DNA from: Frischella japonica
GTDB lineage: Bacteria > Pseudomonadota > Gammaproteobacteria > Enterobacterales > Orbaceae
Direction of reading: 5' to 3'
NCBI RefSeq assembly: GCF_014489845.1
Contig: NZ_JABURY010000016.1
Span: 228,829-292,828, forward strand
Length of the DNA: 64,000 bases
A program made the position numbers and the translations under genes. The notes beneath the pieces were generated by a model. That model did no database searches, was not told the DNA's origin, and was given only the letters and a program-made list of their open reading frames with translations. Below are positions 1 to 64,000 of this stretch, in pieces; position 1 is the stretch's first letter; each line of letters starts with the position of its first letter.

Positions 1-543
1 GCAGCGGTTCTCATTCCTATTTTTCAAGATGAAACCAATCAATTGCATTTATTATTCCAAGTTCGTTCACCTCACTTAAAATGGCAACCCAATGATATTT
101 GTTTTCCTGGCGGTCATATGGAAGAAATTGATTCAAGTCCGATACAAACTGCATTGCGAGAAACACATGAAGAATTGGGTATTGAAGCGACTTCAATTAA
201 AATTTTAGGTCAGCTAACCCCATTTTTATCAAAAATGGGGTTAAAAATTTACCCGATTATCGGTTACTTAAGCAATCTAAATATGAAATTAAATCATGCT
301 GAGGTCGCTGAAGTTTTTAGTGTACCTATCGATTGGTTTATTGCCAATCCACCTACTAAATCGCATATGAAAATCGCTTTTAAACCATCTGATGATTTTC
401 CTTTTGATTTAGTACCATATCGTTCTAAAAAATGGCAGCAACACTCTCAGCATGAGGTATATTTTTATCATTATCAACACTATACTATTTGGGGTTTAAC
501 CGCACAAATAGTACAATCATTTATCAATATTGTTCGCCAATAA
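1..543 (+). CDS. nudL: NudL-type Nudix hydrolase (probable CoA diphosphatase), 5' end cut by window
   Basis: The reading frame is open to the first base of the window, so the start codon lies to the left. Visible protein begins AAVLIPIF and runs about 180 residues to a TAA. It carries the CoA-pyrophosphatase form of the Nudix signature: an LLFQVRS segment, then FPGG, then a RETHEELGI helix whose RE..EE residues bind the catalytic metal. Family members hydrolyse CoA or acyl-CoA to phosphopantetheine and 3',5'-ADP in the cytosol. The spacing from FPGG to RE matches E. coli NudL. The first ATG-like start visible (TTG at 43) is internal to the conserved domain and is not the true start. The substrate is inferred from the family; another Nudix substrate is possible. 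Confidence 0.75.
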   Translation, partial: AAVLIPIFQDETNQLHLLFQVRSPHLKWQPNDICFPGGHMEEIDSSPIQTALRETHEELGIEATSIKILGQLTPFLSKMGLKIYPIIGYLSNLNMKLNHAEVAEVFSVPIDWFIANPPTKSHMKIAFKPSDDFPFDLVPYRSKKWQQHSQHEVYFYHYQHYTIWGLTAQIVQSFINIVRQ

Positions 544-607
544 ATCCTGACAAAGTCTTTATTATCACGAATAATTTTAGCAATACAAAAAATAGGTAAG
601 ATTAGTT

Positions 608-1312
608 ATGCCACAAAATATTGATTTAAAAGAAATTCATAAATTTGCTCAAATGGCACAAGAATGGTGGGACCCCAATGGAAAATGTAAACCACTGCAT
701 ATTATTAATCCATTACGCTTGAATTATATTCAAACACAATGTGGCGATATCTCTAATAAATTAGTATTAGATGTTGGCTGTGGTGGTGGAATTTTGTCGG
801 AAAGTTTAGCCAAGCTTGGAGCACAAGTCATCGGATTAGATATGGCACAAGCCTCATTGGAGGTAGCACAGCATCATGCTCAACAAAATGGCTTAGTCAT
901 TGAATATATAAAGAGTTCTATTGAAGATTATACGAATAATACTGATAAGCAGTTTGATATAATAACCTGCATGGAGTTATTGGAACACGTTCCCGATCCA
1001 CAATCGATTATTACCGCTTGTGCCAAACTATTAAAACCCAATGGAAGGTTATTTTTATCGACTATCAATCGCAATCAGAAAGCAAAATTACTACTAATCT
1101 ATGGTGCAGAATATATTACCCGGATACTCCCAAAAGACACTCATGATTTTAACCGTTTCATCCGTCCTTCCGAATTAATGCGACTAATTGAACAGGCTAA
1201 TTTACAAATAAGTGATATTATTGGCATCGAATATCATTTACTAAAAAATCAGTTTACACTGAGTCAAAATGTGGATGTAAATTATATTGTGGTAGCGAGT
1301 AAAATAGCCTGA
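608..1312 (+). CDS. ubiG: Ubiquinone biosynthesis O-methyltransferase UbiG
   Basis: 234-residue SAM-dependent methyltransferase performing both O-methylations of ubiquinone synthesis (polyprenyl-catechol step and the final demethylubiquinone step). The SAM-binding motif I, VLDVGCGGG, sits near residues 53-61, and motif ELLEHV follows around 120. The N-terminal stretch with EWWDP and the later RFIRPSEL segment are UbiG hallmarks. Length is close to the E. coli protein (240). An AGGT about ten bases upstream of the ATG is the likely ribosome binding site. It is a stand-alone gene; the next gene begins 800 bases downstream. Confidence 0.95.
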   Translation: MPQNIDLKEIHKFAQMAQEWWDPNGKCKPLHIINPLRLNYIQTQCGDISNKLVLDVGCGGGILSESLAKLGAQVIGLDMAQASLEVAQHHAQQNGLVIEYIKSSIEDYTNNTDKQFDIITCMELLEHVPDPQSIITACAKLLKPNGRLFLSTINRNQKAKLLLIYGAEYITRILPKDTHDFNRFIRPSELMRLIEQANLQISDIIGIEYHLLKNQFTLSQNVDVNYIVVASKIA

Positions 1313-3065
<1,753 letters not shown>

Positions 3066-3075
3066 AAGAATTAAC

Positions 3076-4806
3076 ATGTCTGTATTAGATAAAACCCGTC
3101 AAACTTATCTACTAAAATGGTTAAAGCAGCAAGCAAAACAACATAAAGTGGCATTACTTTGTTCTGTTTTGACCGGTTTAGCTACAGCCATTTGCATTAT
3201 TATGCAAGCGGCATTGTTAGCTAACATATTACAAGATTTGATTATTTTAGGTGGTAATTTTAAATCAATCACTGTCTATTTCACTGCCCTACTGGCGTTG
3301 TTTGGAATTCGCAGTTTAATTACTTATGCTCGTGAAAAAATCAATTTTTCATTGGGTGCTGCAATACGTCATTCTATTCGTCAACAATTAATTACTAAAA
3401 TTGAAAAAGAAGGCCCTGTAGCAATTTATCATCACACTGGTGGTGGGCTAAGTACTTTATTAATTGAACAAATAGAAGATCTTCATGACTTCTATGCCCG
3501 CTATTTACCACAAATGCAGCTATCGATGATGATTCCAATAATAATCGTTGCTGTCATTTTACCGTTTAATTGGACTGCTGCATTAATTTTGATGGCTACC
3601 GCACCACTTATCCCAATATTTATGATATTAGTCGGTATGGGTGCTGCCGATGTCAATCGAAGAAACTTTAAAGCATTAACCTACTTAAGCGGACATTTTT
3701 TAGATCGGTTAAAAGGGTTAACGACGATACGTTTATTTAACCAAGGTTGCAATCAAACTGAACAAATTGCTAACGCTGCGGAACGATTTCGTATTAGAAC
3801 AATGAATGTGCTAAAAATGGCTTTTTTATCGTCTGCGGTATTAGAGTTTTTTACTTCAATTTCTATTGCTATTGTGGCTGTCTATTTTGGGTTTTCTTAT
3901 TTAGGTGAATTTGATTTTGGTGCTTACGATAGTGGAGTAACACTATTTGCTGGATTTTTCGCTTTAATTTTAGCACCCGAGTTTTTCCAACCTTTGCGTG
4001 ATTTAGGAACCTATTATCACGCAAAAGCACAAGCTATTGCTGCTGCGGATAATATTGAAAAATTTATCATTCAACCGACTCATGTTAATGAATCAACATC
4101 AGTGAAAACGGTCAATTTTGATCAAAATATTGAAACAATTGTAGGCAAAGATTTAGTGATTTTGTCGGCTGATAATCAACCCATTATTGGTCCGCTAAAC
4201 TTTACATTAACTCCCCCTTTTCGAATTGCATTAACCGGTATAAGTGGTGAAGGTAAAAGTTCGATACTCAATCTATTATTAGGATTTTTACCTTATCGGG
4301 GTTCACTCATGATCAATGGTATTGAGTTCCAGACGATTGATATTAAATCATGGCGGAGCCAACTAAGTTGGTTAGGACAAAATCCTTATCTAATAAATGG
4401 AACGATTCGCCAAAACCTTCTTTTGGCCGACCCGCTTGCCACATCACAAGATATTGCTGATGTCATCGAACAAGCGCAACTTACAGAATTAATCGCTCAA
4501 TTACCAGACGGCCTTGATACAGAAATTGGTGAAGATGCGGTGAAAATTTCTGTTGGTCAAGCACAACGTATCGCTATTGCTAGAGCACTACTAAAACCAT
4601 GCCAATTAATGCTGCTTGATGAGCCAACGGCTAGCCTTGACAAACAAACAGCACTTGAAATAGAAACGATATTAGCGCAAAGTTATCAACAATGCCAAAT
4701 TATCATGGTTACTCATCATCTTAACCAAGCGATGCAGTTTTCACAAATTTGGCGTTTACACAACCAACAACTGTATATTAATAAACCTGACTCAATGTTA
4801 TGTTAA
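3076..4806 (+). CDS. cydD: Glutathione/L-cysteine ABC exporter subunit CydD
   Basis: 576-residue ABC half-transporter: an N-terminal six-helix membrane domain and a C-terminal ATPase domain. The Walker A is GISGEGKSS at about 388-396. The CydD-type signature is SVGQAQRIAIARAL near 491, replacing the canonical LSGGQ. The Walker B is LMLLDEPTASLD. With CydC it exports cysteine and glutathione to the periplasm, needed for cytochrome bd assembly. The gene overlaps cydC by seven bases (ATGTTATGTTAA), so the pair is translationally coupled. Confidence 0.95.
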   Translation: MSVLDKTRQTYLLKWLKQQAKQHKVALLCSVLTGLATAICIIMQAALLANILQDLIILGGNFKSITVYFTALLALFGIRSLITYAREKINFSLGAAIRHSIRQQLITKIEKEGPVAIYHHTGGGLSTLLIEQIEDLHDFYARYLPQMQLSMMIPIIIVAVILPFNWTAALILMATAPLIPIFMILVGMGAADVNRRNFKALTYLSGHFLDRLKGLTTIRLFNQGCNQTEQIANAAERFRIRTMNVLKMAFLSSAVLEFFTSISIAIVAVYFGFSYLGEFDFGAYDSGVTLFAGFFALILAPEFFQPLRDLGTYYHAKAQAIAAADNIEKFIIQPTHVNESTSVKTVNFDQNIETIVGKDLVILSADNQPIIGPLNFTLTPPFRIALTGISGEGKSSILNLLLGFLPYRGSLMINGIEFQTIDIKSWRSQLSWLGQNPYLINGTIRQNLLLADPLATSQDIADVIEQAQLTELIAQLPDGLDTEIGEDAVKISVGQAQRIAIARALLKPCQLMLLDEPTASLDKQTALEIETILAQSYQQCQIIMVTHHLNQAMQFSQIWRLHNQQLYINKPDSMLC

Positions 4807-6470
4807 AATTAGTTTCCCCATATATTAAGCTTTATCGCTATTACTGGCAACGTATCCTACTTGGCATGATCATGGTAATAACTGCATTGAGTGCCAGTAT
4901 TTTTTTATTATCATTATCCGGCTGGTTTTTATCAGCAACTGCTTTTGTTGGTGTTGCTGGATTATATACATTTAATTATATGTTACCAGCCGCTGGTGTA
5001 CGGGGTGCTGCGATTCTTAGAACGGTTGCTCGCTATTTTGACCGTTTAATTAATCACGATACAACATTTAGAATTTTAGCTTATTTACGAACTAAAGCAT
5101 TTAAACATTTGTTGCCACTGAGCGCAGATCAAATGCAACATTTTCAAAAAGCAGATTTACTTAATGCTTTTATTGCTGATATTGATCATTTAGACCATCT
5201 TTATTTACGACTATTTGCGCCAATTCTTGGAAGCTTAAGTATTACGCTATTTATCTATTGTGCAGTGAATTATTTTGATCACACTGTGGCATTAATAATC
5301 ACATTATTTTTATTGGCTACAATTCTGACCATGCCGCTGCTTTTTTATTATGCTGGTAAACGTTTAGGTGAAAACATTGCACAATTTAAAAGCCAATATC
5401 GTCAATTGCTTGTTAGTTATTTACAAGGTCAAGCTGAACTCACCTTATTTAATGCCAAACAGGCTTTTCGTCAGCAATTAACGGACACTGAATCACAATG
5501 GTTAACATTACAAAAAAAACAATCCAATTTATTAAGTCTTGCAAGTGCAGTAATTATTTTAATTGTCGGCATAATGACATTACTTATTATAGGATTAGTG
5601 TCCAATGGCATTGCTAATTATGATCCGCCTGTTATCGCATTATTAATTTTTATTGGACTCTCTTCTACAGAAATTTTAGCCCCGATTCCTAATGCTTTTT
5701 TGTTTCTTGGACAAGTCTTTGCTTCAGCTAAACGAATGAATCATCTACTAGCTCAGCAACCAAGTATTACCTATGGAAATATAAATCAAACGTTTACTGA
5801 TGACAAATGTACAATTATATTTAATGAGGTAACGTTTAGTTATCCAAATCAACCGTTATCAGTGTTTAATGATATTAATATTCGTATTCATAGTGGTGAG
5901 CATGTTGCTCTCATTGGGCAGACTGGATGTGGTAAATCGACTTTCCTCAATTTAATCACTCGCAGCTGGCAGCCTAATAAGGGTAGCATTACCATAAATA
6001 ATATAGATATTACTCACTTTGATGAATACTCCTTACGGAACATGATGGCAGTTATTCCTCAGGTTATTCATATTTTTAATGATACATTACGTAATAACCT
6101 ATTAATTGGCAATCCAAATGCTAACGATGAACAATTAATAGCAGTTTTAAAAAAAGTAGAATTAGGTAAATTGTTGACTGCAGAACATGGCTTAGATTTA
6201 TGGATAGGTGAAGATGGCAGAACACTCTCGGGGGGTGAACGCCGCCGTATTGGAATTGCGCGCGCATTATTACATGAATCGCCATTAATTTTAATGGATG
6301 AACCAACCGAAAGTCTAGATAGTCTAACTGAACAACAAATATTAGCCATTATTGCCAATAACTATGCCGGTAAAACCCTCATTATGGTCACACATCGTCT
6401 AAATGAACATGCATTATTTGATCGTATTTTACTCTTGCGTAATCAAACATTGACTGAAATTAAACCTTAA
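4800..6470 (+). CDS. cydC: Glutathione/L-cysteine ABC exporter subunit CydC
   Basis: 556-residue partner of CydD with the same half-transporter layout. Its nucleotide-binding domain has a canonical Walker A GQTGCGKST, signature LSGGERRRIGIARALL and Walker B LILMDEPTESLD. A conserved arginine/glycine-rich segment near residues 65-80 (AAGVRGAAILRTVARY) is typical of CydC. It starts inside the end of cydD. No strong terminator follows: an imperfect GCCCA/TGGGC stem at 6480-6510 lacks a T tract. Confidence 0.95.
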   Translation: MLKLVSPYIKLYRYYWQRILLGMIMVITALSASIFLLSLSGWFLSATAFVGVAGLYTFNYMLPAAGVRGAAILRTVARYFDRLINHDTTFRILAYLRTKAFKHLLPLSADQMQHFQKADLLNAFIADIDHLDHLYLRLFAPILGSLSITLFIYCAVNYFDHTVALIITLFLLATILTMPLLFYYAGKRLGENIAQFKSQYRQLLVSYLQGQAELTLFNAKQAFRQQLTDTESQWLTLQKKQSNLLSLASAVIILIVGIMTLLIIGLVSNGIANYDPPVIALLIFIGLSSTEILAPIPNAFLFLGQVFASAKRMNHLLAQQPSITYGNINQTFTDDKCTIIFNEVTFSYPNQPLSVFNDINIRIHSGEHVALIGQTGCGKSTFLNLITRSWQPNKGSITINNIDITHFDEYSLRNMMAVIPQVIHIFNDTLRNNLLIGNPNANDEQLIAVLKKVELGKLLTAEHGLDLWIGEDGRTLSGGERRRIGIARALLHESPLILMDEPTESLDSLTEQQILAIIANNYAGKTLIMVTHRLNEHALFDRILLLRNQTLTEIKP

Positions 6471-6645
6471 GATATAAAGCCCAATTCACCGATAATGCTT
6501 GGAATGGGCGATTGTCACCTTACATCCTATTTCTTAAAATTAGAAGTCGATATTAAATATTTGCTGGCTTTTCGTTTTAATAAAATGTAAAATTCTTTGG
6601 CAATATTTATAAACAACGTTCCTTCTACTAATGGTGAATATTGCT

Positions 6646-8112
6646 ATGTCTCGCATAATAAAAGAGTCCCTCACATTTGATGATGTTTTGTTAGTACCAG
6701 CCCATTCGACTGTTTTACCTAATACTGCCAATATCAGTACGCAATTAACCTCGACGATTCGGTTGAATCTACCTATGATTTCAGCTGCCATGGATACCGT
6801 AACTGAAGCTTCACTAGCCATCGCTTTAGCGCAAGAAGGTGGTATTGGATTTATCCATAAAAACATGCCAATAGAATTACAAGCCGAGCATGTAAAACGG
6901 GTAAAAAAGCATGAAAGTGGTATCGTACAAGATCCAATTACAGTTTTGCCAACTGCAACAATTAATGATGTAATTAAACTGGCCAAAGATTATGGATTTG
7001 CTGGTTTTCCTGTAGTTACTCAGCATAACGATCTGGTTGGTATTATTACTGCAAGAGATGTCCGCTTTGCCACAGATTTAACCCAACCAGTTACCGCCGT
7101 TATGACACCTAAAGAACGTTTAGTTACAGTGCAAGAAAATGAATCACGGGATATTGTATTACAACGCATGCACGAACGGCGTGTTGAGAAAGCATTAGTT
7201 GTCGATAATGAATTTCATTTGAAAGGCATGATTACGGTTCGAGATTTCCAGAAAGCAGAAGCGAAACCCAATGCTTGTAAAGATGAAAAAGGTCGCTTAC
7301 GAGTCGGTGCCGCTGTTGGTGCTGCGCCTGGTAATGAAGAGCGTATAGCTGCATTAGTGGAAGCTGGAGTAGATGTTTTACTTATCGATTCATCTCATGG
7401 GCATTCTGAAGGCGTATTACAGCGAATTAGAGCAGCTCGGGATGCTTATCCTGATCTTCCCATTATTGGTGGTAATGTCGCAACCGCCGAAGGGGCATTA
7501 GCATTGATTAAAGCAGGCGTGAGTGCTGTTAAAGTTGGTATAGGGCCGGGGTCAATTTGTACTACCCGAATTGTAACTGGAGTGGGTGTACCACAAATTA
7601 CCGCGATTATGGATGCCGTAGAAGCTGCTAAACCTTACAATATTCCGGTAATTGCTGACGGCGGAATTCGTTATTCTGGTGATATTGCTAAAGCTATCGC
7701 GGCCGGCGCTAGCTGTGTCATGGTAGGTTCTATGTTTGCAGGAACGGAAGAAGCACCAGGTGAAATCGAATTATATCAAGGACGTGCATATAAAGCATAT
7801 CGTGGTATGGGTTCTTTAGGCGCAATGGCTAAAGGCTCATCCGATCGTTATTTTCAAAGCGATAACGCTGCAGATAAATTAGTACCAGAAGGAATTGAAG
7901 GTCGTATCGCTTATAAAGGTCCTTTAAAAGAGATCATCCACCAACAAATGGGGGGATTACGCTCTTGCATGGGCTTAACTGGATGTGGGACAATTGAAGA
8001 ATTACGTACTAAATCACAATTTACCCGTATAACTGGTGCCGGCATTAAAGAAAGTCATGTTCATGATGTGTCAATAACTAAAGAACCACCTAATTATCGT
8101 TTAGGCCAATAA
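6646..8112 (+). CDS. guaB: Inosine-5'-monophosphate dehydrogenase GuaB
   Basis: 488-residue enzyme oxidising IMP to XMP with NAD, the committed step to GMP. It has the split TIM barrel with an inserted CBS pair (about residues 93-205), the catalytic cysteine loop GPGSICTTR near 300-308 and the flap segment GMGSLGAM. Near-identity to E. coli GuaB begins at [17 protein letters not shown] therefore choose the ATG at 6646 rather than the in-frame ATG at 6631, which would add five residues. The usual partner guaA does not follow; the gene ends with its own terminator. Confidence 0.97.
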
Positions 8113-8121
8113 CATAAAAAT

Positions 8122-8144
8122 AGCAGCTCAAAAGCTGCTTTTTT
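8122..8144 (+). terminator. Rho-independent terminator of guaB
   Basis: Perfect seven-base-pair stem AGCAGCT/AGCTGCT with a four-base loop followed by six T residues, ten bases after the guaB stop codon. Confidence 0.9.
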
Positions 8145-8275
8145 CGTTGCGGGATATTATTAATATTTGCCAACAGATAAATACGCAAACATAAATAGTT
8201 TTTATTAAATCATAACCTATATTTATTATTTTATTCACTGCTTACTTTAACAGTTTTTTTATTTTAGGAACGGAT

Positions 8276-9028
8276 ATGAAAAAATTATTCGCTACATTTA
8301 TTGTGGTTACGACATTCTTTATTAATCTGACAGCAAACGCATCACAAAAAATTACTGTTTTCGCTGCAGCTTCATTAACCGACGCGATGCAAGAAATTGG
8401 TCAAACTTACCAAGCCCAAAATAGAGAAATGGATATTGTGTTTTCTTTTGCATCATCTTCTGTATTAGCACGACAAATTGAACAAGGTGCTCCTGCGGAT
8501 ATATTTATTTCTGCTGACCAGAAATGGATGGATTATTTGATTGACCATCAAGTTGTAGAATTTAAACAAACGTTGTTGAAAAATGATCTAGTGTTAATTG
8601 CGCCAATTACAGATTACCATACTCCAGTGACCATTAATCAACAAACAGATTGGCGTGCTTTATTACCCAGCAATGAAAAATTAGCTATTGGTGATCCGGA
8701 TCATGTTCCTGCTGGTATATATGCCAAAGAGTCATTAACCAATTTAGGTGTCTATGATCAGCTTGTACCACAGTTTGCTCGCGCCAGTAATGTTCGCGAT
8801 GCATTAATGTTAGTTGAACGTCAGGAAGCGGCCTTAGGCATTGTCTACAGTACTGATGCCAAAGTCAGTCAAAAAGTAAAAATTTTAGGCACATTTCCGA
8901 CAGAAAGTTTTAAACCAATTGAATATCCAATCACTTTACTTAATCCTGTTGCGAGCCAATTTTACGAGTTTTTGCAAAGTGAAACAGCTAAACATATCTT
9001 CCAAAAATATGGCTTTGTAACACTGTGA
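8276..9028 (+). CDS. modA: Molybdate ABC transporter periplasmic binding protein ModA
   Basis: 250-residue protein with a cleavable signal peptide (MKKLFATF..., cleavage probably after ANA around residue 22). The mature part starts ITVFAAASLTDAM, the diagnostic ModA N-terminus whose serines bind the oxyanion. Later segments FASSSVLARQIEQGAPADIFISAD and VPAGIYAKESL are family landmarks. AGGAA upstream of the ATG is the ribosome binding site. First gene of modABC. I could not find a convincing ModE operator upstream. Tungstate may also be bound. Confidence 0.95.
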   Translation: MKKLFATFIVVTTFFINLTANASQKITVFAAASLTDAMQEIGQTYQAQNREMDIVFSFASSSVLARQIEQGAPADIFISADQKWMDYLIDHQVVEFKQTLLKNDLVLIAPITDYHTPVTINQQTDWRALLPSNEKLAIGDPDHVPAGIYAKESLTNLGVYDQLVPQFARASNVRDALMLVERQEAALGIVYSTDAKVSQKVKILGTFPTESFKPIEYPITLLNPVASQFYEFLQSETAKHIFQKYGFVTL

Positions 9029-9714
9029 TACTAAATGATTATGAATGGCAAGCTTTGTATCTAAGCCTTAAAATTGCAGGTGCAGCTATTGTTTTCAGTT
9101 TACCTTTGGCAATCTTAACTGCATGGGTATTAGCACGCTGTCGATTCGTGGGTAAATCATTATTCGATAGTATTATTCACTTGCCATTAGTTTTGCCTCC
9201 AGTTGCACTGGGGTATTTATTATTAGTGACAATGGGAAAACATGGCGTAATCGGTCAGTGGTTATATCATTATTTGGGTATCAATATCAGCTTTAATTGG
9301 AAAGGTGCAGCGCTGGCCTCGGCAGTAGTTGCATTTCCATTAGTGGTACGCTCGATTCGATTAGCTATTGAATCGATTGATATCCGTCTAGAAAATGTTG
9401 CCCGTACACTAGGTGCCAATCAATTGCGTGTATTTTTCACCATTACTTTACCCTTATCACTACCAGGGATTTTAATGGGGATTGTATTAGGTTTTGCTCG
9501 GTGTTTAGGCGAATTTGGTGCCACAATCACGTTTGTATCTAACATTCCAGGTGAAACACGCACAATACCTTTAGCTATGTACACCTTATTACAGGTCCCA
9601 AATGGTGAACAGTCAGCAATGCGATTATGTATTATATCAATAATTTTAGCTTTATTAGCTTTGATTGCTTCAGAACAACTAAATCGTTGGCATAAACGGA
9701 AATTAGCGGGTTAA
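9025..9714 (+). CDS. modB: Molybdate ABC transporter permease ModB
   Basis: 229-residue inner-membrane permease with about five membrane helices. It has the cytoplasmic coupling motif for the ATPase, here CLGEFGATITFVSNIPG (EAA-type loop), and the ModB segment LPLVLPPVALGYLLL. I use the GTG at 9025, which overlaps the modA stop codon (GTGA). The next in-frame options would remove conserved sequence. Translationally coupled to modA and followed after three bases by modC. Confidence 0.94.
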   Translation: MILNDYEWQALYLSLKIAGAAIVFSLPLAILTAWVLARCRFVGKSLFDSIIHLPLVLPPVALGYLLLVTMGKHGVIGQWLYHYLGINISFNWKGAALASAVVAFPLVVRSIRLAIESIDIRLENVARTLGANQLRVFFTITLPLSLPGILMGIVLGFARCLGEFGATITFVSNIPGETRTIPLAMYTLLQVPNGEQSAMRLCIISIILALLALIASEQLNRWHKRKLAG

Positions 9715-9717
9715 ACC

Positions 9718-10398
9718 ATGTTGGACATTAATATTGAAAAAAAGTTATCTGGATTTACATTGTCTTTTAAGCAATCTGTGGAATGTCAGGGAATTACGGC
9801 GATTCTCGGCGTTTCTGGTTCTGGTAAATCTACACTACTTAACATAATTAATGGTTTGATCAAACCTGATAGCGGTTCAATACAACTTAATGGTAAAACA
9901 TTAGTTAATATTGAACAAAAGCAATATATCACTGCCCAACAACGTAATATTGCCACAGTTTTTCAAGATGCATTACTGTTTCCGCATTTCAACGTTCTAA
10001 AAAATTTACGTTACGGAATGAAATCCATAATGGAACATCGAATAGATGAAATTGTTGATGTATTAAACATTCGACGATTACTAAATCGATATCCGGCTAT
10101 GTTATCTGGTGGAGAAAAACAACGCGTTGCCATAGGCCGTGCATTATTATCTAATCCTCAACTATTATTAATGGATGAACCATTATCAGCATTAGATATG
10201 CCCCGCAAGAAAGAGTTAATTCGTTATATTCAATTTTTAGCTATTGAAATGAAAATTCCTATTTTATATATTTCACATAATATCAATGAAGTTAAAGCAT
10301 TGGCCCAACATGTTGCCATCATCGATCAAGGTCAACTTTACCGATTCGATGTCACACAAAAAATTTTAGAGGATGATTTTCTTAAAGGATGGATCTAA
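9718..10398 (+). CDS. modC: Molybdate ABC transporter ATPase ModC, short form without C-terminal TOBE/Mop domain
   Basis: 226-residue ABC ATPase: Walker A GVSGSGKST near residues 31-39, ModC-type Q-loop VFQDALLFPH, signature LSGGEKQRVAIGRALL, Walker B LLLMDEPLSALD. Typical ModC proteins are about 350 residues, with a C-terminal TOBE domain that binds molybdate and tunes transport. Here the protein stops right after the ATPase domain. The frame after the stop stays open for another 54 codons (to 10563), but that peptide is not recognisably a TOBE remnant. The membership is secured by position after modAB. Loss of the regulatory domain is an inference from length. Confidence 0.9.
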   Translation: MLDINIEKKLSGFTLSFKQSVECQGITAILGVSGSGKSTLLNIINGLIKPDSGSIQLNGKTLVNIEQKQYITAQQRNIATVFQDALLFPHFNVLKNLRYGMKSIMEHRIDEIVDVLNIRRLLNRYPAMLSGGEKQRVAIGRALLSNPQLLLMDEPLSALDMPRKKELIRYIQFLAIEMKIPILYISHNINEVKALAQHVAIIDQGQLYRFDVTQKILEDDFLKGWI

Positions 10399-10500
10399 CT
10401 CAAAACATTTTTTTGTGCTTCTTTTCGAATGGGTCGCAGTATATTACAACGATTATCTGATAAAACAGGCAAAATATTGGGTTTCAAATATTCAGGATTA

Positions 10501-10529
10501 TTGACATCTTTCGAAAAGTTAACTGTTAT
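10501..10529 (+). promoter_or_regulatory. Candidate sigma-70 promoter for pssA
   Basis: A perfect -35 hexamer TTGACA (10501-10506) is followed after 17 bases by TGTTAT (10524-10529, four of six matches to consensus). It lies 90 bases ahead of pssA in the modC-pssA gap. Confidence 0.4.
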
Positions 10530-10617
10530 TTCAATACGTTATCTACCAAAATATACCAATTGAATAAAATATGGTATCCTATGGAAAATTTTAAGCGTAA
10601 AAATAATAAATAATCTT

Positions 10618-11973
10618 ATGCGAATACCTTTTATTAAATATAATCATCAGAAGTATCTTAATGAATTAGTTAAGTTAGAACAGCAACCTGAAAATTATCA
10701 GATTTTAGCCACACCTAACGAATACCGACAAACATTACTTAATGCAATTAAGTGTGCTCAAAAGCGTATCTATATTATTGCCCTTTATCTTGAACGCGAT
10801 GAAGCAGGTCAAGAAATCCTGCAAGCGATCTACGAGGCTAAACGTAATAACCCACAATTAGATGTTAAAATTTTTGTCGACTGGCACCGTGCTCAACGTG
10901 GTCGAATTGGTGAAGGTATGGCCGATACCAATGCACATTTTTATCATCAATTAAAACAACAGAACCCAGAAATTGATGTTGCTATATATGGCGTACCAGT
11001 GAATCGTCGTGAAGTGTTAGGCGTTTTACATTTAAAAGGCAGTATCATTGATGATACTCTGCTGTATACGGGGGCTAGTATTAATAATGTGTATTTACAT
11101 AAGCTCGATAAGTACCGCTACGATCGCTATCACATTATCACTAATCCAATTTTAGCTGATAGTATGGTAACGTTCATTGATCAACAATTTCTAACTTATG
11201 AAGCTGTCCAACGGCTAGACAGTGATAATCTTAAGACGCGTAAACAATTAAAATCAGCAATTAAAGTTTTCCGTCATCATTTAGCACAAGCAAATTATCA
11301 ATTTAAAGGTGACAGCCTTAACAGTTCATTAAGTGTTACGCCGATAGTTGGTTTGGGAAAAAGTAATCAGCTGAATCAAGTCATCCACCATCTAATTTTG
11401 AGTGCAAATGAAAAAATCGTATTTTGTACACCATACTTTAATCTTCCTCAGATAATTATAAAAGATATTATTCGTCAATTGAGAAAAGGTAAAAAGGTTG
11501 AAATTATCGTCGGTGATAAAACCGCTAATGACTTTTATATTCCAGAAGATCAACCATTTAATATTATCGGTGGATTACCTTATCTATACGAAGTTAATTT
11601 ACGTCAATTTATTGAACGATTACAGCCATATATAGATAAAGAACAATTAATTATCAGATTATGGAAAGATGAAGATAATAGTTACCATTTAAAAGGAATT
11701 TGGGTTGACGATGAATGGGTACTTATTACCGGAAACAATATCAATCCGCGCGCTTGGCGACTGGATTTAGAAAATGGTATCTTAGTCCATGATCCAAAAC
11801 AGCAATTATATAGTCAATTTAGACAAGAATTGCAACAGATACGTGTTAAAACATTGTTAGTGAACCATTTCCAACAAATTCAAGCTAGTCAATTCTATCC
11901 TATACAAGTACAGAAACTCATCAATCGTTTAGGTCGTATTCAGATCGACCGAATCATTAAACGTTTGTTATAA
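10618..11973 (+). CDS. pssA: CDP-diacylglycerol-serine O-phosphatidyltransferase PssA
   Basis: 451-residue phospholipase-D-superfamily enzyme making phosphatidylserine, the precursor of phosphatidylethanolamine. Both HKD motifs are intact: H138-x-K140-x4-D145 and H357-x-K359-x4-D364. Length equals the E. coli protein, and the alignment is continuous from VDWHRAQRGRIG to the basic C-terminus. It associates with ribosomes and the inner-membrane surface in E. coli. It is a single gene with its own promoter candidate and a strong terminator. Confidence 0.97.
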   Translation: MRIPFIKYNHQKYLNELVKLEQQPENYQILATPNEYRQTLLNAIKCAQKRIYIIALYLERDEAGQEILQAIYEAKRNNPQLDVKIFVDWHRAQRGRIGEGMADTNAHFYHQLKQQNPEIDVAIYGVPVNRREVLGVLHLKGSIIDDTLLYTGASINNVYLHKLDKYRYDRYHIITNPILADSMVTFIDQQFLTYEAVQRLDSDNLKTRKQLKSAIKVFRHHLAQANYQFKGDSLNSSLSVTPIVGLGKSNQLNQVIHHLILSANEKIVFCTPYFNLPQIIIKDIIRQLRKGKKVEIIVGDKTANDFYIPEDQPFNIIGGLPYLYEVNLRQFIERLQPYIDKEQLIIRLWKDEDNSYHLKGIWVDDEWVLITGNNINPRAWRLDLENGILVHDPKQQLYSQFRQELQQIRVKTLLVNHFQQIQASQFYPIQVQKLINRLGRIQIDRIIKRLL

Positions 11974-11997
11974 GTAATTAAATTTTATTATTATAAC

Positions 11998-12026
11998 AAC
12001 CCGAATCCTATTGATTCGGGTTTTTT
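11998..12026. terminator. Terminator between convergent pssA and deaD
   Basis: A perfect nine-base-pair stem (ACCCGAATC, 11999-12007; GATTCGGGT, 12013-12021) is followed by six T residues on the plus strand, ending pssA. On the minus strand the tail is less T-rich, so it serves deaD only weakly. Confidence 0.9.
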
Positions 12027-12048
12027 CGCTAGTAAAATGATTTTGTGA

Positions 12049-13851
12049 CTAGTTAGATTTACGTCCGGCGCGACGTTTCACTGCTCCTTCACTATCATTA
12101 CTTTTTGAACTCGGTCTACCACGACGCTTTGGCATATCATCAAATGGGCTATCCGATTTACGTACACCGCGACGATTACCTTTTTTAGCATCATTACGAT
12201 TATCAACTAAACGCATATTCATTGGAATATTCATAACACGTACTGTTTCAAAATGACGCAATAAATCCTTTGGCATATCTTTCGGTAATTCCACTGTTGA
12301 ATATTTTTCATACAGTTTGATATTACCAATATAACGGCTACTAATATCACCTTCATTGGCAATAGCCCCAACAATATTACGAACATCCACACCGTTTTCT
12401 TTACCCACTTCAATACGATAAAGATCCATTTCTCCAACATCACGACGCTCACGTCGTTTCGGTGATTCACGTTTATCCCCTTTCAAACGGCGATCTGGAC
12501 GCTCACGATCAGCACGAGATGGTTTAAATTCTGGATCAGGTGGTAAAATAAGCGGACGTTCACCTTGCGCTAGCTTTAATAATGCTGCAGCGAGGGTTTC
12601 CATATCGGTGTCATCACTTTGTAATAGTTTCGGTAAAAGTTCACGGTAATTATCCAAATCCTTTGCTTCAATCTGCTGTGCAACACGTTGCGAAAACTTA
12701 GCTAAACGACGCTGTTCCAAAAGTTCTTTATTTGGTAATGATACTTCTGGTACAGGTTTTTTAATGGTCTGTTCAATATTACGTAATAAACGACGTTCAC
12801 GACTATCTACAAACAATATTGCTCGCCCAGCTCGTCCTGCACGACCAGTACGACCGATACGATGAACATATGACTCTGAATCTAAGGTGATATCATAGTT
12901 AATCACTAAACTGATTCGCTCAACATCCAAACCACGTGCAGCTACATCAGTAGCAATCAAAATATCCAAACGACCATTACGTAAACGATCGAGTGTTTGT
13001 TCACGTAATTGTTGCGTCATATCGCCGTTTAATGCCGCGCTACTATAACCGTGTTGTTCTAAAATATCAGCGACTTCTAGCGTTGCTGATTTGGTACGCA
13101 CAAAAATAATTGCCGCATCGAAATCTTCTGCTTCCAAAAAGCGGATTAATGCTTCATTTTTACGTACACCTCTCACTAACCAATAGCTTTGATCGATATC
13201 TGGTGCCGTTTGATTAGTAGATTTAATTTGCACTTCTTGTGGATTATGCATAAAACGTTTGGTAATACGACGAATCGGCGCAGGCATAGTTGCTGAAAAT
13301 AATGCTGTTTGGTGATCATCAGGAATCGCTGCCATGATACTTTCAACATCATCAATAAATCCCATGCGTAACATTTCATCAGCTTCATCCAGTACTAATC
13401 CTTTTAGATTAGAAAGATCAAGTGTTTTTCGATTTAAATGATCAAGTAATCGACCTGGTGTTCCTACCACAATTTGTGGTCCTTGTTTTAAGGCACGTAA
13501 TTGTACATCATAACGTTGACCACCATAAAGGGCTAATACTTTGATACCTTTCATATATTTAGCATATTCAGTACAGGCTTCAGCTACCTGTATAGCTAGT
13601 TCTCGTGTTGGAGCAAGTACCAACACCTGTGGCGCTTTTAAATCAGGATCGACTTTCATTAAGAACGGAATTGAAAACGCAGCTGTTTTACCACTTCCAG
13701 TCTGTGCCATTCCAAGCACATCATTGCCCTCTAATAATAAAGGAATACATTCGGTTTGAATCGGTGATGGTTTTGAGAAACCAAGATCAGTTAATGCATT
13801 TAAGATTTCCTCGGATAAACCAAGGTCGATGAAAGAAATTTCTTTTGTCAT
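12049..13851 (-). CDS. deaD: ATP-dependent RNA helicase DeaD (CsdA)
   Basis: 600-residue DEAD-box helicase acting in ribosome assembly and mRNA decay at low temperature. It has the Q motif region [10 protein letters not shown], Walker [13 protein letters not shown] motif [16 protein letters not shown], and [13 protein letters not shown]-terminal DbpA-like RNA-binding domain ([20 protein letters not shown]...) and a basic R/K/S-rich tail follow. I start at the ATG at 13851 ([12 protein letters not shown]), which matches the family N-terminus and has a purine-rich AGAGCGAG upstream. An in-frame codon 14 residues earlier is not convincing. Last gene of pnp-nlpI-deaD. Confidence 0.96.
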
Positions 13852-14175
13852 GTAAACTCGCTCTAAACTGTATAACAACAGTTTGGTTAACAACTAATAA
13901 TGCCAGCCTACGTAATGAATATAACAACTCACCCAAAAATAACAAAACATCTCACGATCGTTCTCATACTTCTTTAATGGTTGTTGGTTTTACATTAGCC
14001 AATTTAAATTCTTAAATCAGATAAAAATATCATCACTATCCTTAATATATAAGAGATATTGACAAATAAATTAAAACGAATTCATTAATAATATGAGTAA
14101 AATCCATCAGATGGTTAAATAAAGAACGCTGCTATAACTAATATTCACATCTAAACTGGCATGACCTTATACAAC
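13852..14175 (-). other. Long deaD leader / nlpI-deaD gap
   Basis: 324 bases without a gene. In E. coli deaD carries a long 5' leader, so this is probably deaD leader and promoter. It contains the inverted repeat AACTGT/ACAGTT (13866-13883) just ahead of the ribosome binding site. I see no intrinsic terminator behind nlpI, so read-through from pnp-nlpI is possible. Confidence 0.5.
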
Positions 14176-15054
14176 TTACTGTTTATCAGTCAGTTGTTTT
14201 ATTTCAAAGAGTGCCTGTTTGTGTTCTAAATAATTATAGACATTATTTGCTAATGCATACTTAAATAACACTTCGGCACGTTTATTGTTACCTTTACTTT
14301 GGTAATATTTTCCTAAGTAAAAATAAGTTTCACAAAGGCGTTGCGCTAAAATTTTATTATTATCAACACCTTGTTGAATATTATCCATCAATTGTTTTTC
14401 GCTAATTTTACCAAGATAAAAGGCAACGATATCGCTACCCCAAACGGTTTTATCAGCCAATTGATTATAAGCATCAATTAATAGTGATTTGGCTTTAGCC
14501 TGATCCAATTTTTCCGCTATTAAATAAATCCAAAGCAATCTTAGTGGATCATTAATATCAAAGCGGTAATACGTTAAAATATCATCAAAAGCAGATTGAT
14601 ATCGTTGATATTGATATAACGCAACTGCTCTGTTGAAATAAGCGTAATAATAGTTGGGATCGAGCTCTATTGCTGAATTAAAGGATAAAAACGCAGCATC
14701 ATAATCACCATTATTTGCTGCTGATATCCCGAGATAATTATAAACTTCAGGTACTGTACTGTCGATATTGAGTATATGAGTAAAATCACGCTGCGCAAAC
14801 GCTTTTAACCCAATCTCATCATAAAGAACCGCACGCTTATATAATAGCTGCATTTTCGTATCATTATCAATATCTTTGATATATAACTGCTGGCTCAATT
14901 TCGCAATTTTCGCTTCATTTTCAAATGAAACTTGTAAAGGTACAGCCATTAATGAAACATTATCAGAATGTAACATCTGACAACCTGATATACAACTCGA
15001 AATTGCAACGGTGCATAATAAAAACCATAGTTTTTTCAAGTTGTATATTTTCAT
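14176..15054 (-). CDS. nlpI: Lipoprotein NlpI (TPR scaffold)
   Basis: 292-residue outer-membrane lipoprotein. The signal sequence ends in the lipobox I22-S23-G24-C25, with C25 the lipidated residue. Tetratricopeptide-like repeats follow (for example YNYLGISAANNGDYDAAFLS and YYAYFNRAVALYQ). In E. coli NlpI binds murein hydrolases and the protease Prc to adjust peptidoglycan synthesis. Strong GGGAG ribosome binding site. It sits between pnp and deaD exactly as in E. coli. Length is similar to the E. coli protein (294). Confidence 0.95.
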   Translation of the reverse strand: MKIYNLKKLWFLLCTVAISSCISGCQMLHSDNVSLMAVPLQVSFENEAKIAKLSQQLYIKDIDNDTKMQLLYKRAVLYDEIGLKAFAQRDFTHILNIDSTVPEVYNYLGISAANNGDYDAAFLSFNSAIELDPNYYYAYFNRAVALYQYQRYQSAFDDILTYYRFDINDPLRLLWIYLIAEKLDQAKAKSLLIDAYNQLADKTVWGSDIVAFYLGKISEKQLMDNIQQGVDNNKILAQRLCETYFYLGKYYQSKGNNKRAEVLFKYALANNVYNYLEHKQALFEIKQLTDKQ

Positions 15055-15113
15055 AATAAGCTCCCGTGTTTAATCATCTTTTACTAATACATAAATACGT
15101 ATAGCGATAATTA

Positions 15114-17243
15114 TTACTCTGCGCTATTGGCGCTAGATGATGGTGAAGACTCACTACCGCTATTAATCGCATCTTTCATACTTAAACGAATGCGACCTTG
15201 ACGATCGATTTCCAACACTTTAACTAACACTTCTTGACCAACAGATAAAACATCAGTAACTTTTTCTACACGATGATCAGCAATTTGAGACACATGAACT
15301 AAGCCTTCTTTACCACCAATTATCGATACAAATGCTCCAAAATCAACAATACGAACAACTTTACCATTATAAATTTGACCTACTTCAACTTCAGCAGTTA
15401 AATCATTGATACGTTTCATTGCAGCTTTAGCTTTATTGCCATCTGATGCAGCAATCTTAACTGTACCATCATCCTCAATTTCAACTGTTGTTCCAGTTTC
15501 TTCAGTTAAAGCACGAATGGTTGCACCACCTTTACCAATAATATCGCGAATTTTTTCTGGATTAATTTTCATCGTATAAATACGTGGAGCAAACTCAGAA
15601 ATTTCTTCACGAGGGCGATTAATTGCCTGTTCCATAACACTTAAAATATGTAAACGTGCCCCTTTAGCCTGATTTAAGGCTATTTGCATAATTTCTTTGG
15701 TGATACCTTCAATTTTGATGTCCATCTGCAATGCACTTATACCTTCGTTTGTTCCAGCAACTTTGAAGTCCATATCTCCCAGATGATCTTCATCACCAAG
15801 AATATCAGACAATACCACGAAGTTATCACCTTCTTTTACCAATCCCATCGCAATACCGGCAACAGAAGCTTTAATCGGTACACCAGCATCCATCAATGCA
15901 AGTGAAGCACCACAAACAGAAGCCATTGAAGATGATCCATTAGATTCAGTAATCTCAGAAACGACACGCACTGTATATGGGAATTCACTTGGCTTAGGCA
16001 TTACCGCAGCCACGCCACGTTTGGCTAAACGACCATGACCAATTTCACGACGTTTAGGAGAACCAACCATTCCAGTTTCACCGACTGAATAAGGAGGAAA
16101 GTTGTAGTGGAATAAGAAACGATCAGTTACTTCACCAGTTAATTCATCAATAATTTGTGCATCACGCTCAGTACCAAGCGTCGCTGTAACTAATGCTTGC
16201 GTCTCACCTCGTGTAAATAATGCACTACCGTGTGTTCTTGCTAATAGATTAGTACGTACATCAAGCGCTCGAATCATATCTTTTTCACGACCATCAATAC
16301 GTGGTTCACCCGCTAATACGCGTTGACGTACTGTTTGGCTCTCAATCTCAGTAATAATATTTAATACTTCAATCTCATTTAATTCTTCATTATTCGCTTT
16401 TAATGCTGCTAAAACATCTTCTTTAATTTGATCAATTTGGGCATAACGCTCTTGTTTTTGCGTAATATGATAAGCTTGACCAATACGCTCTTTAGCTAGT
16501 TCAGCCACTGAATTATATAAGGCTTCATTTTTAGCTGGTGCAACCCAATCCCATTTTTCACAGCCCGCTTTAGCCACAAACTCATTGATATTATTAATAA
16601 CAACTTGTTGTTGCTCATGCCCAAACACTACCGCGGCTAACATATGTTCTTCAGATAGTAGATCAGCTTCTGACTCAACCATTAATACCGCACTTTCAGT
16701 ACCGGCCACCACAAGATCTAAACGACTTTTCGGTAATTCATCAACTAATGGATTAAGCACAAATTCACCATCAATTAAGCCGACTCTTGCTGCACCAATC
16801 GGACCATGAAATGGTACACCAGATAAACATAAGGCAGTTGAAGCTCCAATCATAGCAACTAAGTCTGGACTCACCTGTGGATTAACTGACACAACAGTAG
16901 CAATGATTTGAATTTCGTTAACAAACCCTTCAGGGAATAATGGGCGTAAAGGACGATCAATTAAACGTGCTATTAACGTCTCACCTTCACTAGGACGACC
17001 TTCTCGTTTAAAAAATCCACCAGGGATGCGCCCGGCAGCATAAGTCCGTTCCTGGTAATTAACGGTTAGAGGGAAAAAATCTTGACCTTCTTTAACTTTT
17101 TTATCAGCAACAACAGTAACAAATACCTCAGTATCGTCCATATTAACCATAACAGCAGCAGTTGCCTGACGAGCCATAATACCGGTTTCTAAAGTAACAG
17201 TATGACGGCCATATTGGAATTTTTGAATAGTTGGTTTAAACAA
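15114..17243 (-). CDS. pnp: Polyribonucleotide nucleotidyltransferase (PNPase)
   Basis: 709-residue phosphorolytic 3'-5' exoribonuclease of the degradosome. Two RNase-PH cores are followed by a KH domain ([12 protein letters not shown] near 560) and an S1 domain ([17 protein letters not shown] near 625). The start codon is TTG ([12 protein letters not shown]), supported by a well-placed GGAG and by alignment to the family N-terminus. In E. coli rpsO precedes pnp; here the upstream gene is the divergently organised ybfF region, so the rpsO-pnp linkage is broken. The 180-base leader can fold, consistent with RNase III/PNPase autoregulation known for E. coli. Confidence 0.97.
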
Positions 17244-17543
17244 AGTAAATCTCCATTAAATAAATAAAATAAAGAGATCACCTTCATTGTTACGACTAAT
17301 GACAAATCTACTGAATAATACCTCCCTTAACAAAGGGGCATTGAGATAAAATCAGCAATTAGGAAATTATTAGTAAAGCTCTCATTAGCCGTACGGAACA
17401 TGAAATGATGATCTTCAAACAAAACGCACTAATTATACATTAAAATAGGTTAATGTCATACTAAATTAATACAAAACCTAACCGCTTATCGATGTTTATG
17501 AAAAAGATTATACCATTACAATCTATTTAATTTATGTTAGGTA
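17244..17543 (-). other. pnp leader and ybfF-pnp gap
   Basis: 300 bases without a gene. The part next to pnp includes a CCCTT/AAGGG hairpin near 17325-17340 that could be part of a structured leader. The candidate pnp promoter lies at 17432-17459. Confidence 0.5.
17432..17459 (-). promoter_or_regulatory. Candidate sigma-70 promoter for pnp
   Basis: On the minus strand ATGACA (17459-17454) is followed after 16 bases by a perfect TATAAT (17437-17432). This gives a leader of about 180 nucleotides. Confidence 0.55.
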
Positions 17544-18305
17544 TTAATGATTAATCCATTGCTCAATTAAAGCAATAACCGTTTGAGGTTGTTCAGAATG
17601 AACATTATGACCTGCTGACTCAACCGTTTCGATAACTGCATAAGGAAATTGGTTTAGAATATCGCTATGATATTCCTGTTTAATATATTCAGAATGACTT
17701 CCTTTAATAAATAACACTGGCTGATAGTAAGGCGTTATATCTTGCCAACCAAGAATATCTGAATAATGTTTTTCGATGACTGGAAAATTAAATAACCAAT
17801 GATCCGATTTGTAGGATTTCAATAAAAATTGGATTGTCGATTGACTCAGATATTGAATCATTACTTGTTGCACTGTATTACGGTCATTAGGTACTTGCTG
17901 ACCTTGAATATAAGAGGTACAAGCATTAATCGCTTTAAATACTTGACTATGTGAATCAGCGGTATAAATAACAGGGGCAATATCTAAAATGATCAAAGAT
18001 TTTATTCTAGTTGGAATCATTTCAGTTAATCGCATGGCAACTTTTCCCCCCATTGAATGGCCAATAATAATCAGCTCTTCGACTGCTAACGATTGAATTA
18101 ATTCGACAATATCCTCAGCCATGACAGTATAATTCATATTATTAGACCAGGGCGATAAACCATGATTACGTAAATCTACTTGAATAATTTGGTATTGATG
18201 GTTAAAAGCACGCGCAATAATACCAAGGTTGTCTAAATTACCAAATAAGCCATGTAATAGCAGTATTGTAGGTCCTTGACCTTGAATTTTATAATTCAGT
18301 TTCAT
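17544..18305 (-). CDS. ybfF: Esterase YbfF, alpha/beta hydrolase
   Basis: 253-residue alpha/beta-hydrolase. The oxyanion segment HGLFGNLDNLG is at 18-28, the nucleophile elbow GHSMGG has the catalytic S84, and the terminal histidine lies in SAGHNVHSEQP. E. coli YbfF hydrolyses short acyl esters such as palmitoyl-CoA in vitro; its physiological role is unclear. I start at the ATG at 18305 (MKLNYKIQG), which matches the family. The frame extends upstream only to a TTG. Confidence 0.9.
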   Translation of the reverse strand: MKLNYKIQGQGPTILLLHGLFGNLDNLGIIARAFNHQYQIIQVDLRNHGLSPWSNNMNYTVMAEDIVELIQSLAVEELIIIGHSMGGKVAMRLTEMIPTRIKSLIILDIAPVIYTADSHSQVFKAINACTSYIQGQQVPNDRNTVQQVMIQYLSQSTIQFLLKSYKSDHWLFNFPVIEKHYSDILGWQDITPYYQPVLFIKGSHSEYIKQEYHSDILNQFPYAVIETVESAGHNVHSEQPQTVIALIEQWINH

Positions 18306-18513
18306 AGCGATATAAAAGGTGTAATTTAATGGATTCAATAAAACACAATATAAGACGGCATAATTAGTATATGCTCTTTTTTAACAACAGTTACAAACTT
18401 CCCCCACATTTAAGTTAAAATAATCAAAATCACTCATAAAATCCAGACAAATTCAGACTTATCGTTTAAGTTATGTTAAAATCATAAAACTTTTAACGGC
18501 AAAAAATAAAATT

Positions 18514-20460
18514 ATGTTACAAAATAATCCACTCTTGGCACAATTAAAACAACAACTTTATCAACAAACCCCTAGAGTGGAAGGTATTATTCACGCTCAT
18601 GAAAAAGGTTTTGGTTTTTTAGAAACGGATAATAAAAAAAGTTATTTCATTGCCTCACAACATATGAAAAATGTCGTTAATGGTGACAGAGTTAGTGGGC
18701 AAATCATTACTAAAAATGATAAAGAATCTTTCGAGCCCGAAACAATTATTGAATCATCATTACAATCTTTTTTAGGTAGGATTACGTATAATAATAAAAT
18801 GATGACTATAGTGCCAGAAAATTTGCCTCATAAATTCATTAAATGTAAGGTGAATGGTCATCTAAATCATCAACTAAAAAACGGTGACTGGGTCAAAGCA
18901 AAATTACTTACTCATGCTCTTGAAAACGATAAACATATGTTTATCGCCGAAGCCATGCAATTTGTTGCCGAAGATTCTGCGCCTGATTTATTATGGCTAA
19001 AAACACTTGCTCGGCATAATTTAGAAACCGCAGCACCGCTAGATGAGCTTTTCACATTAAATGAGGCAGAATCAAAAGTGCGGCAGGATTTTACGGATAT
19101 CGATTTTTTTACCATTGATAGTAAAGAAACGCTAGACATGGATGATGCAATTAGCATTACTACTGATGACAATCATCATTTTTTACTTTCAATCGCCATT
19201 GCCGATCCAAGTACTTATTTTATTGCTGAAAGTGCTACCAATCAACAAGCTGTGCAACGCAGTTTTAGTACTTATTTACCAAATTATACTATATCAATGT
19301 TACCAAAAGTATTAGCTAATGATCTGTGTTCATTGAAACCACATGAAAAACGCCCAGCTGTAGTAGCCCAAATCACCATAAACTCACAAGGAGAAATAAT
19401 CTATTCAGCAACGCGATTCACCTTAGCTTGGGTTACATCTAAAGCTAAATTAAGTTACAGTGAAGTATCCGATTTTATTGAAGACAATATACCACTAACA
19501 ACGCCAATTGCGAGTTTACCGCAACAGTTAGCATTATTCGAGCAATTAGCTAAACTTAGAATCCAATGGCGTTCCGAGCATGCATTAGTATTTAAAGATA
19601 AAAATGAATACCGCTTTATATTTGATGAACATTTACAGTTAACTAATATTTTAAAAGAATCAAGACGGATAGCACATAAAATTGTTGAAGAAATGATGGT
19701 CATTGCCAATCAAGCATTTACGCATAAAATGGCCTCTGAACTTGGTTTTGGTATTTTCAATATACACAATGGTTTTGAAGCTAAGTATCTAGACTTAGTG
19801 ATGAAATTATTAGCCGAACAGCAGATTGACCAACTTACTAAAGAACAATTAGCAACACTTGAAGGCTATAAAACTTTGCGTCGAACAATTGATGACAATC
19901 CGTTATTAGAATATCGTTTAAGACGATTTTTAAGCATAGTAGATTTTGCCACCACACCAAGTGCTCATTTTAGTATGGGATTATCTGCTTACGCAACATG
20001 GACGTCGCCAATCAGAAAATATGGCGATTTAGCTAATCACCGATTGCTCAAAGCACTAATACTTAATCAATCAACGACACCTCCCGAACAACAGGTTCTT
20101 ACTGTTATTAATGAACGTCGTAAAGCTCTCCGGTTAGCTGAACGTGATATTAATCAAAAGTTATATAGCCAATATTTAAGTGATAAGTTAGATCAATCTT
20201 TTACAGCTGAAATTATCGATATTAACCGTGGGGGAGCAAGAGTAAGATTGACTGAAATTGGTGCAATTGCTTTTTTGCCTTTATCATTATTACATCCGAT
20301 ACGCGATGAAATTTCTATTCAACCAGAAGCTGGAAAGATTACCATTAATCAAACAACAACTTATCAACTACTTGATAAATTAGACGTTGTTATTAATGAA
20401 GTAAAAGCTGATGGAGCAGGCATTATTGTCAAACTTGCCGAACTACCAAGCATAAGTTAG
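18514..20460 (+). CDS. rnb: Exoribonuclease II (RNase II)
   Basis: 648-residue processive 3'-5' hydrolytic exonuclease. N-terminal cold-shock domains begin RVEGIIHAHEKGFGFLE. The RNB catalytic domain has the metal-binding aspartates in TIDSKETLDMDDA. A C-terminal S1 domain contains DINRGGARVRL. Length matches E. coli RNase II (644), and the shorter N-terminus separates it from RNase R. It is divergent from ybfF and ends in a bidirectional terminator. Confidence 0.96.
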   Translation: MLQNNPLLAQLKQQLYQQTPRVEGIIHAHEKGFGFLETDNKKSYFIASQHMKNVVNGDRVSGQIITKNDKESFEPETIIESSLQSFLGRITYNNKMMTIVPENLPHKFIKCKVNGHLNHQLKNGDWVKAKLLTHALENDKHMFIAEAMQFVAEDSAPDLLWLKTLARHNLETAAPLDELFTLNEAESKVRQDFTDIDFFTIDSKETLDMDDAISITTDDNHHFLLSIAIADPSTYFIAESATNQQAVQRSFSTYLPNYTISMLPKVLANDLCSLKPHEKRPAVVAQITINSQGEIIYSATRFTLAWVTSKAKLSYSEVSDFIEDNIPLTTPIASLPQQLALFEQLAKLRIQWRSEHALVFKDKNEYRFIFDEHLQLTNILKESRRIAHKIVEEMMVIANQAFTHKMASELGFGIFNIHNGFEAKYLDLVMKLLAEQQIDQLTKEQLATLEGYKTLRRTIDDNPLLEYRLRRFLSIVDFATTPSAHFSMGLSAYATWTSPIRKYGDLANHRLLKALILNQSTTPPEQQVLTVINERRKALRLAERDINQKLYSQYLSDKLDQSFTAEIIDINRGGARVRLTEIGAIAFLPLSLLHPIRDEISIQPEAGKITINQTTTYQLLDKLDVVINEVKADGAGIIVKLAELPSIS

Positions 20461-20500
20461 TAATCATGCTAATTTTACAAGAAAAAAACAGAAATAAAAA

Positions 20501-20526
20501 AGGGTCATTATGACCCATTTTTATTT
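20501..20526. terminator. Bidirectional terminator between rnb and sspB
   Basis: Stem GGGTCA/TGACCC (20502-20507, 20511-20516) with a three-base loop. T-rich tail on the plus strand and six A residues on the 5' side, giving a T tract on the minus strand too. Serves rnb and the convergent sspAB operon. Confidence 0.85.
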
Positions 20527-20586
20527 GCTCGTTTATATTATTAAGTTAGTAGATTAATAACATGTATAGTAACTCTTTATTGTTAC

Positions 20587-20973
20587 TTATTTTACCACCC
20601 GGAAAGGATTAGTGGTTTTATTTGGTGCTGGTTCTTTTTTATCGTATTGCGATTCATGCTCGAATCCTAATCCAACACCGTTTTCTCTAGCATAAATCGC
20701 TTCGACAGCAGCCATCGGTACAATAATATGTTGTGGCGTACCAGAAAATCTGGCATTAAATTCAATTTGTTGATTCGTCATGCAATATTGCCCCACTGAA
20801 TGTGGCGCAATATTAAGTATAATTTGGTTGTCTTTAATGAATTCGGTGGGCACCATCACCCCATCGACAGTGGTATTAACCATAATATAAGGTGTTAATT
20901 CATTATCTAGAATCCAATCATACATTGCTCGAAAAAGATAAGGACGACGCGGGGTCATTTCGGTAACTTCCAT
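20587..20973 (-). CDS. sspB: ClpXP adaptor SspB
   Basis: 128-residue adaptor that delivers ssrA-tagged proteins to ClpXP. The substrate-binding fold starts MTPRRPYLFRAMYDW and continues through QIILNIAPHSVG and FNARFSG. A flexible linker ends in FRVVK, the ClpX-binding tail. The linker is shorter than in E. coli (165 residues in total there). It follows sspA after four bases, in the same operon. Confidence 0.95.
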   Translation of the reverse strand: MEVTEMTPRRPYLFRAMYDWILDNELTPYIMVNTTVDGVMVPTEFIKDNQIILNIAPHSVGQYCMTNQQIEFNARFSGTPQHIIVPMAAVEAIYARENGVGLGFEHESQYDKKEPAPNKTTNPFRVVK

Positions 20974-20977
20974 TATA

Positions 20978-21610
20978 TTAAGCTCTAATTTTTTTTTCGT
21001 CTTCAGTTAATGATTCAATAAACCCAGGGCGTTCAAATACCCGTGCCATATAATTGAGGTAATGTTTTTCAGCGACCTTAGGTAGCGTTATATCCAATAA
21101 CGGTAAGCGCCATAATAACGGAGCAAAATAACAATCACACAATGTGAAGTCTTCACTCATAAAATAAGGTGTCTCTTTAAACATCACTGAAACAGCTGTC
21201 AGATCATCCTGTAACGATTTACGCGCTACTTTTGCTTCCGGTGATTTGGGATCATCAATAATTGTTTGATATGCACTATACCATTCTTTACGAATCCGAT
21301 ACATCGTCAAACGAGCATTGGCTCGCACAATAGGATAAACAGGCATTAATGGCGGATGAGGAAAACGTTCATCAAGATATTCCATTGCAATATGTGGCTC
21401 GTAAAGGGTTAAATCGCGATCAATTAATGTTGGAATTGAACCATAAGGGTTGAGATCTAATAACTCTTGCGGTAAGTTGTTTGCTTGCACAAATTCGATT
21501 TCGGCCGTTATACCCTTTTCCGCTAAAACCAAACGAATCTGATGACCATAAATATCTGTTGTGTCACAAAATAAAGTCATTACAGAACGTTTATTAACAG
21601 CAACTGCCAT
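20978..21610 (-). CDS. sspA: Stringent starvation protein SspA
   Basis: 210-residue GST-fold protein that binds RNA polymerase and, in E. coli, aids stationary-phase acid tolerance. The N-terminus MAVAVNKRSVMTLFCD is almost identical to E. coli, as are EYLDERFPHPPLMPVYP and LLWRLPLL. It has no catalytic GST residue pattern. GGAG ribosome binding site. First gene of sspAB; the rplM-rpsI pair found upstream in E. coli is not here. Confidence 0.96.
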   Translation of the reverse strand: MAVAVNKRSVMTLFCDTTDIYGHQIRLVLAEKGITAEIEFVQANNLPQELLDLNPYGSIPTLIDRDLTLYEPHIAMEYLDERFPHPPLMPVYPIVRANARLTMYRIRKEWYSAYQTIIDDPKSPEAKVARKSLQDDLTAVSVMFKETPYFMSEDFTLCDCYFAPLLWRLPLLDITLPKVAEKHYLNYMARVFERPGFIESLTEDEKKIRA

Positions 21611-21936
21611 GATAACTCCAAATTTTACATTTTAACAATTTTAAGTGTGTGAACATATTTTAGCAAATTGCAAAATAAAAATGTTAAAAAATTAATAGTT
21701 ATTCAATTTTATTTATTAAATAAACTATTGCATTGTTAATAAATTGTTTAAAGTCAATAGGTTATATTTTTATGTTTTTAATAATTTATCAATAGTTTTG
21801 TCATTGATCACAAAATAATCATTAAAAATGAATAAATCATCGTATGTCGAAAATTTATTACCTTTCAATAACTAATAAAATCAAAGAAATTAAAAAGCGA
21901 CCAATAAGGTCGCTACCAACTTAATAAAACAAAAAA
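21611..21936. other. AT-rich gap upstream of sspA
   Basis: About 326 bases, very AT-rich, presumably the sspA promoter region. The only clear structure is the terminator at 21892-21914 that belongs to the gene on its right. No gene seen. Confidence 0.5.
21892..21914 (-). terminator. Rho-independent terminator of the lexA operon
   Basis: Seven-base-pair stem AGCGACC/GGTCGCT with a five-base loop, followed by five T residues on the minus strand. It lies 22 bases past the stop codon of the membrane-protein gene downstream of lexA. Confidence 0.85.
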
Positions 21937-22299
21937 TCAGTTATAACCATAATCTTGATAATCGTCATGGTGCTCAGAATTACCAGGCAGCGCTCTGGCT
22001 CTTTGCACTGGAACATAAGCTCCACTAGGCGTTTCAATTTGGCATTCACCTAAAAATAGCGAATATTTCGTATTCGCCTTCATGCTAACACCTCTAAAAT
22101 AGCAAAAAGTTGCATCATAAAGGTGATGCCAACATAAAACAGCGATCAATAGCCAGACCGCTAAAATGACCAGAGCTATCCATTTAAGATATTGCTTTAA
22201 AAAAGACCAAAATCGTTTTTTAAACCAATGACAATACAGAAAAATTAGAACAAAAACTGCAATTAATGCTAATATTTCAAATAGCCAGAAAAGCCACAT
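21937..22299 (-). CDS. Small membrane protein of unknown function downstream of lexA
   Basis: 120 residues, not recognised. Two hydrophobic segments (about residues 3-26 and 39-62) are separated by a basic stretch with HWFKKRFWSF. A polar C-terminal part of about 55 residues contains GECQIETPSGAY and ends in an acidic/tyrosine-rich DDYQDYGYN. A GAGGT lies upstream of the ATG. It starts 56 bases after lexA on the same strand with no terminator between, and a good terminator follows. It therefore probably shares the LexA-controlled transcript. In E. coli this position is held by dinF (a MATE transporter), to which this protein has no resemblance. No function is claimed. Confidence 0.7.
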   Translation of the reverse strand: MWLFWLFEILALIAVFVLIFLYCHWFKKRFWSFLKQYLKWIALVILAVWLLIAVLCWHHLYDATFCYFRGVSMKANTKYSLFLGECQIETPSGAYVPVQRARALPGNSEHHDDYQDYGYN

Positions 22300-22355
22300 T
22301 GCTAATTACCTCATAAAAATAGCTAGTAAGGTATATTAACTCATTTCATGTTAAA

Positions 22356-22970
22356 TTACATCCAAGAAGCGTTACGAATTACACCAACAGCGAGTCCTTC
22401 AATCTCAAATTCTTGCGTTTTTAAATCAACATTAATAGGTGAAAAATCTTCATTTTCAGCTAATAAACGGATTTTTGAACCACGACGCTCTAATCGCTTA
22501 ACAGTTACCTCATCGCCAATTCGGGCAACAACAACTTGTCCATTACGTACATCCTGTGTTTTGTGTACTGCTAAAAGATCACCATCTAATATACCAATAT
22601 TTTTCATTGACATTCCATTAACTCGCAGCAAAAAATCGGCATTTGGTTTAAATAAATTTGGATCGATTTGAAAATGCCCTTCAATGTGTTCTTGTGCTAA
22701 AATTGGTGAGCCTGCAGCAACTTGCCCTATCAATGGTAATCCAGTTGATATCTCTTCTTCCATTAATAGACGAATACCACGTGATGAACCGGCGATCATT
22801 TCGATTGCCCCCTTACGCGCGAGTGCTTTTAAATGTTCTTCTGCGGCATTAGCGGAACGAAACCCCAATTGCTTAGCAATTTCAGCACGGGTTGGTGGCA
22901 TTCCGGTTGAACTAATATGATCTTTAATTAAATCATAAATTTGCTGTTGACGCTGTGTAAGTGCCTTCAT
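22356..22970 (-). CDS. lexA: SOS repressor LexA
   Basis: 204-residue repressor/autoprotease. The N-terminal winged helix begins [15 protein letters not shown] with the recognition region [12 protein letters not shown]. The cleavage site is A86-G87 in VAAGSP. The catalytic dyad is S121 (GMSMKN) and K158 (TVKRL), the same 37-residue spacing as S119/K156 of E. coli. An AGGGAT ribosome binding site lies directly between the operator and the ATG. Confidence 0.98.
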
Positions 22971-22978
22971 AATTATCC

Positions 22979-23030
22979 CTGTTTTTTTATACAGATTATG
23001 TGATTATATACAGTTAAACTCAGAAAGCAA
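22979..23030 (-). promoter_or_regulatory. lexA promoter with tandem LexA boxes
   Basis: On the minus strand box 1 is CTGTATATAATCACAT (23013-22998, one mismatch to CTGT-N8-ACAG). Box 2 is CTGTATAAAAAAACAG (22994-22979, perfect), three bases further on. Box 1 covers a TATAAT -10 (23008-23003) whose -35 is TTGCTT (23030-23025), 16 bases away. The double-box arrangement just ahead of the ribosome binding site is the same as in E. coli lexA and indicates autoregulation. Confidence 0.9.
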
Positions 23031-23253
23031 AACATTTTATAAAACATAATATGATTTATAACAATATTAAAAACAAATCCCCTCAATAAAATATCTTCAA
23101 AATTATTATTGTCTCTATTTCGTTATAGTTAAAAACTATAGATAAATATAAACATTATCAATTTGTTAATAATTAATAATCACTCTTATAATTATTATTG
23201 ATTTTGACGTTTCTCCATCCTAATACAATAAAGATAATTATAAGGAAATAATA

Positions 23254-24378
23254 ATGAATACTTATCCCATCTTTCGTGCAGATCATGTTGGTAGCTTTTT
23301 ACGACCACAATTTCTACTTGATGCTCGTGCGCAATTTGCTAACCAACAAATTAATATCGAACAGTTAAGAGAAATAGAAAATAAAGCGATTGTAGATATT
23401 GTGAAATTTCAGGAACAAGTTGGCATTCGTAGTATCACAGATGGAGAATTTCGTCGCACTTATTTTCACTTAGATTTTTTACAACAACTTGGTGGAGTCA
23501 CTACTGACGCACCCGCTACAGTAATTGATAATAATGGTAAAGAAAAATTGCTACCACCTAATATTCGTGTCACGGGAAAAGTAAAACATGTTAAAGATAT
23601 TCAACTCGCTGACTTTAAATATTTAAATAGCCAAATAACCCCTAGTTCAGTGGCAAAAGTGACGATTCCATCACCAACGATGTTACATTTTCGTGGCGGT
23701 CGTAATGGTATTGATAAACAAGCTTATCCAGTTCTAGAACCGGATTTTTATAATGATGTTGCCCAAGCTTATGCACAAGAATTAATTGCACTTCATCAAG
23801 CCGGATGTCGCCATGTTCAAATGGATGACACTAATCTCGCTTATTTATGTGATGAAAAAATGCGTGAGGCAGCTCGAAAACGTGGTGATGATCCAAACTT
23901 ATTACCCTTTAAGTATGCCGAATTCATTAATAAAGTTGTTAATTTAAAACCCAAAGATTTAGTGTTAACAATCCATTTATGTCGTGGTAACTTTAAAAGT
24001 ACTTTTGCGGCAAGTGGACATTATGGGCCGGTTGCAGAAGCTTTATTGAGTGAAATGAATCTAGATGGTTATTTTCTTGAATATGATGATGATCGTAGTG
24101 GTGGATTTGAACCTTTAAAATATCTGCCTAAAGGAAAAATTGCTATTTTAGGCTTAATCTCTAGCAAATTTCCCCAATTAGAAAATCAAAATGATATCAA
24201 ACGCCGTATCGATCAAGCTGCCAAATATGCATCGATAGATCAATTAGCACTTTCACCACAGTGTGGATTCAGTAGTACGGTGCATGGTAATAATGTGACA
24301 CTATCAGATCAAAAAGCAAAACTACAATTAACGGTTGAAATTGCACAATCTGTTTGGGGATCGATTGAAATTCATTAA
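23254..24378 (+). CDS. MetE C-terminal-domain protein, YxjG/YxjH type (paralog 1)
   Basis: 374-residue protein made only of the cobalamin-independent methionine synthase C-terminal barrel. The MetE-type zinc ligands are visible: H241-x-C243 (TIHLCRGN), a glutamate at about 276 (FLEYDDD) and C337 (SPQCGF). The N-terminus FRADHVGSFLRP and ITDGEFRR are conserved features of stand-alone members. Family members move a methyl group from a folate or other donor to a thiol; the donor and acceptor here are unknown. AAGGAA precedes the ATG. It lies upstream of an MFS transporter and a second paralog, both on the same strand. Confidence 0.85.
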   Translation: MNTYPIFRADHVGSFLRPQFLLDARAQFANQQINIEQLREIENKAIVDIVKFQEQVGIRSITDGEFRRTYFHLDFLQQLGGVTTDAPATVIDNNGKEKLLPPNIRVTGKVKHVKDIQLADFKYLNSQITPSSVAKVTIPSPTMLHFRGGRNGIDKQAYPVLEPDFYNDVAQAYAQELIALHQAGCRHVQMDDTNLAYLCDEKMREAARKRGDDPNLLPFKYAEFINKVVNLKPKDLVLTIHLCRGNFKSTFAASGHYGPVAEALLSEMNLDGYFLEYDDDRSGGFEPLKYLPKGKIAILGLISSKFPQLENQNDIKRRIDQAAKYASIDQLALSPQCGFSSTVHGNNVTLSDQKAKLQLTVEIAQSVWGSIEIH

Positions 24379-24585
24379 TCCGAAGTGCCCCCCCTAATTC
24401 GCCAGATTAAGACAATAAGTTGAACGATTTAACTTCTTATTTTTATAAGACGTTAAGTCACATTGATGATGTTTTTAAAATTGTCAATTTTTCAGCTGAT
24501 TATTTGACTTTGTCTAACATAATTATCGAGCTAATCGCTTTACCTAACAGCAATAAGCATTGTCTTTGAAAAATGAGAAAACTTA

Positions 24586-25905
24586 ATGAAAGTTGCACAA
24601 ATTAAACAAATCATCAATGATCGACCGATGAATCATTTCCAAATTTTAGCTATTATTGTCTGTATTTTAATTAGTATGATTGATGGTTATGATGTGATGA
24701 CCATCGCATTTGTCGCGCCATCAATATCAGAACAATGGAACTTAGCACCAGAACAATTAGGATTATTATTTAGTGCTGGCTTAATCGGTATGGTGGTTGG
24801 CTCCTTGGTCATTCCCCTCTTTGCTGATCAATTCGGGCGGCGAATTATTATTCTTATCTGTTTGGTTATTTTATCTGTTGGTATGATCGCCTCAGCGCTA
24901 TCAACTCATTTTCTCGAATTGGTCATTGCCCGTGTATTCGCAGGACTTGGAATGGGCGCTATATTACCTGGTATCAATACCGTTATTGCCGAATATTCAT
25001 CAAATCAGTATCGTTCATTAATGATCAGTATTATGGCTGCAAGCTATACAGTTGGTTCGGTAATAGGTGGTATCATTTATATTTTTGTTATCAAATATTT
25101 CGGTTGGCAATATGTTTTTTATTTGGGTGGAATCTTTTCCATCATTATGATTCCAATCGTATTTTTGTTTTTGCCAGAATCACTTGATTTTATCTTGACG
25201 AAAAATAATGAGCAAGCCTTGCTAAGGCTTAATCATTTATTAGAAAAATTACAATTAAACACATGTGCAACTTTCCCTAAAGTCGAACAACAGGATCATG
25301 CACTTGGCATTCAACAATTTAGCTTACTTTTTAATCCTGCTATTTTTAAGGCGACCCTCTTGCTATGTATTAGTGTTTCTATGTTGATGAGTTCATTTTA
25401 TTTTCTTATCAATTGGACACCTAAAATATTAGTTAATTTAGGTCATTCTAAAGATCTCAGTATTACCGCTTCATTAATTATGAATATTATTGGTATTACC
25501 GGCGGCATATCCATGGGCTGGTTATCAAAAAAATATGTGGTTACCAAAATCACTGCGATCATGCTTGTCATGGCTTTTGTGTTCGTCACTGGATTCGGTT
25601 TGAGTAGTAATAGTTTACCTTTATTATTTAGTTTAATTGCATTTATTGGTTATACTATTTTTGGCGCAATGGCTGGATTATATGCAACGACCCCAACCAT
25701 CTACCCTCCCCAGATCAGAACAACTGGCACAGGTATTGTATTAGGTCTTGCTCGATTAGGAGGTACCCTAGGACCTTATGTTGCTGGGTTGCTAATTTCG
25801 GCTAAATTAACACCAAATTATTATTTCTTTATTTTAGCATTGCCATTATTAATTTCTGCTATATGTGTGGTTATTATAAAGCCGTATCAAAAAATAAAAA
25901 ATTGA
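24586..25905 (+). CDS. MFS transporter, aromatic-acid:H+ symporter (AAHS) type
   Basis: 439-residue, 12-helix major facilitator. The first-helix motif DGYDVMTIAFVAPSI is typical of the AAHS group (PcaK, BenK, MhpT relatives). The loop 2-3 motif appears as LFADQFGRR. The central loop is about residues 195-240. Members import benzoate-, hydroxybenzoate- or phenylpropionate-like acids, but the substrate here is unknown. Its stop codon is only ten bases before the second MetE-like gene, so these two are cotranscribed. The 207-base gap before it holds an imperfect hairpin (TCTTAT/ATAAGA) that could attenuate transcription from the first paralog. Confidence 0.85.
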   Translation: MKVAQIKQIINDRPMNHFQILAIIVCILISMIDGYDVMTIAFVAPSISEQWNLAPEQLGLLFSAGLIGMVVGSLVIPLFADQFGRRIIILICLVILSVGMIASALSTHFLELVIARVFAGLGMGAILPGINTVIAEYSSNQYRSLMISIMAASYTVGSVIGGIIYIFVIKYFGWQYVFYLGGIFSIIMIPIVFLFLPESLDFILTKNNEQALLRLNHLLEKLQLNTCATFPKVEQQDHALGIQQFSLLFNPAIFKATLLLCISVSMLMSSFYFLINWTPKILVNLGHSKDLSITASLIMNIIGITGGISMGWLSKKYVVTKITAIMLVMAFVFVTGFGLSSNSLPLLFSLIAFIGYTIFGAMAGLYATTPTIYPPQIRTTGTGIVLGLARLGGTLGPYVAGLLISAKLTPNYYFFILALPLLISAICVVIIKPYQKIKN

Positions 25906-25915
25906 AGGAGTCACT

Positions 25916-27088
25916 ATGAAAACATTACTAAATCCCCCATTTCGGGCAGACGTTGTCGGCAGTTACCTAAGACCTGATTTTTTAATTCAAGCCCGAACAC
26001 AATTTGTAGATGGCAAAATAACGCAAAAAGAATTAACCGATATCGAAAACAGAGCAATAACTGAATTGGTTGCTAAGCAAAAAGCGGCTGGGCTTCATGT
26101 CATCACTGACGGTGAATTTCGTCGTAGCTGGTGGCATCTTGATTTCATGTGGGGATTACAAGGTGTTGAAAAAGCTTCACTTAAGGAAGGTTACAAGTTC
26201 CAGGGTGTCGAGTCACGTCCCGAAACAGCACGTTTAACTGGTAAAATAAGTGGTGAAAATCATCCTTTCATTGAGCATTTCCGTTTTCTATTACCATTTG
26301 CTGAAAGTGATATTGTTCCGCGCATCACCATCCCTGCTCCAGCTCAATTTTTTAAAGAGCTCTATCGTCCCGAAAATAAAGCAGCGACTGAAAGCATTTA
26401 TCCTTCACAAACAGATTTGTTACAAGATATTGCCAATGCTTATCAAACATTTATTCAACAAATTTATGCCATTGGTTGCCGTAATGTACAACTTGATGAT
26501 TGTACTTGGGGTATGATGGTAGATAGTCGTTATAACAATGCAGGCGTTGCCAATTCAGCTTCAAAATGTGATTGCAATTGTGCATCAAATGCCACTGTTA
26601 TCAGCCAATCTATACAAGATTTAGCAGAAATATTTGTACAGCTTAATAATGCTGCGATCGTTAATGCACCACCAGATTTAGTCTTAACAACACATGTTTG
26701 TCGGGGTAATTATCGCTCAACCTGGGCTGCTAGTGGAGGTTATCAACCCGTTGCCTCATATCTCTTCGCCCGTGAAAATGTGCATGCCTACTATCTAGAA
26801 TTCGATACAGAGCGTGCTGGCGACTTTTCTCCGCTTGCCAAAGTATCAGGTGATAAACAAGTAGTATTAGGTTTGATTTCATCTAAAGTAGGTGAATTGG
26901 AAGATAAACAAGCTGTGATAAAACGCATTAAAGAAGCCAGTCAATATTTACCTATAGAACGGCTATGCCTAAGTACCCAATGTGGTTTTGCTTCTACCGA
27001 AGAGGGTAACGCTTTAACGGAAGAACAACAATGGGCTAAAATTGCTTTAGTTACCGATATTGCCAAAGAAGTATGGGGAACAGTTTAA
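25916..27088 (+). CDS. MetE C-terminal-domain protein, YxjG/YxjH type (paralog 2)
   Basis: 390-residue paralog of the gene at 23254. It has the same opening (FRADVVGSYLRPDFL), ITDGEFRRSWWHLDF, and zinc ligands H260-x-C262 (THVCRGN), E295 (YLEFD) and C356 (STQCGF). It differs by a cysteine cluster C218-D-C220-N-C222 in a loop that is cysteine-poor in paralog 1. Strong AAGGAG ribosome binding site. Tight spacing to the MFS gene points to a shared pathway. Annotated in databases usually as 5-methyltetrahydropteroyltriglutamate-homocysteine methyltransferase, but stand-alone members need not make methionine. Confidence 0.85.
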   Translation: MKTLLNPPFRADVVGSYLRPDFLIQARTQFVDGKITQKELTDIENRAITELVAKQKAAGLHVITDGEFRRSWWHLDFMWGLQGVEKASLKEGYKFQGVESRPETARLTGKISGENHPFIEHFRFLLPFAESDIVPRITIPAPAQFFKELYRPENKAATESIYPSQTDLLQDIANAYQTFIQQIYAIGCRNVQLDDCTWGMMVDSRYNNAGVANSASKCDCNCASNATVISQSIQDLAEIFVQLNNAAIVNAPPDLVLTTHVCRGNYRSTWAASGGYQPVASYLFARENVHAYYLEFDTERAGDFSPLAKVSGDKQVVLGLISSKVGELEDKQAVIKRIKEASQYLPIERLCLSTQCGFASTEEGNALTEEQQWAKIALVTDIAKEVWGTV

Positions 27089-27167
27089 TCCTTAGCCTGA
27101 ATTTGAGCCGTAGTATTCATCGTTGGCGATACTAATCACTCGTACGAAAAATAAGTCAGATGTTGGA

Positions 27168-30100
27168 TTATCCAAATAAATGATCTAACTCATCAATCAA
27201 TTTAACATCTGGCTTAGTATAAAAAACGCCATTTTGTGGATGTTGTGTGGACATACCACGGATAAATAAGTAATAAACACCACCGAAATGAATTGGATAT
27301 TGATAATTGGCAATACGACTTCTCAAATAACGATGTAACGCTAGTGAATAAAGTTGATATTGCAAGTCATAACGATGTTCACACATGGCTTGATGCATTG
27401 CCATTTGGGTATAATCTTCAGCACTGGCACCTAAATAATTTGATTTATAATCAACAATATAATATTTCCCTTGCCACATAAAAATCATATCAATATAACC
27501 TTTTAACATCCCTTGAACTGTCATAAAATCAAGCGGTGGACATTGATTAGACAAAGCATCAAACTGTTTACAAATCCGATCAAGATCATTTGCTATTACC
27601 TGATGACGAATGGGTAAAAAGAATTGCAATTCATTTAAGCGTTGTTCGTTGGATATCTGTGATAATGACAAACCATCCATTAAAGGCGTTGAACAAACCA
27701 TGGTCAACCATTCCATTAAGGGTAAACGCCAGTCATCGGGTAAATTCAATTTATCGATTATTTGACTCGTAATTGAAGGCAAATCAGGCTGTTTAAAATC
27801 GATTATTTCAAAACATTCATGCAAAACGGTTCCAACCATCGCGCCTTTAGGGAAATGGTGAATATCAAAGCGATTAATTGATTCTTCTTTAACCATATCA
27901 TCTCCGATAAACTGGCCGACATCATTGGTTTGATTGGTATCTGATAAAACTTCACTATCAAAAGCCGGCTTGATATCATTGATAAAATCAGTTGTATGAT
28001 TACGATAACTTGACGACTGTTGTAACCCCGAATAACTGGTGACTCGCCATGAATAATCTAATTTGCGGGTAAATAGATTTGCCACTAAGGAGTTAAGTTC
28101 TGATGTTTGATAGCGCAAAAAAGTAACAGGAACTGGAAGTTTAACATCAATAACAACTAAATCACGCCAATGCATTAATTTTTGTTGCAAAGCCGAATAA
28201 TCATTTTCTGATGCTTCTAAAAGCAAATGACCAATTGCTGATTGATTTAAAGATAACTGTTTAGCCCGCCCTTTTTTTAATCCAGCTAACACAAAACTAC
28301 AATGATAAATCGAACGCGTTAACGCAACATACAATAATCTAACATCTTCAGCAAGACGCTCCTGCTCAATTAACTGTTTGATTTGTGGCGTAAGTTCAAA
28401 AGCATAATGCGTAGAATAGGTTTGCCGTTCATGATATATATGGCTATCTGACTCACGATATGTGCCAATAAATGGTAAAAATACTATTGGATACTCTAAT
28501 CCCTTAGATTTATGTATGGTAATAATATTAATTAAATTTTCATCGCTCTCTAGCCGTTGTTCATGATTAGTGATATTGTAATCAGGTTCATTAATTTGTT
28601 TATTTAACCAACGGATAATAGCATGAGGAGTATCCAATTCTTGAGAAATTTCCTGTAGTAACTCCCCTAAATGCATAAAATTGGTAATTGTTCGCTCACC
28701 TTCATCGCGCATTAATAAATTTTCTGCGATTTGGCGCCGATTCATTAAGTATCGTAACATTACCAATATACCATTTTTCTGCCAAATAGTTTGGTATGTA
28801 TTAAATTCATCAACTAAATTTTCTAACACTTGTTGATCATAAGATAATTGATCAATATCAGCCATTGATGCACCAATTAAGCAAGTTGCTAAGGCACTAC
28901 GCAAATAATTTTCATCTGTTGGCATCATCACAGCCTGTAATATACGTAACACTTCTTTAGCTTCGGTTGATTTAAATACACTGCGATGATTAGAAATATA
29001 AACACTTTTAATATGACGTTTGATTAACGCTTGCTGAATGATTTCAGCCTCACGTGCTGTACGAACAAGCACTGCGATATCAGATGAAATAATCGCCTTC
29101 TTTTGTCCCAGTTTATTAATAAAATAGCTATCTGCCAATAACCATTGTGCAATTTGTTCAGCACAGCGCTGTGCTGCATAATTAAGGTAATCATTGTTAG
29201 AAGTTATACAATCTGGTAATAAATAACAACTGAGCGCATTAACAACACGGTCATTTACTAAAAACGCATTGTATTGATTTGCTTCAGCACTATGCATCGG
29301 AATAAATGGTATCTGCTGAAAAATAAAAGGATCATTTTTTAACGAAAACAAATTATTAACGGCAGCAACCATGGACGGAATAGAACGCCAATTAGTCGTC
29401 ATAGTAAAACGATGATCTACCGATAGTTTTGCTTTAATATAAGTAAAAATATCTGCGCCACGGAAACTGTATATTGCTTGTTTGGGATCACCAATAAACA
29501 GCAATAACGTATTTTCACGATCTTGATAAATCCGATCAAAAATCTGATATTGTACTGGATCTGTATCTTGAAATTCGTCAATCATAGCAACCGGATATTG
29601 TGCTACGATTTGTTTAACCAAATAGCTACCATTTTGGCTATATAATGCTTGCTTCAAATCAGTCAATAAATCATCGAATCCCATCTGTGCAGTGATACCT
29701 TTTTCTTTTTGTATGTTTTGACTGATGAGTTTGGTTATATCAAATAAAAAGGTATCTTTTAAACTAAATGATTGAGCAATAAATTGTTCAATTTGCGAAA
29801 ATAAAGGATGGCTAGGTGCGATTTTGTCACGTTCAGTTTTATTATTTAATTCTGTCTGACTAAATTTACTAAGTTCTTTTACTGGAATTGTATAATCATC
29901 AGTCGGCGATTGAGCCCATTGAGTGACAGTTTTTAACCACCGTGCTAAATGATTTTTAGCATAGCTCTTATTGTTCACCCCAGATTGCATAATAATCATA
30001 TGAATATCATCAACATTGGCCAACCATTCACTTTTAATGGTATTTATTTGGTAAATATTGCACCGATGAAAATCATTAATTCGTTCTAACAACGGGGTGG

Positions 30101-30749
30101 AAGATAACTGAATATTTTCCGGTATATCACGATTAATATAAGGCATAATATCAGCTAATAAGGCTTGTGGATCAGCCCAATTTTGCCAAATAATTTTTGC
30201 CAAATCAGCAGACATTGGTGTAAAGTAATCTCGCCAAAAATCTTGTACTTTTTGTAAATAGAGATTAGTCTCATCTTTGAGTAAGACTTTTTGGAATAAA
30301 CTACCGGCTTCAAATGCATAAGTAGTCAATAACCGTTGGCAAAAACTATGTATAGTAAAGATGGCTGCTTGATCCATGCTTTGTTCTGCATAATACAAAC
30401 GTTTAGCTGCTGATTCTTTATCTTCAATAAGTTTGAGTAATTGTTGATAATTTGCATCGTCATGATAACCTTGTAAGCATGCCTTGCGTAGTTGATAAAT
30501 ATTTTGTCGAATGCGATAACGTAGTTCTTCAGTGGCGGCTTTAGTAAATGTGACCACCAAAATTTCTTCAACTGTTAATGCCCGGGAATATCCCTTATCG
30601 CCAATACCGAGTAACAATCGTAAATAAATAAATGATAACGAATAAGTTTTACCAGTTCCCGCTGAAGCTTCAATCAAAGAACGTCCAGTTAGGGGTAACG
30701 TAAAGAGGTTAAGTTCAATAGCTGATGTTATATTGGATGATGAAACCAT
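27168..30749 (-). CDS. recB: Exodeoxyribonuclease V subunit RecB
   Basis: 1193-residue helicase-nuclease subunit of RecBCD, which resects double-strand breaks for recombination. It has the UvrD-like motif I EASAGTGKT near residues 28-36, the MIDEFQDTDPVQY Walker B, and motif RLLYVALTR. The nuclease active site near 1085-1105 is intact (GYIDMIF ... YIVDYKSN). Length agrees with E. coli RecB (1180). It overlaps the end of sixA by 22 bases. recC, ptrA and recD, its E. coli neighbours, are absent here and must be elsewhere. Confidence 0.97.
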   Translation of the reverse strand: MVSSSNITSAIELNLFTLPLTGRSLIEASAGTGKTYSLSFIYLRLLLGIGDKGYSRALTVEEILVVTFTKAATEELRYRIRQNIYQLRKACLQGYHDDANYQQLLKLIEDKESAAKRLYYAEQSMDQAAIFTIHSFCQRLLTTYAFEAGSLFQKVLLKDETNLYLQKVQDFWRDYFTPMSADLAKIIWQNWADPQALLADIMPYINRDIPENIQLSSTPLLERINDFHRCNIYQINTIKSEWLANVDDIHMIIMQSGVNNKSYAKNHLARWLKTVTQWAQSPTDDYTIPVKELSKFSQTELNNKTERDKIAPSHPLFSQIEQFIAQSFSLKDTFLFDITKLISQNIQKEKGITAQMGFDDLLTDLKQALYSQNGSYLVKQIVAQYPVAMIDEFQDTDPVQYQIFDRIYQDRENTLLLFIGDPKQAIYSFRGADIFTYIKAKLSVDHRFTMTTNWRSIPSMVAAVNNLFSLKNDPFIFQQIPFIPMHSAEANQYNAFLVNDRVVNALSCYLLPDCITSNNDYLNYAAQRCAEQIAQWLLADSYFINKLGQKKAIISSDIAVLVRTAREAEIIQQALIKRHIKSVYISNHRSVFKSTEAKEVLRILQAVMMPTDENYLRSALATCLIGASMADIDQLSYDQQVLENLVDEFNTYQTIWQKNGILVMLRYLMNRRQIAENLLMRDEGERTITNFMHLGELLQEISQELDTPHAIIRWLNKQINEPDYNITNHEQRLESDENLINIITIHKSKGLEYPIVFLPFIGTYRESDSHIYHERQTYSTHYAFELTPQIKQLIEQERLAEDVRLLYVALTRSIYHCSFVLAGLKKGRAKQLSLNQSAIGHLLLEASENDYSALQQKLMHWRDLVVIDVKLPVPVTFLRYQTSELNSLVANLFTRKLDYSWRVTSYSGLQQSSSYRNHTTDFINDIKPAFDSEVLSDTNQTNDVGQFIGDDMVKEESINRFDIHHFPKGAMVGTVLHECFEIIDFKQPDLPSITSQIIDKLNLPDDWRLPLMEWLTMVCSTPLMDGLSLSQISNEQRLNELQFFLPIRHQVIANDLDRICKQFDALSNQCPPLDFMTVQGMLKGYIDMIFMWQGKYYIVDYKSNYLGASAEDYTQMAMHQAMCEHRYDLQYQLYSLALHRYLRSRIANYQYPIHFGGVYYLFIRGMSTQHPQNGVFYTKPDVKLIDELDHLFG

Positions 30750-31189
30750 TCCAACTTACCTTGACCTTCTGCAGATAGAGTAACAAAAGCTACATCTGCA
30801 GGTGAAAACATTGGTGGCGCAATATGTGGGCATAAATCATTAACTAAATAACCAACTAATGGCAAATGAGAAACCAATAACACCGAAGAGATGCCAAGTG
30901 ATGGTAGCGTAATTAAACTATTGATCACTTGATCCGTATTACCACTTGGTGTTAACCATTGGCTCGTTTCTATTTTATTTACTAATATCTGATCAGGAAA
31001 AAAAGCAAATGACTGCTGAGCACGCAAGTAAGGACTGACCATAGCAAGATCAATAACGATATCGTGCTGTTTGAACCAATATGCTACCGATGCACATTGT
31101 TTTTGACCAAAAGAAGTTAAAGGTCGACTGGAGTCTGATGTCGCTGAATATCCCGCTTCACCATGTCGCATAATGTAAACTTTTAGCAT
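30728..31189 (-). CDS. sixA: Phosphohistidine phosphatase SixA
   Basis: 153-residue histidine phosphatase with the RHGEA motif (catalytic H9) and a second histidine in VSHLPLVG. In E. coli SixA dephosphorylates the HPt domain of ArcB and the nitrogen PTS protein NPr. It overlaps recB, an arrangement suggesting cotranscription. Confidence 0.94.
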   Translation of the reverse strand: MLKVYIMRHGEAGYSATSDSSRPLTSFGQKQCASVAYWFKQHDIVIDLAMVSPYLRAQQSFAFFPDQILVNKIETSQWLTPSGNTDQVINSLITLPSLGISSVLLVSHLPLVGYLVNDLCPHIAPPMFSPADVAFVTLSAEGQGKLEWFHHPI

Positions 31190-31302
31190 TATTCGTTTAT
31201 CTCAATACATTCGCTATAAATGGTTTGTTACAAAATAGAAGTTATGCCTAATAGTGATTAACTAGGTTTAGTTATTATCAAACAAATAACCTAAAACTAC
31301 CC

Positions 31303-31346
31303 CGCTATTCTTTCATAGTAAGAACTACTCCTAAGTAAGAATAGCG
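31303..31346. repeat. Ten-base-pair inverted repeat between sixA and yfcZ
   Basis: CGCTATTCTT (31303-31312) and AAGAATAGCG (31337-31346) are perfect inverted copies with a 24-base loop that itself contains shorter complementary pieces. It follows yfcZ on the minus strand and could end its transcript, although no long T run follows. Confidence 0.5.
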
Positions 31347-31359
31347 AAGCAATCACTAT

Positions 31360-31656
31360 TTAACGTAATTTAAGTTGAAAAATTAAACATTCAGCGCCGC
31401 AACTAAAATGAAATTTAGCTGAAAGTTGATAACCATCGTTAAGCTGATCAATTTGGCTTTCAATTTGACAAGGTTCCGATTCAACATCCCGCGCTGCTTG
31501 CGTAAGTTGATTGAGTTTTTCTTGTGCTAACTTCTCAGAAGCAAAAACATTTTTATATTCTGCCGTACAATCATCATTATCAATAATGGTACCGACATCT
31601 ACACAGCAACAAGCCGGAGTCTCATTGCTTTTACATTTATTTATAGAATTTGACAT
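31360..31656 (-). CDS. yfcZ: YfcZ/YiiS family protein (DUF406)
   Basis: 98-residue protein closely matching E. coli YfcZ: ETPACCCVDVGTIIDN near the start, then DCTAEY, RDVESEPC in the middle and ECLIFQLKLR at the end. It is cysteine-rich, with a CCC cluster at 16-18. Function is unknown. GAGG ribosome binding site. In E. coli it lies near fadL; here it sits alone between tamB and sixA. Confidence 0.9.
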   Translation of the reverse strand: MSNSINKCKSNETPACCCVDVGTIIDNDDCTAEYKNVFASEKLAQEKLNQLTQAARDVESEPCQIESQIDQLNDGYQLSAKFHFSCGAECLIFQLKLR

Positions 31657-31709
31657 GGATTACCTCTGAAATTCTTTAATTAGTTTAATTTTTACTGTCG
31701 TATTGGTGT

Positions 31710-31725
31710 TTAAGTATATACTTAA
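31710..31725. promoter_or_regulatory. 16-base palindrome upstream of yfcZ
   Basis: TTAAGTATATACTTAA is a perfect palindrome 54 bases ahead of the yfcZ start and contains a TATACT that could be a -10 element. Candidate operator; the regulator is unknown. Confidence 0.35.
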
Positions 31726-31847
31726 TCAAAACGATTTTATAGTTTTTGATGGCGCTTTACTGGATATATTGCAAGTTAATCAATATCTGCAAGTAACTAA
31801 CATAACTTAGTTCAAACAATTAAAGTATTACATATTAATTAAGACAA

Positions 31848-34800
31848 CTAAAATTCAAATTGATAAATTAAATCAACAGTTTGATCCAATCCAGAAGCAA
31901 CATCTAAATATAATCGTGGTAATAAACGATAACGTAACGTAAATACCGCCAATGAATCGAAAATACCAACACCATATTTTAATTGTAAATTGGGTAAAAG
32001 ATAGCCGCTGACTACCACTTTTTGGCTATTACCAACGCCTTGGGTGTCTAAACTTAGGTTTTTAATACCAAAAGTATTGCCAATATCGCCAACCAAACTA
32101 CCCGTTTGAGCCGTTCCTAAGCCAATAAGTAAAGCGGTGAACATATCATTATCACTCTGTTCATCACTCGATAGGCCTTGGCCACGTAATAGATAGGAAA
32201 GCGCTTCCTGCTGTGACATTGCAGGATCGGAAAAAATCTCAACTTTTGGTTCATCAGCAAGTCCAGTCACTCTGATACCTGCCGTAACATTGTCATCAAT
32301 TGATTCTTGATTGCGAATGGCTTCGATATTTATCCGCGGTTGTTCAGGTAACCCGGCAAAAATAATTTCTCCTTTGCGAACAACTAAATCTTGACCATAA
32401 GCATGAAACCGACCTTTTGGGATATTGATTTGTCCGTTAACTGTCGTACCTTTTATACTTTGGGTAACAAATAATTTTCCGGTTAAATTAGCAGCTAATC
32501 CATATGCATCAATGGTGACATCATCTCCCAATGAAACCAAAACATGACTATTAATTGCCATTGTAGAATTTTTTGCTTGTACCGGCTGTAAATGATTATC
32601 TAACATAACTTCATCTGATGACACATCTACTGTAGATGGTGGTAAAGATTCGACTTGAATATTTGCTTTGGGAATAGTTACTTGTCCCGTTAGATCTAAC
32701 TGTTGCTGATTAGCTGTTATGTGAATATCAGGAATAATTTGCATCGTTAATAATGGTGCAATATTAACTTCAAGCGCATCACCTTTTACAGATATAGTCG
32801 AATCCCAGTTATCAATATTTTTCCAATTGGCTTTGCCATTAATATTTACCACGCCAGCCTTGGTTTTCATGGTTCCTTTCAAATCGGATGATTTACCATT
32901 GAAATCCATATCAATCATAATTGAACGGACATCTACGGGTAATTGATTAGTTTTAATCTCACTATGTTCTAAGTCAAAGTTACCCGTAATATAAGGGTCA
33001 AGTAAACTTCCTGAAAATTTTAGGTGACTATTAATGAAACCATTTGCATGTTCATTATCATTAAGTAATGGGTTAATCATGGCGAGAGATAAATTATCAA
33101 TATCAATCTGACCATCTAAACGTTTGGTTGTTAATGGCTCTATAATTCGAATATCACCTTTAAATTTACCCAAATTTTTAAAACCAAATCTCCATTTTAA
33201 ATTGGCTTGTTTATCATTAAGATTAGCGTCAATATTAAATAAATCAAATGGTATCGGTAATGTTTGCGAAGAAATTTGTTGTCTTACATGCACATTATTA
33301 CCTGATAGATTAACTGTTATGGTTGGTATTTTAGTATTCGGATCCCATTTTATATTTGCTTTACCATTAACATAACCAGCAATATTGGTTTGGGAATTAA
33401 TAAAGGGATCAATTAAATCAAGATCAATATTTTTTAAACTGATCTCTGCCATACCTTTATTAGCCAAAACAATGTCATTATCTAAACAAATGCTTGATTG
33501 GGTATTTAACCAGCAATGTGCAAAAATCTTAGTTAATTTGCGGTTAATGTCATAATCTATCACAATTGGATGATTGATTTGCCAAAGATTATTTTTACCG
33601 ACTTTAGCATTGGCTTGCGACATTATGCCCTGCCATTGACTGCGATTTTTATTAAAAGAACCATTGAGTAATATCTCGCTGGATAACGGTTTACCGTTAA
33701 CGTTAAGCGTTAACTGATGCTTTTGCTCATTACCTTGTAAAGAAACAGTTGCATTATTTACACTCATATTAGGCATATTAAATTTTTTTAATTTTAGACT
33801 AATATCACCGTTAATCATATTGCTATAACTTATTTCACCGTTCAAAACGGCTTGTTCTAAAACGATATCTTGTAAAATTAATTTATTAATAACCAAATTA
33901 GAGGTAATTATTGGTTGCTTTAAAGTTCCTTTAATATTGACATGCCCAACAATATTACCCAAAATTTTTGGATTAATAACCTTTAAATTAGGAAAATTTA
34001 CATTTGCAATGAAATCGTCTTGTTTGGTAGACCCATTTAATTCAATACGATTGCTATCCCAATTAAGATTAAAGTTATTAGCTAACAAATATTGATTGGA
34101 ATTAATACCTAAATCACCACTTATTTGTAACGGAGCGTGATTGATTTCCCCGGTTAAGTTAACGCGATTTAAATTGATTAACCAGGCACGTTCATCATAT
34201 TCGCCACTTGTTAATAAATTACCGTTCATTTTAATGGGATATGTCAATGACCATTGGCTTAGATCGATTTGATTGAAATTAATTTTTGTATCCCAATGTA
34301 ACTTATTTAACCAACTAATCTTGCCGGATAAAGCCAATTCGCCTTGTGGTAGAGAGATTTTAGTTTTATTTATGTCAATATACTCATTCGTTCCATTTGA
34401 TTGAATCTCAATATGAGTTGGTAATATATCTTTACTATTCACTTCACCTTTGACATTAAAATGATAAAGATTTGCCAAGCCTGATAAATCTATATCAAAA
34501 TCATTTAGTTGATAATCTGCCTTATTTATTACTGGCCATTGTAGATGTTTACCACTCATTTTTAGCGTTAACGGCATATATTTTTCAAAAAAATTAATTT
34601 TAGCAAAGATATCTGCTTGATTTAATCCTTTAATATGCGTTTGCGTTGCTAACTCGCCAAGTAATTGCCCCTCAAAATGACTATTGAATTCTGAACTATT
34701 TTTGGCCGTAGTATTATTTGTTTTTGCTAGAATATCTGTTTTAATAGGCCATTCATCTCTTAATTTGATTTGCCCTTTGACTTGTATATGAGCTTTGGCA

Positions 34801-35675
34801 TAATCGCTTGTTGCATTCGTTTCAACCAATCTAACATCAACCAAACTATTGACGGTACTTGCTTCAATTACAACATCATCAAAAAAATAATCATTACCAC
34901 CTATATGTAATACCCAACCATTACCAGTTAAATGATTAACAAAAATATCTAAGGGAATATTTACATTAGGTAAAGATTGAATTAAAGGTTGATTAAATAA
35001 TGTTTCGATCGTTTCATTGATCGCAAAAGGTGATTTTTTGGGTTTTAAGTTTGATGAAGAGGGATTGCTTTTCCAATCGGGAAAAATGGCCTTAACATCC
35101 ATTGCCGTAGTAGGTAACACATAAATAAATTGATTTATCCAATTTGCTTGTCCTTGAAAAGAAGACAACTCAAAATGCATATTATCCACATTAACATTAA
35201 CTTTTTCTAATTGTGCCGACTTTAATTCAATTGGTAAAGGAGTTTTTACTACAAAACGTTTTAATGATTGAGGTTGTTCGGTTTTAGATTCACTTTTGGG
35301 AATTTTATCGGTCTCTATGTTGACATAAATATCTTTGGCTTGAAAGGATTTAACACAAATTTTGCCCTTAATCAGGCATAATCCGGAAAGTGAGACTCTC
35401 GCTTCACCAACCGAGACTTCAACCCCATCCATTTTAAATGTAAAACCATCAATATTCAGATCATTTAATGCTCCTTTTGCATGCTTTATCTGTATTTGAG
35501 GAACCGCTTTTTCAATTACACTGCTAATGACTTTAATACCTAAACTGGTATAAATAAAGGTAGTTAATAAAACAATAATAAACGTCAGTATACATAAAGT
35601 CACTAGGCTACGGACTTTCCATTTCCGAATACGCCTCATTTTTGTTACTTTTTTAATTCGTTGTGGGCTTTTCAT
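31848..35675 (-). CDS. tamB: Translocation and assembly module subunit TamB
   Basis: 1275-residue AsmA-like protein anchored in the inner membrane by one helix (about residues 24-46) and spanning the periplasm. The long beta-rich middle is typical. The conserved C-terminal DUF490 region includes INIPKGRFHAYGQDLVVRKGE and ends DLIYQFEF. Together with TamA it bridges the envelope for outer-membrane protein insertion and phospholipid transport. Length matches E. coli TamB (1259). It starts three bases after the tamA stop. Confidence 0.96.
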   Translation of the reverse strand: MKSPQRIKKVTKMRRIRKWKVRSLVTLCILTFIIVLLTTFIYTSLGIKVISSVIEKAVPQIQIKHAKGALNDLNIDGFTFKMDGVEVSVGEARVSLSGLCLIKGKICVKSFQAKDIYVNIETDKIPKSESKTEQPQSLKRFVVKTPLPIELKSAQLEKVNVNVDNMHFELSSFQGQANWINQFIYVLPTTAMDVKAIFPDWKSNPSSSNLKPKKSPFAINETIETLFNQPLIQSLPNVNIPLDIFVNHLTGNGWVLHIGGNDYFFDDVVIEASTVNSLVDVRLVETNATSDYAKAHIQVKGQIKLRDEWPIKTDILAKTNNTTAKNSSEFNSHFEGQLLGELATQTHIKGLNQADIFAKINFFEKYMPLTLKMSGKHLQWPVINKADYQLNDFDIDLSGLANLYHFNVKGEVNSKDILPTHIEIQSNGTNEYIDINKTKISLPQGELALSGKISWLNKLHWDTKINFNQIDLSQWSLTYPIKMNGNLLTSGEYDERAWLINLNRVNLTGEINHAPLQISGDLGINSNQYLLANNFNLNWDSNRIELNGSTKQDDFIANVNFPNLKVINPKILGNIVGHVNIKGTLKQPIITSNLVINKLILQDIVLEQAVLNGEISYSNMINGDISLKLKKFNMPNMSVNNATVSLQGNEQKHQLTLNVNGKPLSSEILLNGSFNKNRSQWQGIMSQANAKVGKNNLWQINHPIVIDYDINRKLTKIFAHCWLNTQSSICLDNDIVLANKGMAEISLKNIDLDLIDPFINSQTNIAGYVNGKANIKWDPNTKIPTITVNLSGNNVHVRQQISSQTLPIPFDLFNIDANLNDKQANLKWRFGFKNLGKFKGDIRIIEPLTTKRLDGQIDIDNLSLAMINPLLNDNEHANGFINSHLKFSGSLLDPYITGNFDLEHSEIKTNQLPVDVRSIMIDMDFNGKSSDLKGTMKTKAGVVNINGKANWKNIDNWDSTISVKGDALEVNIAPLLTMQIIPDIHITANQQQLDLTGQVTIPKANIQVESLPPSTVDVSSDEVMLDNHLQPVQAKNSTMAINSHVLVSLGDDVTIDAYGLAANLTGKLFVTQSIKGTTVNGQINIPKGRFHAYGQDLVVRKGEIIFAGLPEQPRINIEAIRNQESIDDNVTAGIRVTGLADEPKVEIFSDPAMSQQEALSYLLRGQGLSSDEQSDNDMFTALLIGLGTAQTGSLVGDIGNTFGIKNLSLDTQGVGNSQKVVVSGYLLPNLQLKYGVGIFDSLAVFTLRYRLLPRLYLDVASGLDQTVDLIYQFEF

Positions 35676-35678
35676 AAT

Positions 35679-37400
35679 TTATAACTCAGTGCCTAAACCA
35701 ATATAAAAATGGGCTGTTGTTTTTGAATGTTCAATCGGTGTTGCTATATCAAATTTTACGGGTCCAATTGGCGACACCCAACGTATTCCGATTCCGGCAC
35801 CGGTATGAAAATCTGTACCATCAAGTTTATCTATTGCCTCACCAGTATCCACAAATACTGCACCCCACCATGCACCTGTTAGATTATATTGATATTCGAG
35901 AGAACCGGTAATTAATTTTGTACCACCTTTCAATTTACCCTTTTTATCTTTCGGCGCTATAGAGTTATAGCTATATCCCCTTATACTTCGATCTCCACCA
36001 GCAAAGAAGCGAAAATTAGGTGGAACTCGTTCGAAACTACTTGCTTGAATAATACCAAAATTACCACGAGCGACTAAACGGTGCTGTTTCAATAATGAAC
36101 GAATCCATACTTGTTGTGTCTGAAAACGAATAAAATTAATATCAGACCCAATATCTTCCGCTGCAGCTTCTAATGAATAACGTTGTGAATCGGCCCATAA
36201 AGGAAATAAATTGTCTTCACTTCTGACCCGAGAAAGGCTAATCGAGGGATAAAGAAGGAAGGTTCTAAAACTGTCATCCGCTTGTTTAAAATTGTCATAC
36301 ATGACATTTAATCCGATAGCATGTTGCCAGCCTTGAAAAATATCCCAATTGCGAATAATACCTATTGAATAAGACCGCGAATCGGTATCTTTATTATCAA
36401 TTTTTTTATATCCTCCCTGAATTGTGTAATAATCTTCTAAAGGAGATTTATATAGAGGAATTTTATAAGCCCCGGAAATCGATTGTTCGGGAGAAGATAA
36501 TGCAAGTTCACTATGAAAACTATGTCCACGGTCATTTATCCAAGGTTTACTCCAGCCGAGCCGCCCTCTCACACCATTATCACTGGAATAGCCTATACCG
36601 ACATCAACACTATTTTTTTTACGGGGAACTGCAATGACTTGCAGGGGGATCGCTTTATTTTCATCGACTTGATTCAATAAAGGAATCACCGTTACGGCAC
36701 TAAACCAATTTGTTGAAGATAATCGACGGTTAAATAGAGAAAGTTGATCAGCGCTATAACTTTCATTACGTTTAAAAGGAATAATGTTTTTTAAATAAGA
36801 TTTTCGTATTACTGTATCATTAAAACTGACATTACCAAAGTGATAACGTTGACCAGTATCAAAATCAATATTCCAGTATGCCTGATGTAATTTATCTGCT
36901 ACCGCAAGTTGATGTTTAGATAGATCAGAATCAAAATAACCTTTTCGTAATGCAATGCGCTGTAATTGCTTTATAAAACCATCATAATCACCATGATTTA
37001 AAATCGTTCCCTTAGCTGGTAAATCATTATTTAACAAACTAATATAATCTCGATCATGGGCACCTTCACCAGATATATTAATATTTGTCTTTTCAATTAA
37101 AATCGGTTCACCTTGATTGACGATAACCGTTATCAGCTTTGCATCATCCGAAATTTGATATTCAAAAGTTGGGGCATAGTAACCGAGAGCTCTTAACCCT
37201 TTTTTTATTTCATCTTCTAAAGATTGCTTAAAATAGGGGGTATCATCGATACGATTTGGATCGATCAATGACAAACGCGCATCTACATTTTTCTGTAATG
37301 CTTCAGGTAATCCTTTAACAGTTAAATGCATTTTTGCCAGAGCAAATGAATTTACTGCCATAATGAGCATAACTAAAAGGAAAGTAAAATTCCTTCGCAC
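35679..37400 (-). CDS. tamA: Translocation and assembly module subunit TamA
   Basis: 573-residue Omp85-family outer-membrane protein. Signal peptide of about 22 residues (ending FALA), three POTRA domains, then a 16-strand barrel. The lid-lock region RFFAGGDRSIRGYSYNSIAP and the final KFDIATPIEH...FYIGLGTEL are diagnostic. The start codon is GTG at 37400, chosen because GGAG lies six bases upstream; no upstream in-frame ATG exists. Operon tamA-tamB as in E. coli. Confidence 0.96.
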   Translation of the reverse strand: MRRNFTFLLVMLIMAVNSFALAKMHLTVKGLPEALQKNVDARLSLIDPNRIDDTPYFKQSLEDEIKKGLRALGYYAPTFEYQISDDAKLITVIVNQGEPILIEKTNINISGEGAHDRDYISLLNNDLPAKGTILNHGDYDGFIKQLQRIALRKGYFDSDLSKHQLAVADKLHQAYWNIDFDTGQRYHFGNVSFNDTVIRKSYLKNIIPFKRNESYSADQLSLFNRRLSSTNWFSAVTVIPLLNQVDENKAIPLQVIAVPRKKNSVDVGIGYSSDNGVRGRLGWSKPWINDRGHSFHSELALSSPEQSISGAYKIPLYKSPLEDYYTIQGGYKKIDNKDTDSRSYSIGIIRNWDIFQGWQHAIGLNVMYDNFKQADDSFRTFLLYPSISLSRVRSEDNLFPLWADSQRYSLEAAAEDIGSDINFIRFQTQQVWIRSLLKQHRLVARGNFGIIQASSFERVPPNFRFFAGGDRSIRGYSYNSIAPKDKKGKLKGGTKLITGSLEYQYNLTGAWWGAVFVDTGEAIDKLDGTDFHTGAGIGIRWVSPIGPVKFDIATPIEHSKTTAHFYIGLGTEL

Positions 37401-37534
37401 ATCAACTCCAAAATTGTGTCACGTCACTTAATCGACAAATAATTGGCTAAGTAGTAGACTTAAAATTAATCATAATTATCATATCAGACTATAAATAACA
37501 ATAAAAGCTCTTGTTTTTTAACAACTTTTATAGT

Positions 37535-38071
37535 TTATTCCAATAATGTAACTTTACCAATGTAAGGTAAATGACGATAATGTTGTGCATAATCAATACC
37601 ATAACCTACTACGAACTCATCCGGAATCGAAAAACCAACATACTTAACAGGGACTTTCACTTCTCGTCGAGAAGGTTTATCTAACAGGGTACAGATTTCA
37701 ATTGATCTTGGCGTTCTAAGTGCAAGTAATTCCTTAACTTTACTTAATGTATTACCGGTATCAATAATATCTTCGACAATGAGCACATCTTTGCCATGTA
37801 TGTCTTCATCGAGATCTTTGAGAATTTTGACATCGCGGTTGCTATTCATAGCGTTACCATAACTTGATGCCGTCATAAAATCAACCTCGTGTCCCACTGT
37901 AATTGCTCGACTAAGATCAGCCATAAAAATAAATGATCCACGTAATAAACCGACAAGCACTAATTCATTTTGACTATTTTGATAATTATCACTTATCTGT
38001 TTACCTAATTCTTGAACACGATGTTGAATATCTTGTTCTGATAACATTTTTTCTAACTTATGCTTTTTCAT
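37535..38071 (-). CDS. hpt: Hypoxanthine phosphoribosyltransferase
   Basis: 178-residue purine-salvage enzyme making IMP or GMP from the base and PRPP. The PRPP-binding loop [13 protein letters not shown] lies near residues 95-107. The flexible-loop region SSYGNAMNS and the C-terminal [20 protein letters not shown] match E. coli Hpt almost fully. Divergent from xseB. Confidence 0.96.
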
Positions 38072-38391
38072 TAATACACCAATTTATGTTAAATTTATTT
38101 GAGATCTACTAAGAAATATCACTTTTTCATAGCCAGAATATTTTTAATAATATAAAAAATGGATTATATAGTATTTTTATATTTTAGTTATCTTTGTCCC
38201 TCATAATTTAATCATGATAGTTTAATTAATAGTCAATTGGTTTTTATCTAAGTAAAAACGAAATTGTTAACAAGTTATATTTTATAGACTCAAATTAACC
38301 CATTTGCTGATCAGCAAAATATCATCTAAAATTGTTCATTGTTATTAATTACGTATATACTAGATGTTATATTAAATATATGAGGTTTAAG
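38072..38391. promoter_or_regulatory. hpt-xseB divergent control region
   Basis: 320 bases without a gene. It holds a perfect 16-base palindrome TTTGCTGATCAGCAAA (38303-38318). Downstream is a likely xseB promoter: TTGTTC (38332-38337), 18 bases, TATACT (38356-38361). A GAGG (38382-38385) precedes the xseB ATG. The palindrome lies about 55-60 bases ahead of the predicted start of transcription, a position suited to an activator or repressor site. Confidence 0.5.
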
Positions 38392-38634
38392 ATGACTAAA
38401 AAGCCAACCAAGTCGCTCGCCTTTGAAGAAACCCTAAAAGAACTTGAAACAATTATCAGCAAACTTGAAATAGGAAGTTTGCCATTAGATGAAGCATTAA
38501 ACGAATTTGAAAAAGGGATCAAATTAGCTAAACAAGGCCAGAACCAGTTGCAAAAGGCTGAACAACGAATTCAGATTTTATTAGCGGAAAACGGTGATTC
38601 GGCACTAACTGATTTTTCGTTGCCTGAAAATTAA
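38392..38634 (+). CDS. xseB: Exodeoxyribonuclease VII small subunit XseB
   Basis: 80-residue helical subunit of exonuclease VII, the same length as in E. coli. It starts MTKKPTKSLAFEETLKELE and contains LPLDEALNEFEKGIKL, the family signature. The ATG at 38392 has GAGG upstream; an in-frame start 20 codons earlier would run through the promoter. First gene of xseB-ispA-dxs. Confidence 0.95.
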   Translation: MTKKPTKSLAFEETLKELETIISKLEIGSLPLDEALNEFEKGIKLAKQGQNQLQKAEQRIQILLAENGDSALTDFSLPEN

Positions 38635-38651
38635 ATTTGATTGTAATAACT

Positions 38652-39536
38652 ATGATAACTGCTTTTCACAAACTTCATGATCAGTATACACACAGAATCA
38701 ATAAAGTCCTTGAACAAGCCATCCAAGATATTCCCTCTTCTGTATTAACAGCGGCTATGTCTTACAGTTTGCTTGCTGGTGGTAAACGTATACGACCATT
38801 TTTAGTTTATGCTACCGGACAAATGTTTGATAGCCAATTAGATTGGCTTGATGCTCCAGCTGCGGCAATTGAAATGATTCATACCTATTCCCTTATTCAT
38901 GATGATTTACCTGCTATGGATGATGATCAGCTAAGGCGTGGTATGCCGACTTGCCACATAAAATTTGATGAGGCAACTGCTATACTTGCTGGTGATGCTT
39001 TACAGACTTTTGCTTTTACCAAATTAGCTCAAGCACCCTATTTAGACGCAAATTGCAAAATTGCTTTAATTAATGAACTTTCTAACGCTAGTGGTGTAAA
39101 TGGTATGTGCCTTGGGCAATCATTAGATCTGCAATCAGAACACAAAGAAATTTCTTTATCGGATTTACAAACTATCCATAGCCATAAAACCGGTGCGTTA
39201 ATTAAATCAGCTGTTCGACTCGGCATGTTTGTGGCAGGGGAACATGCTTTACAATATCAAGTTTCACTCGACAATTTTGCTGATCATATTGGTTTAGCTT
39301 TTCAAATACAAGATGATATTCTAGATGAAATTGGCGATCAAAACACAATGGGGAAACAACAAGGTACTGATAGGCAGTTGGAAAAAAATACTTATATCAC
39401 TCTATATGGTTTGGATAATTCTATAAAAATTACTCAAAAACTTCATACACAAGCGCTCGAAGAGCTGAATAAAATACCGTATAATAGTGAACCATTACAC
39501 CAATTAGCCAATTTTATTATTAGTCGCCATTTTTAG
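38652..39536 (+). CDS. ispA: Farnesyl diphosphate synthase IspA
   Basis: 294-residue prenyltransferase condensing IPP with DMAPP and GPP. First aspartate-rich motif DDLPAMDDD starts at D84; second is DDILDEIGD. FLVYATGQMF and GGKRIRPF precede them. The ATG at 38652 matches the family length; a TTG 15 bases earlier is less likely. It supplies precursors for ubiquinone (compare ubiG) and undecaprenyl phosphate. Confidence 0.95.
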   Translation: MITAFHKLHDQYTHRINKVLEQAIQDIPSSVLTAAMSYSLLAGGKRIRPFLVYATGQMFDSQLDWLDAPAAAIEMIHTYSLIHDDLPAMDDDQLRRGMPTCHIKFDEATAILAGDALQTFAFTKLAQAPYLDANCKIALINELSNASGVNGMCLGQSLDLQSEHKEISLSDLQTIHSHKTGALIKSAVRLGMFVAGEHALQYQVSLDNFADHIGLAFQIQDDILDEIGDQNTMGKQQGTDRQLEKNTYITLYGLDNSIKITQKLHTQALEELNKIPYNSEPLHQLANFIISRHF

Positions 39537-39570
39537 TTAATAATCAAATATTGAGAAACAAAAGGCCTAA

Positions 39571-41427
39571 ATGAAGCTTGAACATTATCCGTTATTGAAA
39601 CAGATTAATTTTCCAAAAGATTTAAAAAATTATTCACAGTCCCAATTGCCGATTATTTGTGAGGAACTGCGGCAGTTTTTACTTAATTCGGTAAGTCGTT
39701 CAAGTGGGCATTTAGCCTCGGGATTAGGCGTGATTGAATTGACAGTGGCGCTGCATTATGTCTATGACACCCCATTTGATCAATTGATTTGGGATGTAGG
39801 TCATCAAGCCTATCCTCATAAAATTCTAACCGGTCGCCGAGATAAAATGTTAACAATTCGTCAAAAAAACGGTCTTCACCCTTTCCCTTGGCGTGAAGAA
39901 AGTGAGTATGACGTTCTCAGTACTGGTCACTCTTCTACCTCAATTAGTGCAGCTTTAGGTATGGCCGTAGCAGAACAGAGTAAATCATCAGATCGCAAAG
40001 TTGTTTGCGTCATCGGTGATGGTGCTTTAACAGCCGGTATGGCTTTTGAAGCGCTGAATCATGCTGGGCATTTAAAACCTGATATGCTGGTTATTGTTAA
40101 TGATAATGATATGTCGATTTCTCAAAATGTTGGTGGTCTTAATCAACATTTGGCACAAATATTATCAAGTCAGACTTATGCATCAATCCGTAGAAACGGA
40201 AAAAAAGTCTTATCTGGCATTCCACCGGTAAGACAATTTTTGAAAAAAACTGAAGAACATCTTAAAAATCTGATTACCCCCACCAATTTATTTGCTGAAC
40301 TAGGATTCAATTACCTGGGACCGGTTGATGGTCACAATATTGATACGCTTGTCAATACACTAACCCAATTGCGACAACTCAAAGGACCTCAGTTATTACA
40401 CATTGTGACGCAAAAGGGTAAAGGCTATCCACCGGCAGAAAAAAATCCCGTTTTATGGCATGGTGTTCCAAAATTCGATCCGAGTGAAGGTAAATTTAAT
40501 AAAGCTATTAATAGTAACCCTACTTATTCAGAAGTTTTTGGTGATTGGTTGTGCCAAATTGCCCAACATGATAAACGATTAATCGCCATCACCCCAGCTA
40601 TGGGAGAAGGTTCTGGTATGGTAAAATTTGCTGAACGTTATCCAGAGCAATTTTATGATGTTGCTATTGCCGAACAACATGCAGTAACTTTTGCTGCTGG
40701 CTTAGCGATTAATGGAAAAAAACCAGTAGTAGCAATTTATTCAACCTTTTTGCAACGAGCTTATGATCAGCTTATTCATGATGTTGCTCTGCAGAATTTA
40801 CCTGTATTATTTGCGATTGATCGTGCAGGTATTGTTGGTTCCGATGGTCCAACTCATCAAGGTGTATTTGATATTAGCTTCTTACGTTGTATACCCAATT
40901 TAATTATCATGACACCTAGTAATGCCAACGAATGCCGTGATATGCTCTATACTGGTTACCAACATAATGGGCCGGCTGTAATTCGTTATCCGCGTGGTGA
41001 AGCAGCTGAGGGGGAATTACAACCAATGCAATGTATTGAAATTGGTAAGAGTAAATTAATTCGACAAGGACAAGCCATAGCTATATTAAATTTTGGTTGT
41101 TTATTAAACGAAGTATTAATATCAGCAGAAACTCTTAATGCAACTGTTATTAATATGCGGTTTGTCAAACCCTTAGATGAAGAAGCCATTTTGGCCATAA
41201 CCAAAGATCATCAAATCTTAGTAACAGTAGAAGAAAACGTTATTCAAGGTGGTGCTGGTAGTGCAGTGAATGAATTTATTCTGACGAAAAAACTAAAATG
41301 TGATATGTTAAATATTGGATTACCTGATGCTTTTATTCAGCAAGGAAACCAAGTTGAAATTCGTGATGATCTTGGTTTAAGTGCAGAGAAAATCACCAGA
41401 AAGATTAAAAATTTTATTAGACAATAG
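39571..41427 (+). CDS. dxs: 1-deoxy-D-xylulose-5-phosphate synthase Dxs
   Basis: 618-residue thiamine-diphosphate enzyme joining pyruvate and glyceraldehyde-3-phosphate, the entry step of the MEP isoprenoid pathway. The TPP/Mg motif [18 protein letters not shown] is near 149-166, the transketolase pyrimidine-binding part [15 protein letters not shown] and [15 protein letters not shown] follow. AAAGG ribosome binding site. Third gene of xseB-ispA-dxs; zapA begins only seven bases after it. Confidence 0.97.
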
Positions 41428-41434
41428 GTTACAT

Positions 41435-41734
41435 ATGGATACTCAAGTTGTTAATATTCTTGTATTTGGCCGAACGCTCAAGCTTACTTGTCCTGTTAAT
41501 GAAGTTGAATCACTTGATTTAGCAGCAAAAGATCTGGATAATAGACTCAATGAATTACGTCGTAAAACTCAACTAATGAACAGTGATCAATTAATCATTA
41601 CTGCCGCATTAAACATGTCATATGAGTTGACAAAACAAAAACAAAAAAATATGCAACTTGAAAATGAGTTTAATGATCGTTTAAAGAAAATACAGAATCT
41701 GCTTGATAATGTTTTAAATTGTAATCAGTTGTAA
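41435..41734 (+). CDS. zapA: Cell division protein ZapA
   Basis: 99-residue coiled-coil protein that bundles FtsZ filaments at the division ring. The start MDTQVVNILVFGRTLKLTCP and the helical second half match ZapA. The ATG at 41435 is preferred over an in-frame start 18 codons upstream that lies inside dxs. It is placed seven bases after dxs, so it is probably read from the isoprenoid operon, unlike E. coli. As in E. coli it is followed by ssrS and fau. Confidence 0.93.
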   Translation: MDTQVVNILVFGRTLKLTCPVNEVESLDLAAKDLDNRLNELRRKTQLMNSDQLIITAALNMSYELTKQKQKNMQLENEFNDRLKKIQNLLDNVLNCNQL

Positions 41735-41763
41735 TAATTTTTGTAAAAATACTATTAATTTGA

Positions 41764-41793
41764 TTGTATACTGCGTCAAATTTTTTGTATCAT
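41764..41793 (+). promoter_or_regulatory. Candidate promoter of 6S RNA
   Basis: TTGTAT (41764-41769), 18 bases, TATCAT (41788-41793), placing transcription start close to the predicted 5' end of 6S RNA. An overlapping CATAAT (41791-41796) is an alternative -10. Confidence 0.45.
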
Positions 41794-41794
41794 A

Positions 41795-41977
41795 ATTATC
41801 TCTGAGATGTTCGTTAATGGGTTTGTCCCCTGAGCCGATAATCTTTATGATAGAGTGGTTATGCTTATTGATTGGTGTGTATGCCTTCATGTTAAGGAAA
41901 CCTAATAATCAAACATAACGCTCACCTTGAACTTCGGGTTCAAGGGTTATAACTCATGACGGCATCTTGGAGTCTCT
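41795..41977 (+). ncRNA. ssrS: 6S RNA
   Basis: About 183 nucleotides between zapA and fau, the conserved location. Sequence blocks match E. coli 6S RNA: TCTCTGAGATGTTCG at the 5' end, GTCCCCTGAGCCGATA, the side of the central bubble CTCACCTTGAAC, GGGTTCAAGGGTTA, and GGCATCTTGGAG closing the terminal stem. 6S RNA mimics an open promoter and sequesters sigma-70 RNA polymerase in stationary phase. Ends are estimated from the alignment (a few bases uncertain). Confidence 0.93.
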
Positions 41978-41994
41978 ATTATATCTTTAATATT

Positions 41995-42567
41995 ATGCAA
42001 TCAATTTCTCATCTTCCTACTCAGCAAATCCGCAATATTATTCGGAAAATTCGTCGTAATTTACCCATTGAGCAACGTTTGCAAGCCGAACAAACGATTT
42101 ATCTTCAAGTACAACAACACACTAAGATACAATTAGCTCATAACATTGCTATTTTTCTTTCATTTGATGGTGAGGTTAATACCCAACCAATTATTGAATA
42201 CCTTTGGCAACAAGGCAAATCAGTTTTCTTACCACTTATTGATCCAGTTAAACCTAATCATTTAATTTTTATCGCTTATGAACAAGATACACCACTGATT
42301 GCTAATCAATTTGATATTTTTGAACCAATTTATGATGCTAATAAAATCATACCTTATCAATCATTAGATGTGATATTTACACCATTAGTGGCTTTTGATG
42401 ATCGCAATTATCGTATCGGAATGGGGGGCGGTTACTATGACCGGTTATTACAAAATTACCAACAAGAAAATATTTACCCTATCGGATTAGCATTTAAATG
42501 CCAACAAATTGACCATGTGATGAATCAAGCTTGGGATATTCAATTACCTGAAATAATCAAAGGTTAA
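41995..42567 (+). CDS. fau: 5-formyltetrahydrofolate cyclo-ligase family protein Fau (YgfA)
   Basis: 190-residue ATP-dependent enzyme returning 5-formyl-THF to 5,10-methenyl-THF. The C-terminal motif GMGGGYYDRLL and the segment FLSFDGEVNTQPI are family signatures. I start at the ATG at 41995. An in-frame ATG at 41956 would lie inside 6S RNA. In E. coli ssrS and fau share a transcript, and that layout is preserved here; Fau is linked to persister formation there. Confidence 0.92.
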   Translation: MQSISHLPTQQIRNIIRKIRRNLPIEQRLQAEQTIYLQVQQHTKIQLAHNIAIFLSFDGEVNTQPIIEYLWQQGKSVFLPLIDPVKPNHLIFIAYEQDTPLIANQFDIFEPIYDANKIIPYQSLDVIFTPLVAFDDRNYRIGMGGGYYDRLLQNYQQENIYPIGLAFKCQQIDHVMNQAWDIQLPEIIKG

Positions 42568-42579
42568 TTGATATTTAAG

Positions 42580-42608
42580 TTGCGATGTTATTAATAAATC
42601 GTTATAAT
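42580..42608 (+). promoter_or_regulatory. Promoter of rplY
   Basis: TTGCGA (42580-42585), exactly 17 bases, perfect TATAAT (42603-42608). The resulting leader of about 75 bases could carry the L25 autoregulatory target known in gammaproteobacteria; I did not resolve its fold. Confidence 0.75.
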
Positions 42609-42691
42609 CCAACCGCTAAAAAAAGCAACTAAATCCTTTGCCAATTGCTGGGTCGCCTGTGATTGGTTAATTTAACTAAAGAGAAATCATT

Positions 42692-42976
42692 ATGTTTACA
42701 CTACAAGCTGAAGTAAAAACTGAGCAGGGAAAGAGTGCGAGCCGCCGCCTGCGTCACGCTGGTAAATTCCCAGCAATTATTTATGGTGGTTCAGAAGCGC
42801 CTATCGCAATCACGCTAGACCACAACCAAGTGTTTAATATGCAAGAAAAACCAGAATTTTATTCTGAAGTTTTAACTATTTCAGTTGCTGGTAAAGATGT
42901 GAAAGTGAAAATCCAAGCTGTTCAACGTCACGCTTTTAAACCAAAATTATTACATATGGATTTTGTTAGAGCATAA
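42692..42976 (+). CDS. rplY: 50S ribosomal protein L25
   Basis: 94-residue protein, the same length as E. coli L25, binding 5S rRNA loop E. N-terminus [20 protein letters not shown] and the FPAIIYGG segment are diagnostic; it lacks the Ctc-type C-terminal extension. Single gene with a clear promoter and terminator. Confidence 0.97.
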
Positions 42977-43000
42977 GTTTTAAAATGCTTTTATCAATAA

Positions 43001-43025
43001 AAACCCCACTTAGTTGGGGTTTTTT
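43001..43025. terminator. Bidirectional terminator between rplY and the PTS operon
   Basis: Seven-base-pair stem AACCCCA/TGGGGTT (43002-43008, 43015-43021) with T tracts in both directions. It ends rplY and the convergent PTS-phosphatase operon. Confidence 0.88.
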
Positions 43026-43085
43026 ATAGCAATCTCATCTCACTTTGTCATTATACGATTGTACTGTGCTGTTAACATCAAGTTA

Positions 43086-44144
43086 TTATTGCAAATAGTT
43101 ATCTCGCATGGTTTTAATATCAGCTTCAGTAACACCAAGCTCTTGTTTAATATAATTAATAGGTGAGCCCGCAACTTGTTTCATTGTGTTAAAAATTTCC
43201 AAAATAAAACTTTCTCGAGTATCGATTAAACAAAGCAAATAATCAAGCACATCTTGGTTATCAGTAATTTTTCGATAAGCTGCCATTTTGATTTCGTTGC
43301 GTGCCAACCGATTTTCATGCGTCAACATATAATCTCTAATGATATCGTCTTGTGAAACACCCAATATCAATAAAATTAATAACACACCGTAACCTGTACG
43401 ATCTTTACCACCTCGACAATGTTGAATACTTGGATTATTATGAGTATCCAACATAATTCTTAACATCTGTTTAAATGAATTTTTTGACTTGTCACTTAAC
43501 ACAAAATTACGATACTGCTCTAATACCTGTTCACCTCTACCATTGATTAACTCTTTAGGTATATCACGCATAACGCTTTCAATTAATGCGCGATCCTCAT
43601 TACTCGGTTCTGCAGCGAATTGTGCGGCTAATTCGGCAGTTTGTGCTGATGCATCCAGATGAAACGTCTGTTTTTCGCCTATATTTGTATTTGGGTTGGA
43701 CTTGATCTCATTTTCACTCCGATAATCAATAATAGTTTGAATATTTAGTGCTTCAATATAAGCTTTTGCATCGGCTTTAAGACCGCTTAGATGATTTGAA
43801 CGATAAAATATTCCCCATTTTATGCGACGACCATCGGCCCCCACATAACCACCAAAATCACGAAAATTATTTAATCCGGTAATTGGTAATGTACGTTCTG
43901 AAAATAAGAAAGGCGCCTGCTCTTGCGTTTGCAAAATAAAATACACCCGCTGTTTAGCATGTAAAGGATCATCAATTATCATTGGGCTCTGCACATTTTT
44001 AGCCACTAACGTTTTCATGCCATCACAACAATTTGCTTGCGTTGTCCAGTAAAGATCAATGGATTGATTACCCGTAGATTCAAATGTCAAAACTAATTTT
44101 CCTTGCGTGTTACGAACAACTGATGCTGATTGAATATATGTCAT
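43086..44144 (-). CDS. Tyrosine-protein-phosphatase-like protein (IphP/LipA type) linked to PTS
   Basis: 352-residue protein with an N-terminal beta-rich domain of about 90 residues and a C-terminal phosphatase domain. The P-loop is HCRGGKDRTG, with catalytic C243, the form found in bacterial Tyr/Ser and phosphoinositide phosphatases such as Listeria LipA. NNFRDFGGY and the general-acid loop region upstream are further family marks. No signal peptide, so cytosolic. I use the ATG at 44144, with AAGGATC upstream; an upstream TTG is weaker. It is the last gene of the PTS operon, 13 bases after IID. Possible role: dephosphorylating the sugar phosphate delivered by the PTS, or a PTS protein. This is an inference from context. 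Confidence 0.85.
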   Translation of the reverse strand: MTYIQSASVVRNTQGKLVLTFESTGNQSIDLYWTTQANCCDGMKTLVAKNVQSPMIIDDPLHAKQRVYFILQTQEQAPFLFSERTLPITGLNNFRDFGGYVGADGRRIKWGIFYRSNHLSGLKADAKAYIEALNIQTIIDYRSENEIKSNPNTNIGEKQTFHLDASAQTAELAAQFAAEPSNEDRALIESVMRDIPKELINGRGEQVLEQYRNFVLSDKSKNSFKQMLRIMLDTHNNPSIQHCRGGKDRTGYGVLLILLILGVSQDDIIRDYMLTHENRLARNEIKMAAYRKITDNQDVLDYLLCLIDTRESFILEIFNTMKQVAGSPINYIKQELGVTEADIKTMRDNYLQ

Positions 44145-44157
44145 TATTTTGATCCTT

Positions 44158-44973
44158 TTAATGTAATACGCCAAGAATAGAAAGAATTACGCCAATTATC
44201 ATTACTGCGATAATTAATGACACAGTGTACTTACCCTGGAATTTTCGAACCAGAAAGAATACACTCAACGCAAAAATTAACGTTAAAAAGTTTGGCATGA
44301 CTTTATCAAACATTTCTTGAACTTTAATTGATTGTTCATCTACCTTAATTATTAATGGCGTGGATACTTTTACAGTCGAAGCAATCAAAGATCCTAACAC
44401 CATGACACCAACCACATTAGCTAGATTGCTAATTCGTTGAATAATATTGGAATTTTTTGATTGTTCAATAATATCAATCCCTTTATTATAACCATAATGA
44501 ACAAAGAAATATTTGGTAAAAATATTAACTAGATTATAGATAATAAACATTAATATCGGTCCAATGATATTGCCTTGTAATGCAAAAGCTGCCCCGATAC
44601 TGCCACAAATTGGCATCCAGGTAAATTTCAGTAAACTATCCCCTAATCCCGCAAAAGGCCCCATTAATCCTGCTTTTAAAGAGACAACCGCATCTTTTTC
44701 ATCTTCATCGGTCTTTTCTTCTATTGCGGCAGTGACACCTAAAATTAATGCCCCAGCATTAACTTGCGTATTAAAAAATTCAAAATGACGTTTCATCGCC
44801 CGCACACGTGTCTCTTTATCGGCATCTTTATACAGACGATCTAATATTGGAATCATACAATGCGCAAAACCAATAGTTTGTAATTTTTCATAGTTATAAG
44901 AAAATGGTATAGTTTGTATGCGCCAAAAAACACTATTTAAATCTTTTTTGGTGATTTTATTAACACTATTCAT
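44158..44973 (-). CDS. PTS mannose/fructose/sorbose family transporter subunit IID
   Basis: 271-residue membrane subunit of a mannose-class PTS. It opens with ITKKDLNSVFWR, then FSYNYEKLQTIGFAHCMIPIL, and holds AGLMGPFAGLGDSLLKFTW, the typical IID core. Several membrane helices lie in the C-terminal half. Its ATG overlaps the IIC stop (ATGA), so IIC and IID are coupled. Substrate is unknown. Confidence 0.93.
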   Translation of the reverse strand: MNSVNKITKKDLNSVFWRIQTIPFSYNYEKLQTIGFAHCMIPILDRLYKDADKETRVRAMKRHFEFFNTQVNAGALILGVTAAIEEKTDEDEKDAVVSLKAGLMGPFAGLGDSLLKFTWMPICGSIGAAFALQGNIIGPILMFIIYNLVNIFTKYFFVHYGYNKGIDIIEQSKNSNIIQRISNLANVVGVMVLGSLIASTVKVSTPLIIKVDEQSIKVQEMFDKVMPNFLTLIFALSVFFLVRKFQGKYTVSLIIAVMIIGVILSILGVLH

Positions 44974-45809
44974 AGATCATATTCCTCTTCAACTGGCGTA
45001 TTTATTACTTGATTATCTTGTGCTGCGGATTGTCGACTATTATTCTTATCTGCCATAAATGCCATGTCATACAATACAGCAAAAGCAAGAGCAATAAAGG
45101 TGATTGGGATAATTGGTAATTTAAGATAAGCGGTTAACATAAAACCAAGCAGAAAGAAGAACCACATTCTACCTTTGAGTAACATCAGTAATAAAATACA
45201 AATACCCACAGCAGGAATTAATTTTGATGCCACGCCCATACCCGTGATAATACCCTTAGGAATAACATTTAGAATATTTGTAATCAGATCGCTACCAAAA
45301 TAAACACCAAGGAAACAAGGTACTGCACGAATTAAAAACCAAACTGGAGTGGAAAAATAATGCACTTTAACCAATCCTTGATAATTACCATCTTGAATAC
45401 TTTTTTCCGCCCATGGATTTAAAAAGCAAGCAAATGAACGCCAAAGAATCAGTAACTGTTGACATAAAACTGAAACAGGTAAGGCTAATGCGACACCTGT
45501 AGCTATAATTTTTTCGATAGAGGTATCTGACGAACCATCAGCGACAATACTTCCACTGGTAGCAATACCTAACGAAACACCAATAATCGAACCAGCAACA
45601 ATATCAGGGGCTGAATAAGCTCCAACATTACCAATCCCCATCCACATCAATTCTAATGTTGCACTAATCGCTAGCCCTTGAACGACATCCCCCATGATGA
45701 TGCCTGCTACAGTACCGGTCAATAATGGTCTACGTAACATTTGCGGACCAACATCATCTAATGAACAGATCCCCGCCCAAATCGCGACAAGAATAGCCTG
45801 TGTTAACAT
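44970..45809 (-). CDS. PTS mannose/fructose/sorbose family transporter subunit IIC
   Basis: 279-residue channel subunit of the same system. The N-terminus ILVAIWAGICSLDDVGPQML and RRPLLTGTVAGIIMGD are IIC hallmarks, followed by multiple helices. The C-terminus is hydrophilic (NSRQSAAQDNQVINTPVEEEYDL region). A strong GGAGG ribosome binding site precedes the ATG. Confidence 0.93.
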   Translation of the reverse strand: MLTQAILVAIWAGICSLDDVGPQMLRRPLLTGTVAGIIMGDVVQGLAISATLELMWMGIGNVGAYSAPDIVAGSIIGVSLGIATSGSIVADGSSDTSIEKIIATGVALALPVSVLCQQLLILWRSFACFLNPWAEKSIQDGNYQGLVKVHYFSTPVWFLIRAVPCFLGVYFGSDLITNILNVIPKGIITGMGVASKLIPAVGICILLLMLLKGRMWFFFLLGFMLTAYLKLPIIPITFIALAFAVLYDMAFMADKNNSRQSAAQDNQVINTPVEEEYDL

Positions 45810-45850
45810 AAGTTAACCTCCAAATATTTATAATAAAAAGATAATTAAGA

Positions 45851-46324
45851 CTAATTAAGTAGTGTTTTTAGTAATACTACGGGATCTTTGGGTACCATTT
45901 GCACCTCAACCACAACATTTTTGGCGATCAGATTTTTAAATGCTTGTTCTTCTTCAGGTGTAACCGATACTGCACGTGTCAAAGAACGGCGTCCATCCTG
46001 CATTCGCATACCACCTACATTAAGTTTCTCTATTTCCAGTCCACCGGCAACTAAAGTGTCAACATCCACACTATTAGTAAATAACAACATAGTACGTTTT
46101 TTGATTGGCGTTTTCTTGATAATTTCAATAAATTGTTGAACACCAAATACCAGGACTTTCAAACCAGCAGGCGCTGACATGGTTAAAACTGACTGTTGAA
46201 CCGTATCAGCAGCAGCTTTGTCATTAATCACTAACACTTGTTCAATATCATAATTTTTTACCCATGTAGTAATCACTTGTCCATGAATAAGACGATCATC
46301 AATTCTAGCAACATTGATTGGCAT
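45851..46324 (-). CDS. PTS mannose/fructose/sorbose family subunit IIB
   Basis: 157-residue cytosolic subunit accepting phosphate on H14 in the motif RIDDRLIHGQV and passing it to the sugar. VLVINDKAAADT and the GGMRMQDGRRSL segment match the class. ATG at 46324 with AAGGAAA upstream; an in-frame start 11 codons earlier is unlikely. Confidence 0.93.
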   Translation of the reverse strand: MPINVARIDDRLIHGQVITTWVKNYDIEQVLVINDKAAADTVQQSVLTMSAPAGLKVLVFGVQQFIEIIKKTPIKKRTMLLFTNSVDVDTLVAGGLEIEKLNVGGMRMQDGRRSLTRAVSVTPEEEQAFKNLIAKNVVVEVQMVPKDPVVLLKTLLN

Positions 46325-46334
46325 AATTGTTTCC

Positions 46335-46766
46335 TTATAATTCTGTAGATGGCTCAACTTGAGCTGTTAATATTTGACTAACATCAAAGCAACTTTGCGC
46401 AAAAGATGCTTCAACAATTGATTTAACTTCTTCTCGTGTTCCGTCGCGATTATTTAATATTTCAAGTAAAACCGGGATATTAAAACCACAAAATAGCAAT
46501 ACATCTGAATGCTGTATTACTAATTCTCCAGCTAAATTACATGGTGTTCCGCCCATAAGATCAACCAAAATAATCACACCATCGCCTTCGTTTAGTGCTT
46601 GATAACTTAGTTGCATTTGCTTACGTAATTCATCAATATTGCTATCCACTGATACAGAAATTACATTTATTTTTTCTTGTTTGCCCATTAGCATTTCTGC
46701 ACATTCGAGTGCGCCTTGAGCAAAAGGACCGTGACTGGCTAAAATAATAGGTAGTTGTTTTGACAT
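46335..46766 (-). CDS. PTS mannose/fructose/sorbose family subunit IIA
   Basis: 143-residue subunit with the phosphorylated histidine H12 (ILASHGPFAQG), receiving phosphate from HPr. VILVDLMGGTPCN is the conserved IIA loop. ATG at 46766 is chosen over an in-frame start ten codons upstream because it matches the family N-terminus. First gene of IIA-IIB-IIC-IID-phosphatase. IIA and IIB are separate proteins, unlike E. coli ManX. Confidence 0.93.
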   Translation of the reverse strand: MSKQLPIILASHGPFAQGALECAEMLMGKQEKINVISVSVDSNIDELRKQMQLSYQALNEGDGVIILVDLMGGTPCNLAGELVIQHSDVLLFCGFNIPVLLEILNNRDGTREEVKSIVEASFAQSCFDVSQILTAQVEPSTEL

Positions 46767-46802
46767 AACAAATTTCTCTTCGTATAGTTTTAACATCTAA
46801 AG

Positions 46803-46830
46803 TAAATTTATTACTTAAATAATAAATTTA
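46803..46830. promoter_or_regulatory. Inverted repeat upstream of the PTS operon
   Basis: TAAATTTATT (46803-46812) and AATAAATTTA (46821-46830) form a perfect ten-base inverted repeat with an eight-base spacer, 37 bases ahead of the IIA start. Candidate operator, possibly for the adjacent RpiR-type regulator. AT-richness makes chance occurrence plausible. Confidence 0.35.
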
Positions 46831-46896
46831 TTTAGTAATAAAGTTACATCCTAATAAGTTATTCGTCATTATCTTTTTTTAGGATTTTTTTTAATT

Positions 46897-46912
46897 TGTG
46901 AAGAGGATCATG
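46897..46912. promoter_or_regulatory. Possible CRP site upstream of the PTS operon
   Basis: TGTGA-N6-TCATG: the left half is perfect and the right half matches three of five CRP consensus bases. It lies about 130 bases ahead of IIA, where catabolite control of a PTS operon would be expected. Confidence 0.3.
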
Positions 46913-47003
46913 TTTTTGGGTAAGAATAGAACCAATATCAATAATAAATAATATTCATATTGATGGGATCAAACATAGTAAGGTATTTAGAAAAACATTG
47001 CGG

Positions 47004-47849
47004 TTATTTAAGATGAGGGAACTTACGGGCTTTACGATGTTGCGTTTGAAACTTAAGCTTTTCGTCATATTGTTTAATAAATAAATTAGTGATTAACATA
47101 TTTACTAATGTAATTTGAGAAATTTTAGAGCGAATAGGAATTAAACGCGACACATGTTCTGTGGAAATGGTATGCAATACAATATTTGCTAATCCAGAAA
47201 CTTGGCTTTGTCCCATTTTAGTGATCGCAATAGATGGTATTGATTGTTGATTAGCTATTTTTAATAATTCTATACATTCAGGTGTTTCTCCAGAATGTGA
47301 AATAATAATTACTAAATCGTGTGAATCCAATGAACGAACAATATTACGGCTAATATGTGCATCAAAATGACAATTGACATCTTTTTTAATTTTAATCAGC
47401 TGATATTCTAATTCTTTCCCAACTAAACCACTACTACCTACCCCAAAGATCACTATCTTATGGCTATTAATTAGTAAATCGATAGCGTTATTTAATTCAT
47501 CAGGATTAATCATTGAGTAAGTTTCATCGATAGAAGATTTTTCAACTATCAGCACTTTACGGTTCACATCTTGCAAGTCATCAGTTAGATGAATATCATC
47601 TTGCAAGATATCATTCGTGACGTTTTTAGGCAAAGAAGAGATCAGATCAATTTTAAAATCGCTAAATCCACGATATCCCATTTTATTACATAATCGCAAA
47701 ATCGTACTGGTACTAACCTGATTTAATTTAGCTAAAGCTTGAATACTAACATTTTTCAGCTCTTGCGAATGAGCAATAATATATTCCGCAACCTCTAACT
47801 CCTTAGCTGACAAATCTTTTTTAACTTCCCTAAGTTTTAAATCAATCAT
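47004..47849 (-). CDS. RpiR/MurR-family transcriptional regulator
   Basis: 281-residue regulator: an N-terminal RpiR helix-turn-helix (SIQALAKLNQVSTSTILRLCNKMGY) and a C-terminal SIS sugar-phosphate-binding domain with IVIFGVGSSG and IIISHSGETPE. Such proteins sense phosphosugars. The ATG at 47849 has an ACAGG upstream; an in-frame ATG at 47900 lacks one and would lie inside an inverted repeat. It sits just upstream of the PTS operon on the same strand, with a 237-base gap, and most likely controls it. Confidence 0.9.
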   Translation of the reverse strand: MIDLKLREVKKDLSAKELEVAEYIIAHSQELKNVSIQALAKLNQVSTSTILRLCNKMGYRGFSDFKIDLISSLPKNVTNDILQDDIHLTDDLQDVNRKVLIVEKSSIDETYSMINPDELNNAIDLLINSHKIVIFGVGSSGLVGKELEYQLIKIKKDVNCHFDAHISRNIVRSLDSHDLVIIISHSGETPECIELLKIANQQSIPSIAITKMGQSQVSGLANIVLHTISTEHVSRLIPIRSKISQITLVNMLITNLFIKQYDEKLKFQTQHRKARKFPHLK

Positions 47850-47874
47850 AATTAACCTGTTGTCACGCAATTTA

Positions 47875-47895
47875 TTTACTAAATAGTATAGTAAA
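47875..47895. promoter_or_regulatory. Inverted repeat ahead of the rpiR-type gene
   Basis: TTTACTA and TAGTAAA are perfect seven-base inverted copies separated by seven bases, 26 bases upstream of the chosen start. Candidate autoregulatory operator. Confidence 0.35.
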
Positions 47896-48132
47896 TTCAT
47901 TGCTAAATATGAAAATTATTTTTAATTAAAACAGACTTGGATTTTTATCCATCAACTATCTCATTACATTAATAGGCAGATTTAATATTATATTATAAAA
48001 TAATTAGTTAAAAATTTTTCAAGTAATGAGCGTTTTCCGATGATATCACTTGGCTCACAGCTATATCGCATTAACTTAATTTGATTTAATGTTTATTGTT
48101 ACTTGTGATATTCAAAAAAGATGAATAGGGGT

Positions 48133-49521
48133 TTATTTAAGAATCGTTTCAATAATGCCATGCTCTTGCATTTTATATAATAATGTTCTTCTACTCACTC
48201 CTAAGGCTTTGGCTGTATTTTCCCTGTGCCCTTGATTTTTTCTTAATTCATCGACAATTAGTACTTTTTCATAGTTTTTGAGCTTTTCTTTTAAAGTAAC
48301 GCCCATATCTTGTGTATAATCATTAACCCCAATGCTGGTGTCTTGTGACTGATTTTGAACATGGAGGGGTAAATCTTGTGGATCAATATACAAACCATGC
48401 GACATAATTACGGCATATTCAATTGTGTTTGATAATTCTCTTACATTACCTGGCCAATGATAATGATTAAGAATATCTGCCGACTTAACAGCAAAATCTA
48501 GTAATTCTTTATTATTTTCGGCACAAAATTGCTGAGCAAAATAACGTGCCAGCAACATAATATCTTGTTTCCTTTCACGCAATGGCGGTAGATTTAAACT
48601 CATTACATTCAACCGATAAAATAGATCTTGTCTGAATTCACCGGTTTTTATCATATCCTGTAAATTACGATTTGTTGCAGCAATTAACCTGAAATCTGTT
48701 TTAATTAGTTTGTTTGCGCCTATTGGTTCAAACTCTTTTTCCTGAATGACACGTAACAATTTAACCTGTAAATTCACTGACATTTCAGATACTTCATCTA
48801 AAAAAAGCGTTCCTTGGTGTACACGCTCAAATAAACCTATTTGACGCTGGTATGCTCCGGTAAATGCACCTCTTTCATGACCAAACAGCGTACTTTCTAA
48901 CAATGTTTCTGGTAAAGCTCCACAATTAATTTTAATAAATGGTTTGTTTGAACGAATACTATGAGCATGAATTGTTTTAGCAACTAACTCTTTACCAGTA
49001 CCACTTTCACCAGTAATTAATACTGTTGATTTGGTTTGAGAAACTTTAGCAATATTTCGACAAAGTTCCATCATATTAGGACTATTCGTTATAATCCCAC
49101 CATTTTTATAGAATATTGACTGATTATATTGTAATTGATTAACATTTTGTTTTTTGGCTCTACTTAATGCTAAAGTCCGTTTGATAAGGATTTTTAATTG
49201 ATTCAGGTCAAAAGGTTTAACAACATAATCAAATGCTCCTGATTGCAATGCTTCAACAGCAGTCTCAACATCAGCATAAGCAGTCATTAGAATAATAAAT
49301 AAATCAGGATAGCTATGTTTTACTATTTTAAGCATTTCTAAGCCTGTCATTTGAGGCAATCGATTATCTAATAAGATCAAATCAAATGATTGTTGTTGAA
49401 TCAATGCGATAGCATCTTCACCATTATCGACCGCAATAACGTGATAATATTTCTGTAATAATAAAGATAATAATTTACGTAGATTTAATTCATCTTCGAC
49501 AATTAAAATTTTTTCTATCAT
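48133..49521 (-). CDS. atoC: Sigma-54-dependent response regulator, AtoC-like
   Basis: 462-residue NtrC-family activator: receiver domain with phospho-acceptor D52 (LILLDNRLP), AAA+ domain with Walker A GESGTGKE (171-178) and the sigma-54 contact loop GAFTGA (218-223), and a C-terminal Fis-type helix-turn-helix (ENTAKALGVSRRTLLYKMQEHGI). Sequence is closest to E. coli AtoC. I start at MIEKILIVED; an ATG seven codons earlier, overlapping the kinase gene, is an alternative. It is encoded behind atoB and a matching kinase. I found no clear -24/-12 promoter upstream of atoB. Confidence 0.9.
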   Translation of the reverse strand: MIEKILIVEDELNLRKLLSLLLQKYYHVIAVDNGEDAIALIQQQSFDLILLDNRLPQMTGLEMLKIVKHSYPDLFIILMTAYADVETAVEALQSGAFDYVVKPFDLNQLKILIKRTLALSRAKKQNVNQLQYNQSIFYKNGGIITNSPNMMELCRNIAKVSQTKSTVLITGESGTGKELVAKTIHAHSIRSNKPFIKINCGALPETLLESTLFGHERGAFTGAYQRQIGLFERVHQGTLFLDEVSEMSVNLQVKLLRVIQEKEFEPIGANKLIKTDFRLIAATNRNLQDMIKTGEFRQDLFYRLNVMSLNLPPLRERKQDIMLLARYFAQQFCAENNKELLDFAVKSADILNHYHWPGNVRELSNTIEYAVIMSHGLYIDPQDLPLHVQNQSQDTSIGVNDYTQDMGVTLKEKLKNYEKVLIVDELRKNQGHRENTAKALGVSRRTLLYKMQEHGIIETILK

Positions 49522-49528
49522 AATTTGA

Positions 49529-50422
49529 TCATAAATCTTCATTACATGGTAGTGCTACTTCAACAGTTACACCCTCGTTATTGTCATTCTTCTTAATAAG
49601 AATTATCCCGTGATGTAATAAAATAATTCTTTTAACAAATGATAAACCTAATCCTGTTCCGGATGGTTTAGTGGTAAAAAAAGGCATGAAAATTTTGTGG
49701 ACAATTTCATTTTTAATCCCAATACCATTATCTTTAATTCGAATTAACTGATAGTGCCGATTAGCAGACATACGCGTGGTTATTTCAATGATTGGTGATT
49801 TTTGACTTGCTTGAATTGCATTGACTATTAAATTAAGCAAAGCTTGCTTGATTAACTCTTTGTTTAAATAAATTTTAGACAACTGCTTATCCAATAATAA
49901 GATAAAATCGATATTTTTTGTAGGATGTATTAATTTTATCAACTTTACTACTTCTTCAAGCAAGCTATTTAGATAAATAGGTTTGTGATGTTTTTTTATC
50001 GCTAGTGAAAAATCTAATAATGATTCAAGCAATAAATTAATTGAATCAATCTCTTTGAAAATAATACCGGTATATTCGCAATAATCCGATTGCGGTAATT
50101 CATTAGTTAAATATTGAACAAATCCGCGTAAGGTGGTAAGTGAATTACGGATTTGATGAGCGATACCTGCAATTATTTCGGTTAATGGCTCGATTCCTTC
50201 CATTTTATTCATTAACTTTTGTGTTTCATTTTGTTGGTGAATTTCTTCAAAACTAAGTAAAACACCAATAAAGTTTGCTTGCTGATCTTTTAAATAATGA
50301 ATCTTGTAAACAATGTTAAAAATAGGATTAACTACCATAAAATCATTTTTATATTCAAAATCATCATTTTCCATTTCACTAACAAAATCTAAATTATCAG
50401 TTAAAATCCATTCTTTCATCAT
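49529..50422 (-). CDS. AtoS-like histidine kinase without membrane sensor domain
   Basis: 297-residue kinase. Residues about 1-65 look like the end of a PAS/PAC domain (IHYLKDQQANFIGVLLSFEEI). Then come the H-box AGIAHQIRNSLTTLRG with phospho-acceptor H89, N-box LLNLIVNAIQ, G1 DNGIGI and G2 GTGLGLSF. E. coli AtoS has about 600 residues with two membrane helices and a periplasmic domain; none of that is here. ATG at 50422 has AAGG upstream. The frame extends to an earlier TTG overlapping atoB, adding no membrane helix. It overlaps or abuts atoC, so they form one two-component pair that must sense an intracellular signal. Confidence 0.87.
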   Translation of the reverse strand: MMKEWILTDNLDFVSEMENDDFEYKNDFMVVNPIFNIVYKIHYLKDQQANFIGVLLSFEEIHQQNETQKLMNKMEGIEPLTEIIAGIAHQIRNSLTTLRGFVQYLTNELPQSDYCEYTGIIFKEIDSINLLLESLLDFSLAIKKHHKPIYLNSLLEEVVKLIKLIHPTKNIDFILLLDKQLSKIYLNKELIKQALLNLIVNAIQASQKSPIIEITTRMSANRHYQLIRIKDNGIGIKNEIVHKIFMPFFTTKPSGTGLGLSFVKRIILLHHGIILIKKNDNNEGVTVEVALPCNEDL

Positions 50423-50451
50423 GTTAACCTTATACAGCCAGAGCTCATTAG

Positions 50452-51630
50452 CTAACAACGTTCAAGAATAATGGTAATGCCTAATCCACCACCAATACAC
50501 AATGTAGCAAGACCAAACTGTTTATCTTGATGAATCATGGCATAAAGTAGCGTGACTAAAATCCGTGCACCATTGCTACCAATAGGATGACCTAATGCGA
50601 TCGTACCTCCTCGTACATTAGTTTTAGTCAGATCAAAATCAAGCTCACAATGGAGCGCCAAAAACTGTGCAGCAAATACTTCACTAGCTTCAATCAAATC
50701 GATATCGCTAAGACTCAATGAAGCTTTTTTCAATGCAAGCTTGGTTGCAGATATTGCTCCTAACCCCATCAAATTAGGGTTAATACCACTTGATGCATAG
50801 CTACGTATATAAGCTAAAGGTTCTAAATCCAGTTGCTTAGCTTTATCTTCTGACATCACAATTAATGCAGCAGCACCATCGCTAAAATCTGAAGTATTGC
50901 CCGTTGTAATGGTTCCTTGTCGAAAGATGGTATTTAGTTCATTCAACTGAACTAAATCAATATCGAATTTAGGTAGCTGATCTTGTTGAAAGAGAACGTT
51001 TCCGTTATCCGTGCAAATAGTGATTGGAACAATTTCATCAATAAAATCTCCATTAGCAATCGCTTTTTGAGCCAATTGATGCGATCGATAAGCAAAACGA
51101 TCCTGATCTTCGCGACTAATATCATACATTCTAGCCAGAATTTCTGCTGTCAGCCCCATATGATAACGATTAATCGCGCAAGTTATCCCGTCATTAATTA
51201 ATGTGTTATACATCTGATTTTTGGTATTCTGTGAGTACCGATGTGTTTTGTTATTTATCAGATAAGGAGCTTGTGACATATTTTCCATTCCACCAACAAC
51301 TATAATATTATTATCACCTGCCAGAATACTTTGTACGCCTAATGCAACCGCTTTAAGTCCACTACCACAAACTTTATTTATGGTAAATGCCGGAACATCA
51401 TTAGAAATATTGGCTTTTAATGCAGCCTGACGAGCTGGATTTTGCCCTAATCCTGCTTGTATAACATTGCCGATGATCACTTCGTCAACAAAACTGGCAT
51501 CCAATGCGACGCGCTTTAAAGCCTCTTGAATAACAATGCTACCTAATTCTATGGTACCAACTGATGCTAATAAACCATTAAAACTTCCTATTGCGGTTCT
51601 TGTCGCACTCACTATTACAGCTTTTTTCAT
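50452..51630 (-). CDS. atoB: Acetyl-CoA C-acetyltransferase (thiolase) AtoB
   Basis: 392-residue biosynthetic/degradative thiolase interconverting two acetyl-CoA and acetoacetyl-CoA. Nucleophile C88 lies in NKVCGSGLKA, the catalytic histidine in GGTIALGHPIGSNGAR, and the second cysteine in TLCIGGGLG. AGGAT ribosome binding site. First gene of atoB-kinase-atoC. The CoA-transferase atoDA and the transporter atoE found in E. coli are not in the window. Confidence 0.95.
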   Translation of the reverse strand: MKKAVIVSATRTAIGSFNGLLASVGTIELGSIVIQEALKRVALDASFVDEVIIGNVIQAGLGQNPARQAALKANISNDVPAFTINKVCGSGLKAVALGVQSILAGDNNIIVVGGMENMSQAPYLINNKTHRYSQNTKNQMYNTLINDGITCAINRYHMGLTAEILARMYDISREDQDRFAYRSHQLAQKAIANGDFIDEIVPITICTDNGNVLFQQDQLPKFDIDLVQLNELNTIFRQGTITTGNTSDFSDGAAALIVMSEDKAKQLDLEPLAYIRSYASSGINPNLMGLGAISATKLALKKASLSLSDIDLIEASEVFAAQFLALHCELDFDLTKTNVRGGTIALGHPIGSNGARILVTLLYAMIHQDKQFGLATLCIGGGLGITIILERC

Positions 51631-52392
51631 TTTAATAATCCTAAATATTGACAGACAACCAGCAAACGAGAATTCGTCATATTATGTCCACATTCCGTTT
51701 TAATACCTGAACTCAAAAAGATATTTTTGTTCGCATAACAATATTTTTGGGTAATTTATGATCCATTTATTTCTACTGATAATATACAGCGGCTGTATAA
51801 CCCTATCATTTGTCATGTATCATCGATACCTTACTTTCCTCTACCACCGCTAATGTAAGACTAATCAAAATAATTAGTTAGCTTACCGCATCTCATATTT
51901 AATTTTGTATTAATTTATTGATATTTATCTTGTTATATTAATAGTTACATTGTTATTGACGTTAATAGAATTGTTCTATACTGCATAAGGTATTCATTGC
52001 TCGTCTTAAATGCTTATTTAGTCTGATTTAAATCCCTGCCCTAAAAAGTATTGCAATACGTATACCAATTTAGAATTCGCTTTATAAAAAAATTAATATA
52101 ATGATTTATTTTATAAAAATTACATTGGATAAGAACGTATGCTGTAAATGATGTGCAATATTTTGCGCATATGTGCAAAATATATTTCGCATAGGCATAA
52201 TATTTTATGACAAATAAGTGTGGCGAAATATGAGATGTTTATTTATCTTGATATAATAAAGTTCGTAAAGATATCGTATTATTATTTTAATTTAAAATAA
52301 ATATATCAATTTGATTATAATAAGAAATCTAAATTAATTATCTTACATTGTTTAGATATTTATTTTCGCATAAAAATAAATATACTGTATGC
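51631..52392. other. Divergent atoB-umuD control region
   Basis: 762 AT-rich bases without a credible gene. It holds a 12-base perfect palindrome GTATTGCAATAC (52048-52059), a cluster of TGYGCAA half-sites around 52152-52192, and a possible umuD promoter (TTGTTT 52348-52353, 17 bases, TAAAAA 52371-52376). Its size suggests long-range regulation or lost genes. Confidence 0.5.
52158..52183. promoter_or_regulatory. 26-base near-perfect palindrome
   Basis: Two halves of 13 bases, ending in ATGTGCAAAATAT on the right, are inverted copies with a single mismatch pair (G against T). Further TGTGCAA (52152) and inverted TTTCGCA (52185) half-sites flank it, so three to four half-sites are phased over about 40 bases. 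Typical of a cooperative dimeric DNA-binding protein; the protein is unknown. Confidence 0.45.
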
Positions 52393-52400
52393 ATGAACAG
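52385..52400 (+). promoter_or_regulatory. LexA box of umuDC overlapping the start codon
   Basis: CTGTATGCATGAACAG is a perfect CTGT-N8-ACAG. Its bases 9-11 are the ATG chosen for umuD. A TATACT (52381-52386) touches the left edge of the box and may be the -10. Confidence 0.85.
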
Positions 52401-52842
52401 TATTAAAAAATTTAAAAATTTAGATTTTCTTCCAATTAAACAAGAAAATCTGTGCATTGCAAACAAAATTCCGCTATTTATGGAGTATATTGCGGCAGGT
52501 TTTCCTAGCCCTGCGCAAGATTTTATTGAGAAACGTATTGATCTTAACCAACTCTTAATTAAGCATCCCGCTGCCACTTATTTATTAAGAGTATCAGGTG
52601 AGTCCATGAATGAAGGGTATATCCAAGATGGTGATTTAGTGGTAGTTGATTCAGCTAAAAAGCCAAAACATGGTGATATTGTGATTGCAAATGTTTCAGG
52701 GGAATTTACTATTAAGAAATTGTGTTTAATACCACAACTCATGTTAAAACCGATGAATCAGAACTTTCATCCGATTATTATCAACAATCCCGACGATTTA
52801 AATATCTTTGGTGTCGTCACTTTTATTATTCATCAGGCTTAA
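52393..52842 (+). CDS. umuD: UmuD, DNA polymerase V accessory protein
   Basis: 149-residue LexA-like autoprotease. The self-cleavage site is A35-G36 in AAGFPSP; the dyad is S71 (GESMNEG) and K108 (FTIKKL), 37 residues apart as in E. coli S60/K97. Cleaved UmuD' activates UmuC. The N-terminal arm is about 11 residues longer than in E. coli. The ATG at 52393 lies inside the LexA box, so either the mRNA has an almost absent leader or a downstream non-ATG start is used; the next ATG (52480) would leave only a few residues before the cleavage site. umuC starts two bases after its stop. Confidence 0.92.
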   Translation: MNSIKKFKNLDFLPIKQENLCIANKIPLFMEYIAAGFPSPAQDFIEKRIDLNQLLIKHPAATYLLRVSGESMNEGYIQDGDLVVVDSAKKPKHGDIVIANVSGEFTIKKLCLIPQLMLKPMNQNFHPIIINNPDDLNIFGVVTFIIHQA

Positions 52843-52844
52843 CA

Positions 52845-54113
52845 ATGTTTGCTCTTGTTGATGTTAACGCTTTCTATGCCAGTTGTGAAAAGGTATTTCG
52901 TCCAGATCTTGAAAATAAACCTATCATTGTTCTAAGTAATAATGATGGTTGTGTTATTGCCAGAAATGATGAAGCAAAAGAACTAGGGATTAAAATGGGC
53001 CAACCCTATTTTACATTATCGCCTGAATTTATTAGTCAATATGCTATACAGGTCTTTAGTAGTAATTATGCTTTATATGCTGACATGTCTCATCGTGTTA
53101 TGGAAACCTTGGCTACATTAGCACCGAATATAGAAATTTATAGTATTGATGAAGCATTTTGTCAACTATCTTACTCCGAGCAACAATTATCTTTGGCATG
53201 GCAAGGGAAAATTATCCGAGATACCATACAACAACATAACCATTTAACAGTTGGAGTAGGGATAGGTCCAACTAAAACATTAGCTAAATTAGCTAATTAT
53301 GCAGCAAAAAAGTGGCGAAAAACCGAAGGTGTGGTAGTACTTTCTGAGCGCAATCGGCAACGTAAATTAATGGCAATTACACCCGTTGCTGAAGTTTGGG
53401 GAATTGGTCGACAATTAACCAGACAACTGAATATGATGAATATTCATACTGCGATGGATTTAGCACAATTATCACCTTATCAAGCACGAAAAAAATTTAA
53501 TGTTATTGTGGAAAGAACAGTGCGCGAACTCAATGGTGAGTCGTGTCTATCATTAGAAGAGGTCAGCGAGCCACGTAAACAAATTGTTTGCTCACGTTCA
53601 TTTGGCGAAAAAGTGACAGAATTTATTGTTATGCAGGAAGCTATTTGTAACTATACAGCTCGCGCAGCAGAAAAACTCCGAGCTGATGGGCAATATTGTC
53701 AGCATATTACCGTTTTTATTCGTAGCAGTCCATTTACGCCTAATACACCTTACTACAGTAATTATGCTTCAGAAATACTAGCCGCCACCAATGATACCCG
53801 GCAATTATTAACGGCTGCACAAAAAATTCTTAAGAGGATATGGTTAGAAGATAGGATATATCAAAAGGCAGGTGTTATTTTAAATGATTTTCATCACCAT
53901 AAATTGAAACAATTCGATTTATTTTTAGATCACAAAAAACAGATTAAAAATGAAACATTAATGAAAACTATCGATCAGATTAATCGATCAAATATGGGCA
54001 AAATTTTTTTTGCGTCACAAGGCGTGAAAGGACAATGGCATATGAAGCAGCAATTTTTGTCACCAGCTTATACAACGCAAGTTAAAGATCTTGCTAAGGT
54101 TAAGATATCATGA
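52845..54113 (+). CDS. umuC: UmuC, translesion DNA polymerase V catalytic subunit
   Basis: 422-residue Y-family polymerase, the same length as E. coli UmuC. It starts MFALVDVNAFYASCEKVFRP with the first metal-binding aspartate D6. SNNDGCVIARN, YSIDEAFCQL (catalytic D-E) and VGIGPTKTLAKLAN follow. The ATG at 52845 is chosen; the frame extends upstream inside umuD without meaning. Cotranscribed with umuD under LexA control. Confidence 0.96.
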   Translation: MFALVDVNAFYASCEKVFRPDLENKPIIVLSNNDGCVIARNDEAKELGIKMGQPYFTLSPEFISQYAIQVFSSNYALYADMSHRVMETLATLAPNIEIYSIDEAFCQLSYSEQQLSLAWQGKIIRDTIQQHNHLTVGVGIGPTKTLAKLANYAAKKWRKTEGVVVLSERNRQRKLMAITPVAEVWGIGRQLTRQLNMMNIHTAMDLAQLSPYQARKKFNVIVERTVRELNGESCLSLEEVSEPRKQIVCSRSFGEKVTEFIVMQEAICNYTARAAEKLRADGQYCQHITVFIRSSPFTPNTPYYSNYASEILAATNDTRQLLTAAQKILKRIWLEDRIYQKAGVILNDFHHHKLKQFDLFLDHKKQIKNETLMKTIDQINRSNMGKIFFASQGVKGQWHMKQQFLSPAYTTQVKDLAKVKIS

Positions 54114-54676
54114 TCATTTTCGAACAAATATGTATTTTAATTTACCATTAATAATAAATATTTACAGCAAACATATTAATAATAGAATTTTTACAATATG
54201 ATTATCTCAATATCAAGACATATAAAAAACATAAACTCAGGATAATCAGTATTGGATAACATATTAAAATGCTATTAAGTCAATCCTGCATTGATAATAT
54301 TTATGCTAAGAGTTTAGCTAATTATCACTCACCACTTCACATAGGTTAATTACCTGATAAAGCATTACAATATTCGATGAATTATCAGGTAAATCAACGC
54401 TCGGAAACCGTTTTAATCTTTGCTCATATGATACTAAAAATAAAATCTGATAGTTATGTTATAGGGCAGCAAACAGAGATTGCCAATAATATATTAGAAT
54501 TCGTTTTTACATATCTCACTAAGAAGATCAATGAAAAATACTTATTGTTTAAATAGTATTTACTTAATATCAATAGATATCTAATAAAAAAATAATTAAT
54601 AGCGTGACTATGCTCTAATTATTTTAGTTCGTTAAACAAAAGCAATTAAAGTACTCAACCAATAATATCGAATACA
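54114..54676. other. Gap between umuC and the prophage tail end
   Basis: 563 bases with no recognised gene. A perfect 11-base inverted repeat TTACCTGATAA/TTATCAGGTAA (54350-54360 and 54382-54392) has a 21-base loop and no T tail. A plus-strand frame reads from an ATG at 54270 through one TAA (near 54348) to a TAG at 54556; its second part from the ATG at 54377 codes 59 residues without a visible ribosome binding site. Could be a decayed gene; may contain the prophage end. Confidence 0.4.
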
Positions 54677-54907
54677 TCAATAATGATTTTTGATATTAAA
54701 ATCAAGTTCACGCAATTCTTCAATAGCTTGATGGACTAAATCAGCTGCTGCCCACATAAGATTACCTGATTTATGATGGTCAATGAAAGGTTCATCATAT
54801 CCTACCGCTTGATAGTTATGATTATCAAGTATTACCTCGATTAAAGTCTGTACTTGCATCAATTTTGCCTCAATGTCATTGAATAATTCATTATTTTCCT
54901 TAAGCAT
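54677..54907 (-). CDS. Small hypothetical protein at prophage edge
   Basis: 76 residues, not recognised. Predicted largely helical and acidic: ELFNDIEAKLMQVQTLIEVILDN, then AADLVHQAIEELRELD near the end. A strong AAGGGGAT ribosome binding site lies ahead of the ATG, which supports a real gene. It is on the same strand as the phage tail genes but behind a putative terminator, so it may be a phage 'moron' or a host gene. Confidence 0.6.
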   Translation of the reverse strand: MLKENNELFNDIEAKLMQVQTLIEVILDNHNYQAVGYDEPFIDHHKSGNLMWAAADLVHQAIEELRELDFNIKNHY

Positions 54908-55365
54908 AGTAATCCCCTTATCAGTTATATCAAATTATCAATACTAAAATAAAATGGTTTGGTTTACAGAAAATGGTTGCAATTAATTTTTAAGTCTGCA
55001 ATCACATAAATTAATTTTTTTATTGATTTAAAAAATATATTAACGCTCACCTGTTTTGTTAGTACCACTATTGAGAATTGAAAAATCAATCGGTTAATAC
55101 ACAAAAAACAGACAAGCAAAGACAGCTACCGCTGCCTTTGTCGTTAGTTAGGTAGGTAAATATGACGTGTATTGGTTGAATGGAAGGACACCATTCAGGT
55201 ATGATTAATAACACCACTGTTTTGCGTTAGTAATATGTGCGGATAAAGAAATTAGTTAATTGATAATATATAAACTTGAAATGGATGAACGAATCAATAT
55301 GACAGATCTTCACCACACCGTATGTGATGATAAAATAGGCATTATAATAATACGCATTATGTTTT
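54908..55365. other. Non-coding stretch behind the fibre-assembly gene
   Basis: 458 bases. It contains a hairpin TGAATGG/CCATTCA (55177-55197), a terminator candidate (55103-55140) and a minus-strand 16-codon peptide (55194-55144, ending NTRHIYLPN) that might be a fibre-gene remnant. A 60-codon minus-strand frame at 55409-55227 has neither a good start signal nor protein-like composition and is not called. Confidence 0.4.
55103..55140 (-). terminator. Putative terminator of the phage tail operon
   Basis: Hairpin with CAAAG/CTTTG outer and CAGC/GCTG inner pairs around a TACC loop (55117-55140), one internal mismatch. On the minus strand a run of six T follows about nine bases later (55108-55103). 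Confidence 0.5.
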
Positions 55366-55788
55366 TTAAATTGACGGTTTTTCTGGCCAAACAATATTTG
55401 GCGCGTCATTCACATTAATACGATTAAGTAATATTCGATACTTTTTCCATTCCTTGAGTTGTTCATCCTCGTTTGATTCTTGCATACCTAAATCGATGAT
55501 GTCTTGTAGTATTTCGATTTGTTTGTTTGCATTATTCATAAGTTGAGACTTTGTTATCTCATAATTTTTAATGATATCATCTTGAGATAAAATCGGCTTT
55601 ATTAGCTCTTTTGCTTCATCTTCCGTTATTAATATTAAACCCTTTTTTACTGTAAATGCGGGATAAATTTTATTAACCACAGTTTCACCGTTTTCGTCTA
55701 TTTCAGAAATCTCATCATAGTGGCTAAATTCTTGGATGTTATCTTCATAAGCAAATACATTATCATTTTCATCTTTGTAATATTTCAT
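55366..55788 (-). CDS. Tail fibre assembly protein (Tfa family)
   Basis: 140-residue chaperone for the distal tail fibre. The N-terminus MKYYKDENDNVFAYED and the C-terminal segment EWKKYRILLNRINVNDAPNIVWPEKP are typical of phage Tfa proteins. The ATG at 55788 shares a base with the stop codon of the fibre gene, and this pairing of fibre and Tfa is universal in such phages. Confidence 0.88.
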   Translation of the reverse strand: MKYYKDENDNVFAYEDNIQEFSHYDEISEIDENGETVVNKIYPAFTVKKGLILITEDEAKELIKPILSQDDIIKNYEITKSQLMNNANKQIEILQDIIDLGMQESNEDEQLKEWKKYRILLNRINVNDAPNIVWPEKPSI

Positions 55789-56816
55789 TAGCGCAACTCC
55801 AACCACGTAAAAACTGTTCCATTTGTTATATTTAATTTATATTTACTGTTAGCGGGTACAATAATATTCGCATTTGCCATTTTCCACGCCCCATTGTGAC
55901 CAACTCCACCGCCACCAAATTTTATACTCACATCATCTACAAATAACGTTGCATCTACTGCTGAAGCACTACTTAATGACCAAACAACGACGTGAATAAA
56001 AATAGGTTTTTTAGTTGTATTTGTATATATAATATTAATAAGTCTTTCATTTGTTACATCGAACCACTTTTGATTAACGCCGATAAAGTTATTCATAGCA
56101 TTCTTAGCAAAATCATATACATCTTTTACCGCTTTTGGTGTTGCTGCTTGGTTTTCTGCTGTACTATTTACTGCTGAATTAAGCTGAACACGTCCTTTAG
56201 CAGTAGTTGAAGCATTCGTTTCAGCGATAGATTTAGCCGTATTAGCTGTTGTGTTCGCAGTGCTTGCCAACGTATACGCACTATCTGCTTTAGTTTGTGC
56301 GGTTGCCGCATTGGTTTTTGCTGTGTTCGCAGTCGTATTGGCGGTATTTGCTGTTTTATTTGCCGTATTGGCTAAATTATATGCTTTTTTAACTGCTCCA
56401 GCTGTCGCCGCTTGACTTTCAGAATCGCTATCAATAGCTGAACTTAATTGCACAATTCCTTTGTGTTCAGTTGAGGCGTCTGGGATTAATTTAGTCCATT
56501 TATTGACATTACTTATAGGATTGGCGCTTTCATTTTCTACTTTGGCAATATAAATAATTCCATTATATTTAATGATTGCATTAACGGGATAAAAAACTTG
56601 CTCACTCCATTCTGGCACACCCTGTTGGAGTAAATACATCATGTTTTTATCGATACGATTAAAAGCGCCATTCATCCACTCCATTGGCGGTTTAGATGCG
56701 GTTTGATCGATAGTAATTCCCCATCCGCGAGGTACATCAGGGAAATCCAGTAATTCACCACTTTTTGAATCTTGGGCAAAAATTAAATAATCGGGATGTT
56801 TTTGTATTTTCATCAT
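55788..56816 (-). CDS. Phage tail fibre protein
   Basis: 342 residues. N-terminal attachment part (WMNGAFNRIDKNMMYLLQQGVPEW, then YNGIIYIA). Two copies of a phage-fibre repeat follow: HKGIVQLSSAIDSDSE...AATAGAVKKAY near 115-145 and KGRVQLNSAVNSTAE...AATPKAVKDVY near 208-236. Between them is a low-complexity T-A-N-T-A-K stretch, probably a trimeric coiled rod. The C-terminal receptor-binding tip (about 240-342) ends TVFTWLELR. Host receptor unknown. ATG overlaps the previous stop (TAATG). Confidence 0.88.
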   Translation of the reverse strand: MMKIQKHPDYLIFAQDSKSGELLDFPDVPRGWGITIDQTASKPPMEWMNGAFNRIDKNMMYLLQQGVPEWSEQVFYPVNAIIKYNGIIYIAKVENESANPISNVNKWTKLIPDASTEHKGIVQLSSAIDSDSESQAATAGAVKKAYNLANTANKTANTANTTANTAKTNAATAQTKADSAYTLASTANTTANTAKSIAETNASTTAKGRVQLNSAVNSTAENQAATPKAVKDVYDFAKNAMNNFIGVNQKWFDVTNERLINIIYTNTTKKPIFIHVVVWSLSSASAVDATLFVDDVSIKFGGGGVGHNGAWKMANANIIVPANSKYKLNITNGTVFTWLELR

Positions 56817-57463
56817 TAATGTCCTATTGCTTCTAATCTTATAAATGTACCATTATCAAATCCAAATGATTGTTTATCATGATAAAAGCCAAATGGTTGT
56901 TGATTTGTGATAACGATAAATTGATATTTAACACCAACTGGGCGTACCAGAATATCTAAGTATTTAATAGCATAAAGTTTGATGGTATTGAGGAGATTGC
57001 GATCGACGACAATATTCATTGTCATATTTTGATTATCGATGACGTTACTCGCTTGGCTTAACAAATATTGAATTGAGTGGATCGAATTAGCTAAAGTACC
57101 ATCCTGAAAATTTTTCATTATTTTCGCTTTGAGGAAAAAACGATAGTCATCATCATCAAGACGGACAGTATCGTATAATGAATCATCATAACGATAAAAT
57201 TTACCTATATTAAAACCTAATGCTATTTCATCGGCTAAAAAACCAAAGAACTGTTTGGCTACTGCATGATTTAATATTCGACTCATTCCAACATGCAGGC
57301 CAATTAAATCTAATGCATAACCTTTCGCTTTATCGATATTAAGGACATCAGCAATGTCGAGTACTGTTTTAAAAATTTCATCAGTCATCGCATATAACGC
57401 ATTGATTGTACCTAATGCTTTTGGTTTATTGTGGTACTGTAAAATCAAATAATTCCTAGCCAT
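56816..57463 (-). CDS. Phage baseplate-associated protein, DUF2612 type
   Basis: 215 residues. Features: ALDLIGLHVGMSR near residues 50-62, DDDDYRFFLKAKIMKN near 102-117, and LLSQASNVIDNQNMTM, matching the DUF2612 pattern of phage proteins encoded between baseplate J and the tail fibre. In contractile-tailed phages this protein probably links the baseplate to the fibre. It overlaps gene J by eight bases. Confidence 0.75.
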   Translation of the reverse strand: MARNYLILQYHNKPKALGTINALYAMTDEIFKTVLDIADVLNIDKAKGYALDLIGLHVGMSRILNHAVAKQFFGFLADEIALGFNIGKFYRYDDSLYDTVRLDDDDYRFFLKAKIMKNFQDGTLANSIHSIQYLLSQASNVIDNQNMTMNIVVDRNLLNTIKLYAIKYLDILVRPVGVKYQFIVITNQQPFGFYHDKQSFGFDNGTFIRLEAIGH

Positions 57464-58577
57464 CGATAAATACCTCTACTTTTGTTATAGCGGCATATTC
57501 ACGATAATCGACGTAGCAAATGTCAGAATTATTAACTGTTAATGATTTAATATAAAACCCATTAGTTAAATTAATACTGGATATTAACCGAGTTGCATAA
57601 ACCGTTTCACCAATTTCAAAATCAAGTGCCATTAAATGTTTTTCAATAGACTGAGTATCAATATCGCTAAACGATTTATAACGGCCTAAACGCATTGAAA
57701 CTGTGAGATTGTTACGAATCGGACGATCAAAACGAACTAAACGTTGAGCATCATATAACCAAACTTTTTTTTCAAGTTTCCCTGATAAACCACACCCACC
57801 GATTTTCTTTCTAGCAATCGTTTGTGCAATCTCTTCATCATCACCGCCAGCAATTACCACATTTATACTATGAGGAGGTATCCCTTTTTCATCGGTTAAA
57901 TGAGAATAGTTTTCATAAACTTCACATTTTGCTACGCCAGGTAAGTTATATAATGCGGCTTTAATCCCTAATCGTTCGTCGTTACTGTTGATTGAATGTG
58001 ACAACATAAAGCGTTTTAATAAATCGGCGTCACTTTCTTCTTCTGAGCCACCATGACTTTCAGAATTTACAATTACTTTTTCTATACCTATAATAATGGT
58101 AGATAATTGCAACATCTCATTGATTTTAACTTTATAATTACCTAATTCATTTGAACGTAACTGAGTTCTACCACTACCTAATTCATTTAAAGTAATCGCT
58201 TCAGTTACGATCCACTGATGCTTATTCTGATCAATCAGAACAGTATTTAACGGGATATGTGTATTAGGTTTACCAGTAATAATGACACTATCAATATAAG
58301 AATAGGATGCCGTATTTCTAATAATGCCAGCATATAAAGCTCGTTGTTCGAGCCATTGTCCCATTGCCTGATAAGGATCTAACATTTGCACAATAAATGA
58401 AACTGACTGATGAATGGTTTCCATTTCTTTGGCAAATAATGCCAATAACTGCCCATCAGGCGTATCACTATCTAAATTAACATCATTACCATAAATTTTT
58501 TTAAATTGATTAGAAAGCCGGTTATAAATTGTTTGATAACTATCGACTGTTATGCCAGTTTTAGTGACTGTCAACAT
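57456..58577 (-). CDS. Baseplate J-like protein (wedge)
   Basis: 373-residue baseplate wedge protein. VTKTGITVDSYQTIYNRLSNQFKKIYG and DSDTPDGQLLALFAKEMETI are conserved openings. The central HGGSEEESDADLLKRF is the J-family motif. It forms the wedge with the gp25-like protein in contractile tails. I prefer the ATG at 58577 (MLTVTKTG); an ATG five codons earlier is possible. Overlaps the gene before it. Confidence 0.92.
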   Translation of the reverse strand: MLTVTKTGITVDSYQTIYNRLSNQFKKIYGNDVNLDSDTPDGQLLALFAKEMETIHQSVSFIVQMLDPYQAMGQWLEQRALYAGIIRNTASYSYIDSVIITGKPNTHIPLNTVLIDQNKHQWIVTEAITLNELGSGRTQLRSNELGNYKVKINEMLQLSTIIIGIEKVIVNSESHGGSEEESDADLLKRFMLSHSINSNDERLGIKAALYNLPGVAKCEVYENYSHLTDEKGIPPHSINVVIAGGDDEEIAQTIARKKIGGCGLSGKLEKKVWLYDAQRLVRFDRPIRNNLTVSMRLGRYKSFSDIDTQSIEKHLMALDFEIGETVYATRLISSINLTNGFYIKSLTVNNSDICYVDYREYAAITKVEVFIDG

Positions 58578-58923
58578 AATATTCAACCTCATTTAAATTG
58601 TTATATTTATCGTTATAGGTCACTTGAACTAAAAAGATCCGTGTTATACTATCGAGTAAAATAGTAAAATGTATAATTTCGTTGACTCCTTCAACACTCA
58701 ATATGGCTGTTTTAATTTCACGTTCTAATTGAATAGTATCAGGATTTTTTTCTAAATAATTGAACCACGCGATGCCATCATCTTTATTTAAAAACCAATT
58801 GTTTTTTAAAGAAAATAATTTTGTTTTTATACATTGTCTAATTGCAGCCGAACCGGTTAAATAATTGGCCTTACCGCGTCCAAATGTCCAATCATGGTTA
58901 ATATCCAATTCTCGCACTATCAT
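58561..58923 (-). CDS. gp25/W-like baseplate wedge protein
   Basis: 120-residue protein of the T4 gp25/P2 W size class. Marks: DWTFGRGKANYLTGSAAIRQCIKTKLFSL, then GIAWFNYLEKNP, and VEGVNEIIHFTILL. Such proteins attach the baseplate wedge to the tail tube/sheath. Its start codon overlaps the spike stop (ATGA). Assignment is by size, motifs and position before gene J. Confidence 0.75.
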   Translation of the reverse strand: MIVRELDINHDWTFGRGKANYLTGSAAIRQCIKTKLFSLKNNWFLNKDDGIAWFNYLEKNPDTIQLEREIKTAILSVEGVNEIIHFTILLDSITRIFLVQVTYNDKYNNLNEVEYYVDSH

Positions 58924-59597
58924 TTTTTCGGTTTCTCCGTAATCTTATTGGTTTCAACGTGAACATGATTTTCTAAATCAATACCACCACCAATAATTTT
59001 CTCAGCTTGTAGTGTCCCTTTTGCCGATGCCATTCCACCTTGTTGCGTCCAACTTCCTACTTGATTATAGCTTCCCATTAAGACAGCATCCCCTATTTGT
59101 TGACAATTACCCAAATGTTCTATATCTCCTTTTATATAAATCTTACCTTGAGCCAATCGGATATATGTCGAAGCATCATCAGTCTGCATTGATACACCAT
59201 CATGATAAAAATCAGAAATTTTGTTTGGCACACTGTTTACACCAACGATAAAAATGCCATCACTGAGATCATGCATGCGGTTATCAAGTGGAATCGATTT
59301 GTTGCCTGATGCATACCATCCATCGATACAGCGACTGGAAAATATCACTAATCCTTCATCACCGGCTTTGATTGGAACGGTAAAACAAAATCCACCTGCA
59401 TGAGGAAACTGTGCAATCACATCGACTAAGGGAGGGAGCTCAATCTCTTGGCCGTTAGTCATCATTTTGTTAATCATGATCTCGCACGTAACCGTATGCC
59501 CATTGAAACTGACCACTCGCGCAGGCAACGCTGTATATAACGTTGATCTATCTTGTGTTATACAACCTTTAATTACATTAAATAATGATTCAACCAT
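58920..59597 (-). CDS. Gp138-type membrane-puncturing spike protein
   Basis: 225 residues. An OB-fold N-terminal part (ARVVSFNGHTVTCEI) is followed by PHAGGFCFTVPIKAGDEGLVIFSSRCIDGWY, characteristic of Gp138-type baseplate spikes of phage phi92. A repetitive beta-helical C-terminus (GKIYIKGDIEHLGNCQQIGDA) ends with N-H-V-H-V, an HxH pair that in such spikes binds the iron at the tip. It pierces the outer membrane at infection. Confidence 0.82.
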   Translation of the reverse strand: MVESLFNVIKGCITQDRSTLYTALPARVVSFNGHTVTCEIMINKMMTNGQEIELPPLVDVIAQFPHAGGFCFTVPIKAGDEGLVIFSSRCIDGWYASGNKSIPLDNRMHDLSDGIFIVGVNSVPNKISDFYHDGVSMQTDDASTYIRLAQGKIYIKGDIEHLGNCQQIGDAVLMGSYNQVGSWTQQGGMASAKGTLQAEKIIGGGIDLENHVHVETNKITEKPKK

Positions 59598-59620
59598 TGT
59601 GATACCTAAATTTTGACAAT

Positions 59621-59642
59621 AAAAAAGCCTCCATTGGAGGCT
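59621..59642 (-). terminator. Intrinsic terminator inside the tail operon
   Basis: Seven-base-pair stem AGCCTCC/GGAGGCT with a three-base loop, followed by six T on the minus strand. It lies between the hub gene and the spike gene, so it would stop part of the transcription before the distal baseplate and fibre genes. Confidence 0.82.
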
Positions 59643-59661
59643 GATTAAAGGTTATTTCTCG

Positions 59662-60489
59662 TTATTTTTTTATAACGAAATTACCACCTGTACAAACTAA
59701 TTTACTTTTCCAGTCACTGCCCATTAAATCACCTTCATGTTGAATTGACTTAATTTTATAATTGCCGTTATATTCCGTTATCTGCGACTCAATTCGAATT
59801 AAACCACCAATTTTAAAATATGGATTACAAAGGGTTGTAACTTCTAAACCATCGTCATTTTTTTCAGGGCTTCCAATCATGCCTGTAGCGCTTGAGATAA
59901 TATATCCTTCATCATTGCGAAGCGCTGTGTTTTTAGGAATAATCGCGAGTTGTCCATCTTGAATCGACCAATCAGCGCGATTATTTATAGCGACTTTAGA
60001 CACCGCTTCACGAGCATCACAAAATAATACTTTTCCTCTTGGCAAAATAGTATTTCGCGGTAAATCAATTGTCGCGGCTTGAATGTTAAAACTTGCTAAC
60101 GCTTCATTAACAACCACGATGTCACTTTGACCTGATGATAATGTTTTAACGATTGTTTTATCAGTGTACGCCTTGAAACCATCAGCACATTTTAAATGCG
60201 TAATGATATCTAAATCAGATTGTGAATTATTAATGCTGATAACATCACCCTTAAATATTAATCGAAAATCATCTTCCCGATAACAGATATATAACTCAAC
60301 ATGTTGGTAGTATTTCGTGGTAATTAAATTGCGGGTATTTTGATTTAAGTTGTAGATGGTAATTTCGCCGGTATTGGGTTCTGAGCTAATTGTTTTTGTA
60401 ACATTAAAAGTTATTCTTAAATTACTATAGGTTAAACTTTCATCCTCATTACCAATTTTAAGTAGTATCTCTCGTCCGAATTGTTTCAC
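59662..60489 (-). CDS. Phage baseplate hub protein (gp44-like)
   Basis: 275 residues. The opening FGREILLKIGNEDESLTYSNLRITFNV and NTGEITIYNLNQNTRNLI are typical of phage baseplate hub proteins placed just ahead of the spike. The start is GTG at 60489 (no ATG is available), overlapping the plug gene by 32 bases. Identification rests on family pattern and gene order. Confidence 0.75.
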   Translation of the reverse strand: MKQFGREILLKIGNEDESLTYSNLRITFNVTKTISSEPNTGEITIYNLNQNTRNLITTKYYQHVELYICYREDDFRLIFKGDVISINNSQSDLDIITHLKCADGFKAYTDKTIVKTLSSGQSDIVVVNEALASFNIQAATIDLPRNTILPRGKVLFCDAREAVSKVAINNRADWSIQDGQLAIIPKNTALRNDEGYIISSATGMIGSPEKNDDGLEVTTLCNPYFKIGGLIRIESQITEYNGNYKIKSIQHEGDLMGSDWKSKLVCTGGNFVIKK

Positions 60490-60799
60490 GATATTCTTCT
60501 CTTGTCATAATCAATAAAGCAAATCTGTTAGCAAAATCTGTTTGACTAATTGATCCAATACCCAATTCTGATTTATCTTTTAAAACCAAAACAAATGGTA
60601 AATTAAATTCAAGCAGCGATGGACTACTCACCGATAATCCTTTTAACTGAGTGATAAACTGATTTTTATTGAGATCAAATAAATCAAACTGATAACATCT
60701 GGACAACTGATTATAATAGAGTGTCAGCCTAAGATTCATTTCATAGAGTGAAAATGATTGTTCTTGGACTGCTGCCGATGTAATTTGAATTCTATACAT
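60458..60799 (-). CDS. Phage baseplate plug protein (Pam3 gp18-like)
   Basis: 113-residue beta-rich protein: LRLTLYYNQLSRCYQFDLFD followed by LPFVLVLKD, in the size and position of the baseplate 'plug' described for cyanophage Pam3. Between the Dit-like and hub genes. Function is inferred from context. Confidence 0.65.
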   Translation of the reverse strand: MYRIQITSAAVQEQSFSLYEMNLRLTLYYNQLSRCYQFDLFDLNKNQFITQLKGLSVSSPSLLEFNLPFVLVLKDKSELGIGSISQTDFANRFALLIMTREEYRETIRTRDTT

Positions 60800-60814
60800 T
60801 GTTTCACCAACCTA

Positions 60815-61507
60815 TCAATCAGAACAGAGACAATAACTATCGACTTGTTTAGGATTTGTCTTACCTAACCAATCTTTAAATCCAGAGCCAATTTGAGTTT
60901 CTACAATAAAAACTTCCCGTAAAGTTAATGAAAATTCTGCTGACATACTATTTTTTTGTGCACTACTAATAGATGTAATCATCATATTTTTATAACGCTT
61001 CATTTGTGTTTCTAAGGTTAAAACTTTCCCAGAACGTTGGATTTTTAATAACAATTCATAAGCGTGAGCAATTCGATCACTTTCGCTTATATCTAAAGAG
61101 ACTGGATCGTAATCAGGCAGAAAATCTGTTGTTAAACGATTATTAACTCTATAATCATTATCATAAGTCGAGGAAATTTGTTTTACCTTCAAATTTGCTA
61201 TGGCAGACATTATTTGAACTTCTATGGATGATTTATATTCCACCTCTAAGAACGCTTCACTTTTGGTTAAAAGCATCTTAAACGGAGGCGTATAACCTAC
61301 AATAATGCCTGTAAGCGTAACTTCTTTTGGCTGTAATATGGCATGATCATTAATATTTGTACCGTTTTCAATTGGATTTTCAGTCAAATTTAAATTTGAT
61401 GCATGCTGTACTATCGTAACAGCGTCGAAATCAAAGCAGCCAAAAGAATTACTTAGCAACGCACCACTATGATTATTCGATGAATTTAAGATCGTTTCAA
61501 AAGCCAT
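60815..61507 (-). CDS. Dit-like phage tail/baseplate protein
   Basis: 230 residues. It opens ILNSSNNHSGALLSNSFGCFDFDAVTIVQHASN and has EVTLTGIIVGYTPPFKML, then a C-terminal TLETQMKRYKNMMITSISSAQ with SLTLREVFI. This is the pattern of Dit-like tail proteins that join the tube to the hub. Encoded directly behind the tape measure (TAATG overlap), as expected. Confidence 0.7.
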   Translation of the reverse strand: MAFETILNSSNNHSGALLSNSFGCFDFDAVTIVQHASNLNLTENPIENGTNINDHAILQPKEVTLTGIIVGYTPPFKMLLTKSEAFLEVEYKSSIEVQIMSAIANLKVKQISSTYDNDYRVNNRLTTDFLPDYDPVSLDISESDRIAHAYELLLKIQRSGKVLTLETQMKRYKNMMITSISSAQKNSMSAEFSLTLREVFIVETQIGSGFKDWLGKTNPKQVDSYCLCSD

Positions 61508-63600
61508 TAATAGACCCCCATTGCCGTTCTAGCATTATTATTAGCATCAATAATTTGTTTAATTAGTTCATTGCTGGCTTGACTAACCGCTGCTTTGGTA
61601 TCTTGAGCATTAATGACAATATTATTGTTAATATTACCTTGATTGACGGTATTAGATATATTTTTTCTGGCACCTTTTTGTGATACGGCAGCGACTGTCT
61701 GAAAATCAATTATGTCAGTAGTAGTATAACCATTACGATTGTTTTTTGTATCATCCGATGTTAAACCAAAACAAGATAAAACCCCTTTTATATTATCTGA
61801 TACACTGTCAATTATTGAAGTAAATTTACCTTTACCCCACCCTCCTAAACGGCTAAGTAATGACATTAAATTACTACCCATTTGCAAAAAACTTTTACTA
61901 ATTTTATTCACAAACGAATTAGTGTATTCATGACAAGAATCAAAGAAATTGCTAACAAATTTCCAGGCAGCTTTAAATGGAGAACAGATATAATCAAAAA
62001 TACGCCCAAAACATGAAGCTATAGATTTAACCACTGTTACAGCAGCATCCCAAAGCACATCAAAGAGTGTTATAATACCATCAATGGCTCCAGAAAATAG
62101 GTTGGTAATACCAGTCCATAAATTCTTAAACAATGACCCTATCCATTTACAGACGATTACAACGCCTTTCCAAAGCAAGCTGTAATACGACACAATACCA
62201 TCTATCGCGTAATAAAATATCCTAATGACAGCAGCCCACAACTTTTTGAAAAAAGCACTTATAGGTTTAAACGCTGATACAATATCATCCCATAATTTAG
62301 AAAAAAATGATTCAATTGCCGACCAATTATCATAAATAAGGTACGCGGCAAGCGCTATAGCAGCAATAATAAGCAATATTGGATTAGCAATCAAAATTGT
62401 AGTTAAAGTTTTAAGTGCGCTACCCATCATTAAAAAGGCCGTTTTTACCACTGAAGCAACCACGGTTATTGAAGTGGCTACACCGGATATAAGCAATGAT
62501 GCCAATCTTAATGCTACAACGGTAAAACCTTTAAATATGCTTATCAAAAAAGAGAAACTCGGACCTATCACAGTTTTACACACTGAAGCGATAGTGGTTA
62601 AACTCCCACCAAGTATCTGTAATGAACTAAAAACTAATTTTATAACATTAAATAAACCTATTGCCCCTAAACTTAGACCAGCCAGACCGCCGATGAATGT
62701 TCCTAGACCAAGTAAACAGTCTTTAATTGGTTTAGGTAATGAATTAAAAAGATCATGCAACATGTGAACTGTGCTTACTAATGGTTTCCAAAACTCACCG
62801 AATGTGCTATCACCTTTTTCCAGATAAGTCATTAAATCATCGAATAATATAAGCAATCCTGTTATCAATCCAATTACCACACCAATCGGACTAAATAATA
62901 AATGTCGATTAAATATAATCCATGCTGCAGTTAAAATTGTTAAGGTATTTTCCCAACCAATCGTCGCGGTAATAATTTTATCAATGTATTTTATTGCCCT
63001 ACTAACTGCATGGAGAATCGTGCCAATGCATTTCACTAACACAGCAATTCCATGCGCAATTAATTCCTTATTCGCTTTTAACCAATTATGAAAATCATTA
63101 GCAATTTCAATAATTATTGGCGCCAAATCTAATGCAATCTTAGTACAAATACTATCAACTGCGACGCCAAGCGCAGACATGGTTTTATTATATCTTTCAA
63201 CTAGATAAAGTTGACAACAAGTTATTTTGAATAATACATCTTCTTCATTAGCAAGTTTTTTGGCATTGTTAATCGCTTCATTAAAAAATGATGCGATATT
63301 TTTGCTAAATTTAACAATATTTTTTATAACACTTAGCGTTGATTTAAGTAAATTTAGTTTCTTTTTTATTTCTTTTGAGTTTTGTTTATCGTCGTCTTGC
63401 TTGCTGGTACTAGCAGGTGTTTTCTTATCATTTTCCTTTTTTATAATATTAAGTGCTTTGTTATCATTGGATTTATTATAATGCTGGCATTGCTGTTGAA
63501 CATTATTAACAACTTTAACCATCAACTGAATTGCAACCGCTATTTTAATTGCTTTATATGAATCAAATCCAAGCTTAATCAACATTTGATCAACATGCAT
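61507..63600 (-). CDS. Tail tape measure protein
   Basis: 697 residues. A charged N-terminal part (DDDKQNSKEIKKKLNLLKSTL) is followed by several long hydrophobic stretches between about residues 180 and 430, repeated aromatic segments such as WDDIVSAFKPISAFFKKLW and WTGITNLFSGAIDGIITLFDVLW, and a helical C-terminus. This matches tape measure proteins that set tail length and are ejected at infection. At roughly 700 residues the tail would be short to medium. It directly follows the chaperone frame, the conserved location. Confidence 0.88.
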   Translation of the reverse strand: MHVDQMLIKLGFDSYKAIKIAVAIQLMVKVVNNVQQQCQHYNKSNDNKALNIIKKENDKKTPASTSKQDDDKQNSKEIKKKLNLLKSTLSVIKNIVKFSKNIASFFNEAINNAKKLANEEDVLFKITCCQLYLVERYNKTMSALGVAVDSICTKIALDLAPIIIEIANDFHNWLKANKELIAHGIAVLVKCIGTILHAVSRAIKYIDKIITATIGWENTLTILTAAWIIFNRHLLFSPIGVVIGLITGLLILFDDLMTYLEKGDSTFGEFWKPLVSTVHMLHDLFNSLPKPIKDCLLGLGTFIGGLAGLSLGAIGLFNVIKLVFSSLQILGGSLTTIASVCKTVIGPSFSFLISIFKGFTVVALRLASLLISGVATSITVVASVVKTAFLMMGSALKTLTTILIANPILLIIAAIALAAYLIYDNWSAIESFFSKLWDDIVSAFKPISAFFKKLWAAVIRIFYYAIDGIVSYYSLLWKGVVIVCKWIGSLFKNLWTGITNLFSGAIDGIITLFDVLWDAAVTVVKSIASCFGRIFDYICSPFKAAWKFVSNFFDSCHEYTNSFVNKISKSFLQMGSNLMSLLSRLGGWGKGKFTSIIDSVSDNIKGVLSCFGLTSDDTKNNRNGYTTTDIIDFQTVAAVSQKGARKNISNTVNQGNINNNIVINAQDTKAAVSQASNELIKQIIDANNNARTAMGVY

Positions 63601-63602
63601 TG

Positions 63603-63982
63603 TTACCTCTTACTCATTTCTGCTTCTGTTATTGCCATTTCAGCTATGACCTCATGCATATCTAACACATCATCTAACGAATAAATGGTTCTGAGATCAT
63701 TTAAGGTAGTAAATCCTTTTACTACCGGTGTCCAAATAAACCAATCTACATCGCTAAATCCGCTAGATTGTCCAAGCTGAGCGTACTTACTTTGGATGCG
63801 AGGCCATTTGGTAAAAAACCCAAAAAATGAAATTTTAACCCTTCAAATAAAAATTGGAGATATTGATCGCGATGCTCATTAAAAAAACTTTCCGCTTCGT
63901 TATCTTTTTGTAATAAAAACTTTTTACCATTTTCATCAGTGACAACGGTATGTTGAGCTATAAATTTTTCTACCTCATTCAT
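63603..63982 (-). CDS. Tail assembly chaperone, long form by -1 frameshift (gpGT analogue)
   Basis: Joining the first frame (from the ATG at 63982) to the -1 frame at the slippery site near 63812-63827 gives a product of about 126 residues ending at the TAA 63605-63603. The -1 frame is open from a TGA near 63850 to 63603, has no usable start codon, and encodes protein-like sequence (FFTKWPRIQSKYAQLG, GFSDVDWFIWTPVVKGF, LDDVLDMHEV). This is the layout of lambda gpG/gpGT just ahead of the tape measure gene. The alternative, an ordinary frameshift mutation, is less likely. Confidence 0.7.
63746..63982 (-). CDS. Tail assembly chaperone, short form (gpG analogue)
   Basis: 78-residue product read without frameshifting: MNEVEKFIAQHTVVTDENGKK..., then FLFEGLKFHFLGF and a C-terminus after the slippery site. 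The N-terminal half, shared with the long form, is acidic and helical. No strong ribosome binding site is seen in the 18 bases left before the window edge. In lambda the short form is made in large excess over the frameshifted form. Confidence 0.7.
   Translation of the reverse strand: MNEVEKFIAQHTVVTDENGKKFLLQKDNEAESFFNEHRDQYLQFLFEGLKFHFLGFLPNGLASKVSTLSLDNLADLAM
63812..63827 (-). promoter_or_regulatory. Tandem -1 frameshift slippery heptamers
   Basis: In the phase of the 63982 frame the mRNA reads C-AT TTT TTG GGT TTT TTA: heptamer T-TTT-TTG at 63827-63821 and T-TTT-TTA at 63818-63812. Both fit the X-XXY-YYZ rule for simultaneous tRNA slippage by -1 and both lead into the open -1 frame. T-TTT-TTA is the same heptamer as in HIV-1 gag-pol. 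Confidence 0.7.
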
Positions 63983-64000
63983 TTCTTGAGAATTTAAATT

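Follow-up and report, generated by a model that had tools for sequence, protein, structure and literature searches.

We are highly confident that the tail assembly chaperone gene near the end of the window (the whole 64,000-nucleotide stretch of Frischella japonica DNA that we analyzed) is of the lambda G/GT kind, in which a minority -1 slip on a slippery tract would make a 185-residue form, and that both T-run heptamers of the tract, here called site 1 and site 2, would serve as shift sites. With much less assurance, though a little above even, we also read the 16-base tract as a maintained two-chance frameshift element. On this reading a second site was added three codons from an old one, bridged a site move in a sister lineage that now has site 1 only (Campylobacter showae and contig L042), and is now a stably maintained pair of sites in prophages of the family, where two weak sites would jointly set the ratio of long to short product without a conserved RNA structure.

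The zero-frame protein has 137 residues, and PF10876 (Phage_TAC_9, tail assembly chaperone) matches its residues 7–133 with an E-value of 2e-25 and 89.9 bits, against a curated cut-off of 25; the NCBIfam search gave nothing above its cut-offs. The initial annotation had started the gene at the ATG at 63982, giving products of 78 and 126 residues. That ATG is internal, because the Pfam match of the 78-residue piece begins only at profile position 70 and the zero frame stays open up to the window edge. The real start is the equivalent of 64159, beyond the window, as read from a longer stretch of the genome (L005), and the products are therefore 137 and about 185 residues (114 + 71). The two ends of the reading frames had been placed correctly, with the zero frame closing at 63746 and the -1 frame running to the tape measure gene. 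The gene and its parts are as follows.

63749..64000, reverse strand: zero-frame coding part of the Phage_TAC_9 chaperone, from the PF10876 match; the gene continues past the window edge
63746..63748, reverse strand: zero-frame stop TAG, from the sequence
63606..63818, reverse strand: -1 frame extension, a T-like domain of 71 residues counted from site 2, from the alignment, the substitution pattern and matches to PHROG 4364 and 3976
63603..63605, reverse strand: -1 frame stop TAA, from the sequence, just ahead of the tape-measure ATG at 63600
61507..63600, reverse strand: tape measure protein, 697 residues, from PHROG tail length tape measure matches

Directly upstream of the chaperone is a KPP10_Orf10-like protein of 142 residues (33.7 bits against a cut-off of 25), which is probably the tail-tube protein. 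Downstream come the tape measure, a Dit-like protein and later a Baseplate_J protein, so that the locus is probably the part of a prophage that encodes a contractile tail. In lambda the gene order is V-G/T-H, with G/GT before the tape measure gene. The chaperone here likewise sits between a putative tail tube gene and the tape measure gene, immediately ahead of the latter, and this agrees with the lambda G/GT position proposed at the outset.

To compare relatives, we drew sequences from related genomes, viral contigs, named genomes and phage records (8 of the 70 phage records matched were fetched) and merged those identical over 210 bases, which left 47 distinct sequences including the window. 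Two such identical pairs were the Orbus hercynius loci L013 and L076 and the Orbaceae bacterium ESL0727 loci L016 and L080; these matches among genomes of the window's family back the Orbaceae label of the initial annotation. L001, L015 and L095 were the window's own locus again. The script that collected loci kept only open -1 frames and missed seven (L043, L065, L069, L075, L086, L090 and L093), which we read by eye. Five of these entered the 47, and L075, with disturbed frames, and L086, where the contig is cut off, were excluded.

The -1 frame is protein coding. Across 40 codons counted from a conserved DW motif in 26 sequences, the -1 frame had 4029 synonymous against 2543 nonsynonymous pairwise codon differences; for the other two frames of this DNA the counts were 765/5983 and 544/6060. 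The extension contains the conserved block DVDW...DLRTIYSLDDVLDMHEVIAE and can be aligned across Orbaceae, a Proteus phage and phage Aaphi23; the -1 frame, protein-like at first impression, is conserved.

A chance frameshift mutation could instead have split a single-frame gene in this prophage, as prophages often decay. The initial annotation had pointed out that homologs with the whole protein in one continuous frame would make this a mutation, and there were none among the fetched loci L002–L094 (with L086 cut off and L075 disturbed in its frames). The same -1 split is present in 47/47 of the final sequences; the script selected for this split, but none of the loci read by eye is single-frame either. 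Together with the coding constraint on the -1 part, this leaves the decayed gene with next to no probability. In L075 itself, a related chaperone locus, the frames look disturbed compared with close relatives, and decay or a sequencing error is possible there. We also observed that the -1 extension is unannotated in 27 of the 30 phage rows H11–H40, of which L092 and L094 were fetched, and in a Proteus phage (L002). In L094 and L090 it is annotated as a small gene of its own. All of these are probably frameshift-joined products.

The tract T-TTT-TTG-GGT-TTT-TTA is 16 bases long. The two heptamers described initially are where they were said to be, nine bases apart and both in the X-XXY-YYZ phase for a -1 slip, with the -1 frame open from each. 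That description was incomplete, as two more in-phase heptamers lie between them. The codon that separates the sites is GGT, so every successive codon pair of TTT-TTG-GGT-TTT-TTA is slippery and the tract holds four overlapping slippery heptamers.

63821..63827, reverse strand: slippery site 1, T-TTT-TTG, from the sequence; present with site 2 in 26/47 sequences and without it in 3
63818..63824, reverse strand: overlapping in-phase heptamer T-TTG-GGT, missing from 3 GCT variants among the 26
63815..63821, reverse strand: overlapping in-phase heptamer G-GGT-TTT, missing from 3 GCT variants among the 26
63812..63818, reverse strand: slippery site 2, T-TTT-TTA, from the sequence; present in 43/47 sequences, in 17 without site 1

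As a string, the tract carries little weight. TTTTTTNNNTTTTTT alone is not rare, since it occurred at least once, in any phase, in 44 of 100 shuffles of the window. The genome had 2 matches to TTTTTTGGNTTTTTTR against 1 for the reversed control, which ruled out the tract as a rare string; the second match was in no chaperone-like open frame. In viral contigs TTTTTTGGSTTTTTTRCC matched 81 stretches. Among the 80 matches listed, 21 belong to the chaperone gene, and the remaining 59 all failed the filter for a -1 extension. We counted 25 in-phase T6 heptamers in 16,928 codons of the 43 window ORFs longer than 150 residues (mechanical calls on both strands, the chaperone being too short for inclusion), and among those 25 there was no pair within 12 bases. 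The weight rests on position, phase and conservation.

Of 60 related genomes, 13 have PF10876, counting that of the window, and all 13 belong to the same family; in the class-wide search it was found in 1 of 369 genomes, namely the window's own. Both heptamers are present in all 13 of the same-family genomes that have the gene. Among the 47 distinct sequences, 26 have both sites, 17 have site 2 only, three have site 1 only and one has neither. The conservation of the two heptamers, which the initial annotation had proposed to check, holds in the same-family genomes with the gene and in over half of the distinct sequences. In a midpoint-rooted FastTree protein tree the 26 two-site sequences form one group. 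The sequences with site 1 only are those from C. showae (L070), Proteus phage RS51pmB (L090) and contig L042. C. showae and L042 join beside the two-site group, and RS51pmB groups with Proteus phages in which site 2 stands alone. This pattern suggests that the shift site moved by three codons at least twice, with the two-site group as a held intermediate.

Two of these sequences have features of their own. L042 has T-TTT-TTC at site 1, a near-site C-TTT-TTC at position 2 and an in-phase T-TTC-CCC one codon on. The viral contig L043 keeps the chaperone and the -1 layout with no T-run heptamer, which is a point against reading the heptamers as frameshift sites; it has an A-AAG stretch between the usual site positions that could be another kind of shift site.

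The frame change could also come from transcriptional slippage of RNA polymerase on the T runs and not from the ribosome. Two T6 runs in succession would favor this, but runs of six are short for efficient transcriptional slippage. Transcriptional slippage is known to serve in recoding (PMC5009743). Slippage here would need no phase, and yet an in-phase T-TTT-TTN heptamer is found in 46/47 sequences, although the conserved FF/FL residues partly force the phase. We consider slippage by the polymerase very improbable.

If the ribosome is what shifts, then the question is whether site 1 takes part. It is possible, but we think unlikely, that only site 2 works and that site 1 is a passenger, kept in place by AT-rich codon usage and the HFLGFLP peptide. 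Site 2 is indeed the widespread site (43/47), all 26 two-site sequences encode FL at site 1, and the conservation of the FLGFLP peptide itself counts against selection on site 1 as DNA. However, the codons of site 1 do not behave like their neighbors. Just upstream of it, codons 106–110 of the 26 sequences took 5, 10, 10, 5 and 8 parsimony steps, of which two at codon 108 and one at codon 110 change the amino acid. The CAT, TTT and TTG of site 1 took 0, 0 and 0 steps (each 26/26), and the TTT and TTA of site 2 took 0 and 1. Codon change ceases at the first base of site 1, and with zero steps from CAT onward the constraint begins at the codon whose last base opens the site 1 heptamer.

Upstream codons with an invariant amino acid took 4.2 steps on average, and 2 of 24 took none. 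Three codons drawn from the pooled 27 would all be free of steps with probability 0.0034, five drawn from the pooled 29 would all have at most one step with probability 0.0003, and a same-residue Poisson estimate is about 3e-6; all are rough, because the 26 sequences are not independent of one another and may include a single prophage met in several close strains. The leucine of site 1 is always TTG, and that of site 2 is TTA in 25/26.

Two further observations argue against site 1 as a passenger. Three sequences carry site 1 without site 2, and sequences without site 1 have other residues at this place (FVD in L002, FAD in L040), so the peptide is not required across the family. The codon between the sites is also consistent with a working site 1. 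With TTG at site 1, it always reads as glycine in the -1 frame of the 26 sequences (GGG in 23, GGC in 3), while the zero-frame residue switches between glycine and alanine three times on the tree. A constant -1 glycine despite a zero-frame alanine fits what -1 translation from site 1 would ask for. This argument depends on three changes, all of one kind, and the -1 glycine is not needed throughout the family, since it is absent from the three sequences with site 1 only.

We also looked for elements that might stimulate a shift. The folds of 70 bases downstream had z-scores from +2.2 to -2.9 (60 shuffles each), and 6 of 42 sequences were below -2: L011, L018 and L028 with two sites, L061 and L064 with site 2, and L070 with site 1. 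In L011, L018 and L028 a stem begins about 16 bases after site 2, which would be consistent with a stimulator RNA in part of the two-site group. The window's own downstream fold had a z of +1.06 in the 42-sequence run and 0.47 in another. A pseudoknot-free consensus fold of the two-site group has 13 pairs with 0 compensatory changes. It was made from an alignment (A4) of 20 of the 26 two-site sequences that begins after site 1, with 8 of the 20 rows starting 3 to 12 bases late. By the consensus fold and the window fold, we found no conserved downstream RNA structure in the two-site group, and Rfam gave no match at E-values up to 1. The strongest of the 42 folds is that of C. showae, which has site 1 only and a 12-pair hairpin about 7 bases past it (z -2.9). 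A single site with a hairpin, set against a double site without a conserved one, would fit compensation, as one case and not a test.

Upstream of the tract there is one candidate.

63839..63844, reverse strand: GAAGGG, a weak candidate for a Shine-Dalgarno-like stimulator, ending 11 bases ahead of site 1

An upstream Shine-Dalgarno-like stimulator has a precedent in dnaX. The glutamate codon upstream of site 1 is GAG in 19/26 sequences against 13/78 at three other invariant glutamate codons (Fisher 2.4e-7, uncorrected for the relatedness of the sequences), and the window itself has GAA there. A preference for GAG would favor GAGG, a Shine-Dalgarno-like core, and we take this as a lead only.

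The sequences show the tract, its phase and conservation, and the coding of the -1 frame; from these we infer that ribosomes slip there, how the two sites share the work and what the products do. The mechanism that we propose is as follows. Most ribosomes would stay in the zero frame and yield the 137-residue chaperone, and the few that slip back one base on the tract would yield the 185-residue form with its second domain. As in lambda, the two parts would have separate partners, the tape measure protein for the first and the tail-tube protein for the extension. A ribosome that passes site 1 would get a second chance three codons later at site 2, and the comparative evidence supports the initial suggestion that each site may contribute to the ratio of short to long chaperone. 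According to the review PMC5009743, T-run heptamers are less shifty than A-AAA-AAG in E. coli. Because such heptamers are weak and the two-site group has no conserved stimulating structure by the folds above, it is likely that two weak sites in series would set the ratio of long to short product, or make it robust. For the HIV U-UUU-UUA site, that review reports a heterogeneous product (PMC5009743). With heterogeneity of that kind, site 1 should yield HF[L/F]GFFTKW and site 2 HFLGF[L/F]TKW, and with partly different junction peptides for each site, mass spectrometry could apportion the sites.

It is not evident how evolution can relocate a shift site while the long product is kept. The relatives with site 1 only, with site 2 only and with both make a readable series, and the two-site state allows one to test directly whether the effects of consecutive weak sites are additive.

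In lambda, G/GT uses one heptamer, G-GGA-AAG. Here, in contrast, there are two T-run heptamers nine bases apart, and the family is Phage_TAC_9. The Haemophilus/Aggregatibacter phage Aaphi23 has a homologous -1 extension in ORF54-54' (AJ560763, 48% identity to the one here). Its layout is the same, its annotation already joins the two pieces into one product, and it has the second site only, GAT TTT TTT ATC. The best named phage matches were the Proteus phages vB_PmiM_ZX7 (L002) and vB_Pmi_BCPPmi_001 (L003), with 53% and 52% identity; both have the same -1 layout and the second site only (GAT TTT TTG), and their joined product is unannotated. Proteus phage vB_PmiP_RS51pmB and the Campylobacter showae prophage contig are of the same family and -1 layout with the first site only, and in C. 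showae this site is followed by a strong hairpin, unlike in the window. We found no report of tandem slippery sites in phage tail chaperones in the openly licensed literature. The frameshift is the textbook lambda G/GT case, already annotated in Aaphi23, and what is new is the double site and its stable retention.
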